Source of the DNA: Deltaproteobacteria bacterium
GTDB lineage: Bacteria; Desulfobacterota; Desulfomonilia; Desulfomonilales; Desulfomonilaceae
Reading direction: 5' to 3'
Assembly (NCBI GenBank): GCA_021777225.1
Contig: JAJYDQ010000011.1
Span: forward strand, 1-64,000
Length of the DNA: 64,000 nt
Below are positions 1-64,000 of the stretch, one piece after another. Below the pieces are notes generated by a model that was not told the DNA's origin, searched no databases, and was given only the letters and a program-made list of their open reading frames with translations. The translations under genes were made by a program, and so were the position numbers. How positions within the stretch are numbered: position 1 is the first letter of the stretch; the number at the start of each line of letters is the position of its first letter.

Positions 1-1042
1 CGATCTGTTTAAGCAAGATGTGGTGCATGGCGGTGTTACAGACAATTGTCATATCCACTATATCATTGGTTTTCAAGTTAAGATATTTATTACCTTCATG
101 CTCAGCGGTCTCTGTTACATCCGGGGCCTCAATTATTTCATCGTCCCCTTCAGCCCTTTTTTTCTTTCTTTTCTTCGGGGGATGAGTGCTCTCGCATGCT
201 TCAACGACCAATTTATTCAGGCCTTCGATGAGGTCGTTGCTCATGGTTTCGAGTCCTTTGGGGTTCATCATGTGATAAGTAATTCGAGCCATGACGTCTT
301 CCCCATATTTACATTGCGGATTCATCATGGAAACCGTTTTGATTACTTCCATTGTTCTGAGATTGCACAAATAAGCTGCCACTGTGGTTGTGCCGACGTC
401 AATGGCCACGCCGTAGCAATCTTCCACTTTTCCGGGAAGCACCCGGATAATTTTTTTATCCATCCAGACCGCCACAGTCACTGCCCAATTGCCATCTCGT
501 TGACGCCTTGGAAGTTTCCTCAAAGTGTACCAGTCAATATCAAGGTTTTTAAGCCCATAGTTTCGCTCAAGTTCCGCGCAAATCCTTTCAAAATCGCCCG
601 AGGGCTCTTCAAAAGTTGGCCCCACAACTTGCACATAATATTGTTTCACGGCCGGGTTCCAATCGATGTGAATGTCCCTGGCCGCTTTGCTGACTATTTG
701 CTTACCGGCTCTAGCTTCTTCCGGCACGAATACTAACAAGTCACCCTGGACCTTTGCCACGCAAGCTAGGCGATATCCTTCTTTCTTCTGCGCAGGAGTA
801 AAAAATTTGTTTTCTTCTTCCTGCCATTCACTTGCATGAGATCGACTTGATGTAATACCGAATTTTTCGAAGGACCCTTCTTCGATCCTAACTTTACATT
901 TCCCGCATACTTTCTTTTCTCCGCATAGGGCTTCTATATCGACTCCTAACTGTCGAGAAGCCTCAATGAGATTGGTTCCTTCTTCCACCAACCCGCGGCG
1001 AGCCGAAGGCTGGAAGATCACCATGTACTGCTTTTTATCCAT
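1..1042 (-). CDS. Reductive activator of corrinoid proteins (2Fe-2S + ASKHA, RACE/DUF4445), 3' end off window
   Basis: The frame is open from ATG at 1042 to the left edge, so the C-terminal part is missing. The N-terminus is a plant-type 2Fe-2S ferredoxin: CGEKKVCGKCK at about residues 35-45, with the last ligand in RLACVAK near residue 85. Further on, DVGTTTVAAYL is the phosphate-1 loop of the ASKHA ATPase fold. This is the architecture of RACE proteins, which use ATP and a low-potential electron to return adventitiously oxidised cob(II)alamin to cob(I)alamin. It is the last gene seen of the methyltransferase cluster that starts at 5419, about 440 bp after the corrinoid gene, and presumably reactivates that corrinoid protein. 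Confidence 0.88.
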   Translation of the reverse strand, partial: MDKKQYMVIFQPSARRGLVEEGTNLIEASRQLGVDIEALCGEKKVCGKCKVRIEEGSFEKFGITSSRSHASEWQEEENKFFTPAQKKEGYRLACVAKVQGDLLVFVPEEARAGKQIVSKAARDIHIDWNPAVKQYYVQVVGPTFEEPSGDFERICAELERNYGLKNLDIDWYTLRKLPRRQRDGNWAVTVAVWMDKKIIRVLPGKVEDCYGVAIDVGTTTVAAYLCNLRTMEVIKTVSMMNPQCKYGEDVMARITYHMMNPKGLETMSNDLIEGLNKLVVEACESTHPPKKRKKKRAEGDDEIIEAPDVTETAEHEGNKYLNLKTNDIVDMTIVCNTAMHHILLKQI

Positions 1043-1478
1043 TCGGCAATTCCCCTTCTTTTACTGGCAGTCGTCTGAGTGCCTATTTCGTGTGTCTCGC
1101 CCACATGGTTAGCTACGTGAGGACGGCGAGCTAAGTTGGATCAAATTTTATGAACGCTAACCTGTAATTTAGAAAGTAACCAATCGTTGTGATCCTAGTC
1201 GCACCAATGCATTGGACACAACGGACCTTCCGCCGAGTCAATACCCGCATAGGGATAGTTCGCCTCGAATCTGCAATTGAGATGTTAGGCCAGGTTTACA
1301 CCGGATCGTTTGCTTCAAGTAATCGATCAGGCTCTATTATAATGTTCTGATCTCGCAAGCGTTTAATTTTGCATAAGTGTAGCTGCTTTATGGTTGATCA
1401 GCGCCATTGCTCTATTCGCTATGGCGCTGAGTCGGCAGGTAACCTATTAATCTAATCACGCTTGGAATTGTAGAACAT
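1043..1478. other. 436-bp intergenic stretch
   Basis: I see no convincing reading frame here. The only clear structure is an inverted repeat near the end of the corrinoid gene, listed separately. No sigma54 or sigma70 promoter could be called with confidence, so the activator gene may be transcribed from upstream or from an unseen promoter. Confidence 0.5.
1398..1430 (-). terminator. Inverted repeat 46 bp after the corrinoid gene
   Basis: TCAGCGCCAT and ATGGCGCTGA form a perfect 10-bp stem with a 13-nt loop. It lies just downstream of the corrinoid gene stop at 1479. No clear T-run follows on the minus strand, so it may attenuate or stabilise mRNA instead of terminating it. Confidence 0.4.
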
Positions 1479-2165
1479 TTAGGCTGGAACTCCATCTTCC
1501 TTCAGTTTACGGAGCTGACCGATCATCTTTATGGCCTCCTGTACCGCGTTCCCTGCGCTTTCGGCGTAACCATCAGCGCCGAAAAGATTCGCAACGTCCT
1601 TAGTTACTGGAGCCCCACCAAGCATAATAGCCACATCCGGGTTTTTCTCTTTGATCATCGCTATGACTTTTTTCATACCCATCATGGTGGTGGTCATCAT
1701 TGCGGAGAGCGCTACGATTTCGGAATCAGTTTTTAGCTGTTCTTCTGCGAATTTTTCTAGAGGCACGTCACGTCCCAAATCATGGACAGTAAAACCACCC
1801 ACATCGAACATCATTTTGATGAGGTTCTTTCCTATGTCATGCACGTCACCCTGGACAGTTCCAATGACAACCTGTCCCTTTACACCCGACGCGTCGTCGA
1901 TTTTAAGATGAGGTTTAAGAATATCAAGACCTGCATAAAGCGCATCTGCGCACATGAGAATTTCAGGGACGAAGTATTCCTGTCGGTCGTAAAGATCGCC
2001 GACTATCTCCATGCCCGCGGCCAAGCCATTCATGATGGCGTCGTAGGCATCCATTTTTTCATCGAGAGCGATGTTGGAGTATTCTTTGACCCGGTCTTCA
2101 TCGTACTCCACCACCCCTTCGGAGAGATTCTTAAGAATTTCTGCGCGTTTTTCTTCTGAAGCCAT
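1479..2165 (-). CDS. Methyltransferase corrinoid protein (MtaC/MtvC type)
   Basis: About 228 residues, the usual size of a methyltransferase cognate corrinoid protein. A helical cap domain (about 1-85) precedes a Rossmann B12-binding domain. GDVHDIGKN supplies the lower-ligand His of base-off cobalamin, and the GG near LGGAPV contacts the nucleotide tail. It carries the methyl group between substrate-specific and acceptor methyltransferases. I chose ATG 2165 over ATG 2183 because GGAGG sits 7 nt upstream of it; the upstream ATG overlaps that ribosome site. It follows a UroD-family gene by about 30 bp and is clearly in one operon with it. Confidence 0.9.
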   Translation of the reverse strand: MASEEKRAEILKNLSEGVVEYDEDRVKEYSNIALDEKMDAYDAIMNGLAAGMEIVGDLYDRQEYFVPEILMCADALYAGLDILKPHLKIDDASGVKGQVVIGTVQGDVHDIGKNLIKMMFDVGGFTVHDLGRDVPLEKFAEEQLKTDSEIVALSAMMTTTMMGMKKVIAMIKEKNPDVAIMLGGAPVTKDVANLFGADGYAESAGNAVQEAIKMIGQLRKLKEDGVPA

Positions 2166-2197
2166 TTGCTTTCCTCCATCCAATCATATGCAGTCGT

Positions 2198-3238
2198 TTA
2201 TAGTCTTCCCACCGCTGGAGAAGGCTGCTTTCCAAATTCCCTCACAGTATTGACCCACGCTTCCACGTTTTCCGGTTTTACGTCGGGCCAAATGTCGCAG
2301 CCAGGCCAAACGGCATCTACCCCGGCATCAATGCAGCCTTTTATGACTGCTGGCACTTCAGAGGCCTCTTTCTGACAAAGAGTTCCATAAGGATCAAAGT
2401 TTCCCAACAAAATAACGTCGTTGCCAATCTTTTTTCTGGTTTCAACTAGATTGTTTTTTTGATCAAAGCTAAGCGCATCCGCGCCGCAGTCATTCATCAT
2501 TTCAACGATCAAATCTGTTCCACCGCAAATGTGAAGAACCTTCGGGGATTCGAGCGCCTCAAAGATCTCGCGAAGATATGGTTGAATCAATTGTTTCCAC
2601 ATACGGGGAGAAAGAAGATCCGTTCCGGAACCCATTTCACGGATTGTCATGTAATCCACACCTAATGACTGGTAGTGTTTCGCCACATCGATGACCACAG
2701 AGGTCATTTTTTTCATAAAGGCTTGAACTTTATCAGCTTCCTTTTTGATTCCCTTAAGCAGCAGATCAAGTTCGATCACTTGTCCACCCAACGTAAAAGG
2801 TCCGAGTACCCAGCCTCCGACACCATATTTTCCCTCTGAAACAAGCTTTTTTAGAGCTTCCTCTACAACCGGCATCCTAGCCTTTGACGCCCAATCAGGA
2901 TTAATGTCGGCTGCGTCGAGGTTCTCCCACTTAGTGGGCACTGTGGGATACAGTATTCCTTCAGCGTTAGCGTATGTACTGCATCCCCGCCCCATAGCCT
3001 CAGGAATTGTACACATGTCATAGGGAACGATAACTGAATCAAATCCAAAAATGTCAGCGCTAAGTGTAGCTGACTTGGCCAGGTAGTCTGGGGAACCGTG
3101 CACTTCAGCGAAACGTATTCCCATTTTGTTGATCGCCTGAACCGTTACCATTCCCATTCCGCTGAAAATGGGCATTGTGTCGACGGGTTCTCGTTTCATA
3201 AACTTTTTTACCCGTTCTTTAGGAGTCATCACTGCCAT
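2198..3238 (-). CDS. UroD-family methyltransferase, MtaA/MtbA-like with intact zinc site
   Basis: 346 residues in the uroporphyrinogen-decarboxylase TIM-barrel family. HICGG gives H236-x-C238, and PGCDIWP gives C314. Together these are the zinc ligands that MtaA and MtbA use to activate a thiol or other methyl acceptor or donor. It therefore belongs to the methyltransferase branch and not to true haem-pathway HemE. It lies between the MtrH-like gene (3315) and the corrinoid gene (2165). In O-demethylase systems a UroD-family protein acts as substrate:corrinoid methyltransferase, so this or the next UroD gene is the likely substrate enzyme. The substrate cannot be read from sequence. Confidence 0.85.
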   Translation of the reverse strand: MAVMTPKERVKKFMKREPVDTMPIFSGMGMVTVQAINKMGIRFAEVHGSPDYLAKSATLSADIFGFDSVIVPYDMCTIPEAMGRGCSTYANAEGILYPTVPTKWENLDAADINPDWASKARMPVVEEALKKLVSEGKYGVGGWVLGPFTLGGQVIELDLLLKGIKKEADKVQAFMKKMTSVVIDVAKHYQSLGVDYMTIREMGSGTDLLSPRMWKQLIQPYLREIFEALESPKVLHICGGTDLIVEMMNDCGADALSFDQKNNLVETRKKIGNDVILLGNFDPYGTLCQKEASEVPAVIKGCIDAGVDAVWPGCDIWPDVKPENVEAWVNTVREFGKQPSPAVGRL

Positions 3239-3314
3239 CTATTAAATCCTCTCTTTATACAACTTCAACATAGCTTAAATCCGGCTTGACCATTTTCCGG
3301 AATACCTTTTTTGT

Positions 3315-4262
3315 CTACATGCCTTTTAGTTGCTCAATAAAATCCGGGAAGAGCTTTCTCAAGGGGTGGGTCTCCAATTCAGGTAATTTCTTGGTTTCCC
3401 CGTATACTAATGTGGCAAGGAAAGCATTAGACATCGCCACCGCCGGGAAAATCCTGTCTGATCCGGCCATCGGGCCGGAGAAGATCATGTCGTGGTAAAA
3501 ACAGGATGATAGAGCTTCCAAAGCAGCATCCGCGCCTGCCCAACCTTTTTGTCCCCACATCTCACGAGCGGCTTTCCACATGTAAGATCCGTTTGACGGA
3601 GCGCTAGCGCATGGGAAACCCCACTTTTCCTTTATGAGTTTGTTAGATAGTGAACACAGGGCTGTCGCTGGGCCATTCATTACCGAAGTGTCTACAAAAA
3701 TGCTTTCAAATTTTGCGCCCACTTTTTCGATCGCGTCTAGCAGTTTTTGAGTTCCGCTGATCCGACCGGTAGGCATCTGGTCCGTCGGATCAAAGGCCAC
3801 AAGCAATACGTGTTTGACTCCAATTGACGCTATTTCCTTGATTTCAGTCTCCACGTCCTTCTCCCAAACGGTAAGACTATTATAGAACATTCGATCTAAG
3901 AGGCCCTTTTCAGCACAGTAGGCCGCCGCTTCAAGCTTCGGCTTCATTACCCAGGCGTCAACGCAAAACGGCATGCATGTAACTTGAGTATAAAAATCAA
4001 CATAAGTTTTAAACTCTTCGCCTTTAGTGCCGACAATATCCGCCATGTAGGGAATGCCGGTTTCCATACACAGCTTATCGCACATCTTGACAAGTTCTGT
4101 GGCGCGTTCTCGGTCAAAGCCTTCTTTGCGTTTACCTTCAAAGACCTTGTCTCCCTTCTGAAAAATTGAAGGGACGATTACCGTGGGATAGGAACCCGGC
4201 TGACCGCCGAATTTGACTCCACCGACCTCGCACACTTTCTGCTTGGTCTCAAAACTAAACAT
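3315..4262 (-). CDS. MtrH-like methyltetrahydrofolate:corrinoid methyltransferase
   Basis: 315 residues. The opening, VGGVKFGGQPGSYPTV followed by SIFQKGDKVF, is characteristic of MtrH, the methyltransferase subunit of archaeal Mtr. Bacterial homologues (the MtvA/MtoA/MtgA class) pass the methyl group from the corrinoid protein to tetrahydrofolate. Later segments ADIVGTK and LLVAFDPTDQMPTGR fit the pterin-binding TIM barrel. ATG 4262 has AGGAGG a few bases upstream. Its presence says the methyl group of this cluster ends on a C1 pterin and is oxidised or used in the Wood-Ljungdahl pathway. That is inference from family and context. Confidence 0.87.
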   Translation of the reverse strand: MFSFETKQKVCEVGGVKFGGQPGSYPTVIVPSIFQKGDKVFEGKRKEGFDRERATELVKMCDKLCMETGIPYMADIVGTKGEEFKTYVDFYTQVTCMPFCVDAWVMKPKLEAAAYCAEKGLLDRMFYNSLTVWEKDVETEIKEIASIGVKHVLLVAFDPTDQMPTGRISGTQKLLDAIEKVGAKFESIFVDTSVMNGPATALCSLSNKLIKEKWGFPCASAPSNGSYMWKAAREMWGQKGWAGADAALEALSSCFYHDMIFSGPMAGSDRIFPAVAMSNAFLATLVYGETKKLPELETHPLRKLFPDFIEQLKGM

Positions 4263-4378
4263 TAGGGTCCTCCTTTTTGTTTCCCATTATTTTCCAATCA
4301 CACGATGCGGGTTTGGACAGTAACTCTGTATGAAGGTAAGTCCCTGCCTATGGTTGTCCTGCCTCATTTACTCACCTT

Positions 4379-5419
4379 CTACTTTTCCACCATGTGGTGT
4401 GGATATCTCGCGTAATATGTGTTGTAAAACTCAATGGCTTCTATTACTTGATCTATGTGTTCGACTGGAACATCGTAAGGCATGTCACAGCCTGGGGCGA
4501 AAACGTATCCCGTGCTACCCCCGGCCGCTAGTGAAATCAGAGCGTCTTCTCGAGGGGACACTAACCCTAGAGACATAGCTAGTGTCAGTTTCAAGTTCCC
4601 TCCAAAACCTACTTGGTGCTTCAGAGCAATGTCTCTAACGTAATTGAGGTTAAGCTGTTCATCAATTGCGAACCCATCGGTCCCTACCATGGCTACTTCT
4701 TCCAGGCACTTGGTTGCGTCACCACAGATAAAGAAACTCGAAACTTTACCGGCCTTCCTGGTAACCTTAATAGCAGATTGGGCGGCGGGGGTGACAAACT
4801 CACGAAAACTCTTTGGCTTGATAAGGGACGCTACTGGGTCGGTAATGGCAATCACGTCACATCCGATTTCCTCTGCGTAGATCCTGGCGGCTTCACCACC
4901 AACTTGACCACAGAAATCAATAATTTCTCTCGCAATAGCCTTGTTCTTGTACACATCGGTAAAAATTCTTACACCTCGCAAATGACTTGCCAAAGTCAAT
5001 GGCCCGCACAATATACCGTATAGCGCAACATCCGGCAGAGCTGCCCTCACCATTTTGCCCGCCTCTATTATTACGGGCCAGCGGCCATCTTTTGAACTTG
5101 GAATCTTGATCCCAGATTCGGCAAGACTTTTATTTTCAAGTGGGTGTCCAGTTATTGACGGAGGATTGTCTGGCCACCATTTGTGGTTGCAACCCATAGA
5201 AATTGCTTCTACTGTGAGGTCAAACAACAAGGGAATTCCGTCAGCCTTATAACGTTGGGCTGCATATATAACCCCTTTGGCAATGAGGTCCGGATCCTGG
5301 AGAAACTTGTCGGCTGGCTCACCGATCAAGAAAGCGCTGTGTACGCCCGAATACGGAACCCAAGGCACTTTCTCAGTGGCAAGTCCTTTGACGGCATCAA
5401 TAACATGCTGTTTGCCCAT
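4379..5419 (-). CDS. UroD-family methyltransferase with variant zinc motif (FxC)
   Basis: 346 residues, same fold family as the gene at 2198 but clearly divergent. At the usual H-x-C site it reads FFICGDA, that is F230-x-C232; the distal Cys is kept in APGCDMP (C311). So two of three zinc ligands remain and the His is replaced by Phe. It is the first gene of the cluster. Start ATG 5419 has GGGAG 5 nt upstream. It may be the substrate-specific methyltransferase I of an O-demethylase (the MtvB/VdmB role), where catalysis need not use an activated thiol. A nearby exposed His or Cys could substitute; a structure model would be needed to say. Confidence 0.82.
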   Translation of the reverse strand: MGKQHVIDAVKGLATEKVPWVPYSGVHSAFLIGEPADKFLQDPDLIAKGVIYAAQRYKADGIPLLFDLTVEAISMGCNHKWWPDNPPSITGHPLENKSLAESGIKIPSSKDGRWPVIIEAGKMVRAALPDVALYGILCGPLTLASHLRGVRIFTDVYKNKAIAREIIDFCGQVGGEAARIYAEEIGCDVIAITDPVASLIKPKSFREFVTPAAQSAIKVTRKAGKVSSFFICGDATKCLEEVAMVGTDGFAIDEQLNLNYVRDIALKHQVGFGGNLKLTLAMSLGLVSPREDALISLAAGGSTGYVFAPGCDMPYDVPVEHIDQVIEAIEFYNTYYARYPHHMVEK

Positions 5420-5976
5420 TTTTCTCCCGGATCAGACGAGGCGAATATTGTCCTCCAGATTTAAAACTGCTGGCTGTCTATGTCCATGTTTAGTAACGTT
5501 ACGAGCCGGCTAAGGGAATGTCAAGATCTACTTTAAGTCTACTAGAGTCTAACATCCGTTGCGGATTATCCCCACCATCTAGGTCTAGTCAGCCGGATCC
5601 ATATGGATTGATATGTATGGGAATTAACAACGGTTAATGCCTATTACTAGTTTTGAATGAGCACTGCGGACTTGACATTTATCTAGTTGTCTTTAGGTTA
5701 CGTGTATAGACTGAAAGCTAAAAATCCAAATCAGAGAAATTCAAATGATTTGATTAAAATTCTCTTGAGGTCGTGATTCGTGTGGTCTTCTCCGCGCTTG
5801 CTTTAGTCCAAAGCACAGATAATCATTAGGCCATAGTTTGGCCTGCTAGTTTCTCAGATAGCACGTTTCAGCTTATCTCAAAAAATGGTGAGTGCCGAAT
5901 GGCGATCCGGGGCAACTCGTCAGATGCATTTTGTTTGCGGGCCCGTACTTTTTTGAGGCTCTTCAATAAGCAGCGA
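5420..5976. other. 557-bp regulatory gap between regulator and methyltransferase cluster
   Basis: No coding frame is convincing. The gap separates the PAS-LuxR regulator from the operon it precedes, both on the minus strand, and so should hold the cluster promoter. The clearest element is the palindrome at 5493-5502. I found no sigma54 site on the minus strand, which fits a LuxR-type, sigma70-dependent activator. Confidence 0.5.
5493..5502. promoter_or_regulatory. Palindrome 74 bp upstream of the methyltransferase cluster
   Basis: GTAACGTTAC is a perfect 10-bp palindrome placed where an activator or repressor of the 5419 gene would bind. A related arrangement of the same half-sites, CGTTAC-T-GTAACG, occurs 70 bp upstream of the glycyl-radical enzyme (36099-36111). 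Chance cannot be excluded. Confidence 0.3.
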
Positions 5977-8388
5977 TCAGCTTAAATCAATTTTCTTTAA
6001 ATAGCTGGCCAAATTCCGGTCTTTGCGATCGATCCCGAGCTTTTTACGAATGGAGATTCGCTGTAAACGAATAGTGTCGGGGCTCTTGTCAAGGATGAAA
6101 GCGATCTCTTCACTAGTTTTTCCTAGGCGTATCAGTTGAGCGACCTCCAATTCTTTTTCAGTTAATTTCAAGTAATGGTCTGTTCGTTCCAATCGTCTAT
6201 TTTCTGGAGCTGTCCCTAGTTCTTGCAACAAAAGATTTGCCTGTGTTTCGACAGTTTGCGGTTTGGTTTTCCCTTCAAGAATACGGAACAAATGATCATT
6301 GATTTTACGAGCCATGTCGGCAACCACTCGTTCGCATGCCGTTACACGCTCTGTCTCAGCATGACGAAGCAATGTGTTAAGAGCCATGTTCTTTTCCTGA
6401 AGTTCCTGACTTTTTGCAGTGAGGCGTTCTTCGAGGCGTTTGCGTTCGGTAAGGTCATGGCTTAGCCCCACAGTGCCGTAAACCGTTCCCTGGTCATCTT
6501 TGAGCAGAGCAAAAACTGAAATAGCGATACCCCGTGAACCATCCTTGCGTACAAAGCCATATTCTCCTTTCCACACATCTCCGTCACGTAATACATCTCT
6601 GGACTGTTGCTTCATTTGAACGCCGTCCGGGCTTTGAGTCAATAAATGGGCTGACTTTCCTAGAATCTGTTCTTTTGAGTAACCGAACATTCTCTCGCTG
6701 GCTGGATTCCAGTCGATTACATTCCCGTCTAGATCAGTGACAATTATAGCCTCGTCCATGTGAGAAAATATGTGCCTATAATGTTTGAGTTCAGATTCCT
6801 CATGCCGAATAGCCGTAACATCATGAAAGAAAATGGCGGCCCCATCTCCCACTTTTCCTAACCAAAAATGAATCACCGACTGTTTGTTGTCGTCTGAATT
6901 CGGAGTAATACGAAGTTCAAAATCTTTTTCCGCTCCTGTCTCGGTAACCTCACAAGCGGACTCAAACAAGAGTTTAGTGGCCTCAGTGTCTTTGAAAACA
7001 TGCGCAAAGGACATACCGGACTGAAAACTTGGATCAGAGCCTATAAATCTAAAACCGGCAGGATTTACGCTAAGACATTTGAAATCTCTGATGGCGCTAT
7101 TTTCATTTCGAATCGCACGGATCAATAGGAAAGGCCTTGGAATAGTGTTCAGGGTCCTTTCCGCCAACATTTCGTCTGATTGATTTTCTACAGAGTCGAA
7201 AAATAAATCTTCTCTCGGAACGATTACAGCTAAAACACCAAATTTCTCTCTGGTTCCTGTCCGGATTCGATCGATGAATTTGTGTTCCAATATGTGCCGC
7301 CCCGGTAATCCTATAGGAGGGAATCCCTTTTTGGGTTCAGTTGAACCTGACGCCACGGACTCCAGAAAATCTTGCCACGACTCCGCTGTTTCTTTGGGTA
7401 TCTGCAAATTTACAACTTTTTTGTCAAGAATATCTAAGGCTTTGAGATTTAGTGAAAAAGCCTGATTTATAACATTTATTGCCGCCGCAGATATTTTCAC
7501 GAACCCCTTTTCGGGGAGATAGGTGTAAAGAGCACACGGACTGGAATTGATCAACAACTCATATTCCGTAGCGGCCCCAATCTCAAGAGGATCGAAAAAA
7601 AGCATTACGATCTGCCTGGCCTGACCGAAGTTGTCAAGTAAGACCACTGCCGTCATGGACAGGGTCAATACTGGTCCGTCTTTTCGCCTAATCATGAGAC
7701 GCATGTTTTCACGCCCGGTCTTTCTAGACCAGAACATGGCTATGGAATCCAGAAGCGTCTGGACGGTTTCGTGATCAAACAGAACAGCATGCGCCCATAC
7801 CTGGATATGAGCTAGTTCTTCAATCGAATATCCCGTCAGGCGTTCAGCTTCTGCGTTATAGGACGTGAAAAAGCCATCCCTGCGCATACTGATCATTCCG
7901 AGACAATTTTGTCTGGCCAGGAGTGTCAGCACAGCTTCAGTGCTAATGCGAGACATTCCAATGTTATCCCCAATCCCGCGACAAAGCTGATCGTAATCTT
8001 GTTTAGCCTCCACCATTTCTTGAAGTTTGGCCACACATGAAATGAGCGTATCGGGACTGCACGGCTGGTCTAGAATAATTGGTCTATAATATCTTGGCAA
8101 AGTCAGGTTCCCCCAAGCCAGTCCTGGACATCCAAGAATAATAATTTCTATTAACGGATTTATCTGCTTTATCCCGGTAGCCAGAGTAGCCAGTTCCATA
8201 TCGGTATTGCCTGCGTCTATTATAACTATAAGATGTTCACCGGGTTTTTTGGCCAGTATATGGAGAGCTTCCCGAGCTTCGGGCGCGATATTTACGGAAA
8301 GTTGATCCAGTTCCACTTGAAGGATTTCTCTAGCAAACTCCGCCCGTGCAGCGGACGACCCAACCCACAAAAGATGACTACTTGACAT
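5977..8388 (-). CDS. Multi-PAS sensor with C-terminal LuxR-type DNA-binding domain
   Basis: 803 residues, soluble, no membrane segment. The N-terminal 130 residues look like a receiver-like fold. Several PAS-type regions follow (about 150-265, 270-380, 400-500, 530-660); the last is clearest, with EAIIVTDLDGNVIDWNPASER and a PAC-like segment ending in HDLTERK. A short coiled coil leads to a LuxR-type helix-turn-helix (about 730-795, LTEKELEVAQLIRLGKTSEE). There is no kinase domain, so it is a one-component sensor-regulator. It lies directly upstream of, and on the same strand as, the methyltransferase cluster and is the obvious candidate activator, perhaps sensing the methylated substrate. 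Confidence 0.85.
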   Translation of the reverse strand: MSSSHLLWVGSSAARAEFAREILQVELDQLSVNIAPEAREALHILAKKPGEHLIVIIDAGNTDMELATLATGIKQINPLIEIIILGCPGLAWGNLTLPRYYRPIILDQPCSPDTLISCVAKLQEMVEAKQDYDQLCRGIGDNIGMSRISTEAVLTLLARQNCLGMISMRRDGFFTSYNAEAERLTGYSIEELAHIQVWAHAVLFDHETVQTLLDSIAMFWSRKTGRENMRLMIRRKDGPVLTLSMTAVVLLDNFGQARQIVMLFFDPLEIGAATEYELLINSSPCALYTYLPEKGFVKISAAAINVINQAFSLNLKALDILDKKVVNLQIPKETAESWQDFLESVASGSTEPKKGFPPIGLPGRHILEHKFIDRIRTGTREKFGVLAVIVPREDLFFDSVENQSDEMLAERTLNTIPRPFLLIRAIRNENSAIRDFKCLSVNPAGFRFIGSDPSFQSGMSFAHVFKDTEATKLLFESACEVTETGAEKDFELRITPNSDDNKQSVIHFWLGKVGDGAAIFFHDVTAIRHEESELKHYRHIFSHMDEAIIVTDLDGNVIDWNPASERMFGYSKEQILGKSAHLLTQSPDGVQMKQQSRDVLRDGDVWKGEYGFVRKDGSRGIAISVFALLKDDQGTVYGTVGLSHDLTERKRLEERLTAKSQELQEKNMALNTLLRHAETERVTACERVVADMARKINDHLFRILEGKTKPQTVETQANLLLQELGTAPENRRLERTDHYLKLTEKELEVAQLIRLGKTSEEIAFILDKSPDTIRLQRISIRKKLGIDRKDRNLASYLKKIDLS

Positions 8389-8527
8389 ACGACAACCTTT
8401 AAGTATAGTTAAAACGACGTTTCAAAGAGTCTACACAATTATAAAACGGAATAGCCGTTTACCTCTTTAGCTGGACTCACGAACTACTATTATCACGAAA
8501 ACCCTTTTTTTTTGAAGTAGGTCTTTC

Positions 8528-9055
8528 ATGAATGGGCCGGGAAAAATACAGGTGTTCACAGGTGAAGGAAAAGGAAAAACCACAGCGGCTGTGGGGTTGG
8601 CTGTGCGCGCGATTGGACGAGGATTCAAGGTGTTCATGGTTCAATTTTTAAAAGCGCCTGACACCTCCGGAGAACAAATCGCCTTACTGTCACTGGCGCC
8701 TATGATCATCATCAAGCCCATGGGCAGGAAGGGTTTCATATTTAGACGAGGATGCGAGCCCCAAGATGTGGAAATGGCCAAACTAGCTTTGGAGGAAGCT
8801 AGATCCGCCATGCTCAACGGCGCCTTCGATGTAATTATACTCGATGAAGTTAATGTTGCTATACATCTTGGTATAATTGATGTTCAGGATGTTCTGGATC
8901 TCATGAATTCAAAACCGGACAATGTAGGATTGGTGCTTACCGGACGAAATGCCCATCCTGCGATTATAGATCGGGCCGATGTAGTCACAGAAATGAAAAA
9001 GATAAAGCATCATTTCGACGAAGGTGTGAAAGCTCGCAACGGCATAGAGTACTAG
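8528..9055 (+). CDS. cobO: Cob(I)yrinic acid a,c-diamide adenosyltransferase
   Basis: 175 residues, typical for the CobA/CobO/BtuR family. GEGKGKTT (residues 12-19) is the P-loop, VIILDEVN the Walker-B-like segment, and VLTGRNAH a conserved family motif. The enzyme adds the 5'-deoxyadenosyl group to cob(I)alamin precursors. It is divergent from the PAS-LuxR regulator (139-bp gap), among methyltransferase genes that need large amounts of corrinoid. No cobalamin riboswitch could be recognised upstream. Confidence 0.9.
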   Translation: MNGPGKIQVFTGEGKGKTTAAVGLAVRAIGRGFKVFMVQFLKAPDTSGEQIALLSLAPMIIIKPMGRKGFIFRRGCEPQDVEMAKLALEEARSAMLNGAFDVIILDEVNVAIHLGIIDVQDVLDLMNSKPDNVGLVLTGRNAHPAIIDRADVVTEMKKIKHHFDEGVKARNGIEY

Positions 9056-9098
9056 ATTTTTACCCTTTCGAGAATATCATTTGAGTCATTTCAGTATC

Positions 9099-10289
9099 TT
9101 AATGGTTTAACAGCGACGCAATTCGCTCGCCAAGTTGAAGGCAAGCTTCAATATCTCGGTCCATTGGGACATAAACAATGCCTAAGCCGGGTTCGACAAC
9201 TTCGATACCACTTGCCCTCATTTCACTGTTAATGGCCTCTATTGCTTCTCCTCCCCAGCCATAAGAACCAAAGGCGACTCCTTTCTTTTTTAGTGGATGA
9301 AGTCCCTTTAAGTAGGAAAGAAGTTGGGCGACGGATGGGAAAATTCCTTCATTGATCGTGGGAGAGCCGACGACAATAATTTTTGATGTTAAAATTTCCT
9401 TAACAACGTCGCTGTAATGGTTCGTGCGCAATCGCAGGAGTTTGTGTTCTACCCGAGCTTTGCCTAATCCTTCCGAAATGGCTTTGGCCATGGTTTCTGT
9501 GCTTCCCCACATTGTGTCATAAATGATTAGAACCCGGTCCTGGGTTACACCAGTACTCCACTCAACATAAGAATTTATGATGTGGTTTATGTGAGAACGC
9601 CAGATGATCCCGTGACTGGGAGCAATGACCTCAATGGGGATCCGCATTTTTTCCACTTTCTTGAGTAGAGGTGGAATCAAGGGAGCCAGAGGCATGAGGA
9701 TGTTTGCAAAATACTTGGTGGCTTCCTCCATTATGCCTTGGAAGTGACTGTCATCATCGTCAAAACGTTGAAAACTCGCATAATGCTGACCGAAACCATC
9801 GTTAGAGAATAAAATGCTGTCTTCCACAAGATAGGTAAACATACTGTCGGGCCAATGGAGCATGTAGGCTTCCAGAAATTTTAATGTCTTGCCTCCGAGG
9901 GAAAGCTCATGACCGGTTTTGACTTTTTGAACGGGCCAATCGTGTGGGAAGTGTTTCAGCAATCCCTTGCTCCCATAGTCTGTAGCGATTATCTGCGCGT
10001 TTGGGGCAAGTTCCTTGAACGACGGTATGGCGCCGGAGTGATCCATCTCCAGGTGGTTCATTATTAGATAATCGATCTTTCCAGGGTCCTGGATTGATTT
10101 GATCCTGGAAATCATCTCCGGGAAAAATGCGGACTTGACAGTATCAACAAGAGCGGTTTTTTCACCCTTTATCAAATATGCGTTGTAAGTTGTGCCTCGA
10201 TTGGTCGTGTAACCATGAAACTCGCGAATGTCCCAATCAATCGCCCCTACCCAAAAAACCCCTTTTCCTATTTCAGTGGCTTCATACAT
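9099..10289 (-). CDS. FprA-type flavodiiron protein (oxygen or NO reductase)
   Basis: 396 residues. The N-terminal metallo-beta-lactamase-like domain carries HLEMDHSG (diiron site H-x-E-x-D-H), H in MLHWPDSMF, and PSHG around residue 225. The C-terminal flavodoxin domain starts at about 250 with the FMN loop YDTMWGSTETMAKA. This A-type protein reduces O2 to water (or NO to N2O) with electrons from rubredoxin or rubrerythrin. It is co-directional with rubrerythrin, a common oxidative-stress pairing in strict anaerobes that would protect the O2-sensitive corrinoid enzymes nearby. Confidence 0.92.
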   Translation of the reverse strand: MYEATEIGKGVFWVGAIDWDIREFHGYTTNRGTTYNAYLIKGEKTALVDTVKSAFFPEMISRIKSIQDPGKIDYLIMNHLEMDHSGAIPSFKELAPNAQIIATDYGSKGLLKHFPHDWPVQKVKTGHELSLGGKTLKFLEAYMLHWPDSMFTYLVEDSILFSNDGFGQHYASFQRFDDDDSHFQGIMEEATKYFANILMPLAPLIPPLLKKVEKMRIPIEVIAPSHGIIWRSHINHIINSYVEWSTGVTQDRVLIIYDTMWGSTETMAKAISEGLGKARVEHKLLRLRTNHYSDVVKEILTSKIIVVGSPTINEGIFPSVAQLLSYLKGLHPLKKKGVAFGSYGWGGEAIEAINSEMRASGIEVVEPGLGIVYVPMDRDIEACLQLGERIASLLNH

Positions 10290-10401
10290 GGTTTCCTCTC
10301 GTCACAACCTTCACCCGATGTTAGGTCCTCACCATTTTAAAACTGTCTTGAGGAGATCAAATCAAGCTATCGATGAGGAGTTTTGCCTGATGTTTCTCAG
10401 T

Positions 10402-10896
10402 TCATTGAATCTCCATGAATTTCTTTTCATCAACGCCACAATACGGACATTTCTTCGGGGCTTTTCCCCTAACAGTGTGCCCACAAACTGGGCAGACATA
10501 GTAATTGGCCGAAGAATTCAGGTTCTCCTCTTCCAATGCCTTTTTGAAGAGCTTGGCATGAACCATTTCAATAGACATGGCATACTCTAAACTGTGCCTC
10601 GCCTCAATCTCATTTTCTTCTACAGCGTCCTTAATCATGACGGGGTACATCTGTTTGAATTCAAAGGTTTCGCCCGTGATAGCGGCTTCAAGATTTTCCT
10701 GGGTTTCTTGAACCGTTCCAATTACTTTTAAGTGAGAAATCGCATGAACCAATTCAGCTTTGGAAGCTGCCCTAAAAAGTCTCGCTACACCTGGATAACC
10801 CTCAGATTCCGCTTTGTCAGCGAAAGCTATGTACCGCACACTGGCCTGACATTCACCGGCAAACGCCTTACTCAAATTGTCTACTGTTTTGCTCAT
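10402..10896 (-). CDS. Rubrerythrin
   Basis: 164 residues. An N-terminal four-helix ferritin-like diiron domain includes GECQASVRY, KAELVHAISH and EIEARHSL. A C-terminal rubredoxin-like iron domain has CPVCG and CPYCG at about 135-155. It acts as an NADH-linked peroxidase in the cytoplasm of anaerobes. AAGGAGG lies 4 nt before the ATG. It sits 110 bp upstream of the flavodiiron gene, with which it probably forms a peroxide/oxygen detoxification pair. Confidence 0.93.
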   Translation of the reverse strand: MSKTVDNLSKAFAGECQASVRYIAFADKAESEGYPGVARLFRAASKAELVHAISHLKVIGTVQETQENLEAAITGETFEFKQMYPVMIKDAVEENEIEARHSLEYAMSIEMVHAKLFKKALEEENLNSSANYYVCPVCGHTVRGKAPKKCPYCGVDEKKFMEIQ

Positions 10897-10960
10897 TGCG
10901 CCTCCTTATATTATTGCGCAGAAAATGTTTGAGGGACAAACGTCAATCGAATTTAAAGCA

Positions 10961-12586
10961 CTAACCGACAAAAAAGCTTTCGAGCCTAAAAAGCTTCTCG
11001 GGGCAAACTCGCTCACATCGTCTGCAAGCGACCCCATTGCATAAAGACTGATCCAGAACAATTGCTGGATAATCAGTCTCATCCCATATGATCAGGGCAT
11101 TCTCCGTACATGAGTTGACACATTCATGACACATCAGGCAACCCTCAATGTTAACTTGGATCCGTTGTCCGATGTCTGAGATAGTTTTCAAGCCAAATTC
11201 CCCAAGATCGTCTATGTCACGCTGGACAGTTCGTATAACTTCAGGAATCCATTCTATGGTCGGAAGTTCAGGAAACCCATATTTCTTTAGGAATTTTTGA
11301 TATTGTGAAAATGGCATCCCTTCAGTCCAATATGACAGTTCCAGAATATAAACTTTTTCAAAGACTTTAGACGCCGCAAACATACAATGGGTTTGGCGAA
11401 GGTTCTTTGCCAGATCACTCATCATGTCCAATTTTTGAGGATCGAGGACGAGATCTCGGGCCATGGCCAGCGAAGTGTTACCTACCTGATAAATTGTTTT
11501 GACCCTAGGAGGGATCATCCCTAAACGCTGAGCTTTGATAGGGTCTACGTAAGTTCCAGACGCTCCAGACATGTACGCGGTTGTCACGTCTTCAAGTTCT
11601 ATACCCGCCTCTTGGCAGAGAGTGATGTGACCGGCGCGTACAGATCCGATTGCTTTTCCAGCTTCCTTGAAATCCTCTTCCGTAAATATAATATCCGGCG
11701 CAAGACGAAATTCGGCATCCAGGGTATTTATTCGGGGGATGTTGATAAGTTTCCGCTCAATTCCCTGATGCACAATGGCGACAGTCCCAGTACCTGTTAT
11801 GCCTACAGGCTCAATCAAAGCATCGTCTATGACAGTTCCATTCTTGAGATCCAATAATGGTCCATCTATAGACATCATTTCTCGATCTAGAACTATGACC
11901 CTGTCATAACGTTCCGTTCCTACAAGATCTGAGATTGCTCCCGGCATGGCCAACATGCCACAGGTGATTTGCTGACCTTCAAGGGCTGGGCCGGCCGCCG
12001 TCGAACCTGTGATTACCCGGCCTTCGTGATACAAGGCCATTTCCGCGTTGGTTCCATAATCAGTTGTAAGGGAGGTTTCGTCTTTATCGAGCATCCCTGT
12101 CTGGATCATCATGGCTAAAGCATCAGCGCCAATCTCATGTCGAACGGCCGGTGGGATCATGACTTCTGCGTCCCCTGGTATCATCAGGCCCGGGATTTCT
12201 ACCGCTCTCAAAACGCTGGCATCTCGTTTTGGAGGAACAACACCAAGCGACTCAAGTTTTCGTTTACCTGCAAATGCTAAGTCCCGGATTTCAATCCTCT
12301 GGAACAGCGAGAGTTGAATCGGGTTTCCGCATACCGCCATCCGTACTATCCGATCTAGAGGAACTTGGAGTCGTCCCAAAACCTTGTTGATGGCTTCAAT
12401 CATGATACTGCCCGCCACATCTATCCCCATTTCCAGCGCAAAGTGAAGGTGATCTATCACGTTTGCTCCGGGCAGAGGATGTCGAGTGGTAATGGCGGTA
12501 GAAATAATTTTTCGCGAGTTTAGATCCATGGCTTGAGCCCTGAAACCACTCGTGCCTAAATCCATTGCAATCGCCAGATTAGTCAT
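10961..12586 (-). CDS. RamA-type corrinoid reductive activator (ASKHA + two 4Fe-4S)
   Basis: 541 residues, matching the length of RamA of methanogens (about 540). It opens directly with the ASKHA fold (AMDLGTSGFRAQAMD), has TTDYGTNAEMALY near residue 180, and ends with a ferredoxin-like domain: CLMCHECVNSC and CNGVACRRCERVC. RamA uses ATP and 4Fe-4S clusters to reduce cob(II) to cob(I) on methylamine corrinoid proteins. It differs from the 2Fe-2S RACE proteins at 1-1042 and 45182-46792, so this bacterium keeps both activator types. It probably serves the methanol operon, whose genes lie upstream on the same strand. GGAG sits 5 nt before ATG 12586. Confidence 0.88.
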   Translation of the reverse strand: MTNLAIAMDLGTSGFRAQAMDLNSRKIISTAITTRHPLPGANVIDHLHFALEMGIDVAGSIMIEAINKVLGRLQVPLDRIVRMAVCGNPIQLSLFQRIEIRDLAFAGKRKLESLGVVPPKRDASVLRAVEIPGLMIPGDAEVMIPPAVRHEIGADALAMMIQTGMLDKDETSLTTDYGTNAEMALYHEGRVITGSTAAGPALEGQQITCGMLAMPGAISDLVGTERYDRVIVLDREMMSIDGPLLDLKNGTVIDDALIEPVGITGTGTVAIVHQGIERKLINIPRINTLDAEFRLAPDIIFTEEDFKEAGKAIGSVRAGHITLCQEAGIELEDVTTAYMSGASGTYVDPIKAQRLGMIPPRVKTIYQVGNTSLAMARDLVLDPQKLDMMSDLAKNLRQTHCMFAASKVFEKVYILELSYWTEGMPFSQYQKFLKKYGFPELPTIEWIPEVIRTVQRDIDDLGEFGLKTISDIGQRIQVNIEGCLMCHECVNSCTENALIIWDETDYPAIVLDQSLCNGVACRRCERVCPEKLFRLESFFVG

Positions 12587-12693
12587 CAGGCTCCTTCTTA
12601 AATGTGGTATTTGAAATTTTTATCAATTATAATCAACTCTCTTCTGTAAATTCTAAGTCATTAAAAATTATCAATAAACGGAGAGATCCTCTC

Positions 12694-12903
12694 ATGAAAG
12701 CTTGTACCCGGTGTGGAGCATGGCATACTGACGCGGAAAAAAACGTAGGACGTTACATGTCATGCACCGAAGTTAAACAATACTGGTCCACCGTGAAACG
12801 TCTCCATATGGAGGAATCCGGCCACCTTGCCATGATAAAATTGGACAAAGACGGCCGTTTAGTCTGCATAAAATGCGGTAAAGACCTCTCTAACCTTCTG
12901 TAA
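12694..12903 (+). CDS. Small cysteine-rich protein, possible zinc ribbon
   Basis: 69 residues. It starts at ATG 12694 (CGGAGAG about 7 nt upstream); an in-frame start 90 bp earlier has poor support. It has CTRCGAWH at the N-terminus, a middle Cys (MSCTEV) and CIKCGKD at the C-terminus, so CxxC pairs bracket the protein as in zinc ribbons or rubredoxin-like folds. I do not recognise the family. It is the only plus-strand gene between RamA and the CobW group and its last 14 bp overlap the convergent gene at 12890. A metal- or redox-linked role beside the corrinoid activators is conceivable. Confidence 0.6.
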   Translation: MKACTRCGAWHTDAEKNVGRYMSCTEVKQYWSTVKRLHMEESGHLAMIKLDKDGRLVCIKCGKDLSNLL

Positions 12904-13465
12904 ATCCTAGTAGCACTGTCCCTGTGCCCCATTCGTCCATATCCTGATAGTATTTTTTCTTCAGAAACACATCTCCTGCGGTGGAAGGCGAGCAATAAAG
13001 ATAATTGGTAAATTCTCGAAACTCAGGGGCAGACTGTCCTTGGGTAAGGGCGGGTAATTCAAAGCAGCATTTTTTTTCAACTATATCATTGGGGAAATCA
13101 ACTTTGTCTTTGTAAATTACAAAATTTTTGTGAAGAAACCATACGTTTTCGTCCTTTTCCAGTTCTTGAATTCGAGTCGGGTCCCGAACCTCCTCGCCTA
13201 CAATTTCCTCATCTTTCTTGAGAAGAATGTGGGCCTGGCATCCCCAATCAAAAGCCATGTTTGTGATCGCCAATACAACAACAGGACGCCGAAGCACTTC
13301 ACGAATCCCACTATTGTAGCACATTCCCAAACCCATGAAAGCCTTCTTCTCGGCTTCAGTTTCGATCTCCAAGAGCCTGAAGCGATCGCTTTCTTCGAGC
13401 ACAAATGCGTCCAGTATTCCTTTGAGACACCGGATACGGACCAGTATCTGGTCATCCTTCGGCAT
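12890..13465 (-). CDS. Unrecognised protein downstream of CobW GTPase
   Basis: 191 residues from ATG 13465, preferred because GGAGG lies 8 nt upstream; a GTG at 13501 would overlap the previous gene and has no good ribosome site. The protein is acidic, soluble, without signal or membrane segments. It has scattered Cys residues (LGMCYNSG, FDWGCQAH, KKCCFELP, LYCSPS) that could bind metal. It follows the CobW-type gene by 20 bp and is presumably its partner. I do not recognise a family. It could be a client or metal-delivery partner of the GTPase. Confidence 0.65.
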   Translation of the reverse strand: MPKDDQILVRIRCLKGILDAFVLEESDRFRLLEIETEAEKKAFMGLGMCYNSGIREVLRRPVVVLAITNMAFDWGCQAHILLKKDEEIVGEEVRDPTRIQELEKDENVWFLHKNFVIYKDKVDFPNDIVEKKCCFELPALTQGQSAPEFREFTNYLYCSPSTAGDVFLKKKYYQDMDEWGTGTVLLGFTEG

Positions 13466-13485
13466 ATCCAACACCTCCGAGGCCA

Positions 13486-14427
13486 CTATTTCTCGAGACA
13501 CCCACCTAGAGAACTTTCCAGATATTCTTTTGCGATTTCCTGGCCAATTATGGAAACCACACTATATTTGGCGGCTGGAACAACTTCCACTCGCACTTCA
13601 CTGGAAGCGAGTTCCAGCTTGATCCATTCTTCAGGGGTCCTAAAGATGCCCTTTGCTCGGACAATTTTCCCGAAAGCCCCGAATTTCATTTTCTCAAAGA
13701 AAGATTCCAACCGCTGCCGGGAAAATGTGTTCAAAAACCTCTTACCATAGGACTGAAATTGATCCGCCAGCCCATGCTCATGTACGAAGTCTTGGGGCTG
13801 TAATTGAAATTCGTCCTCCCCTTGACCAGAAATTCCCAGAATTATTTCTAGCTCAGCATCATTTAATCGACCAAAGCTGGTTCGATAGACCATGACATCC
13901 GGGTTTATCTCCTTAATGGATTCAACTAGCAGATCCACCATCATGGGTTTTACCCGGTCGATTTTATTGAGCAATACTGATTTACTCCTCCGGATCTGAT
14001 TTTCAATGAAATTACGATGAGATTTTATGAATGACATGAACTCAGAAGCGTCCAAGAGATGAATAAGCCGAAGGTCTGAATACAGCTCTCGCATGTCTTC
14101 GCCTTCAAGTATCTGCATGATCTGCGAAATAGTCGCAACACCGGTAGGCTCTACAATTATCCGATCCGGCGACAACCTCTCATTGAGTTCCAACATTTGA
14201 CGTCTAAAATCTGCAGCCATAGTACAGCAGATGCAACCTGATGGTAACTCGACAATCTCCGCGATTTGCCCACCCTTTCCGGACAAAATTAAACCATCAA
14301 CACCAATTTCTCCAAATTCATTTACAAGGATGACCACCTTTTCTCCTACTGGTGGGGTTTCCATTAGGTAACGGATGAAGGTGGTCTTCCCAGCGCCGAG
14401 GAAACCATATACGACATTAACTATCAC
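13486..14427 (-). CDS. CobW/G3E family metal-chaperone GTPase
   Basis: 313 residues, GTG start with AGGAGG 5-7 nt upstream. The Walker A loop is GFLGAGKTT at residues 8-16, the metal-binding GCICC motif is near 65, EPTG near 93, and NKID near 153. These mark the G3E GTPases that deliver metals (Zn, Co, Ni) or support cobalamin enzymes. The C-terminal CobW domain is recognisable but divergent. Its position downstream of the zinc- and cobalt-dependent mta genes suggests it loads Zn into MtaB/MtaA or supports corrinoid handling. That is inference from context. Confidence 0.87.
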   Translation of the reverse strand: MIVNVVYGFLGAGKTTFIRYLMETPPVGEKVVILVNEFGEIGVDGLILSGKGGQIAEIVELPSGCICCTMAADFRRQMLELNERLSPDRIIVEPTGVATISQIMQILEGEDMRELYSDLRLIHLLDASEFMSFIKSHRNFIENQIRRSKSVLLNKIDRVKPMMVDLLVESIKEINPDVMVYRTSFGRLNDAELEIILGISGQGEDEFQLQPQDFVHEHGLADQFQSYGKRFLNTFSRQRLESFFEKMKFGAFGKIVRAKGIFRTPEEWIKLELASSEVRVEVVPAAKYSVVSIIGQEIAKEYLESSLGGCLEK

Positions 14428-14485
14428 TAAAGCCTCCTGTTAGATCCTCGGTGTCAGCGCATGCTTTTTATCAGTTTGACTGGGA

Positions 14486-14511
14486 GACAGTCACTTTAAA
14501 AAATGACTGTC
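14486..14511. terminator. Inverted repeat between AmiS-like and CobW genes
   Basis: GACAGTCA and TGACTGTC form an 8-bp stem around a 10-nt A/T-rich loop in the 228-bp gap. There is no flanking T-run. It may attenuate transcription from the mta genes into the CobW pair, or be a binding site. Confidence 0.35.
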
Positions 14512-14655
14512 AATCATATTGTAAGTTTTAGAAGATAAATGTTCCTCGTAAAGATAAGGGACGACCTCTCTTCCATGTTGAGCCGACTGGCGTCGATCCC
14601 GTTGACAATACTGGAGCAACGAAAGTTGTCTTTCTAACAAAATCTACTGTCCGTT

Positions 14656-15186
14656 TTAGAACGGAAAACATCCACCGGCCATCATATAAAAAGATGGTAC
14701 CCATAAACCAAAAACGACCCAAACGATTAGTGACCAGGCCAGTAGCGAGCTGGGGAACTTGCCATAGGCGTTTAGCCAAACCTCAAATGTCAGAACGGCA
14801 TATCCTGCGCAGGCGAACGCAAGGTAATTGCTTTTGATCACCAAAAGCTTACCGCCCTCCAGGACGGGACCACCGGTAAAGAAAAGAACCATATAGATGA
14901 TTGAAACTAGGGCCGTATAAAGACTTACATTTCCGACAGATCTCAGATCCTCCAGACCTGTAAGCAAAGCGTAGGATACAGCGCAATAAAAGATTCCGTG
15001 CGCAAACAACAATCCTGCAACAAACGGGTCCTTGAAGACAGCAGCCTGAAGTATGGCGCCCACGACTGTAACGGCGCCGACAAAGCCCGTGATTGCGCCG
15101 GTCCCTTTAGGCTCGCCTTTGCCCAGAAAGAATATTGCGACGGACAACCACATCGCGCCGATAGCGATAAGCACTGGCATTGCCAT
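14656..15186 (-). CDS. AmiS/UreI-like small-solute channel
   Basis: 176 residues and almost entirely hydrophobic, with about six membrane segments and short loops. The opening GAMWLSVAIFFLGKGEPKG and the Tyr/Trp-rich segments match the AmiS/UreI family of proton-gated amide and urea channels. It lies 164 bp after mtaB on the same strand, behind a hairpin. In this context it could admit methanol or a small amide or amine, but methanol crosses membranes freely and the substrate is unknown. Family assignment is moderate because the match is by composition and a few motifs. Confidence 0.6.
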   Translation of the reverse strand: MAMPVLIAIGAMWLSVAIFFLGKGEPKGTGAITGFVGAVTVVGAILQAAVFKDPFVAGLLFAHGIFYCAVSYALLTGLEDLRSVGNVSLYTALVSIIYMVLFFTGGPVLEGGKLLVIKSNYLAFACAGYAVLTFEVWLNAYGKFPSSLLAWSLIVWVVFGLWVPSFYMMAGGCFPF

Positions 15187-15303
15187 TTCTAATCCCCCTT
15201 TAGGTGGACAAAGAAGGTTTGTGACATTTGGCCTCGAAAAAAGGGAGGTCAGTTCGAGTCACAAGCAGTTTTGGAGCTGCTAAAAAACGACTTCATGAAC
15301 GGG

Positions 15304-15340
15304 CCAGGAGCGGACTCTACCGTAGAAGGTCCACTCCTGG
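15304..15340 (-). terminator. Hairpin after mtaB
   Basis: CCAGGAGCGGAC pairs with GTCCACTCCTGG to give a 12-bp stem around a 13-nt loop. The single mismatch becomes a G-U pair when read on the minus (mta) strand. A T6 run follows about 16 nt downstream on that strand. It lies between mtaB (stop at 15351) and the AmiS-like gene, so it can act as a partial terminator that lowers expression of downstream genes. Confidence 0.5.
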
Positions 15341-15350
15341 AGGAGGTCTC

Positions 15351-16718
15351 TTACAGACCGTATGCTTTAGGTTGGAATCCCTTAACTTTGGCGTATTTCT
15401 TCAGGCACATGTCGATAAAGTCCGCTTCCTTGTCAGGTAAAGCTTTCATATCCTTCATGTAACCCTCTAGTGATTCTTTCTCAAACACCGACAGCTTCAG
15501 CTTCGGGTCGCCTAGCATAAGCTCCCCACATTTCATGGCGGCGGCCTTTCCTCTAGAGTACAGGCTCTCGTTATTGTCAACGAGCGCTTTTCCTATTTGC
15601 CATGCATTGTCAGGACTTAGCATAAAGCCATGGCAACCGCGGTATTTATCAGAGTTCACCAGACATGCCTGAAATTCCTTCTGATACCCTAAATCTATCG
15701 AGGCGTTCATCGCTGCAACATCATAACCGAGTATTTCCGTAAACACTGCGGTAGTAGTGCCGCCAAACATATCGTGATACTCAACCGCTTCATTTGACCA
15801 TACATCGGTCACGGCCGCGATGACGTTGCCACATAGATCTGCATGGGCGCAGGCGCTTGTCTTCCCTTCGCAAGAGATCGGCACACCCGTAACAGACTTG
15901 ATGATCGGGTCTTCGTACGCGCAGTCCTTGGTAGGCCCGGTAGCTCCACATTCATAGGCCACTATGGTCCGACTGGCGCAGATGGCTCGCGAAAGAGCCG
16001 CGAGGGTATGTGGCACATCTTTAGAAAGGAAACCACCGGCCATGAACATTGCCGTGTTCGCTTCGGCACAGTTCGTGTCACCACCGGCTATACAATTGTA
16101 CTTCTTGGCTATGGCCACGATCTGGTTCCACATCCACTCCATGTCGATGCCGCCCAACACTGCCTGACCAAAAAGAAGCCCAGCGATGTCGTTTCTGATA
16201 ATGGCGTGATCGAAAATCTCCTTACCGCCCATGGACTCAATAGATACTACGTCGGCATACTTGGCGCATTCCGCAAAGGACTCAATGACTTCTCGAGTGT
16301 AATCGGAATCCCTCATGTCAACCATGTCTGGCTTGCGCAGGTCGGCCGGGGTAGCGCGATAGGCAGCTTTGAGGCCGTATTTCTGGAGATAGTCATCCAT
16401 CTGTTTCGCTGTCTGGGCAGCGATTTCTCCACCCCATTTGGGGTTATGCGTCATCTGAAAGATGTGCTCATTTTCTATAAGTAGTTGAGGATGTCCAACT
16501 ATGACGCATCTTTCCAAAGCGTCTCCGTTCGCCCTTTCATACTCACGTAGTAATGACTTCATGGTCTTTTCACTGCCGGGCCGTGGATGGGGGACGATTT
16601 CAGGTATTACATGTCCACCTCCGAATACCAAACCACGTTTGGTTTTCACGGGTTTTTTTGCCGTTCCAAACATCATTTCATCTGCGCTCTTATAGGCCAT
16701 TTCACTACTGAACTTCAT
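15351..16718 (-). CDS. mtaB: Methanol:corrinoid methyltransferase MtaB
   Basis: 455 residues, against about 461 for the Methanosarcina barkeri enzyme. The zinc ligands are all present at a constant offset of three: E161 (SIESMGG), C217 (GGDTNCAEA) and C266 (GPTKDCAYED) correspond to E164, C220 and C269. The family opening ADEMMFGTAKKPV and GLVFGGGHVIPE is clear. The enzyme cleaves methanol and methylates the cob(I)alamin of MtaC. It follows mtaC by 56 bp, with GGAGG 7 nt before the ATG. No oddity was seen; this looks like a working MtaB. Confidence 0.95.
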   Translation of the reverse strand: MKFSSEMAYKSADEMMFGTAKKPVKTKRGLVFGGGHVIPEIVPHPRPGSEKTMKSLLREYERANGDALERCVIVGHPQLLIENEHIFQMTHNPKWGGEIAAQTAKQMDDYLQKYGLKAAYRATPADLRKPDMVDMRDSDYTREVIESFAECAKYADVVSIESMGGKEIFDHAIIRNDIAGLLFGQAVLGGIDMEWMWNQIVAIAKKYNCIAGGDTNCAEANTAMFMAGGFLSKDVPHTLAALSRAICASRTIVAYECGATGPTKDCAYEDPIIKSVTGVPISCEGKTSACAHADLCGNVIAAVTDVWSNEAVEYHDMFGGTTTAVFTEILGYDVAAMNASIDLGYQKEFQACLVNSDKYRGCHGFMLSPDNAWQIGKALVDNNESLYSRGKAAAMKCGELMLGDPKLKLSVFEKESLEGYMKDMKALPDKEADFIDMCLKKYAKVKGFQPKAYGL

Positions 16719-16774
16719 GATACTTCCTCCTCCTTGGGTCCAGGATCAAATTTGGCTAGAATTAGGCTATCCGG

Positions 16775-17524
16775 TTAGCCGTTCCACTTGCCTCTCATTG
16801 CTTGCCAGTTGTCACCGGATAGAGCGTCCTCGGCCATACCAGGGGCCTGATTTGCCTCTTTGCCCCAGATACCCAGTTCGAAGCTCGTCACATATTCCTC
16901 GCTGACTGCGCCACCACCACACACGAAGGGAATATTTAATCCGAGACGCTTCAACTGCGACGCGATTTTGGGGAATGCGGTCATAGTTGTAGTCATAAGA
17001 GCCGTTCCTGTAACCATTACAGGGTTGTTTACCCGGCACGCTTCCACAACCTTGTCAACAGGGACATCGGCGCCGAGATTTATGACCTCAAAGCCGTTGG
17101 CGTTGAGGAGCGCATTAACAATCACCTGACCGATATCGTGGATGTCACCTTCTGCTGTGTGGGTAACAACCTTGCCTTTTTTATCCATGGCTTTACCCAT
17201 AGCTTCTTCGCACAGGGCTATGCCCGCATTCATGGCGTCTGAAGCCAAAATGACCTGAGGGAGAAAATAAACCCCCTCGTCCCAAAGCCGGCTCACTTCG
17301 TTCATGCCGGGGATAAGTCCTTCGTTGATAACATCCATCGGCGACTTCTTCTGAAGTGCTTCCTTGGTTAGTTTTGCCGATTCTTCATCATCCCCCCTCA
17401 CCACGGAATCGGCCACCTTTTGGAGTAGCTCGTCTTTTGAGACCTTGCGGGCTGCCTGACGAGCGACTTCGATGTTGAGGTCGTACCGGGTGAAGATGTT
17501 CGAATAATCCGTCAAGTACTTCAT
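16775..17524 (-). CDS. mtaC: Methanol corrinoid protein MtaC
   Basis: 249 residues. A helical cap (about 25-110, with EGVYFLPQVILASDAMNAG) is followed by the B12-binding domain with EGDIHDIGQV (lower-ligand His129) and CGGGAVSEEY. The N-terminal extension of about 25 residues is typical of MtaC as opposed to shorter corrinoid proteins. It accepts the methyl group from MtaB and passes it to MtaA. The gene lies between mtaA and mtaB with short gaps and has AGGAG upstream of ATG 17524. Confidence 0.94.
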   Translation of the reverse strand: MKYLTDYSNIFTRYDLNIEVARQAARKVSKDELLQKVADSVVRGDDEESAKLTKEALQKKSPMDVINEGLIPGMNEVSRLWDEGVYFLPQVILASDAMNAGIALCEEAMGKAMDKKGKVVTHTAEGDIHDIGQVIVNALLNANGFEVINLGADVPVDKVVEACRVNNPVMVTGTALMTTTMTAFPKIASQLKRLGLNIPFVCGGGAVSEEYVTSFELGIWGKEANQAPGMAEDALSGDNWQAMRGKWNG

Positions 17525-17587
17525 TTTCCGCTCCTTCTGCTTAAAGGGTTGAGGCTAAAAGATTTGCCGGCCCTCTTAAAACCATTT

Positions 17588-18598
17588 TTAGAGGTAGGTG
17601 TATTCTTTGGCTACTTCAACCATCGCTAAGAGATTGGCTGTAGGTGTGCCAGGTGCAATGGCGCAGCCGGGCGCAAGGACATCGAGCCCCATTTCTATCT
17701 GTTCACGTGAGGCGTCTTTCACGTCATCAGGCCCCTTCATAAAAAGGGTCGTCGCAGCGTCAACTCCACCTATGAGTGCTACGTTGGTCCCTACGATTTT
17801 CCGAGCTAGTTTTGTATCTGACTTCGGCTCGAGGCTTATCCCTGCGCATCCTGTTTCGTGCATGAAACCGATGATTTTATCCACGTTACCGCAAATATGC
17901 AGAATCACAGGCACACTCAGCGCTTCAACCTGCTTTTTTTGATATTCGAGTTCCAAATCACGGTAAGTATGTGGAGCGATCAAATCTGGGGATGCTTGCA
18001 TGTCCTCCACGGCAATCATGTCCGCGCCGGCATCGACGAGCGCTTGCCCCAGCATGGTCCCAGCTTTCTCAGCAACATCCAAAAATGGACGCAATTTATC
18101 CGGAGTCTTGAAACTGGCCTTAAGAATCGGCACCGCGTCGAGCATAGCGCCAGCGATAGTGAAGGGTCCTATTATCCCTCCGATGACCGCCACTTTGTCG
18201 CCTACCTCACGTTTCATTATCCGAACTGCTTCAATGAGTTGAGGAATGCGTCCTCGTTTTAAGAAATCGTCTGGCAACACCGGTATGTCGTCCAATTTGT
18301 ACAGTGTTGGGTGGTCAATCCCTGGGATGTTTTCCTTACCGCCCAGTTTAACTTTACATCCCAGCGCTTCTGCTTCAAATGTCTGGCAAAATGGCGCTCG
18401 GACAGCATCAAATCCTAATACTGTATATGCGGCTATCGCCAGTTTCGCCATATCTTCGGCCCGTTCGTGACCTTCGGGCCAAAATGCGCCGACCTTTTCC
18501 ATTTGTTCATAAGTTGGTGTACCGTTTACGCAAAAACATGGCATCCGGTCGGGTTTTTCGTGATTGAAAATTTTCATCACTCGTTCTTTGCCTAACAT
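17588..18598 (-). CDS. mtaA: Methylcobamide methyltransferase MtaA (UroD family)
   Basis: 336 residues from ATG 18598, chosen because AAGGAG is 5 nt upstream; a GTG two codons earlier overlaps that site. It has the full zinc site: LHICGN (H234, C236) and APGCAIAPGTP (C312). In methanogens MtaA methylates coenzyme M. In bacteria lacking CoM, such as acetogens with MtaABC, the acceptor is tetrahydrofolate, which is the likely case here. It is the second gene of the sigma54-controlled operon. Confidence 0.9.
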   Translation of the reverse strand: MLGKERVMKIFNHEKPDRMPCFCVNGTPTYEQMEKVGAFWPEGHERAEDMAKLAIAAYTVLGFDAVRAPFCQTFEAEALGCKVKLGGKENIPGIDHPTLYKLDDIPVLPDDFLKRGRIPQLIEAVRIMKREVGDKVAVIGGIIGPFTIAGAMLDAVPILKASFKTPDKLRPFLDVAEKAGTMLGQALVDAGADMIAVEDMQASPDLIAPHTYRDLELEYQKKQVEALSVPVILHICGNVDKIIGFMHETGCAGISLEPKSDTKLARKIVGTNVALIGGVDAATTLFMKGPDDVKDASREQIEMGLDVLAPGCAIAPGTPTANLLAMVEVAKEYTYL

Positions 18599-18682
18599 GT
18601 TCACTCCTTAGTGTTTCGTGTCATCTTTCATTGTAATGTGATCCAGAGACGCTGCAGCCACCTCCCTTTGATTTTGTCGTTG

Positions 18683-19324
18683 TCAGGCCGGTTGCCGTTG
18701 GTCTTCCAATCCCTCCTTCAACAGAAAAAGAGGCAGTTCGAATCCACTGACCGGCCCAATCGAGACTTGCCACCCAGTTGTTTGTTTGATCTGGCTGGCG
18801 AGATGCCGAGCCAAGCCTGGGATGACAAGGTTTCTGTGACTTACAAATGATCCCACTTCAGTTTCAGTGATTACTTTCAGTACCTCGAAAGGTGAAAAAC
18901 GCTTCTCGGCAACCGCATTGTCAAGGCTATAGCCTTTAGTATCACTCATAATTAGAAAGGCCGAAGTCTCGCAGGCTGTTAAAATGTTTTCCAGAAGTCG
19001 CGCTGTCTCCTTAAAGTTGCCTGTTATCAAAACCGGGCTGGATGCGGCGGGGGCGCCTACGCGCAAGAGACCGGGACTGAAACTTTCCATCATCACATTG
19101 TAGGGAATCGACGGTAAATCAAATTCCATGAGAGTATCGATTACCGCAGCCACTTTTGAGTCCATTTCGGGACATTGCTCAATCTTGGCGCCGTGCCCAA
19201 CAAGGGCTTCAGCAAATTCCAGACAACTCGAAAACCCACATGAGCGACAGTCGATATTAGGGAGGTACTCCACTATGTTTTCCTCAGTGAGAGGGTAAAG
19301 GTCTGCAAACTCTTGTTCGATCAT
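18683..19324 (-). CDS. Truncated CFeSP-like protein: 4Fe-4S domain fused to AcsC/CdhE-type C-terminal domain
   Basis: 213 residues from ATG 19324 (GGTGA 7 nt upstream; ATG 19366 has no ribosome site). Residues about 20-55 carry C-x2-C-x4-C-x16-C (IDCRSCGFSSC then EQCPEM), the 4Fe-4S motif of the corrinoid iron-sulfur protein large subunit AcsC/CdhE. From about 95 on, VLITGNFKET, SDTKGYSLDNAVAEK, LVIPGLARHL and TGWQVSIGP match the C-terminal B12-contacting part of that subunit. The central TIM barrel (about 240 residues) is absent. It is the first gene after the sigma54 promoter, so it is made with MtaABC. A plausible role is electron transfer to, or shielding of, the MtaC corrinoid; this is inference. 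Confidence 0.8.
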   Translation of the reverse strand: MIEQEFADLYPLTEENIVEYLPNIDCRSCGFSSCLEFAEALVGHGAKIEQCPEMDSKVAAVIDTLMEFDLPSIPYNVMMESFSPGLLRVGAPAASSPVLITGNFKETARLLENILTACETSAFLIMSDTKGYSLDNAVAEKRFSPFEVLKVITETEVGSFVSHRNLVIPGLARHLASQIKQTTGWQVSIGPVSGFELPLFLLKEGLEDQRQPA

Positions 19325-19480
19325 TAGCTTTTCACCCGCTCCACTCCACGAAACGATGTCCATCATATCTGTGTTGCGTGGCAGAACCTAAGTGGTCAAA
19401 AGTAAACTTCTCGTCAAACTCTGACATTAGTTGTTGGTTCAAGAGATCATGGAATATTGTTGACTGCCTTCATACTATTG

Positions 19481-19496
19481 AGCAATTGTTGTGCCA
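19481..19496 (-). promoter_or_regulatory. Sigma54 (-24/-12) promoter of the mta operon
   Basis: On the minus strand the sequence is TGGCAC-N5-TTGCT, an exact match to the sigma54 consensus with GG and GC ten bases apart. Transcription would start near 19470, about 145 nt before ATG 19324. A sigma54 activator gene lies immediately upstream. Confidence 0.88.
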
Positions 19497-19650
19497 CAAT
19501 TGTTGATTGGTTGGGCGTGCATAAAGGGAGATTGGTGATCATGAAGTGAAATTGCCAACTTTAAGATCAATTCTTTGAGAAATATTTGGTGGGATTGAAA
19601 TTGGAAACAAGTATTCGAACTTGAACAATGAAGGAAATCGGAAATTCATA

Positions 19651-19677
19651 TCAGACATAAATGTCACTTTCAGACAT
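19651..19677. promoter_or_regulatory. Candidate upstream activator sites
   Basis: TCAGACAT occurs at 19651-19658 and 19670-19677, and the first is followed by the partial inverted copy ATGTCA (19661-19666). The repeats are 19 bp apart and 155-180 bp upstream of the sigma54 promoter, the normal distance for an NtrC-type enhancer. The activator gene ends at 19696. Confidence 0.5.
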
Positions 19678-19695
19678 TGATGGCTGATATATGGA

Positions 19696-21102
19696 TTATT
19701 CGGAAATCTTCTTGAAATCCGACCTGTTTAAACCGAATTGTTTTATCTTTCTTAAAACCGTGCGAGTGTCAATTTGGGCGTGGTTTGCGGTCAAGCCTAC
19801 GGAACCTCTGTTTTTTTTAAGTAGGTGCATAAAGTATTGTCTTTCAATCTTGTCCAAGGCTTGGTCCCTAACAGTCTTATAGGGGAGGTTTGGATCAAAA
19901 TCCAACCATTCTGAAGTGTTGGAGGTCTTTATATCGCTGGGCAAAAGAGAAAATGGAATTTCTTCAATCAAATTATCGGGGCAAAGGACCATAGCGCGCT
20001 CTATCACGTTTTCCAGTTCACGAACGTTACCCGGCCACGAATGTTTCATCAAGCTCAACATAGCCCCCTGGGATAACGCAGGTTTGTTCCTGTTTTTAGC
20101 CGCAGCGAGTTTTTCAAGAAAATGGTCTACCAATAAAGGCATATCTTCCAGTCGTTCTCGTAGAGAAGGCAGATGTATCGGTACCACATTAATTCGATAA
20201 TAGAGATCTAAACGAAATCGATTTGAGGTCAATTCTTGAGACAGATCCTTGTTCGTTGCGGCGATTATTCTGAAATCCAGGGATATTAATCTGTTACCAC
20301 CAAGCCGTTCGATCTTCTTCTCCTGAATGGTCCGGAGTAGTTTGCTTTGAAGCGCATAAGGCATGTCTGCGATTTCATCCAGAAATAGAGTGCCATTGTT
20401 CGCTAGTTCCAGTTTCCCGCTTTTGCGCCGCTGGGCACCGGTAAAAGCGCCTCGTTCATAGCCGAATAGCTCACTTTCAAGAAGGGTTTCCGGAATGGCC
20501 GCGCAATTCATCGCGACAAAAGGCCCAGTTTTACGGTGGCTATGAAAATGGATAGCTCTGGCTACCAGGTCCTTACCCGTACCTGTTTCACCGGTAATGA
20601 GCACTGAGGAATCGGTAGAGGATAACGATTCGATGAGATTGTAGATTTCTTGCATCCTAGGGTGTTTACCAACAAGGTTTTCAAAGCGGTATCGTTTAAG
20701 AAGGTCGGCCCTTAAAGCGACAACTTCACGTCTCAGGCGCCTTTCTTCAAATATTCGATTGAGTATGTGAAGTAATTTTTCAGGTATTACAGGCTTTTCG
20801 AGAAAATCGCTAGCTCCCAATTTCAGAGCGCTTACAGCAGTGGTTATGGATCCGTAGGCTGTTATGATTACGGCAAGTAGGTCTGGATTGATTTCTTTTG
20901 CGCTCCTAAGAAATGCCAGACCGTCCATTCCAGGAAGGATCATGTCAATCAGAAATAGATCATAATCTATCTCTTTCAAGAGCGCGAGCGCTTCTTCAGC
21001 ACTCGGCGCATAATCAGGAGCGTAACCCGCGGCCTCAAGTATCATGACCAACGTTTTAGCGGAATTTACATCGTCATCGACAATAAGTAATCGATATTGC
21101 AT
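19696..21102 (-). CDS. NtrC-family sigma54-dependent response regulator
   Basis: 468 residues. The receiver domain (1-120) has the acidic pocket VDDD and phospho-acceptor in [13 protein letters not shown]. The AAA+ domain (about 140-380) has Walker A GETGTGKD, the sigma54-contacting GAFTGA loop and [10 protein letters not shown] Fis-type helix-turn-helix ends the protein ([20 protein letters not shown]). It starts 7 bp after the kinase gene at 21110, so the two are a two-component pair. Its own strand and position, next to the sigma54 promoter at 19481, make it the probable activator of the mta operon. Confidence 0.93.
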
Positions 21103-21109
21103 ATAAACC

Positions 21110-23023
21110 TCACCGAATAGGCAAGTAGACCCGTACTCTAACCCCGCCGGTATGCCGGTTTTCTAAGGTTACGGCGCCTCCGTGTAAACGAACAATATGC
21201 TCTACTAACGGGAGCCCCAAACCCAGTCCACTTTCTTTTCTGGAAAAAAACGGCTTCATAGCGTTCTCGATTTCCTCTGACGTCATACCTGGACCATCGT
21301 CTTCAAACACGATCTCAGCAAATTCGAGTCGAGGCTCGGGGCCGTGCCTAATCTTCATCTTTCTTGTAGAAACCCATAAATGGCCGCCCCTGCTTATGGC
21401 CTCCATAGCATTCTTGATTATGTTCTGGAATGCTTGATTTATAAGAAATATATCTACTTTTGAGATTGGTAACTCTGGATCAAAAGATGTAATAATTTCG
21501 AATGCGTCCAGATCCGTCCAACCCTTAAAAAGACGAAGCGTATTCTTAAGAATATCGTTAATAGATTCAACGCTTAATTTTAATTCAGGAATTCTGGTAT
21601 ATTGTATAAACTCATTAATCATTCGATTCATAAGTTCAACCCGTTCGGTGACCGTCTGAAAAAGCTCCTTTTTTTCAGATTCCGTGATGTGTTCTTGTTG
21701 CAGAAGATGGAGGCCATACACGAGATTACTCAGAGGGTTCCTAATCTGGTGAGCTATGCCTGATGCAAGCTCCGCAAGCAACGCCATATTGCGGGATCGT
21801 TCGATCTCGTCAATGAGGAGATCTGTCGTAGAAGATCTCCTGTTGCTGTTTGATGTGAAGGGTCGTCCAACATGGTCAATTAGAAACTGCTGTTTTTTCT
21901 CCATGTCCAGTTTTTCTTTAGAGATAAGCTTCACCTGTCGTTCGAGGTCTCCCATCAACGATATGTGCTCTAAAAAAAGCCCTATCATGTTTAGCGTTAT
22001 CTTAAAAAGTCTGGTATCGCCAGGCTGGTCCTCGTTTTGCTGAAGTCCCAAAAAGCCTAGACCTAACAATTCACCATGATGATAAAGGGAAAACTCCAGA
22101 ACATTTTCAATCCTTTGGGAAGCCAGATGCGCCTTTAGAAGGTCTGGAAAGCAAGGATTACCGTTTACGGATTGAACACTAAAGCAATTCCATCCCGCGG
22201 ATTCTCCAGATGACCGCATCCTATTCTCGAAGTAAGGATTAAACCATGGATCCACACCCCTTTTCGGTTTCGTTTTTGGCGACTGGATTATTACACACTG
22301 TCGAGTCTCCGGAAAATAGATCACCCCCAATTTTGCTCTAACTAAGGGTAAAATGGTTTCGAGAGTATCTGTGAGCACATCTTCGACATTGTGCGATTGA
22401 ACTATCGCGTTTGAAATTGTGCTTAAGCAATAAAGTTCCTTACTAAGGTTGGAAACAAGTCCGCGTAAAACCCCTGTTGCCCTTTTCTCCTGATTCAAAC
22501 AATTCTTCAAATGCCCAATAATTCGATCCATGAGCAATATAGTCACATTTTTCGTAAATTCCCCAACAGCGTTCCGAATTATCCTGTCCTGTTTTTGGGA
22601 CAAAAAAAACAGTCCTGGACATTCAATTGTAACCATCCCCACCCAGCGATGCGGCAAATCCAGGTAATAATGAAATTGTGATCTGAGGACAAAAACCGGT
22701 TTTGAACAGCACTGAGCACGAGAACGTCCCGATAAATCTTCAGGCTCGTCTGTTTCAAAAGTCCATGTTCCGCGATCATGGGTTTGCCTAGCACGAATTA
22801 TCAAGTGATTATCGTTGTCTCGAATAAAAAGTGTAAGACTTTTTGCCCCCAACCAGTCCCCCAACTGTTTTAAGATTCGATCTGAATACCTTTCCAGTCT
22901 TCTTTGAGCTTCTCCTTCCAAATCAGACGACATTTCATCAGGTCTGTCAGAAGAAACAGTATCGTCTTCGGGGAAGGATTCCTGACGAATTAATTGCTGT
23001 GATCCTATTTTTTTTGAAAACAA
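21110..23023 (-). CDS. Cytoplasmic GAF histidine kinase
   Basis: 637 residues from a TTG start with GAGG 7 nt upstream. One or two GAF-like regions (about 30-170 and 200-360) are followed by a HisKA domain with phospho-His in ELASGIAHQIRNPLSN, and an ATPase domain with NIIKNAMEA (N box), FEDDGPGM (G1) and GLGLGLPLVEHIV (G2). No membrane segment is seen, so it senses an internal signal such as redox, methanol or a C1 metabolite. It is paired with the NtrC-type regulator at 21102. Confidence 0.9.
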   Translation of the reverse strand: MFSKKIGSQQLIRQESFPEDDTVSSDRPDEMSSDLEGEAQRRLERYSDRILKQLGDWLGAKSLTLFIRDNDNHLIIRARQTHDRGTWTFETDEPEDLSGRSRAQCCSKPVFVLRSQFHYYLDLPHRWVGMVTIECPGLFFLSQKQDRIIRNAVGEFTKNVTILLMDRIIGHLKNCLNQEKRATGVLRGLVSNLSKELYCLSTISNAIVQSHNVEDVLTDTLETILPLVRAKLGVIYFPETRQCVIIQSPKTKPKRGVDPWFNPYFENRMRSSGESAGWNCFSVQSVNGNPCFPDLLKAHLASQRIENVLEFSLYHHGELLGLGFLGLQQNEDQPGDTRLFKITLNMIGLFLEHISLMGDLERQVKLISKEKLDMEKKQQFLIDHVGRPFTSNSNRRSSTTDLLIDEIERSRNMALLAELASGIAHQIRNPLSNLVYGLHLLQQEHITESEKKELFQTVTERVELMNRMINEFIQYTRIPELKLSVESINDILKNTLRLFKGWTDLDAFEIITSFDPELPISKVDIFLINQAFQNIIKNAMEAISRGGHLWVSTRKMKIRHGPEPRLEFAEIVFEDDGPGMTSEEIENAMKPFFSRKESGLGLGLPLVEHIVRLHGGAVTLENRHTGGVRVRVYLPIR

Positions 23024-23110
23024 TAACTAACCTCTATCACCAACCCGTTTGGTACAGTTCAAGCCTGATCTTCCGTCTCATGATTGTTGAAGTCCCGGTC
23101 ATCCAGAAAT

Positions 23111-23533
23111 CTAAATCGATTTTTCCCAGCCTTGACCAAAGTCTGCGAGCGGCCTGATATCCTTGATTTCAAAAGTTAACGCTGCATGTATCATTTTGTT
23201 GGCTGCTTCCGGCCCGACTTTTTCGGCGATAGCCGCTCGTATTTGATCGAGTTTTTGCCCTGAAGTTTCATGTTCTTTCATTTCCACGTAGATACGAACA
23301 CCTTTCCAATCCGTGACCGTTTTGCCGGGCTCCATAATTAAAAACACCGCATGAGGGTTTTCAAGCAAATTTGAATAAGTACGGTTTTTCCCAGTGCCCA
23401 TTACAATGGTCTTTTCATCGACCATACGAGGTGAGCCAAAATATGCGGAATCAACGTTCCCGTTTGTGTCCGCCGTACTTAGTGTCCCTAACCTAGGCTG
23501 TTTATTGAAGTATTCCATAAGATTCTTTGACAT
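23111..23533 (-). CDS. Pyridoxamine 5'-phosphate oxidase-like flavin protein
   Basis: 140 residues. The split-barrel flavin-binding fold is indicated by RLGTLSTADTNGNVDSAYFG, MGTGKNRTYSNL and NPHAVFLIMEPG. Small members of this family bind FMN or F420 and act as reductases or flavin reservoirs; the substrate is unknown. AAGGAG lies upstream of the ATG. It is 87 bp before the kinase gene and on the same strand, with a sigma54-like site upstream, so it may be co-transcribed with the two-component pair. Confidence 0.82.
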   Translation of the reverse strand: MSKNLMEYFNKQPRLGTLSTADTNGNVDSAYFGSPRMVDEKTIVMGTGKNRTYSNLLENPHAVFLIMEPGKTVTDWKGVRIYVEMKEHETSGQKLDQIRAAIAEKVGPEAANKMIHAALTFEIKDIRPLADFGQGWEKSI

Positions 23534-23603
23534 TTAAAACTCCTTTCTTTTCACAAAAATTGACGAGCTTACATTTTTCCCATAAACGTAATATTTTGGA
23601 ATC

Positions 23604-23619
23604 TGCAAATTATGAGCCA
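23604..23619 (-). promoter_or_regulatory. Sigma54-like promoter upstream of the flavin protein
   Basis: On the minus strand TGGCTC-N5-TTGCA has GG and GC ten bases apart and one departure from the TGGCAC/TTGCA consensus. It lies about 70 bp upstream of ATG 23533. It could make expression of the flavin protein and the kinase-regulator pair sigma54-dependent. Confidence 0.45.
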
Positions 23620-23731
23620 TTTGTATGCTTAACAAACTTTTTAGCAACTGGCTATTAATGGATTTTGAGTCAAAATCGGAGCGATTGCAAGGGGCCTATA
23701 ACACTTCAATCTGTTTGAACATTCCGAATAT

Positions 23732-24238
23732 CTAGTCAAGAAGGACCATCGTAAACCACGCTGGTAACAGATTTCCCTGAGCGTCAAATTCGACCTTGAA
23801 TCCGAGGGATTCAACTGTCTTGGCTATGTCTATGCCCAAACCATCCATTGACGGTCTTGCAAGATGCGGAAACCTACAAGGATCAGGAAAAGCGCACTCT
23901 TCGCACTGAACACATAGGGCCATTCCGAATGCAAAGGTAGCCCCATATTCCAGCATCGCTTTCTTTTCCACGACCAAGGTTATTTCCTGGGCGATCTTGG
24001 GCTCTACACATTGGAGGACTATTGCGGTCTTATACTTTTTAAGCGACTCCCTAAATTCGTCAATTGATATGCCTACATTTGGTTGACACGTCCAATACTT
24101 CCCCCATCGGCCGCATCCGAAACGACATTTTAAAAGTGAACGCGGATCCAACACTATGTCTCTTGCGCTCATAAGCTTTACATCGGCAGCCCCTTTTGAT
24201 TTGGCGTATTGGACCAGACCCTCAAATGACTGTTCCAA
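23732..24238 (-). CDS. DUF2284 metal-binding protein
   Basis: 168 residues from a TTG start preceded by AGGAGG. The Cys-rich pattern CRFGCGRWGKYWTC in the first third, and CVQCEECAFPDPC near residue 115, are the signature of DUF2284 putative Fe-S proteins, which occur in anaerobes next to redox and corrinoid genes. The function is unknown. It lies between the phosphoesterase and the flavin-protein gene on the same strand, with nearly 200 bp to the latter. Confidence 0.8.
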   Translation of the reverse strand: MEQSFEGLVQYAKSKGAADVKLMSARDIVLDPRSLLKCRFGCGRWGKYWTCQPNVGISIDEFRESLKKYKTAIVLQCVEPKIAQEITLVVEKKAMLEYGATFAFGMALCVQCEECAFPDPCRFPHLARPSMDGLGIDIAKTVESLGFKVEFDAQGNLLPAWFTMVLLD

Positions 24239-24316
24239 AATTTCCTCCTATTATCAGGTCGGTTACTGTATTATTTTGCCCCTTATGTTCTATTTATCCT
24301 GACAAAATCGGTTAAT

Positions 24317-25612
24317 TTAGGCGCCACGCACCCAACGATGCTCTGCCTCGTGCTGGACAACATCTAACAAATATTCATTGTCAATTTTCACATTTTTAAA
24401 AGAAACATCCAAAATAAACTCATTCTCCTCGTTGTCCACTATGTAAATGTGGCAGGCGGGGTGTTCATCTTTACTGTGAACTACCCATCCCCCTAGATCT
24501 ACTACATGGAGTTCTCTGGTAACCCCTTTGATATTTGTAGTCAGTTCCCCCCAGCCTCCATTGTGGGTATGTCCGGAAACAAACGTCATAATCTGTGGAG
24601 GTTTACTTAACGTGTTGTCCAGGAACAGCGCCAAAAGCGGTAAAAAGTTTTTCTCGAAACGCGCGGTAGACGAATTTTGCAGTGGTTTATTGTTTTGGGT
24701 GAGTCGATTGATCCTTTTGGAATATCTGTACAATTCTGCCCAAGGAATCAGCGCTGAATCAGACGGGGCCTCCCTGATTTTTCCGAATCGGCCTGTCAGT
24801 TCACACAGCCAAAAATAAAGTTCACCCCGCCATGGAGTCGGGTTGTTGAAGGAACTTTTCCATATTTCATCAATTATAGGACCAAGTTCTTTTTCCAGAT
24901 TCTCAAGATTATGGCTGGGGACCCTCTGGAATTTGTTGATCCAACTGATAATCCTTTTTCTAATTCCATGGCCAAGCCAGTAGAGCTTTTTACTCCATGC
25001 CACAAAATCGTCAAAATGAGTCCCATGGGAGAATACGTATGTCCTTTTCTTCAATTGCGTCGCGTAGACAGGATTAGCAACGATGAATTGGAAATCTTGA
25101 GATTTTGCTGGAGGGGTGGCATTGGCGTCATCCAGAATCTTTCTCCAGCAGGATCCTTTGTCGTAACCAAATAGAATAGTAAGAATTTCTTGTTGAAAAC
25201 TCTTGGGGCTGTAATTACCAGACCCAACAAATGAGGTCCCACTTGGGGGGTTAATCCCATATTTTGCCCCATGACCGGGGCCTCCGACATAATAGTCGGT
25301 CCAGAGAGTGTGGTCATGGTTACCAATCACATATACGGACTTTTTTATACTGACCACGCTACCAAACATCTGGCAAAAGTCATTTGTGTTCGTGATAATC
25401 TGTGAAGTTGAAGAAAGACAGCGATCTGGAATATCTCCGACCATGATCAGTTCTTCAACTTCAGGCTTTACTCCAGGAATACCCCCCAATGTCGATTTAA
25501 TAACTTCCCAAAGATGCCAACGACCATGAGGAAACGAGAGCAACGAGCAATCTTCACCCAAATGGGTGTCAGAGATTGCCATAATCTTTATAGGAAAATT
25601 GACTTGTTCCAT
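24317..25612 (-). CDS. Calcineurin-like metallophosphoesterase
   Basis: 431 residues. The dimetal site motifs are in order: ISDTHLGED near residue 14, MVGDIPD near 58, VIGNHDHTLW near 97, FSHGTHFDD near 195 and SGHTHNGG near 345. The length and the helical insertion (about 210-320) exceed a simple phosphodiesterase. The substrate is unknown. GGAGG lies 6 nt before ATG 25612. It is divergent from the giant kinase at 25961. Confidence 0.85.
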   Translation of the reverse strand: MEQVNFPIKIMAISDTHLGEDCSLLSFPHGRWHLWEVIKSTLGGIPGVKPEVEELIMVGDIPDRCLSSTSQIITNTNDFCQMFGSVVSIKKSVYVIGNHDHTLWTDYYVGGPGHGAKYGINPPSGTSFVGSGNYSPKSFQQEILTILFGYDKGSCWRKILDDANATPPAKSQDFQFIVANPVYATQLKKRTYVFSHGTHFDDFVAWSKKLYWLGHGIRKRIISWINKFQRVPSHNLENLEKELGPIIDEIWKSSFNNPTPWRGELYFWLCELTGRFGKIREAPSDSALIPWAELYRYSKRINRLTQNNKPLQNSSTARFEKNFLPLLALFLDNTLSKPPQIMTFVSGHTHNGGWGELTTNIKGVTRELHVVDLGGWVVHSKDEHPACHIYIVDNEENEFILDVSFKNVKIDNEYLLDVVQHEAEHRWVRGA

Positions 25613-25960
25613 ACACGGCCTCCAAATAGTTCTTGCAGCAAAGGAGTTTGAGGCCTTAACTAATTCAAACTTGTGACCTTATGATCGCAAGCTGAACTGT
25701 AATTTGGTCTGTTTGCTGCTTAAACAGGTTAACCGCAATGATCGGGGTACTGACAGAGGCATAATCCTAATTATCTTGACTTTTCCATAATGCGTTGCAA
25801 AACTTAACTAACTGTGCCACATTTATTACTTTGCCTAAGTTGAACGATTCTTTCCGAAATTGTTTTCAAAGTCAACACAAATCAACATATTGAAATAACA
25901 CAGGATTAGTGACACCCGAGAGACCTCGGGTCGCCTGACCGAGAACTTAGAGAAACTCCG
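25613..25960. other. 348-bp divergent intergenic region
   Basis: No gene seen. A hairpin at 25914-25931 (ACCCGAG and CTCGGGT, 7 bp, 4-nt loop) lies 30 bp before the giant kinase ATG and could affect its translation. A minus-strand TGGCAC occurs near 25820 but lacks a matching -12 element. Confidence 0.45.
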
Positions 25961-28900
25961 ATGCTCAATATTGCAAGATGCAAAGTCGTTGACGAGGTTT
26001 ACGAAAGTAGTCGTAGTCGCGTTTTGCGCGCTGTCAGAGTTGTCGATAATAAACAAGTGATCGTGAAAATTCAAAACAGCGATCATCCGACGATTGGTGA
26101 GATTGTAAGGTACAAACACGAATACCGGATTATTAGTTCACTTATAAACTTGTCGGGAGTACCAAAAATATGTTCTTTGGAAAGAGATCGAAACAGGCTT
26201 GCAATAATTTTTGAGGACATTGGCGCAACATCTTTGGATAGGCTGATGAACTCAACTGTTTTTAGTATGGAAGACTGCATAATCCTGGCTATTCAGATCT
26301 GCGCAACCCTCGGCCAAATACATTCAGAAGGGATAATACACAAAGATCTCAATCCATCCAATATAGTTTTGAATCCGGTTTCCAGACAGCTCAACATCAT
26401 AGATTTTGGTATTTCCACGTGGATGGCGCGTGAAAACACTACGCTGGCAAATCCAAACTCGCTCGAGGGAAGTTTGGCTTACATGTCTCCTGAGCAAACA
26501 GGAAGAATGAACCGACTTTTGGATTATCGTAGTGATTATTATTCCCTAGGGGTAACGCTTTATGAACTGTTCACAGGAAAGCTCCCGTTCAACAGTGTGG
26601 ATCCGCTTGAGCTTGTACACTGCCATATCGCCAGGAAACCAAAACCGCCGAATGAAGCGCACCCAGCGGTTCCCGAACCTATCTCAAATATCATTACTAG
26701 ACTCTTGAGTAAAAACGCTGAGAGCAGGTATCAAAGTATTCATGGTATCCAAGCGGACCTGGAACGATGCCTGACTCAAATCCAGCAAACCGGCAGAATA
26801 GTGTTTTTCGAAGTCGCCCGCTCAGACTTTTCAGAGAAGCTGGAAATTCCTCAACGGCTGTATGGTAGAGAAGAACAGACACAAAACTTGATAGAGGCGT
26901 TTTTTAGAGTGGTTGGTGGGGCTAGAGAGGTTAGTCTTGTTTTCGGGCGAGGAGGCATTGGGAAGACATCTCTGGTAAGGCAGCTTTATAAATCCGTTAT
27001 TAGTCAACGTGGGCATTTTGTATCAGGCAAGTTTGACCGCTTTCGCACTCATGGTGGCCCGTATAGCGCAATCATTATGGCGCTCCGGGAATTTATTCTT
27101 CAGATACTCGGTGAGGACGAAAAAGCAATTGGCGATTGGAAATCTGAGATTCTTAAAGCGTTGGGAGATAGCGCTCAAGTTATTGTGGACTTCATACCTG
27201 AGCTGGAACTAATTATAGGGCCCCAGCCTCGTGTTTCCCGTCTTGAGCCACTCGAAGCAAGAAATCGTTTCTTCATGCTTTTTCAAAGTCTCATACGTGT
27301 TCTATGCCGCGCCGAGCATCCCTTGGTCATGTTTTTGGACGACATCCAATGGGCGGATTCGTCTTCTTTGAAACTCTTAGAACTCATCCTGACCGATCCC
27401 GATACAAAATGTCTTCTTTTGATTGTTGCTTATCGTGATAATGAAATAGGTCCGTATCATCCACTGACAACGATGATCAATATCCTTGAAGGAAAAGATG
27501 TTGTAACGAACCTGTTGCATCTAGATTCTCTACAAATTGAACATGTTACAGAATTAATTGCTGACACATTACGGGCTGACAAGTCTAGCGTGGAAGAGTT
27601 GGCTGGCTTGATTTACCATAAGACGGCTGGAAATCCTTTTTATTTGAAAGAATTTGTAAATGCGCTTTATGAACAGAAATTGCTGGAGTTCGATTTTGAA
27701 CGCGGACTATGGCGGTGGAACGTACCTAAAATCCGAGAGCAAAAAATTTCGGACAATGTTGTAGATTTGGTTGAAGCAAAAATACTGAGATTGCCCACTC
27801 GTACTCAAAATCTCCTCAAGGTTGCCGGCTGCGTTGGCAATCTGTTTGGACTGCACATATTGTCTTGGGCCATCCATGACTCTCTAAGGAATGTGGCAGT
27901 TGATCTCAAGCCAGCGATTTCGGAAGGTCTTGTGTTTCCTGTAGGGACAGGATTTAAATCTGTTGAGCTAGAAATCGAGGAAGCAAATCCCAGCATGAAG
28001 GTTGAGTATCAGTTTGCCCATGATCGGATCCAATACGCCGCATACTCCCTGATACCTGAAAACGAAAGGGCTTTGATTCACCGGAAATTGGGCAGGCTTT
28101 TGCTGGATTCCATCGCGGCGGACTCTTCAGATAACCACATATTTGATGTGGTTGACCAATACAATTCGTCATTCAATATTATTGTGGATGATCAGGAGAA
28201 GTCAGAACTCGCTGAGTTGAATCTTCGCGCCGGCAAGAAAGCTAATATGGCGATGGCGCATGAAGATGCCTTCTCATATTTTCAGGCAGGTTTAAACGCA
28301 TTGGAGGAAGATAGCTGGGAGAAGAATTATGTTTTGACTCTGGAACTTCATGAAGAGGCGATTCAAGCCGCTTATCTTGCAACAAGGTTCAACAATATTG
28401 AGCCATTGTCTTTGGCGGTAATGGAACACACTCGCAGCTTGCTTGACAAAGTTAAAGTTTATGAAATCCGTATACAAGCGTTTATAGCCCAAAACAAACG
28501 AGCGGACGCCGTACTAATATCTCTGGAAATATTGGATCAACTTGGAGAAAAATTTGCGGTCAACCCGAACAAATTGACTGTGATGGTGGATTTCGTCAAA
28601 ACAAGATTGGTCCTTTCTATTCGAAGGATCAAGTCGCTTGCCAACCTATCGGATATGATTGATCGGAACAAAATCGCTACCATGAGGGTCCTGAGGTGTG
28701 TGATTTCGGCTTCGTATACCGCCGCCCCGAATCTGTTCGCCTTAATGGTATTCAGGATGGTACGTCTTTCGGCCAAATACGGGAAGACCAGGCAAACTGC
28801 CTTAGCATTTGCGGCATATGGGATCATTCTTAGTTCAGCCATGGGAGATGTTGACGCTGGTAACCTATTTGGCGATATGGCTCTGGAAATGGTGAGGCGA

Positions 28901-31900
28901 GATGACATTAAAGAAGATCTCGCAAGGATAAATTTTATAGTTTATTCATTTGTAAGAATCTGGCGTTATCCCCTTCGTGACACATTAAAACCTCTCCTGC
29001 AAAATTTTCAGATTGGGCTCGATGTAGGAGACCTGGAATATGCGGCGCTTTCGGCCGCATTTTATTGTACACACTCGTATGGTGTAGGCAAAGATTTGCC
29101 CGAACTCGAAAAGGAAATTGCCAAATATGGTCATTTGATAGGCAAATTGAAGCAAGACACGACTCGACATCTAGTTCAGGTCTATCATCAAGAAGTTCTC
29201 AATTTAACGATCTCTTCCGAGGATCCCTGTAATCTTGTAGGGTCAGCTTTTGATGAAAACAAGATTTTACCTGTTTTGTATGAATCCAACGAAAGGGCTA
29301 TTGTTTCGGCCATGTTTGTACAAAAGCTGCGTTTATGCTATCTTTTTTATGATTATCGAACGGCTGTAGAATATGGAGCCAAGGCCCAACAATATCTCAA
29401 TGGAGCGCAAGGCTCTGTGCTTTTCCCTGTAGCGTTTTTTTATTACTCTTTAGCTTTACTTAGCGTTTTTGATGAATCTAACTTTTACGAGCGGAAAGCC
29501 ATCCTAAGAAAAGTCAATTCGTACCAAAGGCAGCTTGAAAATTGGTCCAGCAAAGCTCCGACAAATTACATGCATAAGTTTCTTTTAGTTGAATCGGAAA
29601 AGTTTCGGGTTTTAGGACGAAACCACGAGGCGAAAAGGCACTACGAATTGGCGATAGCAAAGGCGAGACAAAGTCAATACTTGAATGAAGAAGCTCTGGC
29701 CCATGAAAGAGCAGGTATATTTTACCTTTCAACAGAAGATACTCTAAAGGCGCAAAACGCTATCGAAGAAGCAAGAAACTGCTATTTGACATGGGGAGCC
29801 ATGACTAAAGTTAAACATTTAAATGAAACGTACCCTGAGTTATTGAGCGAGTATCCTTCGCTTACTCCATCTGAATTCAGCGGCGAATCTCCCAAACATA
29901 GAAGGGCCGGTTCTTCCACCGAAGAAAACATCGATCTGACAGCCGTGCTCCGTGCTTCCCAAACGCTTTCGAGTGAAATCATTTTCGAGAACTTGCTTAC
30001 GAAGATGATGAGTATAGTTATTCAAATTGGTGGGGCTGAGAAAGGCTTCTTAATTTTGGAAAAGGAGGGAGCACTTTACATAGAGGCGCGAACAAGTATT
30101 TTAAATGGCGAACATTTTGACTTAAACCCAGTTCAGGTTGTAAACAGCAAAGAATTACCTTCGTCTGTTGTGAACTTTGTCTCCAGAACTTGTGAACCTG
30201 TCATTTTGGATGACGCCCAGAGTGAAAACCCATTTGTTAATGATAATTATGTAACAGAAAAAGGGCCGAAGTCTGTTTTGTGCCTTCCAATCATGCGTGG
30301 TGGGCGATCATCTGGGGTCCTTTACTTGGAGAACAATCAGGCCACTGGGGCTTTTACTGCCGGTAGAGTTGAAATGCTGAAAGTAATTTCCGCCCAGGCG
30401 GCTATATCCATTGAGAACGCCAAGCTCTACAGAAATCTGGAAGAATCTGCCGCTAAGTATCGTTCATTGTTTGAGAACGCCCAAGAAGCAATTTTCATCG
30501 CTCAGGATGGTTACGTGAGATTTTTTAATCCACGATTCACTGATCTTTCAGGATGCTCTTCGCAGGAAGTGTCCTCTCAACCTCTCGCAAGCATGGTATA
30601 TCCAGAGGACCAGAGCATCCTGTCAGAACAACAAATTAAGAGTCTGGGAAAGGAACCTACGCCTAACATTGCTTCCTTCAGGATTGTCCGAAAAGATTCA
30701 ACCGAAGTTTGGGTCCAAAACAACTCCATCGGTGTTGATTGGCTGGGAAGACCGGCCACTTTGAATTTCCTGACTGACATCACTGATATCAAAAAGGCTT
30801 CCGATCTGAATGTTCGTACTGAACGACTTAAAGCCATAGCTGATTTAGCCGGGGGTGTAGCGCACAACTTCAACAATGTCCTCCAAGTAGTGATCTCCGG
30901 CTCTGAACTGGCCTTGGATGATTTGACAAAGGGAGATACTAGTAGAGTCCGGACCAACCTTGAACGGATCCGTGATTCTTCTATATTCGGCGCAGACACC
31001 GTAAAGCGACTCCAGAGCTTTGCAAAGGTCAGGTCTGAAGATACAGAATTGGAGAACAACCTGTTCGATTTATCCAAGATAGTGAGACAGGCTGCTGATA
31101 TAAGTCGCCCATGGTGGAAGACCAACCTCGAGAAGAAGGGCCTTCAAATAAAAATGGGACTTAATCTCAAGGATGGCTGCATGGTATTGGGAAAGGAAAG
31201 CGAACTGTTCGAGGTGTTGATAAATTTGATCAAGAACGCCGCCGAGGCCATGCCGGATGGTGGTAACATCAACATATCGACCCGTGCCGACAGAGACGAC
31301 GTGGTTCTGGAACTACAAGATACCGGGACCGGAATTCCTGAAAGTGATTTGAAGAAAATGTTTGAGCCTTTTTGGACCACCAAAGGAGCTATGGGCACAG
31401 GGTTGGGATTGGCCGTCAGTCACGGGATTATAAGTAGTCATGGAGGGACTATATCCGTTAACAGCAAATTCCGGCATGGCACGACTTTTACGATCAAATT
31501 GCCTCTTTCAAAGGCATCTGTTCAGGAAATTTCTTCTTCTCCCACCAGCATCCTGGACTTAAATCTGAAGGTCCTTGTTATCGACGATACGGAGCCAATA
31601 CTGACGCTCATGCGGGACATGCTCACTGGATACCGTCAGACCGTTTTAACGGCAAAATCTGGAGCGGAAGGTCTCGATATTTTTAAGAATCATGAAATTG
31701 ATATTGTGATTTGCGATCTAGGTATGCCCGGAATGAGCGGCTGGGAAGTTGGAAAAATGGTAAGATCCATATGCGAGGAGAAAGGGATTCTAAAGACGCC
31801 TTTCCTGCTGTTGACCGGATGGGGTGGCCAATCCTTGGGGCCTGACAAAATCGTGGAATCAGGGATCGACGGTGTTTTGGAAAAGCCTATACATAGCCAG

Positions 31901-31954
31901 AGTCTTTGGGGGATGATTCGAAGAGTTGTGAAAAAACGGCTCAACTACAATTAG
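25961..31954 (+). CDS. Giant Ser/Thr kinase-ATPase-GAF-PAS-histidine kinase-receiver protein
   Basis: 1997 residues. Domains in order: a Ser/Thr protein kinase (about 10-275; catalytic HKDLNPSN and IIDFGIS); an AAA/STAND ATPase (about 295-650; P-loop GRGGIGKTS near 328, FLDDIQWAD); a long helical repeat region (about 690-1290); GAF (about 1325-1480); PAS (about 1495-1605); a histidine kinase (phospho-His in GGVAHNFNN near 1630; GTGLGLAVS); and a receiver (VIDDTEP, CDLGMPG near 1918). This layout is known from large bacterial hybrid kinases of the predicted-ATPase type. It joins Ser/Thr and His-Asp signalling in one chain. No partner gene is adjacent. Confidence 0.92.
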   Translation: MLNIARCKVVDEVYESSRSRVLRAVRVVDNKQVIVKIQNSDHPTIGEIVRYKHEYRIISSLINLSGVPKICSLERDRNRLAIIFEDIGATSLDRLMNSTVFSMEDCIILAIQICATLGQIHSEGIIHKDLNPSNIVLNPVSRQLNIIDFGISTWMARENTTLANPNSLEGSLAYMSPEQTGRMNRLLDYRSDYYSLGVTLYELFTGKLPFNSVDPLELVHCHIARKPKPPNEAHPAVPEPISNIITRLLSKNAESRYQSIHGIQADLERCLTQIQQTGRIVFFEVARSDFSEKLEIPQRLYGREEQTQNLIEAFFRVVGGAREVSLVFGRGGIGKTSLVRQLYKSVISQRGHFVSGKFDRFRTHGGPYSAIIMALREFILQILGEDEKAIGDWKSEILKALGDSAQVIVDFIPELELIIGPQPRVSRLEPLEARNRFFMLFQSLIRVLCRAEHPLVMFLDDIQWADSSSLKLLELILTDPDTKCLLLIVAYRDNEIGPYHPLTTMINILEGKDVVTNLLHLDSLQIEHVTELIADTLRADKSSVEELAGLIYHKTAGNPFYLKEFVNALYEQKLLEFDFERGLWRWNVPKIREQKISDNVVDLVEAKILRLPTRTQNLLKVAGCVGNLFGLHILSWAIHDSLRNVAVDLKPAISEGLVFPVGTGFKSVELEIEEANPSMKVEYQFAHDRIQYAAYSLIPENERALIHRKLGRLLLDSIAADSSDNHIFDVVDQYNSSFNIIVDDQEKSELAELNLRAGKKANMAMAHEDAFSYFQAGLNALEEDSWEKNYVLTLELHEEAIQAAYLATRFNNIEPLSLAVMEHTRSLLDKVKVYEIRIQAFIAQNKRADAVLISLEILDQLGEKFAVNPNKLTVMVDFVKTRLVLSIRRIKSLANLSDMIDRNKIATMRVLRCVISASYTAAPNLFALMVFRMVRLSAKYGKTRQTALAFAAYGIILSSAMGDVDAGNLFGDMALEMVRRDDIKEDLARINFIVYSFVRIWRYPLRDTLKPLLQNFQIGLDVGDLEYAALSAAFYCTHSYGVGKDLPELEKEIAKYGHLIGKLKQDTTRHLVQVYHQEVLNLTISSEDPCNLVGSAFDENKILPVLYESNERAIVSAMFVQKLRLCYLFYDYRTAVEYGAKAQQYLNGAQGSVLFPVAFFYYSLALLSVFDESNFYERKAILRKVNSYQRQLENWSSKAPTNYMHKFLLVESEKFRVLGRNHEAKRHYELAIAKARQSQYLNEEALAHERAGIFYLSTEDTLKAQNAIEEARNCYLTWGAMTKVKHLNETYPELLSEYPSLTPSEFSGESPKHRRAGSSTEENIDLTAVLRASQTLSSEIIFENLLTKMMSIVIQIGGAEKGFLILEKEGALYIEARTSILNGEHFDLNPVQVVNSKELPSSVVNFVSRTCEPVILDDAQSENPFVNDNYVTEKGPKSVLCLPIMRGGRSSGVLYLENNQATGAFTAGRVEMLKVISAQAAISIENAKLYRNLEESAAKYRSLFENAQEAIFIAQDGYVRFFNPRFTDLSGCSSQEVSSQPLASMVYPEDQSILSEQQIKSLGKEPTPNIASFRIVRKDSTEVWVQNNSIGVDWLGRPATLNFLTDITDIKKASDLNVRTERLKAIADLAGGVAHNFNNVLQVVISGSELALDDLTKGDTSRVRTNLERIRDSSIFGADTVKRLQSFAKVRSEDTELENNLFDLSKIVRQAADISRPWWKTNLEKKGLQIKMGLNLKDGCMVLGKESELFEVLINLIKNAAEAMPDGGNINISTRADRDDVVLELQDTGTGIPESDLKKMFEPFWTTKGAMGTGLGLAVSHGIISSHGGTISVNSKFRHGTTFTIKLPLSKASVQEISSSPTSILDLNLKVLVIDDTEPILTLMRDMLTGYRQTVLTAKSGAEGLDIFKNHEIDIVICDLGMPGMSGWEVGKMVRSICEEKGILKTPFLLLTGWGGQSLGPDKIVESGIDGVLEKPIHSQSLWGMIRRVVKKRLNYN

Positions 31955-31971
31955 TTGTTATCACATCATAA

Positions 31972-32886
31972 TTATCCAGATCCTATAAATTCAGGGATGT
32001 TTTTTTTGAGAATCTCGAGTAACTTTTTTTCCTGCTCTTGTTTCATAAATGTTGGCTGAATCTTTGGCGCGCGTCTACCAAGAGTCTGGAATTTAACTAA
32101 TCCTAAAGGATTATAGGGGATAGGCCACACTCTTTTCACGCCATACTTGCGCAATAAACGGGCAATAGCGGAGAGATTCTCCTCGGTGTCGGTAATTCCA
32201 GGCGCTAGAGGCACTCGAGAATGGACCTCAACGTCACTTTCTGTGATTAAACGACGAAAATTCTCTAAAATAATCGTATTGGGCTTTCCGCAATAGCGTT
32301 GATGGGCTTCATCGTCCGCGAGTTTGATATCGTAATAGATGAGGTCCAGGTACGGAAGGATTCTGCTCTGAAATGAGCCATAGTCAAAGTATCCCGATGT
32401 TTCTAGAACAATGTGTATGCCTCTGTTCTTAAGATTATTAAGTAACTTGCTGAGATAGTTCGGAAATAGAGTGCATTCCCCACCCGAAATGGTTACCCCT
32501 CCCCCTGAATGCCGGTAATAATCAAAGTCCCGGATCAATATGTCGAAGAGGGATTCTACAGAATAGTAATTGCCAATAAGTCTTAGAGCGTCAGTCGGAC
32601 AAACTTCAGCGCATTTTCCACAGAGATTACATTTGTCCCTGCTAATTCGGCCAGGAACCGCCAAATTTAGAGCGTCATGTTGGCATTCTTTCACACAAGC
32701 CCCACATTTGATACACCTCTCTACTAAAAAGGCCATTTCCGGCCCCATTTCTTGGGCTTCAGGGTTGTGACAGAAAATGCACCTGAGGGGACAACCTTTG
32801 AAAAATACCACGCTACGTATGCCAGGACCATCATGAAAACAGTATCTCTTGATATCAACTACGAGGGGCCTTCTATTCATACGCAT
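31972..32886 (-). CDS. Glycyl-radical enzyme activating protein (radical SAM)
   Basis: 304 residues. The radical-SAM cluster is C-x3-C-x2-C in GCPLRCIFCHNPE. An inserted ferredoxin domain carries two 4Fe-4S motifs (CIKCGACVKEC and CNLCGKCAEVC), as in the activases of dehydratase- and decarboxylase-type glycyl-radical enzymes, and unlike plain PflA. SGGECTLFP is the SAM-binding GGE segment. It makes the Gly radical on the enzyme at 33441-36029. It is third in that operon, 17 bp after the SCP2-like gene. Confidence 0.93.
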   Translation of the reverse strand: MRMNRRPLVVDIKRYCFHDGPGIRSVVFFKGCPLRCIFCHNPEAQEMGPEMAFLVERCIKCGACVKECQHDALNLAVPGRISRDKCNLCGKCAEVCPTDALRLIGNYYSVESLFDILIRDFDYYRHSGGGVTISGGECTLFPNYLSKLLNNLKNRGIHIVLETSGYFDYGSFQSRILPYLDLIYYDIKLADDEAHQRYCGKPNTIILENFRRLITESDVEVHSRVPLAPGITDTEENLSAIARLLRKYGVKRVWPIPYNPLGLVKFQTLGRRAPKIQPTFMKQEQEKKLLEILKKNIPEFIGSG

Positions 32887-32903
32887 TCTCGGAACGAGAA
32901 TTT

Positions 32904-33440
32904 TTAGACGAAAATCCTCTTGAGACCCAACCTTTGAAAAACAAGATCTTTAGCCATGAAGCCAAACTTGTAAAGATAGTTAAGATTACCGTAAACTTGA
33001 ACATCGTTTGCCAACATGGAATCCACTATGTCATTGCCACCCGAAAATATGAATTTCCAAAGAGCCAATACATCTTTAAAGCTTATCTTTAAGTCCCATT
33101 TAGTGGCTCCGCCAGTCCCGACAACCATTGAACCATCATTAAAACAAGCTGTGGCTTGAACTAAATGGTCTTCTGTCTCAAATACGTAAACAGCTTTAAA
33201 GTTCTCGATATTTTCGTGATAGCCTTTCAAGCCTAGAGCTGCGCCAGAGGTATGGTCGGAATGCTCAAAAGCCCATTTCATAAATCCAAGAAATCGTTCC
33301 ACAGACCAATCCTCCGTATTTCCCAACAACCAATCCAAAAATGATGCGCCTTCAGTCATTGTTTCCTCACTGTTAGCAATGCAAATCTGGTCGTCGTAAT
33401 AGAATGATTTAAAGCCTTTCCACGAACCGGGTTTCCCCAT
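32904..33440 (-). CDS. SCP2-like small protein in the glycyl-radical operon
   Basis: 178 residues, no signal peptide. The C-terminal half, with WDLKISFKDVLALWKFIFSG then DSMLANDVQVYGNLNYLYKF, resembles sterol-carrier-protein-2 (SCP2) lipid-binding domains. The N-terminal half is Trp/Phe-rich and not recognised. Its ATG directly abuts the stop of the glycyl-radical enzyme (33441), so the two are translationally coupled. It may hold or present a hydrophobic substrate or product to the enzyme. This is inference; known small subunits of 4-hydroxyphenylacetate decarboxylase are Fe-S proteins and do not look like this. Confidence 0.6.
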   Translation of the reverse strand: MGKPGSWKGFKSFYYDDQICIANSEETMTEGASFLDWLLGNTEDWSVERFLGFMKWAFEHSDHTSGAALGLKGYHENIENFKAVYVFETEDHLVQATACFNDGSMVVGTGGATKWDLKISFKDVLALWKFIFSGGNDIVDSMLANDVQVYGNLNYLYKFGFMAKDLVFQRLGLKRIFV

Positions 33441-36029
33441 CTAGATTTGAATGTCAACGGGAGCGGAAGGCTGCGCTTGTCCAGGTGACAAAAGATATTC
33501 TGTCCGTTCCATTATCTCTTTCTGCATTTGTCGATTAAGATCTACAAAATAGGCGGTGTACCCGGAAACTCTTACTGGAAGATCGAAATACTTCTCAGGA
33601 TGGTTCATTGCTTCTAGGAAAGTTTCTTGGGACGTAACGTTGAACTGGATTTGGATACCACCGTGATTCGTCTCCTCGCCCTTGCCGAAAAAGGCGTCCA
33701 CAGTCGCTGCAAAGTGGTCACACATTATGTTCGGGTCCGGTTCAGGGGTGTATTTGATATTAAGGGCCGCCCCGCTTGAAAGCGCCTGAACAGGCAGTTT
33801 AGCTAGTGAATTCAAGGTTTTGCTCAGATAATGAGTCACATTAGAAACTGGGGTGATCCCGCTGGCAAAGTTAGCTTGGGATCTTCGCCCATTTGGAAGG
33901 GCGCCTGTAAATTTGCCAATGCCAGCATGGAAGGTCATTGTCCAATAGCCAACCCGATAATTGGCGTCTCGGTAATTTTTCCTAGCATAAAATTCTTTGT
34001 CCAAAAAAGAAACAACTTCTATGGCAATTGAATCGGCATAATTATCGTCATTACCGAACTTGGGCGTTTTATTCGTATTTTCAAGTAAACCAAAGATGTC
34101 TGAGAAGCCTTCAAAGTCTGCTTCAAGAGCTTCCAGCAGACGAGAAAAGGGAATCTGCTTTTTGTCGTAAACCCATTTCTTTATGGCGCTTAGGGAATCT
34201 ACGACATCTGCAAGTCCTATGATGGCCGCTCCTGAAGAATTAATTTCCGCCCCGCCTTGAAGAACGTCCATGCCCTTGTCCATAGGGCCTTTGAAAAAAG
34301 CTGACAGAACAGGGGTGGGATAGAATTCCTGATGTGTCTTGCCTAGTTGATCGTTAAGTGTGGTCGCGCGATTAATGAGCCATTTGGTCTGCTCCTGAAA
34401 CGCCAGCCAAAAATCTCGGAATGATCCGAAAGTTGTTGGGTCGCCGGTCTTGGGGCTGATTTGTTTAGGGCCTGTGTGTCTGTGCTTGCCGTCGTAAAGC
34501 GCAAGTTCAAGAGCCGAGGCCAAATTGAGAATTATTGCCGCGTTATGACCAAAAGTCCTCCCGCTGCTAACAGGTTCTACACACCCTACTATTCCATAAT
34601 CTCGAGCTTGCCCTTCCGAATCACCTTTCGACATGAGGGCTTTAAGCACCGCCTTATCATTGTGGATAGCGGGTATAGCCCCAGTTTTTATGTTAACTTC
34701 GCTCAGTCTTTTCAGATAGTCTCTGGAATTTTTATCCGGATGATACCTCGCCGCCAGATTGGGGTCACGAAGGCGCATGAGTTCAGCCGCTCGAAGTATC
34801 AGATAGGTTACGTCGTTAACCGCGTCTTCTCCCTTTTCATCCACCCCACCGATGGTTACAGCCTGATTCGACCCCGTTCCCCCAAATAACTGTTCTCCAG
34901 CTTCCAACATGGTTGGAACATGGTCTCCAATCTTGAGCCAGAGGTAGCAAAGTAGCTCCAAAGCGCACTTGTCATATTCAGTTCGTTTTTGTTTGCAAAG
35001 ACTGGCGACATCCTTTTCGTAAAACGGGTAAAGGAGTTGATCCAGCCTTCCTAGGCTTAGCCCAATGTTGGCGTTTTCGAGGTGTAACGCAGTCCAGCAG
35101 GTCCATATAGCTGTTAAGGCTTCTAAAAATGTATCCGGCTTTGATTCAGGGATTTTTCTATATCGATTCACAATCTCTGACAGTTTGTCTTTCGTTTCGG
35201 CGTCATTTGATGAGGCTGCAAGCCGTGCAGCCTCATCCGCCAGTCTTTTGGAGTAAGAAATGATTCCTTCCAAAACCTCAACAACTGCTGAATAAAATTC
35301 ATATTGCCTAACTTCTTCATCATTCTCAGACGATATTTTCTTTTCCTTGGCATCCAGGATCATACCACTTAGGCCTACCTTCAGGACCATGGAGAAATCA
35401 GGAATACAGTGAGAGATACAGATGGCCTTGCTGGTGAGGAAAAATACCACGTTTTGGAAAAGCTTCATTTCATCGGGATAATCGTCCGTGGTCGGTTCTT
35501 GGAACTGATTACAGTAGTGACGATATCTGGTGATCTCCCAAACGGTTTTCTTCATCCAAGGGGGATAAATTTTAAAATTGAGTTCTTCGGCATCCTTCTT
35601 GGAAATATAGAATGGATTGGACGGTCTGGTAGAAACAGTATTGAGTTCCGGCCACATTACCAGTCCGAAAAGTTCAGGATATAGGAGCACACCTTTAAAC
35701 TTGCTTGTCGTAGAACCTGCGAATGGAGAAGTGTCTTCAACATCGAATCTGTCAGCACCTACATCATGTCTCCCCATCGCCTTTTCATGCCACACTATGG
35801 GCAACCTGTTTTCCAGAACATATCGGTATGTTTTTGCCTTATCGAGAATCGAAATCTTGTTCTTGTCAAACAATCCATTTTGCAAATGATATTGAGTTAT
35901 CAGACGTGGGCGCTCTATGCACATCTCGGGAATAGCGGCGAAATATTTGTCTCTTAGGGCCATGAGTTTCGGGAATTGAGCCAAATCCCAACAAGACAAG
36001 TTCTCGTGGTTAATGGTAATCCCTGCCAT
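33441..36029 (-). CDS. Glycyl-radical enzyme of unknown substrate (PFL2/dehydratase class)
   Basis: 862 residues from ATG 36029 (AAGGAGG 7 nt upstream; the upstream ATG 36086 has none). The active-site thiyl Cys483 is in GIVGCVEPV, with the following Glu kept as in diol dehydratases, choline lyase and arylacetate decarboxylases but not benzylsuccinate-type synthases. The radical Gly823 is in RVSGYTAYF near the C-terminus. Substrate-pocket sequences (GGAEINSSGAAIIGLADV) differ from the common YNFTGPQG of glycerol dehydratase and choline lyase. Expect an O2-sensitive radical lyase, dehydratase or decarboxylase activated by the neighbouring activase; the substrate is not predictable. Confidence 0.9.
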   Translation of the reverse strand: MAGITINHENLSCWDLAQFPKLMALRDKYFAAIPEMCIERPRLITQYHLQNGLFDKNKISILDKAKTYRYVLENRLPIVWHEKAMGRHDVGADRFDVEDTSPFAGSTTSKFKGVLLYPELFGLVMWPELNTVSTRPSNPFYISKKDAEELNFKIYPPWMKKTVWEITRYRHYCNQFQEPTTDDYPDEMKLFQNVVFFLTSKAICISHCIPDFSMVLKVGLSGMILDAKEKKISSENDEEVRQYEFYSAVVEVLEGIISYSKRLADEAARLAASSNDAETKDKLSEIVNRYRKIPESKPDTFLEALTAIWTCWTALHLENANIGLSLGRLDQLLYPFYEKDVASLCKQKRTEYDKCALELLCYLWLKIGDHVPTMLEAGEQLFGGTGSNQAVTIGGVDEKGEDAVNDVTYLILRAAELMRLRDPNLAARYHPDKNSRDYLKRLSEVNIKTGAIPAIHNDKAVLKALMSKGDSEGQARDYGIVGCVEPVSSGRTFGHNAAIILNLASALELALYDGKHRHTGPKQISPKTGDPTTFGSFRDFWLAFQEQTKWLINRATTLNDQLGKTHQEFYPTPVLSAFFKGPMDKGMDVLQGGAEINSSGAAIIGLADVVDSLSAIKKWVYDKKQIPFSRLLEALEADFEGFSDIFGLLENTNKTPKFGNDDNYADSIAIEVVSFLDKEFYARKNYRDANYRVGYWTMTFHAGIGKFTGALPNGRRSQANFASGITPVSNVTHYLSKTLNSLAKLPVQALSSGAALNIKYTPEPDPNIMCDHFAATVDAFFGKGEETNHGGIQIQFNVTSQETFLEAMNHPEKYFDLPVRVSGYTAYFVDLNRQMQKEIMERTEYLLSPGQAQPSAPVDIQI

Positions 36030-36383
36030 GGGCAAGACCTCCTTGATTTTTTTCCGATGGTAAAAGGTTTTCGGTCTTACACTCAAAATCGTCGAGAGCG
36101 TTACTGTAACGGTGAAGCTGTCTGTACTAGAGGCGCAAATAATTTCAGTTGAAAGAAGGCTGCCTCGTTCTAGCCTTTAGCTATTGAAACTGAGTAGAAA
36201 CAAAAATGTTTTCGGCTATGATGCCGACTAATAGGGTTTGCCGAAAATGGAGTGATCTAGCTTTAGATCGTTACGATGGTAATATTTCCGTAATTTGCCG
36301 TCAAACAAAAAAGTTGATCAAGAATAATAATAAGTAGTTTATGTATAAATAGAAATTTTTCTGGTACAAGCTAGGAAGGTCCT
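36030..36383. other. 354-bp divergent control region of the glycyl-radical operon
   Basis: No gene seen. It is rich in inverted repeats: CGTTAC-T-GTAACG (36099-36111), TTTTCGGC/GCCGAAAA (36209-36216 with 36240-36247) and GATCTA/TAGATC (36254-36259 with 36264-36269). These are plausible operator sites for the divergent genes. No sigma54 site was found on the minus strand. Confidence 0.45.
36099..36111. promoter_or_regulatory. Palindrome upstream of the glycyl-radical operon
   Basis: CGTTAC-T-GTAACG is a perfect 6-1-6 palindrome 70 bp upstream of ATG 36029. It uses the same half-site letters as GTAACGTTAC 74 bp upstream of the methyltransferase cluster at 5419. Confidence 0.35.
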
Positions 36384-36755
36384 ATGAAATCTGTAGCTTC
36401 AGTGAATACTAACCTTTATATCCGAGGCATTTCCATGAAAAACTTTGTCGCTTATATAATATGCTGTTGTCTCCTAATTGAGTCTGTCTATGCAGAATCT
36501 GATTGCTATGTGGTGACCGAGGATGCCTTAATTGCGGATTCCCTACAGACATGGGAGATGGCAAATTTGATGCTCAGGAATCAGGAGATGGAAAAACTTA
36601 CCAGATTATCATTGGAAGAAAAAATTGCAGTGCTTAAAAAGGGTGAAAAGATCCATCTTCTGTCGTCGGGAACCACACTCAATGAAATCAGGACTAAAAA
36701 CGGCCAAAAGAGATGGTTTATTGCTATAGAAGTGACAAAACCGTGTCCAGAATAA
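36384..36755 (+). CDS. Small secreted or periplasmic protein, unrecognised
   Basis: Up to 123 residues. The true start may be ATG 36435 (GAGG 7 nt upstream), which gives a clean signal peptide: MKN, a hydrophobic Cys-rich core, and a cut after VYA. ATG 36384, with GGAAGG upstream, gives an unusually long N-region. The mature part is about 85 residues, charged, with an SH3-like stretch near the end and two Cys (SDCY and KPCPE) that could form a disulfide. I do not recognise the family. It is followed by a broken sigma54 activator. Confidence 0.55.
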   Translation: MKSVASVNTNLYIRGISMKNFVAYIICCCLLIESVYAESDCYVVTEDALIADSLQTWEMANLMLRNQEMEKLTRLSLEEKIAVLKKGEKIHLLSSGTTLNEIRTKNGQKRWFIAIEVTKPCPE

Positions 36756-36937
36756 GATAAATTGGGCTCTGGCCAACACTGTCAAGCCGATGAATTTGAT
36801 CCGCGCTTAACCGAACAGCTTTTAGCACCGCAAAAAGTTCTTTACTCAAATTAGTGTTTGTGTTTAGCATTGTTTATATTTAGACACTTGCCGGGTATCA
36901 GGGGCAGTTATCTTCACTTAGCTCAGAAGGTCCTATA

Positions 36938-37619
36938 ATGGGCCAAAATTCGATGCAAGAGGCGTCATCCAAAACCGAAATCTATCGTGACATCGTTATT
37001 GGGGCCATAACGTTAATCGCCCTATATGTGACTCGACTGGATAGCTACCATTTGTTTCACAGTCTCGCCGAACTATTCAGCTTCGCTGTGGTAGGAGGAC
37101 TGTTTGCAGTCACCTGGGCCTCCAAAGGCCGGTTCCTATCCGCGCTTTTCTATAGAATTAACGTTTTTGGAATAACCGTGCACCCCTTCGTGACAGGATC
37201 GAAGACATTCCAGTGCTATTGGAAGAGATCATGCAGCGGCTGGCGGTGGAGTTGCGCCTGTCTCATCTCCCTTATGTCGATCCCGCATTCGCAATTGCGC
37301 TTACGAAGTATGACTGGCCCGGTAATGTGAGGGAGTTGGGAACGTTCTGGAACGCTCATTGATGCTATCCGATGGGCATAGCTTGAGTTTGACGCTCCCT
37401 TACGGTAAGGCAAGTTCTGAGAACTGGTCTCACGTGTCCAGTTTTCCGTTGCAAGAACGCACGCTTTACGACGTGACGGATGAGGTGATCAAATCCCCGA
37501 TTTTGGAGGCGCTCCGACGCTGCGAAGGCAACAGAAGATACGCCGCCCGTATGCTTGGTATAGCCCGTGACTATCTTTATCGGTACATGAAGCGTTTTGG
37601 GATTATGAGCGAAAACTAG
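36938..37619 (+). pseudogene. Broken MASE3/sigma54-activator gene (two frameshifts, internal deletion)
   Basis: The first frame (36938 to about 37183) encodes a MASE3-like membrane segment (HSLAELFSFAVVGGLFAVTW), which then runs straight into GRF and FYRINVF, the middle of an AAA+ domain. The kinase-like or ATPase core in between has been deleted. The reading then continues in a second frame (about 37186-37360: LRDRIEDIPVLLEEI and [10 protein letters not shown]) and, after another frameshift near 37340, in a third (to 37619: NVLERSLMLS and a Fis-type helix-turn-helix, RRYAARMLGIARDYLYRYMK). It is clearly the remnant of an NtrC-type activator and cannot work. Confidence 0.85.
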
Positions 37620-37829
37620 ACTGTGGATCAAGATGATTGACCGATATTAAGACGCTAGGCGCCATTGCAAGCACTTGATAAAACACATATCAAGAATAAT
37701 ATGGTCCGTATGTCGGACACATTTCTCTTTTCTCCTATCAAACCTTTGTAACTCACACCATATTTTGTCACTACACCTAACCATTTAATTAGCCTGGTTG
37801 TTCTGTACAGAGTTCTCTAAGAAGCGCCT

Positions 37830-37845
37830 TGGCATAAAAAATGCT
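37830..37845 (+). promoter_or_regulatory. Sigma54-like promoter before the small helical protein
   Basis: TGGCAT-N5-ATGCT has GG and GC ten bases apart and two departures from consensus. Transcription would start near 37856, about 29 nt before the ATG at 37885. The paralogous gene at 51249 also has a sigma54 promoter upstream. Confidence 0.5.
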
Positions 37846-37884
37846 TAAAGCGTTGCAAGGGTAAAAGAAATTCTTTCTTTATAA

Positions 37885-38148
37885 ATGGGGTCAACAATGT
37901 GTTCAGAAAAGAGAATCGACGATTTGATAGAATCAGGCACGCTCGCTCTTAACTCTGATTTTAATCCAACCGTTTTCAAACGCTGGAGGCTACAAGCGTT
38001 TGATTGTCTGACTACCTTCCTTGGTCCCGATCATTATTATACGAAACATTTTGAAGATTTCGTCAGGCAAGCCCAAAGAATTGACCTTCTTGCGGCATAC
38101 GGCATACTAAGCGCGGTCCAACAATTGTTCGGCGACAATTCAACTTGA
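37885..38148 (+). CDS. Small helical protein, copy 1 of a local family
   Basis: 87 residues (or 83 from ATG 37897). It is acidic, soluble and predicted helical. The core F..WR..A..C (residues 31-41) followed by GPDH.YT..F..FV (47-60) is shared with the protein at 51249-51548, and the two are clearly homologous over about 50 residues. I do not recognise the family. Each copy lies downstream of a sigma54 activator gene (broken here, intact at 48886) and each has a sigma54-like promoter. A role as a small effector or adaptor in that regulon is possible. Confidence 0.6.
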   Translation: MGSTMCSEKRIDDLIESGTLALNSDFNPTVFKRWRLQAFDCLTTFLGPDHYYTKHFEDFVRQAQRIDLLAAYGILSAVQQLFGDNST

Positions 38149-38644
38149 GCGTCAACGGCGGTTACACTTGCGCATGTTTCAGAGGGTAGTTGTCTGTTAA
38201 ACATACCCTAAATTTGTTCCAAAGAGACAGTTGCTTAAGGTAAGGCATGAAGGTCTGAGACTGTAGAACGGTGACAAGAGCTTCTAAAAATGAGGACTAA
38301 TCCACTGCAAAAAATTCAGGAATTCGGTCGGAGCATCTGGTTGGATTTCATCCGGAGAGACATGCAAAGTTTTTCGATGTCCCTGTTGCCCTCACCACGG
38401 TTGAAACCATGAGTTTTGGAGGAAACCTCTAGCCTTAGCTTCAGGTTGTTTTCCCGAATCAAGCGCCGATCGAACGTACCATGAACTCTTGGGACAACAA
38501 GAACTTTGGCGCCATAATTAAGAAGATCAGCAAGATCAGCGCCGCCGGCGCCAATGATGAGATTCAGCGAGATAAGCGTGGCAACCCGACGGGGTTGAAA
38601 GAGATAAGTTCCTCTTGTTTGCTGACGCCTAATCGGAGGTGAAC
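38149..38644. other. About 500-bp gap holding a transaldolase fragment
   Basis: Apart from the transaldolase remnant at 38290-38362 nothing here is recognisable. A minus-strand open frame (38316-38714) overlaps both the remnant and the channel gene and is treated as a shadow. Confidence 0.5.
38290..38362 (+). pseudogene. Transaldolase N-terminal fragment
   Basis: ATG 38290 begins NPLQKIQEFGRSIWLDFIRR, which matches the N-terminus of transaldolase (EFGxSIWLDxIxRD). After RRDM the similarity stops and the frame ends soon afterwards, so only about 24 codons remain. Confidence 0.7.
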
Positions 38645-39772
38645 ATGAAAATCCTGATTGCCGTACTCGGGGGTAGCATCCTGCTACTGTTCCTATGGGA
38701 CGCTTTTGAGACAATTATCCTTCCCCGCCGCGTGACTCGCCGAATTCGCCTTACCCGTCTTTTCTATCGGTACACCTGGCTAGCTTATTCCGCCATAGGT
38801 TCATCTCTGTTAGCAGCAAAGCGTAGAGAAGGCTATTTCAGCTTCTACGGTCCTCTCTCTCTGCTGGCGCTGGTAGGAGTGTGGGCGCTCGGTCTTATAA
38901 TTAGCTTCGGGTGTTTGCAGTGGGCCGGGGGTTCCGGACTTAACGTTCCAGATGATCAGCAGAATTTTATCACAGACCTTTATCTGAGTGGTACAACCTT
39001 TTTTACTCTCGGATTAGGAGATGTTTCACCTCGCACTACTCTAGCGAGACTCGTTGTTGTCCTGGAAGCGGGAATGGGATTCGCTTTTCTGGCTTTGATC
39101 ATCGGGTATGTGCCTCCGCTGAATCAATCTTTTTCACGCCGAGAGGTTGGCATTTCCCTGCTGGATGCGCGAGCGGGCTCGCCTCCGACTGCTGCGGAAC
39201 TTTTACTCCGTCACCGGGACACTCCGGGAATGGAGGCCCTGCGGGAACTTCTTCACGAGTGGGAACTTTGGTCAGCGGAGTTCCTCGAAATCCACCTTTC
39301 TTATCCGGTGCTTGCGTACTTTCGTTCACAGCATGACAACCAGTCCTGGCTCGCTGCTCTAACAACCATTCTGGACACTACTGCGCTTGTCGTGACCGGC
39401 GTGGAGGGCGCCTGTCAGCGTCAGGCCCAACGCACTTTTGCCATGGCGCGACATGCAGTTGTGGATCTTGCCATAATTTTTCAGACTCCTCCCCTCGAAC
39501 CGGCGCGGGATCGGCTTTCTGCAACCGAACTGGTCCATCTACGCTCTACTCTGGCCGCTTCCGGCTTAAGGCTTCGTGAAGGAGACGATGCTGACCGAAA
39601 GCTTGCGGAGCTGCGCGACATGTATGAACCCTACATTTGCGCTCTTTCCAGGTATTTTTGTATAACCCTCCCTCCCTGGATGCATGAAGTGGCGCATCGT
39701 GACAACTGGCAAATGAGTGTATGGGGGCCGCGTTCACGTCCATCTCGCAAACGCGATACAGGGCATTTCTAG
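38645..39772 (+). CDS. Two-pore-helix potassium-channel-like membrane protein
   Basis: 375 residues from ATG 38645 (GGAGG 5 nt upstream; a GTG two codons earlier overlaps it). Two or three N-terminal membrane segments surround a re-entrant pore: SGTTFFTLGLGDVSP, where TLGLGD replaces the TVGYGD selectivity filter of K+ channels. A helix (LALIIGYVPPL) closes the pore. The remaining 230 residues are a soluble helical domain with no RCK nucleotide-binding signature. Similar ion-channel-family proteins exist; selectivity here is uncertain because of the altered filter. It is flanked by gene fragments on both sides. Confidence 0.78.
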   Translation: MKILIAVLGGSILLLFLWDAFETIILPRRVTRRIRLTRLFYRYTWLAYSAIGSSLLAAKRREGYFSFYGPLSLLALVGVWALGLIISFGCLQWAGGSGLNVPDDQQNFITDLYLSGTTFFTLGLGDVSPRTTLARLVVVLEAGMGFAFLALIIGYVPPLNQSFSRREVGISLLDARAGSPPTAAELLLRHRDTPGMEALRELLHEWELWSAEFLEIHLSYPVLAYFRSQHDNQSWLAALTTILDTTALVVTGVEGACQRQAQRTFAMARHAVVDLAIIFQTPPLEPARDRLSATELVHLRSTLAASGLRLREGDDADRKLAELRDMYEPYICALSRYFCITLPPWMHEVAHRDNWQMSVWGPRSRPSRKRDTGHF

Positions 39773-39792
39773 GCCAAAAACAAAGGAGTACG

Positions 39793-39903
39793 ATGATGGC
39801 TCAAATGAGAAAGATCAGGAAGGTCCTGAAGAGTAAACCCACGATTGAAGGAGCGGGAGTTTACCTTCAGCGGGTTTTTATGTTGAGATTTCTTGAATTT
39901 TGA
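39793..39903 (+). pseudogene. Pirin N-terminal fragment
   Basis: ATG 39793, with AAGGAG upstream, gives 36 residues: RKIRKVLKSKPTIEGAGVYL followed by QRVF. This is the start of pirin (K-V-x-x-S-x-P-T-x-E-G-A-G-V-x-L-x-R), then a stop. The rest of the 230-300 residue cupin is missing. The intact ribosome site suggests it is a recent truncation. Confidence 0.75.
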
Positions 39904-39951
39904 ATAAGCCTTATCAAACGAAGCGCACCAGCTATCAAGGAGGCAAAATCA

Positions 39952-40458
39952 ATGGCGGAGAAATCTGATCAGGAGAGCTTTCTCAAGGTGAAACTGAATG
40001 TTAACCGCAAAGAGTACACTGTAGCCGTCCAGCCCGATACTCCACTTTTGTGGGTAATTCGCGATGAGATTGGCCTTACCGGTACGAAGTACGGTTGCGG
40101 TATATCGGTCTGCGGCGCCTGTACCGTGCATGTGGATGGAAAGGCGGTGCGGTCCTGCCGAACTCATGTTTCGGATGTAGTGGGAAAGGAGATCACGACG
40201 ATCGAGGGACTTTCCGCGGACGGGAATCACCCGGTTCAGAAGGCGTGGATCGAGGAGGATGTCCCGCAGTGCGGTTACTGCCATTCCGGCCAGATAATGA
40301 CCGCTGCTGCCCTTCTAGCGGAGAATCCAACACCATCGGACGAGGACATCGACGAGGCCATGTCCAACAACATTTGTCGGTGCGGAACCTATCAGCGGAT
40401 CCGTAGCGCCATTCACAGAGCGTCGGCGATGGCGACTGAAGGAGAGCTGAAAAAATGA
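39952..40458 (+). CDS. 2Fe-2S subunit of a molybdenum hydroxylase (IorA/CoxS type)
   Basis: 168 residues. The first 2Fe-2S cluster uses [16 protein letters not shown] (near 48-65) and the second [10 protein letters not shown] and [12 protein letters not shown] (near 104 and 140), exactly the xanthine-oxidase-family small subunit. It passes electrons from the Mo centre of the next gene product. The gap to that gene is short, and there is no separate FAD subunit nearby, as in isoquinoline 1-oxidoreductase-type two-subunit enzymes that donate to other acceptors. Confidence 0.92.
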
Positions 40459-40516
40459 CCGAGATCATCAACATCGTTCGTTCAGTCAGGTGGCTGAAAC
40501 CTCTGGAGGAAATTCC

Positions 40517-42547
40517 ATGCTGAACCCATTCGTTCGCATCGCCTCTGATGAGACGGTTACGATCATCGTCAACCATTCGGAAATGGGACAAGGGGTATAT
40601 ACCTCCTTGCCTATGCTATTGGCGGAAGAACTCGAGTGCGACTGGAGCAAGATTGTCGTTGAAGCCGCTCCCGTTGATCCATCCTACAATCACACCCAAT
40701 GGGGAGTTCAGGGGACTGGCGGAAGCACGAGTGTGTCAAGCGAGTGGGAACGATTGCGCAAGGTCGGGGCGACCGTTCGTGAAATGCTCATAGCAGCGGC
40801 GGCCGACACGTGGAAGGTGGACAAAGAAAGCTGTCAAGCCCAGAATGGCAGGGTGATCCATTCGAGCGGGAAACACCTCACCTACGGCCAACTTGCCAAC
40901 AAGGCCGCTACAATCGCCGAGCCCAAAGACGTCCAGCTTAAGGATCCATCTGAATTCAAAATTATCGGCAAGCCGCTAAAACGGCTGGATACCCCTGAAA
41001 AGACCAACGGAAAGGGAGTGTTTGGTATCGATGTAAATATCCCCGGTATGCTTGTGGCTGTTGTCTCGCGACCTCCCGTTTTCGGAGGAAAAGTGAGGAA
41101 CCTCAATGCCGATAAGGCAAAAGCCGTTCCCGGCGTCAAGGACGTGGTGCAGGTTCCGTCGGGAGTCGCTGTTGTCGCGAGTGGCTTTTGGGCAGCCAAG
41201 GTTGGTCGGGACACTCTCGAGATCGTCTGGGATGATGGGGACAACGCGACGCTTTCCACAGATGGCATTAGGGAACATTACGCAGAGCTGAGCAAAGCGC
41301 CGGGGATAGTGGCCAGGAAGGACGGTGATCCTCAACAAGCGCTCCAGAAGGCCGCCAAGGTGTTGAGCAGTGAATATGAAGTTCCGTACCTGGCCCATGC
41401 GCCAATGGAGCCCCTGAACTGTGTTGTAGATCTGCGTGCCGACAGTTGTGAGATCTGGACAGGAACTCAGGCCCAGACCCTGCACCGAATCGCAGCGGCT
41501 CAGGTCGCCGGTCTGGATCCCGACAAGGTGAAAATTCACACTACACTTCTCGGTGGCGCGTTCGGACGAAGGGGCAATCCACAAGCTGATTTTGTAGTGA
41601 TGGCAGTTCAGGTGGCAAAGGCGATAGAGGCCCCGGTCAAAGTAGTTTGGACCAGGGAAGACGACACGAGGGGAGGATGGTACCGCCCCATGTGGCACGA
41701 CAGAATCACAGGAGGGATCGATTCCGATGGAAACATAGTCGGCTGGCGTCACACTATTGTAGGCCAGTCAATTATGACAGGAACACCCTCCGAAGCAGTC
41801 ATGGTTTCATCCGACGGAATTGATGAAACATCGGTTGAAGGGGCGAAAGACATTCCATATTCGATACCGAACATTGTCGTCGACTTGCACACCACTAAAA
41901 TAGGCGTGCCAGTGCAGTGGTGGCGTTCAGTCGGCCATTCCCACACTGCTTTTGTAGTCGAGAGTTTCATGGACGAACTGGCGCATGCGGCTTGCAAGGA
42001 CCCTTATGAATTCCGACACAACCTTCTCGCTAACCAGCCGCGACACCGAGCTGTTTTGGAGCTGGCGGCGCAAAAAGCCGGGTGGGGAACTGCGCTTCCC
42101 GAAGGCCATAGTCGCGGCATAGCTCTACATAAGTCTTTTAGCAGCTTCGTCGCCCAGGTGGCGGAGGTCTCTCTAAGCTCATCGGAAGAGGCGCATGTCC
42201 ACAGGGTGGTGTGCGCAATTGACTGTGGGAGGGTGGTGAATCCGAACACTGTAGAGGCGCAAGTACAAAGTGGAATAGTCTACGGACTCTCTGCGGCGCT
42301 TTATGGCGCAATTACGTTGAAAGACGGCAGGGTGCAACAAAGTAATTTTAACAATTACAAGATGTTGACCATGAACAAAGCCCCAAAAGTCGAAGTTCAC
42401 ATCGTGTCGAGCCAGGAAGCGCCGACCGGAGTAGGAGAGCCGGCAACGCCACCAATCGCAGCGGCTGTGGCTAACGCCATATTTGCGCTCACAGGCAATC
42501 GCATCCGGCGTCTGCCTGTTGAAATCAAGGAGTTGAAAAAAGTGTGA
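40517..42547 (+). CDS. Molybdopterin subunit of a molybdenum hydroxylase (IorB type), no Tat signal
   Basis: 676 residues from ATG 40517 (GGAGG 7 nt upstream; a GTG at 40490 is in frame). It is a one-chain member of the isoquinoline 1-oxidoreductase/aldehyde oxidase large-subunit family: SEMGQGVYTSLPMLLAEELE near the start, GVQGTGGSTSV, LGGAFGRRG, and GVGEPATPP near the end. Most IorB proteins begin with a Tat signal and about 40 residues before this point; here the start falls directly at the first conserved block, so the enzyme may be cytoplasmic. Substrate unknown (aldehyde or N-heterocycle). Confidence 0.87.
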   Translation: MLNPFVRIASDETVTIIVNHSEMGQGVYTSLPMLLAEELECDWSKIVVEAAPVDPSYNHTQWGVQGTGGSTSVSSEWERLRKVGATVREMLIAAAADTWKVDKESCQAQNGRVIHSSGKHLTYGQLANKAATIAEPKDVQLKDPSEFKIIGKPLKRLDTPEKTNGKGVFGIDVNIPGMLVAVVSRPPVFGGKVRNLNADKAKAVPGVKDVVQVPSGVAVVASGFWAAKVGRDTLEIVWDDGDNATLSTDGIREHYAELSKAPGIVARKDGDPQQALQKAAKVLSSEYEVPYLAHAPMEPLNCVVDLRADSCEIWTGTQAQTLHRIAAAQVAGLDPDKVKIHTTLLGGAFGRRGNPQADFVVMAVQVAKAIEAPVKVVWTREDDTRGGWYRPMWHDRITGGIDSDGNIVGWRHTIVGQSIMTGTPSEAVMVSSDGIDETSVEGAKDIPYSIPNIVVDLHTTKIGVPVQWWRSVGHSHTAFVVESFMDELAHAACKDPYEFRHNLLANQPRHRAVLELAAQKAGWGTALPEGHSRGIALHKSFSSFVAQVAEVSLSSSEEAHVHRVVCAIDCGRVVNPNTVEAQVQSGIVYGLSAALYGAITLKDGRVQQSNFNNYKMLTMNKAPKVEVHIVSSQEAPTGVGEPATPPIAAAVANAIFALTGNRIRRLPVEIKELKKV

Positions 42548-42588
42548 TATCGGTTTGCTGTCAAGCAAGGAAGAATCGAGGGGAGGTT

Positions 42589-42638
42589 GTTCTTGGAAAC
42601 CCGGAAACGATGGGTTCCCCTAATCCCTCCCCAAGAAC
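42589..42638 (+). terminator. Inverted repeat after the molybdenum hydroxylase genes
   Basis: GTTCTTGG (42589-42596) and CCAAGAAC (42631-42638) form an 8-bp outer stem, with ACCC/GGGT pairs inside. It starts 41 bp after the stop codon. There is no T-run, so termination strength is uncertain. Confidence 0.4.
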
Positions 42639-42859
42639 GGCTCTTACAAAACATTCCTGACATGGCTACGTGTTGAGATCCCAACGGCTACCACCCGAAT
42701 TTTATCTTTCTTTTTCCCCTATGTTGATCTATTTTTAGTTTAAAAATTGCGAACGGCGCATTCCAAGAGACAGGGTTAATTATCTTACTTTTAGTAGCTC
42801 CTATGCATGTCGAAAGTCATAGATGAAAGCTAGACTCCTTTCCCAAAACTTACCGCAAG

Positions 42860-42905
42860 AAACTCTTTCATTTTTGCAACCCCCAAACAGGATCCAGCAT
42901 CCTAA
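42860..42905 (+). pseudogene. Tail of a decayed histidine kinase gene
   Basis: The frame ending at TAA 42905 reads [14 protein letters not shown]-stop, against TFLFTIPRQDSES-stop for the intact kinase ending at 48871. The following 35 bp (42888-42922) match 48854-48888 at 31 of 35 positions, running through the ribosome site into the next ATG. Only the last codons of the kinase survive here. Confidence 0.6.
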
Positions 42906-42922
42906 AAAATGAGGTTGAAATG
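42888..42922 (+). repeat. 35-bp repeat, also at 48854-48888
   Basis: The two copies start with CAGGAT and end with the ATG of the next gene; I count 31 of 35 identical positions. They join a kinase tail to a following regulator gene at both loci, which shows that the two signalling loci descend from a duplication. Confidence 0.75.
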
Positions 42923-43369
42923 CCTACTCGATCTATTTTAAAACCCATCGACATACTGTTGATAGAAGACAACCCAGGTGATGTGCGACTTACTATTGAG
43001 GGGCTCAAGGAAGGGAAAGTACTGAACAACCTGAGTGTCATGAGCAACGGTGTTGAAGCCATGGCGTTTCTCAGACGAGAGGGGACATACGCCAACGCCC
43101 CCAGACCAGAACTGATACTCCTGGATTTGAACCTACCAAGGAAGGACGGTCGCGAAGTTCTTGCAGAGATTAAGAATGATGATAATCTGAAGCGAATTCC
43201 TGTTGTGATATTGACTTCTTCGCAGGCTGAACAGGACATCGTAAAGAGCTACAACCTTCATGCGAATTGTTACATCACTAAGCCAGTAGAGTTAGATCAA
43301 TTTTTGGGCGTGATAAAAAATATCGAACAGTTCTGGCTCACCGTCGTAAAACTGCCTCCAGGGGACTAA
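42920..43369 (+). CDS. Single-domain response regulator (Rcp1/CheY type)
   Basis: 149 residues, one receiver domain and no output. The acidic pocket is EDN in [12 protein letters not shown], the phospho-acceptor is in [13 protein letters not shown], and switch residues appear as ILTSS and [11 protein letters not shown]. This subfamily works with phytochrome- or PAS-type kinases such as the one at 46796, although its original partner kinase here survives only as a tail. A GAGG ribosome site lies 6-8 nt upstream. Confidence 0.9.
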
Positions 43370-43370
43370 A

Positions 43371-43462
43371 ATGCTCGAAGACCGAGCTAAAACTTCTTCT
43401 GACAGAGGACAATTCCGCACATGCCCGTCTGATTAAGGAAATGTGTCTGGATTGTGAGGCCG
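43371..43462 (+). pseudogene. Decayed start of a sigma54 activator (copy of 48886-48976)
   Basis: ATGCTCGAAGACCG onward follows ATGCTGGAAGATCG of the intact activator at 48886, including GAGGACAAT and TTAAGGAAATGTG. One inserted base near position 15-20 breaks the frame, and similarity ends after about 92 bp. It is the remnant of an ancient duplicate of the REC-PAS-AAA activator. Confidence 0.75.
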
Positions 43463-43535
43463 TTGCCCTCAGGCTTCTCCTTGGGTTACTTAACCTTGGC
43501 AGTAAGTACCCTAACAAACGAAAGAGAACATTACA

Positions 43536-44165
43536 ATGGATGCCCTGATAAATGCGCTTCTGGTTGGTAATGGCGCCGACTCAATTGCCCATTCCCAACG
43601 GCTTCTGCACGCCGGGGTGAGCGTCGAAAGAATTGTTATTGAAGGCATCGAAGAGGCGATGACCAGCTTGGATGAAAAATGTACGGTATCGCAATTCAAC
43701 CTGCTCGAAATCATGCTGGTGGGAAGGTCCGTAACGGATGTCATGAATTATCTTTATCCGGGCGGGTCGCTGCCTGCGGGATCGAAAGACACAGTCGTTC
43801 TTGCTACCATGGAAGGAGATATTCACGACCTGGGAAAGAACATCCTGAAAACGGTTCTAATGGGCAAAGGATATCGAGTGGTTGACTGTGGAAAGGATTG
43901 TCCTCTCCAGAAGCTGGTAGATGTGTCGGAGAAGGAATCCCCGCTGGCTGTTGGTATCAGCGGGTTGGTAACCTCGATCATTCCGCTTGTCAAACAGGTT
44001 CGAGGCTCTCTGCGAGCACGCGGGCTTGAACAGGTGAAGGTTATGGCGGGTGGAGCCGCTTTAAAGCAGTCTTCTGCCGAGCGGTTACATGTCGATTACC
44101 TGGCCGAAACGGCCTTTGATGGGGCGAACTACCTGGATCGGATCTCAGGAGGCGCAATCCCATGA
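43536..44165 (+). CDS. Methyltransferase corrinoid protein, cluster 2
   Basis: 209 residues. A short cap domain (about 1-80) is followed by the B12 domain with MEGDIHDLGKN (lower-ligand His) and MAGGAALKQ. It is shorter than MtaC and slightly reduced in the cap. Its last 4 bp overlap the next gene (UroD family) and the whole unit 43536-50739 is tightly packed on one strand, so it is expressed as one operon. It carries a methyl group for the UroD protein next door. Confidence 0.9.
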   Translation: MDALINALLVGNGADSIAHSQRLLHAGVSVERIVIEGIEEAMTSLDEKCTVSQFNLLEIMLVGRSVTDVMNYLYPGGSLPAGSKDTVVLATMEGDIHDLGKNILKTVLMGKGYRVVDCGKDCPLQKLVDVSEKESPLAVGISGLVTSIIPLVKQVRGSLRARGLEQVKVMAGGAALKQSSAERLHVDYLAETAFDGANYLDRISGGAIP

Positions 44166-45175
44166 ACAGCATGGAACGTGTCATGGCAGCGGTAGCTTTT
44201 GGTAGCCTGGATAGGATTCCGGTCATTGCCCAGGTTTTTGGTCACGCAGCGATTGTTGCAGGCGTCCCTCTGGACGAATACATTCAGGACGGCGAAATAC
44301 TGGCCTGGTGCCAACTCAAGGCCCTTGATCTATATGGGTATGATGCGGTCTTCTCCGTGATGGATGTTAATGTGGAGACTGAAGCGATGGGCTCCATCTT
44401 GAATTACCACAAGGATCAATACCCTACTGTCGAAACTTATGCGCTTTCCAAAGAGAATAACTGGGGCAGCCTTAGCACTCCTGATCCTGAACAGGCAGGG
44501 CGGATGCCCGAGATGCTAAAGGCTTTACGGATACTAAGGAGGGAACTGCGCGACGAAATACCCGTAGTAGGATGTGTAATGGGTCCGCTAACTCTGACGA
44601 CCCAATTACTCGGCATGGAAACAGCCCTCTATCTTGCCATTGACGACCCGGATCGATTTGGTCGCCTGATGGATTTCGCTACTGAGGTGGTGATCCGCTT
44701 TGGAGTGGCCCAGATAGGGGCGGGAGCACATTTGCCCATCGTATTTGACCCCTCGGCTTCACCGGCGGTTGTTCCGCATCAGTTTTTTCGAGAGGTCGAA
44801 CTCCCACGTCTGAAAAAGCTTTTCGAGTCGTTCAAACAGGCAGGCGCGGCGGTAAACTGGCTGAATATTGCCGGACCTGTCGAATCGATTCTGCCATATT
44901 ACACAGACGCTGGTGTGAATATAGCGAACTTTGATTACTGTGTCACTCCGCATGTAGCATCGGATAAGCTTCCTAAGACCTGCCTGGACGGCAATATCAA
45001 ACCGCTCGCCTTTGTGGAATCGGCGCCAGACCAAATTACAACAGAGGCTGACATGCTTCTAAAGAGCTTTGCCGGACGAGGCGGATTCATCCTTTCATCC
45101 GGGTGCGAGATCCCCCCGGAATCCCTACAGGAAAACGTGGCGGCTATGGTTATGACGGCTCGTAACACGAGGTAA
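44162..45175 (+). CDS. UroD-family protein lacking the zinc His and Cys
   Basis: 337 residues, same fold family as MtaA but divergent. Where MtaA reads L-H-x-C-G this protein reads LNIAGP, so both ligands are replaced (N235, A237); only the distal Cys is kept (SSGCEIPP, C315). The protein therefore cannot hold the MtaA-type zinc. It is coupled to the corrinoid gene by a 4-bp overlap. It may transfer methyl groups from an activated substrate (such as an aryl ether or quaternary amine) without a metal thiolate, or act as a methyl-sensing protein. The start MNSMERVM could also be the inner Met. Confidence 0.82.
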   Translation: MNSMERVMAAVAFGSLDRIPVIAQVFGHAAIVAGVPLDEYIQDGEILAWCQLKALDLYGYDAVFSVMDVNVETEAMGSILNYHKDQYPTVETYALSKENNWGSLSTPDPEQAGRMPEMLKALRILRRELRDEIPVVGCVMGPLTLTTQLLGMETALYLAIDDPDRFGRLMDFATEVVIRFGVAQIGAGAHLPIVFDPSASPAVVPHQFFREVELPRLKKLFESFKQAGAAVNWLNIAGPVESILPYYTDAGVNIANFDYCVTPHVASDKLPKTCLDGNIKPLAFVESAPDQITTEADMLLKSFAGRGGFILSSGCEIPPESLQENVAAMVMTARNTR

Positions 45176-45181
45176 AACCCG

Positions 45182-46792
45182 ATGCCTTTGCTTAAGGTTA
45201 CGTGGCAGGGAAGACAAAGGACCCTATCTTTTGAATCCGATCCATCACTACGAGAGATACTGGACACCACTGATAGCAGAGTGAGGTCCGGTTGTCGGGG
45301 TAACGGGCGCTGTGGATTGTGTCTGGTTCAGGTCGAAGCAGGAACCGTCAACGAACCGACTGAGAATGAACGTGTCGGACTAACTCAGGAGCAACTCGAC
45401 CAAGGGATCCGCTTCGCGTGCCAGGTGGTTCCCCGGCATGATTTATGGATCTCCATTGTAAATCCCGCGCCTGCATCCAATTGGAAAAGCATTGCGATGC
45501 ATGAGTACTTCAGTCCCTTGGAGAGCCCTACAATAGTAAATACACAGCGGCAGGGTATTCGACTTTCCACGGGTGTCGCCATTGATTTGGGGACGACTCA
45601 TATCAGCATAACCTTGTGGGATATGTACGGCGGCAAACGGTTGACCGGCCGCTCGGGGCTCAATCAACAGCTCCTGTTCGGCGCAGATGTGATGACGAGG
45701 GTTGTCGCCGCCAACGAATCCGTTGAACGTGCGAGGGAAATCAGCCAACTGGCCGTGGATTCTATTGGCGAGGCCCTTTTTGACATCTGCTCGCGGGAAG
45801 GATTAAATCCCCGGGACATAACCCATGTCTCCATAGTGGGGAATACCCCTGAACTAGCGCTGTTGTCTGAAAAAAATTACGATATGTTACTGCAACCTAA
45901 ATTCTGGACAAGGCAAATAGATTGTCAACCGGGGAATACTCGACCATGGTCTGTTGCATGGCACGTTAATCCACATGCGGTTGTCGATATCATTTCCCCT
46001 TTGGCGGGATTCGTTGGTTCTGATCTGCTGGCGGGTGTGCTTGCCACAGCGATGACTGCTCAACCCAAAGTAAGTCTGCTGATCGATTTCGGGACCAATT
46101 CCGAGATGGCCCTGTGGGATGGCTTTACCTTATTGGTAACATCCGCCGCTGGGGGACCGGCATTTGAGGGGTCTGGTTTGAGTTGTGGAATGCCTGCCGT
46201 GGCGGGAGCGATTTATAAGATCGAACACGATGAGTACTCGCAGGATTTCACCTTTCAGGTTCTAGCCGGCACTGATCCAAAAGGTCTCTGTGGTTCAGGT
46301 ATGGTTGATCTGATTGCGTATCTGCTCCGTGCTGGGGCCTTGGATAGGAAGGGAAAATTGACTGGTGAGATGCCCAGTGAAGGATTCCCTTTGCTGAAGG
46401 GCAGCCGGGGCATTGTGTTGACAAATAGGGACATCGATATCTTCCAGCGTGCAAAGGCCGGTATTGGAGCGGGGATACGGCTTTTGCTCAAGTCTGCTGA
46501 CATGACCACAAAAAACCTGGAGCGAGTTTATGTCAGTGGCGCCTTCGGACGTTTTCTAAATGTCAAGAATGCCCAGGATATCGGTCTTCTCCCCAGAGTC
46601 CAGCCTCACTCGATTGAGTTATGCGGCAATACTGCCCTAGCCGGTTGCGAAATGCTCCTGGTTTCCCCCGACCGGTTGATTGAAATGGAATCCATAAGAA
46701 AAAGAGCCCGTGTGATCAATATGTCGAATCACTCGGAATTCGAAGAACTCTTTTTAGAAAACCTTTATGTGAAGCCCATGGAGACAGACTAA
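45182..46792 (+). CDS. Reductive activator of corrinoid protein, cluster 2 (2Fe-2S + ASKHA)
   Basis: 536 residues. The N-terminal ferredoxin has CRGNGRCGLC (residues 38-47) and IRFACQVV (near 80) as cluster ligands. The ASKHA part has AIDLGTTHISIT (near 133), IDFGTNSEMALW (near 300), GGPAFEG, and VSGAFGRFLNVKNA near the C-terminus. It re-reduces cob(II) forms of the corrinoid protein at 43536, from which it is separated only by the UroD gene. It is slightly shorter than common RACE proteins of 600 or more residues. Confidence 0.9.
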   Translation: MPLLKVTWQGRQRTLSFESDPSLREILDTTDSRVRSGCRGNGRCGLCLVQVEAGTVNEPTENERVGLTQEQLDQGIRFACQVVPRHDLWISIVNPAPASNWKSIAMHEYFSPLESPTIVNTQRQGIRLSTGVAIDLGTTHISITLWDMYGGKRLTGRSGLNQQLLFGADVMTRVVAANESVERAREISQLAVDSIGEALFDICSREGLNPRDITHVSIVGNTPELALLSEKNYDMLLQPKFWTRQIDCQPGNTRPWSVAWHVNPHAVVDIISPLAGFVGSDLLAGVLATAMTAQPKVSLLIDFGTNSEMALWDGFTLLVTSAAGGPAFEGSGLSCGMPAVAGAIYKIEHDEYSQDFTFQVLAGTDPKGLCGSGMVDLIAYLLRAGALDRKGKLTGEMPSEGFPLLKGSRGIVLTNRDIDIFQRAKAGIGAGIRLLLKSADMTTKNLERVYVSGAFGRFLNVKNAQDIGLLPRVQPHSIELCGNTALAGCEMLLVSPDRLIEMESIRKRARVINMSNHSEFEELFLENLYVKPMETD

Positions 46793-46795
46793 ATT

Positions 46796-48871
46796 ATGGA
46801 CCCAACATTAATCGATGAAAAGGAACAGCACGAGGCATTCATAAAAGCAACTCAATATATTGCGCGACTTACCGCCCAACAGGACGTTTATGAACACCTG
46901 GCAGAAGTTGTGGTGAACTTTTTCAAAGCGAACTGGGTCGCATTTGCTCATCAGACGGCGGAAACAGAGATTGCCATGCGCCTCTGCACTATTTCTGATC
47001 AGGTTTTTCGGAACAGTATTTTAACAGTGGAATCACGGCGAATTATATCGAACGTTTTGGGCAGCGGGTTTCTCGACATGCAGATTCTAGAGATACCCGA
47101 CCCTTATATGACTGTCTTCCTGCCGATCCATGAGCGAGGGCAGACGAACAATGTCATGCTGATCGGCTATAGGTCCGGGGCATCTTTGCCCAGAGATCTT
47201 CTAAATCATTTTCTGGCAATGGTAGGGTTAGCCGAGACGTCTTTTGAAAGGCTTGCTTCCGAACAAGAACTCAAAAGTCATCGCGATCATTTGGAAAAAC
47301 TCGTAAGGGAACGCACTGCGGATATTGTTACGAAGAACTCCAGACTAACAGAGGAAATCGCTGAGCGTAAACAGGCAGAAGAAGCACTGCGCAGAAGTGA
47401 AGATCAATTCCGTCTCCTGCTTAATTCGACCGCCGAAGCGATATACGGTGTCGACCTGAATGGCAATTGCACGTTCTGTAACGCCAGGTGCCTCAACCTG
47501 CTTGGATACAAAGAGCCAGACGAGCTGGTCGGGAAAAATATACATCGGCAAATCCACCACAAGTATCGGGACGGAACTCCCTTCCCCGAGGAGGAATGCC
47601 GGATGACTCTGACCCTAGGTCATGTGGAAGGCGCACACGCAGACGACGACGTTTTCTGGAGGACTGACGGCGGCTGTTTTCCAGTCGAATATTGGTCATA
47701 TCCCCAACATCGTGATGGAGTGATTGAGGGCGCCGTTGTGACTTTCCTGGACATCACGGAGCGCAAACTTGCGGAACAGAAACTCCAGGAGAGTGAAGAG
47801 CGTAATCGAAAGCTAGTGGAGTTCCTTCCGAAAATGATAGGCGTCCATGTTAAACAGAAGTGGGTCTACATGAACCCAGCGGGCCTGAAACTCCTCGGAG
47901 CCAGGAGCGAAGGAGAACTGCTCGGAAGGGAAATTCAGGAAATTATCAGTCCGGAATTTCGTGATATCGTAAGGTCTAGGATAGAACAAGTTCAGCAAAA
48001 GGGGTTATCTGTCCCGGAGATCGAGCAGCAATTTATTCGACTGGACGGCGTAAAAGTGGACGTGAGTGTGTCTTCAGTTCCAATCGACTATCAAGGAGAG
48101 CCCGGGATTCTAATGTTTGCCGAAGACATCTCCGCAAGGAAAAGGGCTGAAGATGAATTACGACGATCTCACGAGCAACTGGAGCGTTCCAACGCAGAGT
48201 TACAACAGTTCGCCTATGTGGCCTCACATGACCTACAGGAACCATTGCGAATGGTGTCAAGCTACATGGAACTCATTGAACGTCGCTACAAGGGACAACT
48301 AGACGCGGACGCCGATGATTTTATAGGTTACGCCGTGGACGGCGCCAAACGTATGAGGATGCTCATTAATGACCTTTTGGAATATTCGAGGGTGGGGACT
48401 TACGGTAAAGCTTTCGTACCTGTTGACTGTGAAACATTGTTGAATAGGGTCCTCGACCATCTTCAACTGTCGATTGAGGACAGCAGCGCCACGGTAACTC
48501 ATGACCATCTTCCTGTGGTGATTGGCGATAGCGCCCAACTCATGAGGCTATTCCAGAACCTCATCCATAACTCGTTGAAATTTAAAAATGATTCTCCCCC
48601 ATTGATCCATGTTTCCGCTGAACAATGTTACGGGAATTGGCTCTTTTCGTTCCATGACAATGGTATCGGAATTGATCCACAATATGCGGATCGAATATTC
48701 GTAATATTCCAGAGGCTGCACAATCGAGATGAATATCCTGGAACAGGCATAGGCCTGGCAATTTGCAAGAAGATCGTTGAACGACATGGAGGACGCATCT
48801 GGTTTCAATCAGAGCAGGGCAATGGAGCCACCTTCCTTTTCACCATTCCCAGACAGGATTCAGAATCCTGA
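46796..48871 (+). CDS. GAF-PAS-PAS histidine kinase
   Basis: 691 residues, cytoplasmic. A GAF-like domain (about 15-155), a coiled coil, two PAS domains (about 200-320 and 330-450; both end in a PAC-like DIxxRK or DITERK), HisKA with phospho-His in YVASHDLQEPLRMV, and an ATPase with NLIHNSLKF (N), FHDNGIGI (G1) and GTGIGLAICKK (G2). It starts 3 bp after the RACE gene and ends 14 bp before the sigma54 activator, so sensor, activator and methyltransferase genes are in one transcript. It probably senses a state of the methyltransferase system or its substrate. Confidence 0.91.
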   Translation: MDPTLIDEKEQHEAFIKATQYIARLTAQQDVYEHLAEVVVNFFKANWVAFAHQTAETEIAMRLCTISDQVFRNSILTVESRRIISNVLGSGFLDMQILEIPDPYMTVFLPIHERGQTNNVMLIGYRSGASLPRDLLNHFLAMVGLAETSFERLASEQELKSHRDHLEKLVRERTADIVTKNSRLTEEIAERKQAEEALRRSEDQFRLLLNSTAEAIYGVDLNGNCTFCNARCLNLLGYKEPDELVGKNIHRQIHHKYRDGTPFPEEECRMTLTLGHVEGAHADDDVFWRTDGGCFPVEYWSYPQHRDGVIEGAVVTFLDITERKLAEQKLQESEERNRKLVEFLPKMIGVHVKQKWVYMNPAGLKLLGARSEGELLGREIQEIISPEFRDIVRSRIEQVQQKGLSVPEIEQQFIRLDGVKVDVSVSSVPIDYQGEPGILMFAEDISARKRAEDELRRSHEQLERSNAELQQFAYVASHDLQEPLRMVSSYMELIERRYKGQLDADADDFIGYAVDGAKRMRMLINDLLEYSRVGTYGKAFVPVDCETLLNRVLDHLQLSIEDSSATVTHDHLPVVIGDSAQLMRLFQNLIHNSLKFKNDSPPLIHVSAEQCYGNWLFSFHDNGIGIDPQYADRIFVIFQRLHNRDEYPGTGIGLAICKKIVERHGGRIWFQSEQGNGATFLFTIPRQDSES

Positions 48872-48885
48872 AAAATGAGGCTGAA

Positions 48886-50739
48886 ATGCTGGAAGATCGG
48901 CTGACAATTCTGCTGATAGAGGACAATCCCGCTGATACCCGTCTCATTAAGGAAATGTGCCTGGATTGCGGGACCAGCGATCTGGATATCCAGTGTGAAT
49001 CGCGTCTCGCTTCGGGATTGGCTCGGCTCCGAAATGGAGGGGTTGATGCGGTGCTTCTGGATCTGAATTTGCCCGATAGCCTGGGCATTGAAACATTAAC
49101 TTGCGTTGACACAGAGTTTCCTGAAATTCCAATTATCGTGCTTACCGGCCAGGAAGATGAAGCTATAGCAGTTGAGGCTGTAAAACAGGGAGCGCAGGAT
49201 TATCTGGTCAAAAGCACGCTAGATGGAAACCAGTTGGCTAGGTCCATACAGTACGCCATAGAGCGTAAACGGATGGCGGTAGACCTTATTAGAGCAAAGA
49301 ATGAGTTGGAGAGGCGGGTTGAGGAACGCACGGCCGAACTCCTAGATACGAATGAGCGACTCAAGCAGGAAATTGCCGAGCGCAAGGTGGCCGCTGAAGA
49401 GCTGAAGAAAAGTGAGGAGCGTTTCAGGGCCATCTTTGAAAGCGCTAACGACTTCATATTCATCAAGGATCTCTCCTTAAGATATACACACATCAATCCT
49501 GCCACGGCAAAACTTTTTGGTGTTCCAGCATCCGAGATGTTGGGAAAAACCGCTGAGGACGTCGTTAAAAAGGAAGTGGCTCAATATATTAGAGAGGCTG
49601 ACTCTCGCGTTTTAAAGGGAGAATCTATTGAAGAAATAACCACTAGAGAAATGAGGGGTGTGTCCATGACTTTCCATGAAGTCAGGGTACCCATGCATAA
49701 TGGCTCAGGAGAGATCATAGGGATTTGTGGAATATCTCGTGACATAACGGACCTAAACAGGCTGCAGGATACTCAAAAGTTCGTGTCGCAGGAATATCGT
49801 TCAGAAATTATGAAGGCTGTTCTTAAACAGGCCGCATTTGCAGCGTCCACCAAAAGTGTGGTCCTGCTTTTGGGTGAGAGTGGAGTAGGCAAAGACTACC
49901 TAGCCAAATACATACACAAACGATCTAATTATTCTTCGGGATCATATTACTCCATAAATTGCGCGGCTGTTCCACTAGAACTTGCAGAATCCGAACTCTT
50001 CGGTCATGAGGCCGGAGCATTTACCGGGGCCGGTAGGCGAAAGCGGGGTCTTTTAGAACTGGCTGAGGGGGGAACTCTTTTGTTGAACGAAGTCGGAGAG
50101 CTTTCACCTGCCCTCCAGGCAAAATTTCTGACTTTTCTCGACACAAGAACTTTTACTCGAGTTGGTGGGCAACAGAACATTAGGGTCAACGCGCGCATTC
50201 TTGCGGCGACCAACAGAGATCTCCAACATGAGATCTCGATCGGCCGTTTTCGGGCTGATCTCTATTACCGTTTGAATGTGTTTTCAATCAGAATTCCTCC
50301 GCTTAGAGAACGTATCGAAGATCTTCCGATCCTTGTTGCAGAGTTGCTTTCCATCTTGGCCAAAGAACTGCAAATGAGCTTTTCACCGGGATTGGCGGCC
50401 GGAGAAATGGCTAAACTATATAATTATCAATGGCCTGGAAACATCAGAGAACTTAGAAACGTTCTGGAACGTGCAGTGATTCTTTCCGGAGGGGGAACCA
50501 TAAAGGTGGATATTGACGGATCTCAGACTCGAGAACCGGTTTTATCTTCCTCTAGGGTCTCAAATATTGCCGATACTTCGACGTTAGCCGATTCTATGGA
50601 GAATTTGAGTAGGGCTATGATCGAGGAAGCTCTTACGCGTTCAAAAGGTAGAAAAGAATTGGCCGCGTCCTATTTAGGGGTGTCTCGTTATACATTGAGG
50701 CGCTGGATACAAAAACTCGGGATTAATGTGCGAAAATGA
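48886..50739 (+). CDS. Receiver-PAS-sigma54 activator
   Basis: 617 residues. Receiver (1-125; phospho-Asp in VLLDLNLPD), a coiled-coil linker, PAS (about 175-300), AAA+ (about 320-555; Walker A GESGVGKD, GAFTGA loop, LLLNEVGELS) and a Fis-type helix-turn-helix at the end (GRKELAASYLGVSRYTLRRW). Walker B has N in place of the usual D in LLLxE. It is the output partner of the kinase at 46796. The nearest consensus sigma54 promoter is 235 bp downstream at 50972, driving the small helical protein gene. Confidence 0.91.
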   Translation: MLEDRLTILLIEDNPADTRLIKEMCLDCGTSDLDIQCESRLASGLARLRNGGVDAVLLDLNLPDSLGIETLTCVDTEFPEIPIIVLTGQEDEAIAVEAVKQGAQDYLVKSTLDGNQLARSIQYAIERKRMAVDLIRAKNELERRVEERTAELLDTNERLKQEIAERKVAAEELKKSEERFRAIFESANDFIFIKDLSLRYTHINPATAKLFGVPASEMLGKTAEDVVKKEVAQYIREADSRVLKGESIEEITTREMRGVSMTFHEVRVPMHNGSGEIIGICGISRDITDLNRLQDTQKFVSQEYRSEIMKAVLKQAAFAASTKSVVLLLGESGVGKDYLAKYIHKRSNYSSGSYYSINCAAVPLELAESELFGHEAGAFTGAGRRKRGLLELAEGGTLLLNEVGELSPALQAKFLTFLDTRTFTRVGGQQNIRVNARILAATNRDLQHEISIGRFRADLYYRLNVFSIRIPPLRERIEDLPILVAELLSILAKELQMSFSPGLAAGEMAKLYNYQWPGNIRELRNVLERAVILSGGGTIKVDIDGSQTREPVLSSSRVSNIADTSTLADSMENLSRAMIEEALTRSKGRKELAASYLGVSRYTLRRWIQKLGINVRK

Positions 50740-50777
50740 CACATTGTTCTTTTGATTAATGTGTCTGATTCGCACAT
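50726..50777 (+). terminator. Nested hairpin over the stop codon of the sigma54 activator gene
   Basis: ATGTGCGAA (50726-50734) pairs with TTCGCACAT (50769-50777); inside it GACACATT (50738-50745) pairs with AATGTGTC (50758-50765) after a 3-nt internal loop, leaving a 12-nt loop. The left arms overlap the last codons and the stop. No T-run follows, so it may be a terminator of unusual form, an mRNA end-protecting structure or a protein site. Confidence 0.5.
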
Positions 50778-51248
50778 AGGAAGATTGGTATAATTAAAGA
50801 ATGAGATCATTAGCTCAAATAATATAGGTGAATCTGCCAGATTTACTATTCTTGATTAAAATCCTCTTATTCTTTACTCTAGCTCTTCTTTTAACTCCAA
50901 TCAAAAATACAGTCTTTTAACTAATTGTTCTTATGAGCTTTTTCGTAACCGGCTGGACAAGCTTATAAGTGTGGCACATAAATTGCTCTGAAAAATCTAA
51001 CGCAGTTGAAGGTTTCAGAGTTCAGTAGCCGTTGATTGGTATCTTTTCGCGTATATCTGGAAATTTTCGTGAAAAGCTGTGTCGATACTCTTCTGATAAT
51101 AGCTTGCATGGTTAGGGGTTACCATGCGGTAGCTTTCCAACATCTCAGAATTAAAACATTCTAGTGGATGGAGCAAAGAAGCATGAAAAGTTGTCTTGGC
51201 GAGAATACTAAGACCACGCCAATCAGTTAGATGAGAAAGGAGGCCGCC
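50740..51248. other. Gap of about 500 bp with sigma54 promoter and long leader
   Basis: It contains the hairpin above and a perfect sigma54 promoter at 50972-50987. A hydrophobic 30-codon frame at 50828-50920 lacks a ribosome site. From the predicted start near 50998 the mRNA leader to GTG 51249 would be about 250 nt, with no recognised riboswitch. Confidence 0.5.
50972..50987 (+). promoter_or_regulatory. Sigma54 (-24/-12) promoter
   Basis: TGGCAC-N5-TTGCT is an exact consensus match with GG and GC ten bases apart. It points to the genes at 51249 and 51606 and lies 233 bp downstream of the sigma54 activator gene at 48886, which probably drives it. Confidence 0.86.
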
Positions 51249-51548
51249 GTGAAATTGGACGGAGCATCGCTTACCCATGATGAAGCGTTTGAGGCTCTAG
51301 TTGAAGCGGGATACCAGGTTGTTCAAACCGATTTCGACGAAATGGCTTTCAGGGAATGGAGACAAAAGGCAATTAATTGCATCGCCACTCTACTGGGCGC
51401 CGAACACCCTTATACTCGATCTTTTTCAGAGTATGTATTGCGCCGAGACCTAAACAGTCTTTTCCTCGGAAGAGGCCTGGTTTACGCGACTAAGCGAGAT
51501 GTGTTAATGGATGCTGATCAAAATCTGGCACACCTCGAAAATAATTGA
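51249..51548 (+). CDS. Small helical protein, copy 2 of a local family
   Basis: 99 residues from GTG 51249 (AAAGGAGG 5 nt upstream; an ATG 18 bp earlier overlaps this site). It is homologous to the protein at 37885: F..WR..A..C (34-44) and GAEH.YT..F..YV (50-63) match. It has no signal peptide or membrane segment. It lies after a sigma54 promoter and the REC-PAS activator gene, and before a secreted protein gene. Function unknown; repeated association with sigma54 activators suggests a regulon effector. Confidence 0.68.
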   Translation: MKLDGASLTHDEAFEALVEAGYQVVQTDFDEMAFREWRQKAINCIATLLGAEHPYTRSFSEYVLRRDLNSLFLGRGLVYATKRDVLMDADQNLAHLENN

Positions 51549-51605
51549 CAAAAATATAATGAGAAACTGGAGTTTTCAACAACTGCCGGGACAAAGGGGC
51601 GCCAG

Positions 51606-52163
51606 ATGAAGAATTATGATAAACCCTTTTGGTCGTTTGTGTTGGTCTGCACAATCATTTTGACCCCAACGCTATCACTGTCCGATGAGATCTCTTCAAC
51701 AATGGATGAAGAAATTTATCAACTAATTACGCAGATCAGAGACATTGAGTGGCTTAAACGCAATATTCAGGATTGTTATTTCACAGAGAAGCTAATTCTG
51801 GATGTTTCCCGTTCGTCGGGACTATTTCCAAATTACTCGACCAGTTTGGATGGTGAGCTTGTAAATCGAGTTTTCGGTCATCTTACCGGCACACCTGAAC
51901 ATGAACGGTTTGTCAAAATGTACAACTCGCTTGCTCAAACATCGAATCGTAGAGATTTTAATATGGCTGAGCTATTTGCCGAATACATGCAATTTTTACA
52001 ATCGGGACAGACCCGATTGATAGCTCAGTTAAAGCTATATCTCAAACGCACGCCTCATGTTGATTCCGAGAAATGTTACCCCCAGAAGGTGATGACCAAA
52101 ACATTTCCTCTGACACAGCGGACGACAGTTGGTGTTCCAAGAGGGCTGAGAACATCTAACTAA
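51606..52163 (+). CDS. Secreted or periplasmic protein, unrecognised
   Basis: 185 residues. The N-terminus is a signal peptide: a basic start (MKNYDK), a hydrophobic core (FVLVCTIILTPTLS) and likely cleavage around residue 26. The mature part is helical with two Cys (IQDCYF and SEKCYP). It follows the small helical protein by 57 bp on the same strand and probably shares its sigma54 promoter. I do not recognise the family. Confidence 0.6.
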   Translation: MKNYDKPFWSFVLVCTIILTPTLSLSDEISSTMDEEIYQLITQIRDIEWLKRNIQDCYFTEKLILDVSRSSGLFPNYSTSLDGELVNRVFGHLTGTPEHERFVKMYNSLAQTSNRRDFNMAELFAEYMQFLQSGQTRLIAQLKLYLKRTPHVDSEKCYPQKVMTKTFPLTQRTTVGVPRGLRTSN

Positions 52164-52304
52164 AGCGGAATCCGTTATCTGCAATTGCCTAAGCTGAGTA
52201 ATTGAGAAATCTACTTCACAAATTAGACTCGGAAATTTTCTGTATTATTGTTATATTGAAAGACATTCAAAATTTTATTTGGACAAGAGTATGGAGACCT
52301 AATT

Positions 52305-52718
52305 TTGAATACAGGCCTCTGGCCTTTGGCCCTCTATTTCTTTTCTGCTATCGCGCTTGTAATAATCATGATCGGGCTCTCTTCCCTGCTAGGAGAGAGC
52401 CATAAAGAGAGGACTACGGGCGATCCCTATGAGTCTGGCATGGTTGTGACCGGCTCAGCGCATGTTCGTTTTAACGCTCCATTCTATCTAATAGCCGTTT
52501 TTTTTGTTATTTTCGATCTCGAAACTCTTTTCATAATTTCATGGGCTGTGGCTATTCGTGAGTTGGGGTGGACCGGCTACATTGAGATTTTAGCATTCAT
52601 TGCGGTTCTTTTTCTGTCACTGATATATTTATGGCGTGTCGGGGCGTTGGATTTGCTTAGCAAGCATAAGTTAATCTGCAGGAAATCGCCGAGCGCAGAG
52701 GCAGCACGAAAACATTGA
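52305..52718 (+). CDS. nuoA: NADH-quinone oxidoreductase subunit A
   Basis: 137 residues from a TTG start with GGAG 8 nt upstream. Three membrane helices and the conserved loop GDPYESGMVVTGSAHVRFNA followed by FYLIAVFFVIFDLETLF identify NuoA. It is the first gene of the nuo operon and forms part of the membrane arm near the quinone site. An upstream ATG at 52291 ends after three codons and is not used. Confidence 0.94.
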   Translation: MNTGLWPLALYFFSAIALVIIMIGLSSLLGESHKERTTGDPYESGMVVTGSAHVRFNAPFYLIAVFFVIFDLETLFIISWAVAIRELGWTGYIEILAFIAVLFLSLIYLWRVGALDLLSKHKLICRKSPSAEAARKH

Positions 52719-52806
52719 CATAATCCTTAAACAGGCTGATTTCTGTAAGGTTAGAGATAAACCAGGTTAGAATAAACCACGATTTGATGGAGATAAAACC
52801 GACAAT

Positions 52807-53442
52807 ATGAGTTGGAGTTTGACTAAACCTCATTCGGATTCATTAAATAGAGACGCTGCCTCGGTTGAGCATGCAGTGCAGTCAAGTATTATTCTCACAA
52901 AAGTTCAAGACCTAATAGCATGGGGGCGTAAATACTCGATCTGGCCTTTCAACTTCGGTTTGTCATGCTGCTATGTCGAGATGGCCACAGCGTTTACGAG
53001 TAAATATGATGTCGCTCGTTTTGGCTCCGAGGTTCTTCGGGGAACTCCCCGAGAAGCCGACCTTATGGTTATCGCGGGGACGGTTTTTATTAAGATGGCC
53101 CCCATAATCAGAAGAATGTATCAACAGATGATGGAACCTCGCTGGGTAATTTCGATGGGATCTTGCGCCAACTCCGGCGGTATGTATGACATTTACAGCG
53201 TGGTTCAGGGTGTGGATAAGTTTTTGCCTGTTGATGTTTATGTGCCGGGTTGTCCGCCCCGCCCTGACGCTTTCCTGGAAGGTCTGACTCTCCTTCAGAG
53301 CGCGGTGGGTAATGAACGTCGGCCATTGAGTCGATTTGTAGGCCCTCAAAATGTTATCAGTCCTGAAAAACCATCTATGCGTGATTTAAAGAAGGAAGCC
53401 AGAAATCAAATAACCACACTGCCCACACCGGATGAACTTTAG
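52807..53442 (+). CDS. nuoB: NADH-quinone oxidoreductase subunit B
   Basis: 211 residues. N2 cluster ligands are in [23 protein letters not shown] and [11 protein letters not shown], the full NuoB set. The N-terminal 30 residues are a variable extension. It carries the terminal 4Fe-4S cluster that reduces quinone, at the junction with NuoD. Confidence 0.95.
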
Positions 53443-53462
53443 GAGATAACCCCTGAAATCTT

Positions 53463-55211
53463 ATGGATCAGAAAACAGACATTCTTCAGCAATTACGACT
53501 TAGATTTGGAGATCAAATTCTTGCGACTCAAATCACTCATGATGATGTCACTACTCTATGGGTCCAAAAAGAAAATGCGCACGCGGTTTTGCGCTACCTT
53601 AAAGAAGAAATTTCTGACCCTTTCCGGATGCTTTACGATGTTACGGCCATTGATGAACGGCTTCGCTCGCACAGACAGGATCAACCGGATGGGGATTTTA
53701 CAATTGTCTACCATTTGTTGTCACTTGATCGAAACTCAGATGTTCGTGTCAAAACGTCTCTTACTGGAGATCGGCCTAACATATCCAGTGTCGTTGACAT
53801 CTGGCAATCAGCTAACTGGTACGAACGAGAAATCTGGGATATGTTCGGGATTCAGTTTGAAGGACACCCTCACTTAAAACGAATCCTTATGCCTCCTTCT
53901 TGGGAAGGTCATCCCCTCCGTAAGGAACATCCAGCTCGAGCCACGGAGATGGGACCCTTTCAACTTCCAGAGGAAAAGGCGGAATCTCTCGAAAAGGATT
54001 TACAGTTTCATCCCGAAGAATGGGGTATGAAACTTGGAGAAGAAGACACCGACTACATGTTCCTCAATCTTGGTCCCCAACATCCGGGAACACACGGCCT
54101 ACTAAGGATTATTCTTGCTCTCGATGGGGAAGAGATTGCCGACGCCGCCATGGATATTGGTTACCATCATCGTGGGGCAGAGAAAATGGCGGAACGCCAA
54201 TCTTGGCACACGTTCATACCCTATACGGATAGAATAGACTATCTCGGTGGTGTTATGAACAATTTCGCCTATGTTCAGGCGTTAGAGAGTCTTGCTGGAA
54301 TCAAAGTCCCTGAAAAAGCACAAATGATACGCGTCATGATGGCTGAGTTCTTCCGCATTTCAAGCCATCTGGTATGGTATGGCACGTTCGCTCAGGACTT
54401 GGGAGCAATGTCACCTGTTTTTTACATGTTTAATGACAGGGAGCGGGTTTTCGACATAGTTTCAGCCATCACAGGCGGGAGAATGCACCCTGCCTGGTTC
54501 AGACTCGGTGGCGTGTCTCAGGACCTTCCCAGAGGCTGGGACAGGCCTGTCAGAGATTTCATTGAATATTTCCCGGCACGTCTGGCAGAATATGACAAAT
54601 TGGTGATGCAGAACCGGATTTTCAAGGCCAGGACTAAAGGAATAGGCGCCTATACTTTAGATGAGGCCATAGACTGGGGCGTGACTGGACCGGGCCTTCG
54701 GGCCTGCGGGCTTGACTGGGATTTTCGTAAAAAAAGACCATATTCCGGCTATGATCAGCTCGAATTCGATGTGCCTATTGCCAGTAATGGTGATTGTTAT
54801 GACAGAGCTGTTGTCAGAGTGGAAGAACTTCGGCAGAGTTTGAGGATCATAGGCCAATGTTTGAAAAACATGCCCGAAGGATCCTATAAATCCGATCACC
54901 CTCTTACGACCCCACCTCGTAAAGAAAACACTATGAAGGATATCGAGACACTTATAACGCACTTTCTCAGCGTTAGTTGGGGGCCGGTAATTCCGCCAGG
55001 TGAGTCTTTTTTCAGGATTGAAGCCACAAAGGGCGCAAATAGTTATTATTTGATCAGTGATGGCAATACCGTGGCCTATAGGGTTAGAATTCGAACCCCG
55101 TCTTTCGCCCATCTTCAGATGATCCCTAACATCGCCAAGGGCTTAACAATCGCCGATCTCATAGCGATTCTTGGAAGTGTGGATTATGTGTTGGCTGATG
55201 TTGACAGGTAG
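53463..55211 (+). CDS. nuoCD: Fused NADH-quinone oxidoreductase subunits C/D
   Basis: 582 residues. The NuoC part (30-kDa subunit, about 1-165) contains [20 protein letters not shown] and RKEHP; the NuoD part (49-kDa, about 195-582) begins [15 protein letters not shown] and includes GYHHRGAEK and [10 protein letters not shown]. It is a single frame with no stop between, as in Escherichia coli nuoCD. NuoD forms the quinone-binding cavity with NuoB. Confidence 0.95.
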
Positions 55212-55219
55212 TATTCCAG

Positions 55220-55684
55220 ATGCTGTCTGATGAAATAAAATCTGAAATCCAATGTGGCGTCAGTGTTTGTCCCACAAGACATTGCGCGATCCTGGAAGCT
55301 CTGCAAATAGTTCAGAAACATCATGGCTGGATTTCTGATGAAAGAATCGAAGCAGTAGCGAAATTTCTGGGCTTGACTGTTGAAGAAGTTGATGGCGTGG
55401 CCACATTCTATAACCGGATTTATCGAAAACCTGTAGGAAGGCATGTAATCCTGGTGTGTGACAGTGTGAGTTGCTGGATAATGGGTTTTGAAAACATCCT
55501 GGATGAGCTTAGAAAGCTTTTGGGCATAGGTTTCGGGGAAACAACGCCAGATGGCCGTTTCAGTGTGTTACCTATTCAATGTCTCGGGGCATGTGAACAG
55601 GCGCCGGCCATCATGATTGATGGAACCTTGTATGGCTACCTGGATTCCGACAAGTTAAAAAAACTACTTGGCAATTACGAATAG
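55220..55684 (+). CDS. nuoE: NADH-quinone oxidoreductase subunit E
   Basis: 154 residues, the 24-kDa thioredoxin-like 2Fe-2S subunit. Ligands are in VCDSVSCWIMG and IQCLGACEQAP. GVATFYNRIYRKPVGRH is typical. It pairs with NuoF to bind the N1a cluster in the NADH module. Its presence shows a complete NADH-type complex I, not the ferredoxin-type eleven-subunit form. Confidence 0.94.
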   Translation: MLSDEIKSEIQCGVSVCPTRHCAILEALQIVQKHHGWISDERIEAVAKFLGLTVEEVDGVATFYNRIYRKPVGRHVILVCDSVSCWIMGFENILDELRKLLGIGFGETTPDGRFSVLPIQCLGACEQAPAIMIDGTLYGYLDSDKLKKLLGNYE

Positions 55685-55692
55685 AAACATTT

Positions 55693-56967
55693 ATGGAGAA
55701 ACCTCTCACTCAACATTTTGTAATCGGTGGAGAACCTCTCGACTTGGCCGGATATGAGAAAGTCGGAGGATATGAAGCTTGCCGAAAATCCCTGAAGTCT
55801 TTGACCCGTGACGATATTATGAAACTTGTCAAAGATTCCAATCTTAGGGGCAGAGGTGGAGCCGGTTTTCCGACTGGGCTGAAGTGGAGTTCCATGCCAT
55901 CCTCACAAAACAGTCCCAGACCTCGATATTTGATAGCTGACGCTGACGAAATGGAACCTGGCGCATTTAAAGACCGCATTTTAATGGAAGGGAACCCCCA
56001 CCAATTGATAGAAGGCCTTATAATCTGCGCTTACACAGTAGACGCTGAAATAGGCTTCATATTTATACGATCCGAATACACAAAGGCGGCTGCACGAATC
56101 AATAAGGCTATTAGGGAAGCCTATGAAAAAGGCTACCTCGGCTTCAACATTTTAGGGACAGGCTTTAACCTTGACCTGAAGCTTCATATTAGCTCGGGGC
56201 GATATATCTGTGGAGAGGGCACAGCGCTGACAAATTCCATTGAGGGTCATAGAGCCATTCCACGGCACAAGGCCCCTCGTCAGACCGAGTCTGGTCTCTG
56301 GGGTATGCCGACACTCCTAAACAATGTGGAAACCCTTTGCAACATACCTCATGTTGTTAACAACGGGGCGGAGTGGTTCAGAGGGTTGAGCAAGTGTAAA
56401 GACGGTGGAACAAAAATCTTTGGCGTTAGCGGAAAAGTTAGAAATCCAGGATGCTGGGAACTCCCTATGGGAACCACAATCAGGGAAATTCTTGAGGAAC
56501 ATGCTGGGGGGATGAGAGACGGCCTGAAGTTTCGCGGAACACTTCCAGGGGGCGCTTCTACTGATTTTCTTGTGGAACAACATTTGGACACACCTATGGA
56601 TTACGATTCTGTCCAAAAAGCGGGAAGTCGTTTTGGCACAGGCACTATGATAATTCTAGATAACCAGACGTGCCCAGTAGGGATGGTTCATAATCTGGAG
56701 AGTTTCTTTTCCCGGGAATCCTGCGGATGGTGTACGCCATGCCGCGAAGGTTTGCCGTGGACTGCCAAAATCCTGGCGGCAATTGAAGATGGAAAAGGTG
56801 AGCCCCGCGACATTGACACACTTGATTTTCTCGTGCGATCGCTTGGCCCTGGCAGAACTTTTTGCGCACTGGCCCCTGGGGCGATGGAACCCTTACGAAG
56901 CGCTCTGAAATTTTTCAGGGAAGATTTCGACGCACACATCAAAGAAAAGCGTTGCCCATGGAGATAA
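55693..56967 (+). CDS. nuoF: NADH-quinone oxidoreductase subunit F (NADH-binding)
   Basis: 424 residues. GRGGAGFPTGLKWS binds NADH/FMN; GRYICGEGTALTNSIEG continues the flavin site (the usual GEET is GEGT here); ESCGWCTPCREG and RTFCALAPGA provide the 4Fe-4S ligands. This is the electron entry point of complex I. It begins 8 bp after nuoE. Confidence 0.94.
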   Translation: MEKPLTQHFVIGGEPLDLAGYEKVGGYEACRKSLKSLTRDDIMKLVKDSNLRGRGGAGFPTGLKWSSMPSSQNSPRPRYLIADADEMEPGAFKDRILMEGNPHQLIEGLIICAYTVDAEIGFIFIRSEYTKAAARINKAIREAYEKGYLGFNILGTGFNLDLKLHISSGRYICGEGTALTNSIEGHRAIPRHKAPRQTESGLWGMPTLLNNVETLCNIPHVVNNGAEWFRGLSKCKDGGTKIFGVSGKVRNPGCWELPMGTTIREILEEHAGGMRDGLKFRGTLPGGASTDFLVEQHLDTPMDYDSVQKAGSRFGTGTMIILDNQTCPVGMVHNLESFFSRESCGWCTPCREGLPWTAKILAAIEDGKGEPRDIDTLDFLVRSLGPGRTFCALAPGAMEPLRSALKFFREDFDAHIKEKRCPWR

Positions 56968-56970
56968 GGT

Positions 56971-59691
56971 TTGGCCACAATTTTCATAGATAACGTTCCC
57001 TACCATGTTCAGGACGGACAAAACCTGCTGAGCGCATGCCTTTCGTTGGGTTTTAACATCCCTTACTTTTGCTGGCATCCAGCGATGCACGCTGTAGGCG
57101 CTTGTCGCATGTGCGCTGTAAAGCAGTTTCGAGATGAGAGTGATACCCGCGGTTCAATTGTGATGTCGTGTATGACTCCTGCCTCTGATGGAACAAGAGT
57201 TTCCATAGATGATGACGACATCAGAGAATTCAGGGCCGCAGTTATTGAATTTCTTATGCTCAACCATCCTCATGATTGCCCGGTTTGTGACGAAGGTGGC
57301 GAATGTCATCTCCAGGACATGACAGTATTGTCAGGCCATGTTTACAGAAGAAATCGCTTCAAAAAACGCACATACATAAACCAGAATTTGGGACCATTCA
57401 TCAATCATGAGATGAACCGGTGTATTCAGTGTTACAGATGTGTAAGATTTTACAGAGATTACGCGGGTGGCAGAGATTTTAATGTTTTTGGGGTTCATGA
57501 CAGGATTTATTTCGGTAGATGTTCAGACGGAACCCTAGAGAATGAATTCAGTGGAAATCTTGTTGAAGTTTGTCCCACGGGTGTGTTCACCGATAAAACA
57601 CTGAGAAAACAATATACCCGCAAATGGGACCTACAGACGGCCCCATCAGTTTGCCCTCACTGCGGACTGGGTTGCAATACCATCGTTGGTGAGAGATATG
57701 GCTCGGTCCGTAGAATACTTAACAGATATAATCATGAACTAAATGGTTATTTCCTTTGTGATCGAGGTCGTTTTGGATACGAGTTTGTAAATTGTGACCG
57801 TCGAATCCGTCAGCTGCTTGTTAAAGACAAATCAGGAGATTCAGAGGCCTTCTTACAACCGATTGAGAAGCAACAAGCTCTTCACTCTTTAAGCGAAATA
57901 TTTAGATCCGGCGCGCCGGTCATTGGGCTAGGTTCGCCCAGGGCCTCGCTGGAAGCCAACTTTTCATTGAGATCGCTCGTAGGGCCTGAAAATTTCTACA
58001 TCGGGATATCTGACCCCGAATTCCAGATGATTTCCAGGATCATTGAAGTATTGCGGAATGGACCGGCTCATTCACCGTCACTGCGAGAGGTCGAGCAGTC
58101 TGACGCCGTTTTGATTTTGGGAGAAGATGTTACTAATACAGCCCCAAGATTGGCTTTGTCCTTACGTCAGTCAGTACGTCAAAAGCCCATGGAAATGGTT
58201 GACAGGTTAAAGGTTCCTCGCTGGCTGGACGGTTCAGTAAGACAGATAGTTCAGGAAAACAAAGGACCTTTGTACATTTTTAGCCCCGTGGCCACCAGAC
58301 TTGATGATGTCGCCACAAAAACATTACAGCTCGCACCTGATGATATAGCCAGAATCGGTTTTCAGATTGCTCACGAAATAGACCCCGAAGCCCCGCCGGT
58401 TTCAGATCTTACAGCAAACTTTCGAGGTCTGGCGGCTAACATTGCGGAGACTCTTAAACAGGCCTCAGTACCGCTGGTGGTATCAGGAACAGGTTGTGGT
58501 TCCATTCATGTGATAAATGCCGCGGCTAATGTCACTAGGGCATTGCGTAGCAAGGGAAAGAGAGCTGGATTGTCCTACACCGTTCCGGAATGTAACAGCC
58601 TGGGACTTGGTTTAATAGGTGGTGGTAATATCAGCGATTGTTTCCAAAGGATCATGTCCTGTTCGGTAAACACATTTATAGTTCTGGAAAACGATCTTTA
58701 TCGCAGAGCTGAAGTTCAAATAACAGATCAGATTCTAAACAACTGTAAGCGTCTTATCGTGATTGATCACATAATGAGTCGTACCGCAGAAAAGGCCGAC
58801 ATAATGTTGCCTTCCGGAACCTTCGCTGAAACAACCGGTTCCTTCGTAAACAGTGAAGGACGCTGTCAGCGACAATTTCGAGTAATACCTCCTACAGGTG
58901 AAATTCAGGAAGCGCATCAGTGGATATTTGATATAATGACCTCGCTTCAATGGGATACATTAAGACATTTTTCTGATATTGAAAGCATTGGAGAATTATT
59001 GGCAGCAGAATTTCCAGTTTTTAAACCACTTCCGGAAGTAGCTCCACGCTCAAGTTTCCGGGAGTTCGGGCAGAAAATTCCCCGCCAGTCTCACAGATAC
59101 AGTGGTCGAACATCAATGCTCGCCAATATCACCGTGAATGAACCGAAACCACCGGATGACCCGGAATCACCTTTATCCTTTTCAATGGAGGGTTACCAGG
59201 GTATTCCTCCTGCTTCGTTAATTCAGAGATTCTGGGCTCCTGGTTGGAATTCCTCCCAGTCTGTAAACAAATTTCAGAGCGAAATCAATGGACCCCTAAT
59301 TGGTGGAGATCCCGGTCAACGCTTGATAGAACCATCCGCTAGCGGGAAATGGTCTTATTTTACTGACATCCCAGAACCTTACAAACCCCAGGATGACCTT
59401 TGGCTGATGATTCCCAAATTTCATGTTTTTGGTTCTGAAGAACTGAGTAGCCTCGGACCGGCGATCTCAGAAAGAATCCCCAAACCATATGTAGGGATCA
59501 ACCCCAAGGACGCTGAGTCGCTAGGTAAGCAGGAAGGCGAAAAAGTAGCAGTTGCAGGTGAAAATTTTTCAATCAGTGTGCCTGTACGGATCATTAAATC
59601 ATTGCCAAGGGGTATTATGGCATTACCCGTAGGGTTATTCACCTTAGATGGCTTCACATTTCCTCAATGGGTAAGAATTGTGAGAGACTGA
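56971..59691 (+). CDS. nuoG: NADH-quinone oxidoreductase subunit G
   Basis: 906 residues from a TTG start 3 bp after nuoF, with GGAG upstream. The N-terminal 2Fe-2S ligands are in CWHPAMHAVGACRMC, then HDCPVCDEGGEC, CIQCYRCVRF and an extra 4Fe-4S (N7-type) site CPHCGLGC, followed by a molybdopterin-oxidoreductase fold without obvious cofactor. The C-terminal domain is long. It carries the cluster chain of the NADH module. Confidence 0.94.
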   Translation: MATIFIDNVPYHVQDGQNLLSACLSLGFNIPYFCWHPAMHAVGACRMCAVKQFRDESDTRGSIVMSCMTPASDGTRVSIDDDDIREFRAAVIEFLMLNHPHDCPVCDEGGECHLQDMTVLSGHVYRRNRFKKRTYINQNLGPFINHEMNRCIQCYRCVRFYRDYAGGRDFNVFGVHDRIYFGRCSDGTLENEFSGNLVEVCPTGVFTDKTLRKQYTRKWDLQTAPSVCPHCGLGCNTIVGERYGSVRRILNRYNHELNGYFLCDRGRFGYEFVNCDRRIRQLLVKDKSGDSEAFLQPIEKQQALHSLSEIFRSGAPVIGLGSPRASLEANFSLRSLVGPENFYIGISDPEFQMISRIIEVLRNGPAHSPSLREVEQSDAVLILGEDVTNTAPRLALSLRQSVRQKPMEMVDRLKVPRWLDGSVRQIVQENKGPLYIFSPVATRLDDVATKTLQLAPDDIARIGFQIAHEIDPEAPPVSDLTANFRGLAANIAETLKQASVPLVVSGTGCGSIHVINAAANVTRALRSKGKRAGLSYTVPECNSLGLGLIGGGNISDCFQRIMSCSVNTFIVLENDLYRRAEVQITDQILNNCKRLIVIDHIMSRTAEKADIMLPSGTFAETTGSFVNSEGRCQRQFRVIPPTGEIQEAHQWIFDIMTSLQWDTLRHFSDIESIGELLAAEFPVFKPLPEVAPRSSFREFGQKIPRQSHRYSGRTSMLANITVNEPKPPDDPESPLSFSMEGYQGIPPASLIQRFWAPGWNSSQSVNKFQSEINGPLIGGDPGQRLIEPSASGKWSYFTDIPEPYKPQDDLWLMIPKFHVFGSEELSSLGPAISERIPKPYVGINPKDAESLGKQEGEKVAVAGENFSISVPVRIIKSLPRGIMALPVGLFTLDGFTFPQWVRIVRD

Positions 59692-59692
59692 A

Positions 59693-60646
59693 ATGGCCGA
59701 ACCAGTCCGATCAATCGTAGTTTTAGTAGCCATTCTCGTTGGTGTGCTTGTCACAGCCGCTGGATTGATTTGGCTTGAAAGGCGCTTGCTAGGATTGTGG
59801 CAGGATCGCTACGGTCCAAACCGGGCTGGTCGATTTGGATCTCTTCAAGTAGCCGCTGACATGATTAAGATATTCACAAAAGAAGACTGGGTCCCTCCTT
59901 TTGCTGATAAGCCTGTGTTTGTGATTGCTCCTGCCATTATCGTTGTGACCACTCTTCTTTCGTTTGCGATCATACCTTTTGCCCCCCACATAGAGATAGT
60001 GGATTTGAACATAGGACTGTTATTTTTTCTTGCAATGTCTTCTTTGAGTGTTTACAGCGTGGCTTTGGCGGGTTGGGCTTCAGACAACAAGTATTCTTTG
60101 CTGGGCGGTTTAAGAGCCGCTGCTCAGATGCTGGGTTACGAAGTTTTTATGGGGTTGTCCCTCGCAGGTGTTGTCATGCTCGCAGGGTCATTTAATCTTC
60201 GCGAAATAGTTGAAGCACAAACGAAGACATGGTTTGTAATCCCACAATTTTTGGGTTTCGTGATCTTCGTGGTCGCCGGGCTAGCTGAGACAAGGCGAAT
60301 TCCCTTTGACCTTCCTGAAGCCGAGAATGAACTAGTGGCGGGTTACCATTCAGAATATTCCGGTATGAAATTCGGGATGTTTTTTGTCGGTGAATATATA
60401 GGTGTCACGTTAATAAGCGCTTTGATAGCCACACTTTTTTTTGGCGGCTGGTTGGGACCTTTGCTGCCACCTCCGTTATGGATGATAATAAAAACTTTTG
60501 TCTTTATTTGCGGTTTCATTCTGGTTCGAGCCGCGCTTCCCAGGCTACGGTATGATCAGTTGCTGGAATTCGGCTGGAAGCTGATGCTTCCACTTTCGCT
60601 CATCAATATTATGGTGAGCGGCGCAATTATCCTGGTCGCAAGTTGA
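59693..60646 (+). CDS. nuoH: NADH-quinone oxidoreductase subunit H
   Basis: 317 residues, eight membrane helices. WLERRLLGLWQDRYGPNRAG near the start and AGLAETRRIPFDLPEAENEL near 197 are the quinone-site loops of NuoH. It anchors the peripheral arm to the membrane arm. Confidence 0.95.
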   Translation: MAEPVRSIVVLVAILVGVLVTAAGLIWLERRLLGLWQDRYGPNRAGRFGSLQVAADMIKIFTKEDWVPPFADKPVFVIAPAIIVVTTLLSFAIIPFAPHIEIVDLNIGLLFFLAMSSLSVYSVALAGWASDNKYSLLGGLRAAAQMLGYEVFMGLSLAGVVMLAGSFNLREIVEAQTKTWFVIPQFLGFVIFVVAGLAETRRIPFDLPEAENELVAGYHSEYSGMKFGMFFVGEYIGVTLISALIATLFFGGWLGPLLPPPLWMIIKTFVFICGFILVRAALPRLRYDQLLEFGWKLMLPLSLINIMVSGAIILVAS

Positions 60647-60658
60647 TGAAGGATAAAA

Positions 60659-61174
60659 ATGTTTAGTTTGCTCAAAGGAATGTGGATTGTTCTCAAGCAT
60701 ACGATTAGAAAACGCGAAACGGTCCTTTATCCTGAAGAAAAGCCCATTCGGAGCCCGAGGTGGAGGGGGAGAATTATATTGTCTCGTGATCCTGATGGGT
60801 GGGAACGTTGCGTGGCGTGTTATCTATGCGCTGCGGCGTGTCCGGTTGACTGCATTTCTTTACAGGCTACCCAGGATGAACATGGGAGAAGATATCCGGA
60901 ATTCTTTAGAATTAATTTCTCGAGATGTATTTTTTGCGGTTTTTGTGAAGAAGCCTGCCCTACTTATGCGATACAGCTTACAAATGATTTCGAGATGGGT
61001 GAATATTCTCGTCACAATTTTATATATGAAAAAGAACATTTACTCATTAGTGGTCCGGGGAAATACCCTGACTACAATTTTTACCGAGTTGCTGGAATTT
61101 CGATAGCCGGAAAAGGCAAGGGTGAGTCTGAAAATGAAAAGCCGCCCGAAGACGTTCACAGCCTGATGCCCTAG
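60659..61174 (+). CDS. nuoI: NADH-quinone oxidoreductase subunit I
   Basis: 171 residues with two 4Fe-4S motifs: [15 protein letters not shown] and [16 protein letters not shown]. The family opening [18 protein letters not shown] is clear. It carries clusters N6a and N6b between NuoG and NuoB. AAGGAT lies upstream of the ATG. Confidence 0.95.
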
Positions 61175-61199
61175 AAGGATCTTTTTCGAGGACAAACGT

Positions 61200-61730
61200 A
61201 TGAACAGCGTTTTTTATATATCTACCGCAGTCGCTATCTTGGCCACTTTGATGGTTGTAACACGCTCTAACGTAGTCCATGCTCTACTATATCTAATAGT
61301 TTCATTTTTTGCCGTAGCCTTAATCTTCTTTACGCTCGGAGCCCCATACGTAGCGGCCCTGGAAGTGATTATCTATGCTGGAGCTATCATGGTGTTGTTC
61401 GTATTCGTGATCATGATGCTTAACCTTGGAACGAGTTCCAACATTCAAGAGAGCGATTGGCTAAAACACCGCGTCTGGATTGGCCCATCTTTGCTTGCCG
61501 GGTTTCTCGTCCTGGAGTTAATATATCTCATTATCTTCACCAGCGCCCAGCTATCTCCTACTTCGTCAGTGGAAATTTCTCCAAAACAGGTGGGAATAGC
61601 GCTTTTTGGCCCTTACGCTGTTGGTGTAGAATTGGCGTCAATGCTGCTTTTGGCTGGATTGGTCAGCGCCTATCATCTCGGGGCTAGGCGGTCACAAGTC
61701 CTGTCTTCCAGAATAGAGGACAAACCATGA
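61200..61730 (+). CDS. nuoJ: NADH-quinone oxidoreductase subunit J
   Basis: 176 residues, five membrane helices. [20 protein letters not shown] and [20 protein letters not shown] are the signature helices, including the pi-bulge segment. It overlaps nuoK by 4 bp. Confidence 0.94.
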
Positions 61731-62038
61731 CAGCTAATATCCCAATCGAACATGCCTTCATTGCGGCTGCTATCCTTTTTGGATTGGGTTTGACTGGAGT
61801 GCTTATCCGAAGAAACCTCATTTTCATACTAATGTCTGTCGAAATAATGTTGAATGCTTCAGGCTTGGCCTTTGTGGCGGCTGGGTCAAAATGGGGACAA
61901 GTTGACGGACAAGTCATGTTCATTTTTATTCTTGCGTCGGCAGCGGCTGAAGTGGCCGTAGGACTGGCGTTGGCAATTCAGTTCTATCATCAATTCAAAA
62001 CATTGGATACGGACAAAGCAAGAAAGGCTCGAGGCTAG
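61727..62038 (+). CDS. nuoK: NADH-quinone oxidoreductase subunit K
   Basis: 103 residues, three membrane helices. It contains the conserved Glu pair used in proton transfer ([14 protein letters not shown] and [13 protein letters not shown]). ATG lies inside the nuoJ stop region, so the two are translationally coupled. Confidence 0.95.
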
Positions 62039-62039
62039 A

Positions 62040-63932
62040 ATGCTTGATCTGTTGTGGTTGGTTCCGGCATTTCCAATTTTCAGCTTCCTTGCCCAGGTTT
62101 TGGCTGGGTCGAGGTTATCAGCCAGAGAGCAATCCCTGGTAGGGGTGGGATCTGTCGGGGCATCAGCAGCTTTAAGTTTAGCTATCGGTACAAGTTTCGT
62201 GGCTGCTCCACCCGCTGATTACCATTACAGCCAAGTAATGTGGAACTGGATCACTATTGGTAAATTTTCCCCATCAATTGGATTTCATTTAGACGCTCTT
62301 TCAATCTGTATGATGGTTGTGGTTACTGTGGTTGGATTTTTGATTCACTTATATTCTGTTGGATATATGAGCGGCGATGAAGGATTTAGCCGTTTTTTCG
62401 CATATATGAATCTTTTTGTAGCCTCGATGTTAACTCTAGTGCTGGCGGACAATCTGCTCCTGCTTTATCTGGGTTGGGAAGGTGTCGGACTATGTAGCTT
62501 CTTGTTAATTGGTTTCTGGTACAAAGAACCTGAAAACGTCAAAGCAGCGACCAAAGCATTCTTGATAACACGTATCGGCGATACTTCAATGGTAATTGGC
62601 TTATTCCTTTTGTTCAATTCACTGGGGACATTGCAAATACAGGATTTGATAGTTCACGCCAGCCAACAATGGGCGATCGGATCGACGGCGCCAGCACTTG
62701 CCGCAGCGTTACTTTTAGGTGGGGCCGTGGGTAAATCCGCCCAGATTCCACTCCAAACATGGTTGCCTGACGCGATGGCCGGTCCGACACCGGTAAGCGC
62801 TTTAATTCATGCCGCGACAATGGTTACTGCGGGTGTATATTTGATCGCCCGTATGAACGCCTTGTTTATTCTAGCGCCTGTTGTTCAGTCAGCCGTAGCT
62901 ATTATTGGCCTTGTGACCTTACTTCTAGCTGGCTTTAGCGCATTAACACAGACTGACATCAAACGAGTCCTTGCGTACTCTACAATTAGTCAGATTGGTT
63001 ATATGTTTTTAGCCCTTGGAGTTGGGGCCTGGTCGGCCGCGATCTTTCATTTTGTGACACACGCCTTTTTCAAAGCTCTTTTGTTCCTGGCGGCCGGATC
63101 CATCATTCTTGCATCTGGTCACGAACAAAATATGTTTAAACTTGGTGGGGTACGTAAACAATTGCCTGTTACATTCTGGACATTTCTCATAGGGGCGGCG
63201 TCTCTAGCTGCTCTCCCTCTTGTAACAGATGGGTTTTACAGCAAAGATATGATTCTGTGGGATGTGTGGTCATCACCAAAGGGGGGGGTGTGGTTGTGGG
63301 TCGGGGGAATCATAGGCGCCTTTTTAACATCGCTTTACACTTTTAGAATGGTTTTTCTCACTTGTTTTGGCGCTCCAATGACCCCTTTGACTTCACATCC
63401 AAAGAAATCAATCCGCATTCCTTTGATAACACTTGCAATATTGTCGATAATCGTGGGGTTTATCGAATTGCCTCACAATTTTGGGAACGTGCATTTATTT
63501 TCGGATTTCCTGGAATTAGCTTTGCCGTCCTTTGCGTCGAGTGGCGCCAATCAGCATGGTGAACTGTTGTTGGAGTTCATTGCGGGACTGGTTTGTCTGG
63601 CAGGGATTCCTATCTGTTATCTATTATATCTGAAAAGCCCTGATTACTCTGATAAATTGGCAAGAAGTCCTTTAGGTTCAGGATTACATGATCTCTGGTT
63701 TTCCGGTTGGGGTTTTGATCTAGTATATGACAAATTAATTGTTATGCCGTTCATTTGGATCACGGACTTTAACAAAGCGGATTTTATGGATAGTTTTTAT
63801 GGATTCATCGCAACCATTACTCAGGTTTTTCACCGGATTTTTAGCGTAACTCAAACGGGAAAACTCAGGCAATACGTTTTGGGTATAACATTTGGAGCCA
63901 TCTTGATCCTAGGAATACTGGCCTGCTTATGA
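62040..63932 (+). CDS. nuoL: NADH-quinone oxidoreductase subunit L
   Basis: 630 residues, antiporter-like proton-pumping subunit. YLGWEGVGLCSFLLIGFWY, GKSAQIPLQTWLPDAMAGPT and LIHAATMVTAGVYL carry the conserved Glu, Lys and His residues of the channel. The C-terminal transverse helix is present. Its stop overlaps the start of nuoM. Confidence 0.95.
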   Translation: MLDLLWLVPAFPIFSFLAQVLAGSRLSAREQSLVGVGSVGASAALSLAIGTSFVAAPPADYHYSQVMWNWITIGKFSPSIGFHLDALSICMMVVVTVVGFLIHLYSVGYMSGDEGFSRFFAYMNLFVASMLTLVLADNLLLLYLGWEGVGLCSFLLIGFWYKEPENVKAATKAFLITRIGDTSMVIGLFLLFNSLGTLQIQDLIVHASQQWAIGSTAPALAAALLLGGAVGKSAQIPLQTWLPDAMAGPTPVSALIHAATMVTAGVYLIARMNALFILAPVVQSAVAIIGLVTLLLAGFSALTQTDIKRVLAYSTISQIGYMFLALGVGAWSAAIFHFVTHAFFKALLFLAAGSIILASGHEQNMFKLGGVRKQLPVTFWTFLIGAASLAALPLVTDGFYSKDMILWDVWSSPKGGVWLWVGGIIGAFLTSLYTFRMVFLTCFGAPMTPLTSHPKKSIRIPLITLAILSIIVGFIELPHNFGNVHLFSDFLELALPSFASSGANQHGELLLEFIAGLVCLAGIPICYLLYLKSPDYSDKLARSPLGSGLHDLWFSGWGFDLVYDKLIVMPFIWITDFNKADFMDSFYGFIATITQVFHRIFSVTQTGKLRQYVLGITFGAILILGILACL

Positions 63933-64000
63933 CACTGATTTGGCTAATCACTATTCCCCTATTTGCTGGAATTGCATCGTGGATTTCGGCTCGCCGTAGC
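63929..64000 (+). CDS. nuoM: NADH-quinone oxidoreductase subunit M, 5' end only
   Basis: The ATG at 63929 overlaps the nuoL stop by 4 bp and the frame stays open to the window edge, giving 24 hydrophobic residues (MTLIWLITIPLFAGIA onwards). Identity rests mainly on the nuoL-nuoM order and the NuoM-like first helix. Confidence 0.8.
   Translation, partial: MTLIWLITIPLFAGIASWISARRS

Follow-up and report, generated by a model that had tools for sequence, protein, structure and literature searches.

A CFeSP-type protein without its TIM barrel, a putative accessory relay, heads methanol methyltransferase operons in Desulfomonilaceae

To our knowledge, few natural uses have been made of the corrinoid fold of the corrinoid iron-sulfur protein (CFeSP), namely in AcsC/CdhE, in HgcA and in the Mmp10/DUF512 enzymes. 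The corrinoid domain of CFeSP reacts by meeting a TIM-barrel or an activator partner, as in the complexes 4djd and 4c1n, and members of the AcsE family natively dock on a corrinoid domain of this type. In methanogens, the UroD-type MtaA methylates a thiol. The methanol cluster of Moorella consists of mtaABC only. Class 2 cobalamin-dependent radical SAM enzymes (Mmp10 and DUF512) have a corrinoid fold that resembles the one of CFeSP and includes a cap helix (PMC13331322). Here we describe a protein, referred to as mini-CFeSP, which is encoded upstream of the methanol methyltransferase genes in a 64-kb window (the whole stretch of DNA that was analysed) from a member of the Desulfomonilaceae and which combines two domains of CFeSP in half its length. 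In the literature searched, most subscription papers lying outside its scope, we found no CFeSP without a barrel described from a methanol operon.

Both halves of mini-CFeSP matched AcsC/CfsA chains in the PDB, one the N-terminal cluster domain and the other residues 321-434. Using hmmscan against Pfam, we found PF04060 at aa 21-52 (E 9e-13), with the cysteine spacing C26-x2-C29-x4-C34-x16-C51 that is also present in AcsC, and PF03599 at aa 83-192 (E 3e-16). The latter match covers positions 269-378 of the 387 in the profile, which correspond to its C-terminal part only, and the two domains are separated by a linker of about 30 residues. This leaves no room for a TIM barrel, so the barrel is absent rather than merely diverged. 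The initial annotation had described a protein that keeps the 4Fe-4S domain and the C-terminal domain of AcsC/CdhE and lacks the barrel, and had suggested a profile search against CdhE/AcsC; the matches bear out this architecture, including the C-terminal half. Among the NCBIfam models, mini-CFeSP scored 124.7 bits against NF003195, below the equivalog cut-off of 306 bits, and also matched the HgcA model NF040863 (E 3e-18). Translation was taken to start with MIEQEF at 19324, which is the conserved start among the relatives; an in-frame ATG is also found at 19366. The coordinates of the protein, its domains and its neighbours are compiled in Table 1.

Table 1. Features of the mini-CFeSP locus, given in window coordinates
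Feature	Coordinates	Strand	Basis or remark
mini-CFeSP, 213 aa, [4Fe-4S] domain and CFeSP-type corrinoid-binding domain, without TIM barrel	18683..19324	-	profile, PDB and model matches
[4Fe-4S] domain of mini-CFeSP, PF04060, aa 21-52	19169..19264	-	Cys26, Cys29, Cys34, Cys51
CFeSP C-terminal-type corrinoid-binding domain, aa 83-203: Thr101, Asn103, Thr107, cap helix Leu134-Asp135-Asn136, Gly190-Pro191	18716..19078	-	profile, alignment, model
sigma54 -24/-12 promoter TGGCACAACAATTGCT	19481..19496	-	172 nt upstream of the mini-CFeSP start codon; 11/11 consensus positions
mtaA, UroD-type (thiol-type) methylcobamide methyltransferase, zinc ligands HxC (236-238) and C314	17588..18604	-	
mtaC, methanol corrinoid protein, own DxHxxG corrinoid site	16775..17524	-	
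mtaB, methanol:corrinoid methyltransferase	15351..16718	-	family matches
AmiS/UreI-type channel	14656..15186	-	Pfam; kept in relatives
CobW-type GTPase	13486..14427	-	family matches; kept in relatives
203-aa protein, no Pfam/NCBIfam match	12890..13501	-	conserved in mta clusters, also those without mini-CFeSP
RamA-type corrinoid reductive activase	10961..12586	-	TIGR04270, E 1e-235
NtrC-type sigma54 response regulator, upstream of the promoter	19696..21102	-	conserved neighbour
GAF/histidine kinase	21110..23023	-	conserved neighbour

The structure of mini-CFeSP was predicted by AlphaFold2 from an alignment of 28 sequences (mean pLDDT 89, pTM 0.86). Residues 78-203 of the model superimpose on residues 316-441 of CFeSP (2h9a) with a Z score of 19.7 (VIA-align; 126 residues at 1.3 A), compared with Z scores of 13.1 for an HgcA model and of 5-6 for DUF512/Mmp10. 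The chain ends about 10 residues past the corrinoid domain and is devoid of a five-helix membrane domain like that of HgcA. In HgcA, the modelled corrinoid contacts are Thr60, Thr66, Val91 and Ala153, with Cys93 as axial ligand and with Thr60 and Thr66 touching the corrinoid tail (PMC7305189). By alignment and residue spacing, Thr60, Thr66, Val91, Ala153 and Cys93 correspond to Thr101, Thr107, Leu134, Gly194 and Asn136 of mini-CFeSP. Position 101 is Thr or Ser in all 28 mini proteins and position 107 is Thr, with a single Ser; moreover, Asn103, Gly131, Asp135 and Gly190-Pro191 are invariant in the whole set. The residue expected beneath the cobalt varies between clades: position 136 is Asn in all eight members of the Mta/near-Mta clade and Met in all 20 of the wider clade, and at the aligned position HgcA has Cys and AcsC has Thr. 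The surrounding cap helix is altered as well, with LDNAVAEK (residues 134-141) in place of the NVWCAAGK of HgcA, Asn136 standing at the position of the Cys and the AAGK that follows the cap residue reading AVAEKR. The four cluster cysteines are kept in 8/8 proteins of the Mta/near-Mta clade and in 8/20 of the wider clade, the other 12 lacking at least one of them. Since the homologous domain is the corrinoid binder of CFeSP and HgcA (PMC7305189, PMC13331322) and its contact residues are kept, mini-CFeSP probably holds its own corrinoid. It had been proposed earlier that the lost barrel carries the methyl group; this was mistaken, because in CFeSP and HgcA the corrinoid sits in the very domain which mini-CFeSP retains (PMC7305189, PMC13331322). 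Taken together, the conserved cluster and the conserved corrinoid pocket point to a self-contained corrinoid iron-sulfur protein.

A whole-genome search with PF03599 retrieved an intact AcsC, an AcsD-like protein (matched in its barrel part), mini-CFeSP and one HgcA. Because the genome has an intact AcsC, mini-CFeSP is an additional protein and not the AcsC of this organism, and a replacement role was ruled out by the presence of canonical AcsC, AcsE and ACS in the same genome. Likewise, a fragment or pseudogene of acsC was ruled out by the constant length in 28 relatives, by purifying selection on the mta-type mini genes (dN/dS 0.08-0.14 where dS is measurable), by a separate branch in the tree and by the intact AcsC. 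In the corrinoid-domain tree, all 28 mini proteins fall on one side of a branch (support 94/90), and AcsC (98/97) and HgcA (100/99) form groups of their own. With moderate support, this tree makes the mini proteins a likely third lineage, separate from AcsC and HgcA.

The genes are ordered histidine kinase, response regulator, promoter, mini-CFeSP, mtaA, mtaC, mtaB, AmiS, CobW, the 203-aa protein and ramA. The promoter has the consensus form TGGCAC-N5-TTGCT and is the sole 11/11 match on the minus strand of the window. The only other perfect -24/-12 site of the window, TGGCACATAAATTGCT, lies at 50972 on the plus strand. With a gap of 78 nt to mtaA, mini-CFeSP is likely co-transcribed with the mta genes. 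No cobalamin riboswitch was detected in its leader with Rfam at gathering thresholds. Further away, a DUF2284 gene is found just upstream of the kinase (window 23732-24238, minus strand) and likewise in two close relatives. Moreover, the window contains a second corrinoid methyltransferase set (1479-5419, minus strand), which comprises a B12-binding protein, a UroD-type methyltransferase, an MtrH-like methyltransferase (3315-4262) and another UroD protein; in genome G289, the mta cluster is followed at a distance of about 3 kb by the first three genes of this set.

The mini gene is present in 6 of 18 genomes of the family Desulfomonilaceae. In all six, the kinase, regulator, mini and mtaA genes lie side by side, and mtaC-mtaB follow wherever the contig extends (five genomes; the contigs end at mtaA in G011 and inside mtaB in G003). 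All mta operons of the family for which upstream sequence is available begin with the mini gene, and MtaB is confined to the same genomes, except for a short MtaB-like fragment in G007. The sigma54 site recurs 109-332 nt upstream of the mini gene in the five relatives, with 11/11 consensus positions in four and 10/11 in one. The initial annotation had placed the gene first in the methanol operon behind a sigma54 promoter and had made its reading depend on a genetic link with mta genes in other genomes; both the gene order with its 11/11 site and the recurrence of adjacency and promoter in five related genomes agree with it. The link to mta is confined to Desulfomonilaceae. Elsewhere in the phylum, G289 and G292 carry a cluster of regulator, mtaA, mtaC, CobW, AmiS, mtaB, ramA and the 203-aa protein from which the mini gene is absent, and it is likewise missing beside the mtaC-mtaB-ramA genes of G293. 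Any role of mini-CFeSP can therefore not be general to MtaABC, of which it is not a required core component.

Other copies occur away from mta genes. G292 has one with 46% identity outside its mta cluster, next to ArsM-like, ArsR-like and ArsC-like genes as judged by eye (L067, 5746-8627), and G408 has one with 43% identity between a DUF2284 gene, which directly precedes it (L068, 236-862), and HdrCBA-like genes. More distant relatives of about 200 aa and 26-33% identity (L041-L060) were found in 20 further genomes among 395 sampled from the phylum of the window only; they have no mta genes nearby, and many of them adjoin receiver-domain, GlgC-like and histidine phosphatase genes. A link of this wider family to corrinoid biosynthesis was considered and rejected, as by eye only one locus (L052) has CobD/CbiB-like neighbours, the aminotransferases at L053 and L060 resembling HisC. 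A search of plasmids gave one partial match, with 30% identity over the corrinoid-domain region.

What could such a protein do in a methanol operon? Most likely it functions as an accessory methyl or electron relay, and its role may possibly be tied to MtaC. The reading we favour, to which we give somewhat less than an even chance, is that mini-CFeSP is a free-standing corrinoid iron-sulfur protein that acts as an extra carrier beside MtaC and relays methyl groups to a tetrahydrofolate methyltransferase. The C-terminal Rossmann domain would form a CFeSP-type cradle in which the corrinoid is bound base-off and the cap helix places Asn136 beneath the cobalt, and the N-terminal [4Fe-4S] cluster would reduce the cobalt as in CFeSP. 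Mini-CFeSP would be made together with the methanol system. Since it has no barrel and the CFeSP corrinoid domain reacts with a partner, that partner would have to supply the barrel, and MtaA, the immediate neighbour, is the most plausible one. The most likely step would be a relay from MtaC through MtaA to mini-CFeSP and on to AcsE, which is encoded in the genome, or to the nearby MtrH-like protein, both of which are candidates for corrinoid-to-tetrahydrofolate methyl transfer. The sequence, the predicted fold, the conserved pocket residues and the operon position are observed; corrinoid binding, cluster binding, the methyl-relay role and the partners are inferred. A relay of methyl groups from MtaC via mini-CFeSP would be a step not described for MtaABC in the literature searched, and we know of no precedent for corrinoid-to-corrinoid methyl transfer through MtaA. 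No match to the ComA gene of coenzyme M synthesis was found in the genome, so that the methyl acceptor of its UroD-type MtaA is otherwise unclear. The ramA gene in the same cluster also speaks for the favoured reading, as do the fold match, the conserved pocket residues and cluster cysteines, the place of the mini gene at the head of the mta operons of the family, the purifying selection and the presence of canonical AcsC, AcsE and ACS in the genome. Against it stand the complete corrinoid site that MtaC already has, the mta clusters of G289 and G292, which show mini-CFeSP to be dispensable to the chemistry in general, the altered cap helix and the faster evolution of the mini gene compared with mtaA and mtaC. 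Furthermore, the MtrH-like methyltransferase near the cluster could handle the folate step alone. The more comprehensive proposal of a third CFeSP-type lineage, which has no barrel of its own and Asn or Met beneath the cobalt and which in Desulfomonilaceae takes the methyl group of methanol from MtaC and passes it on to tetrahydrofolate or to the acetyl-CoA pathway, is doubtful as a whole.

Several other roles were weighed, of which an electron relay and a corrinoid-loading role are the ones to be taken seriously. Rather unlikely, but the strongest of these, is an electron relay in which the cluster, perhaps together with the corrinoid, feeds electrons to RamA or MtaC and rescues inactive Co(II) without any methyl transfer. 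The strict conservation of the [4Fe-4S] site in the Mta/near-Mta clade, the position of ramA in the cluster, the best Foldseek match of the model (the CFeSP chain of the activator complex 4c1n) and the HdrCBA-like or CCG-domain (Hdr-type) genes beside the closest non-mta relatives are all consistent with it. However, according to Pfam, RamA already has a ferredoxin-type 4Fe-4S region at its own C terminus, the conserved corrinoid pocket would be superfluous in a pure electron carrier, and mta clusters with RamA but without mini-CFeSP exist. We consider it still less likely that mini-CFeSP is a chaperone which keeps the corrinoid base-off and delivers it to apo-MtaC, be it for first loading or for reloading: this would suit the tail-binding residues, which stay more constant than any other feature across the whole family and are kept even in the 12 of 20 distant relatives with a degenerate cluster site, but it leaves the strictly kept cluster of the mta clade unexplained, and corrinoid biosynthesis genes adjoin one distant relative only. 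A sensor whose corrinoid or methylation state signals to the neighbouring kinase and sigma54 regulator is improbable; mini-CFeSP has no output domain and similar sigma54 regulators are also found next to mta clusters without it, even though the kinase and regulator genes adjoin it in 6/6 genomes and many distant relatives lie next to a receiver-domain gene. Finally, the cap suggested by the initial annotation, a mini-CFeSP that docks on the corrinoid of MtaC and binds none itself, fits the operon context but was rejected as the lead reading and has a very slim chance, since capping in CFeSP is done by TIM barrels, which mini-CFeSP lacks, and the kept domain, with its conserved contact residues, binds corrinoid in every characterised relative and thus deprives this suggestion of its basis.

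As a small soluble protein in which this fold is combined with one cluster, mini-CFeSP would offer a minimal model of how corrinoids are reduced and methyl groups transferred, and it would provide a natural series of residues under the cobalt (Thr, Cys, Leu, Asn and Met) for comparison. Moreover, it would bear on the fate of the methanol methyl group in bacteria that have a UroD-type MtaA and apparently no coenzyme M.

Among the described systems, mini-CFeSP is linked to mtaA of the MtaABC system in all six genomes as an addition that mta clusters elsewhere in the phylum do without. To Mmp10 and DUF512 there is a weak match only, and mini-CFeSP has no radical SAM domain. With the RnfB-type PF04060 domain it has the small Fe-S domain in common, without the ferredoxin tail or the membrane complex. 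The genome of the window also encodes HgcA (with NVWCAAGK) and, after it, a dicluster ferredoxin resembling HgcB (L061, G000 contig C90, 8896-10320, minus strand), which makes the organism a predicted mercury methylator. Like HgcA, mini-CFeSP uses the corrinoid domain without a barrel; it differs in having no Cys axial ligand and no membrane domain, in its separate branch of the tree and in carrying the cluster in the same chain, whereas that of HgcA resides in HgcB. With AcsC/CfsA/CdhE it shares the [4Fe-4S] spacing and the C-terminal corrinoid domain, but it is half as long, lacks the TIM barrel with which AcsC pairs with AcsD, has Asn instead of the Thr of AcsC under the cobalt and is encoded in a methanol operon instead of an ACS cluster.
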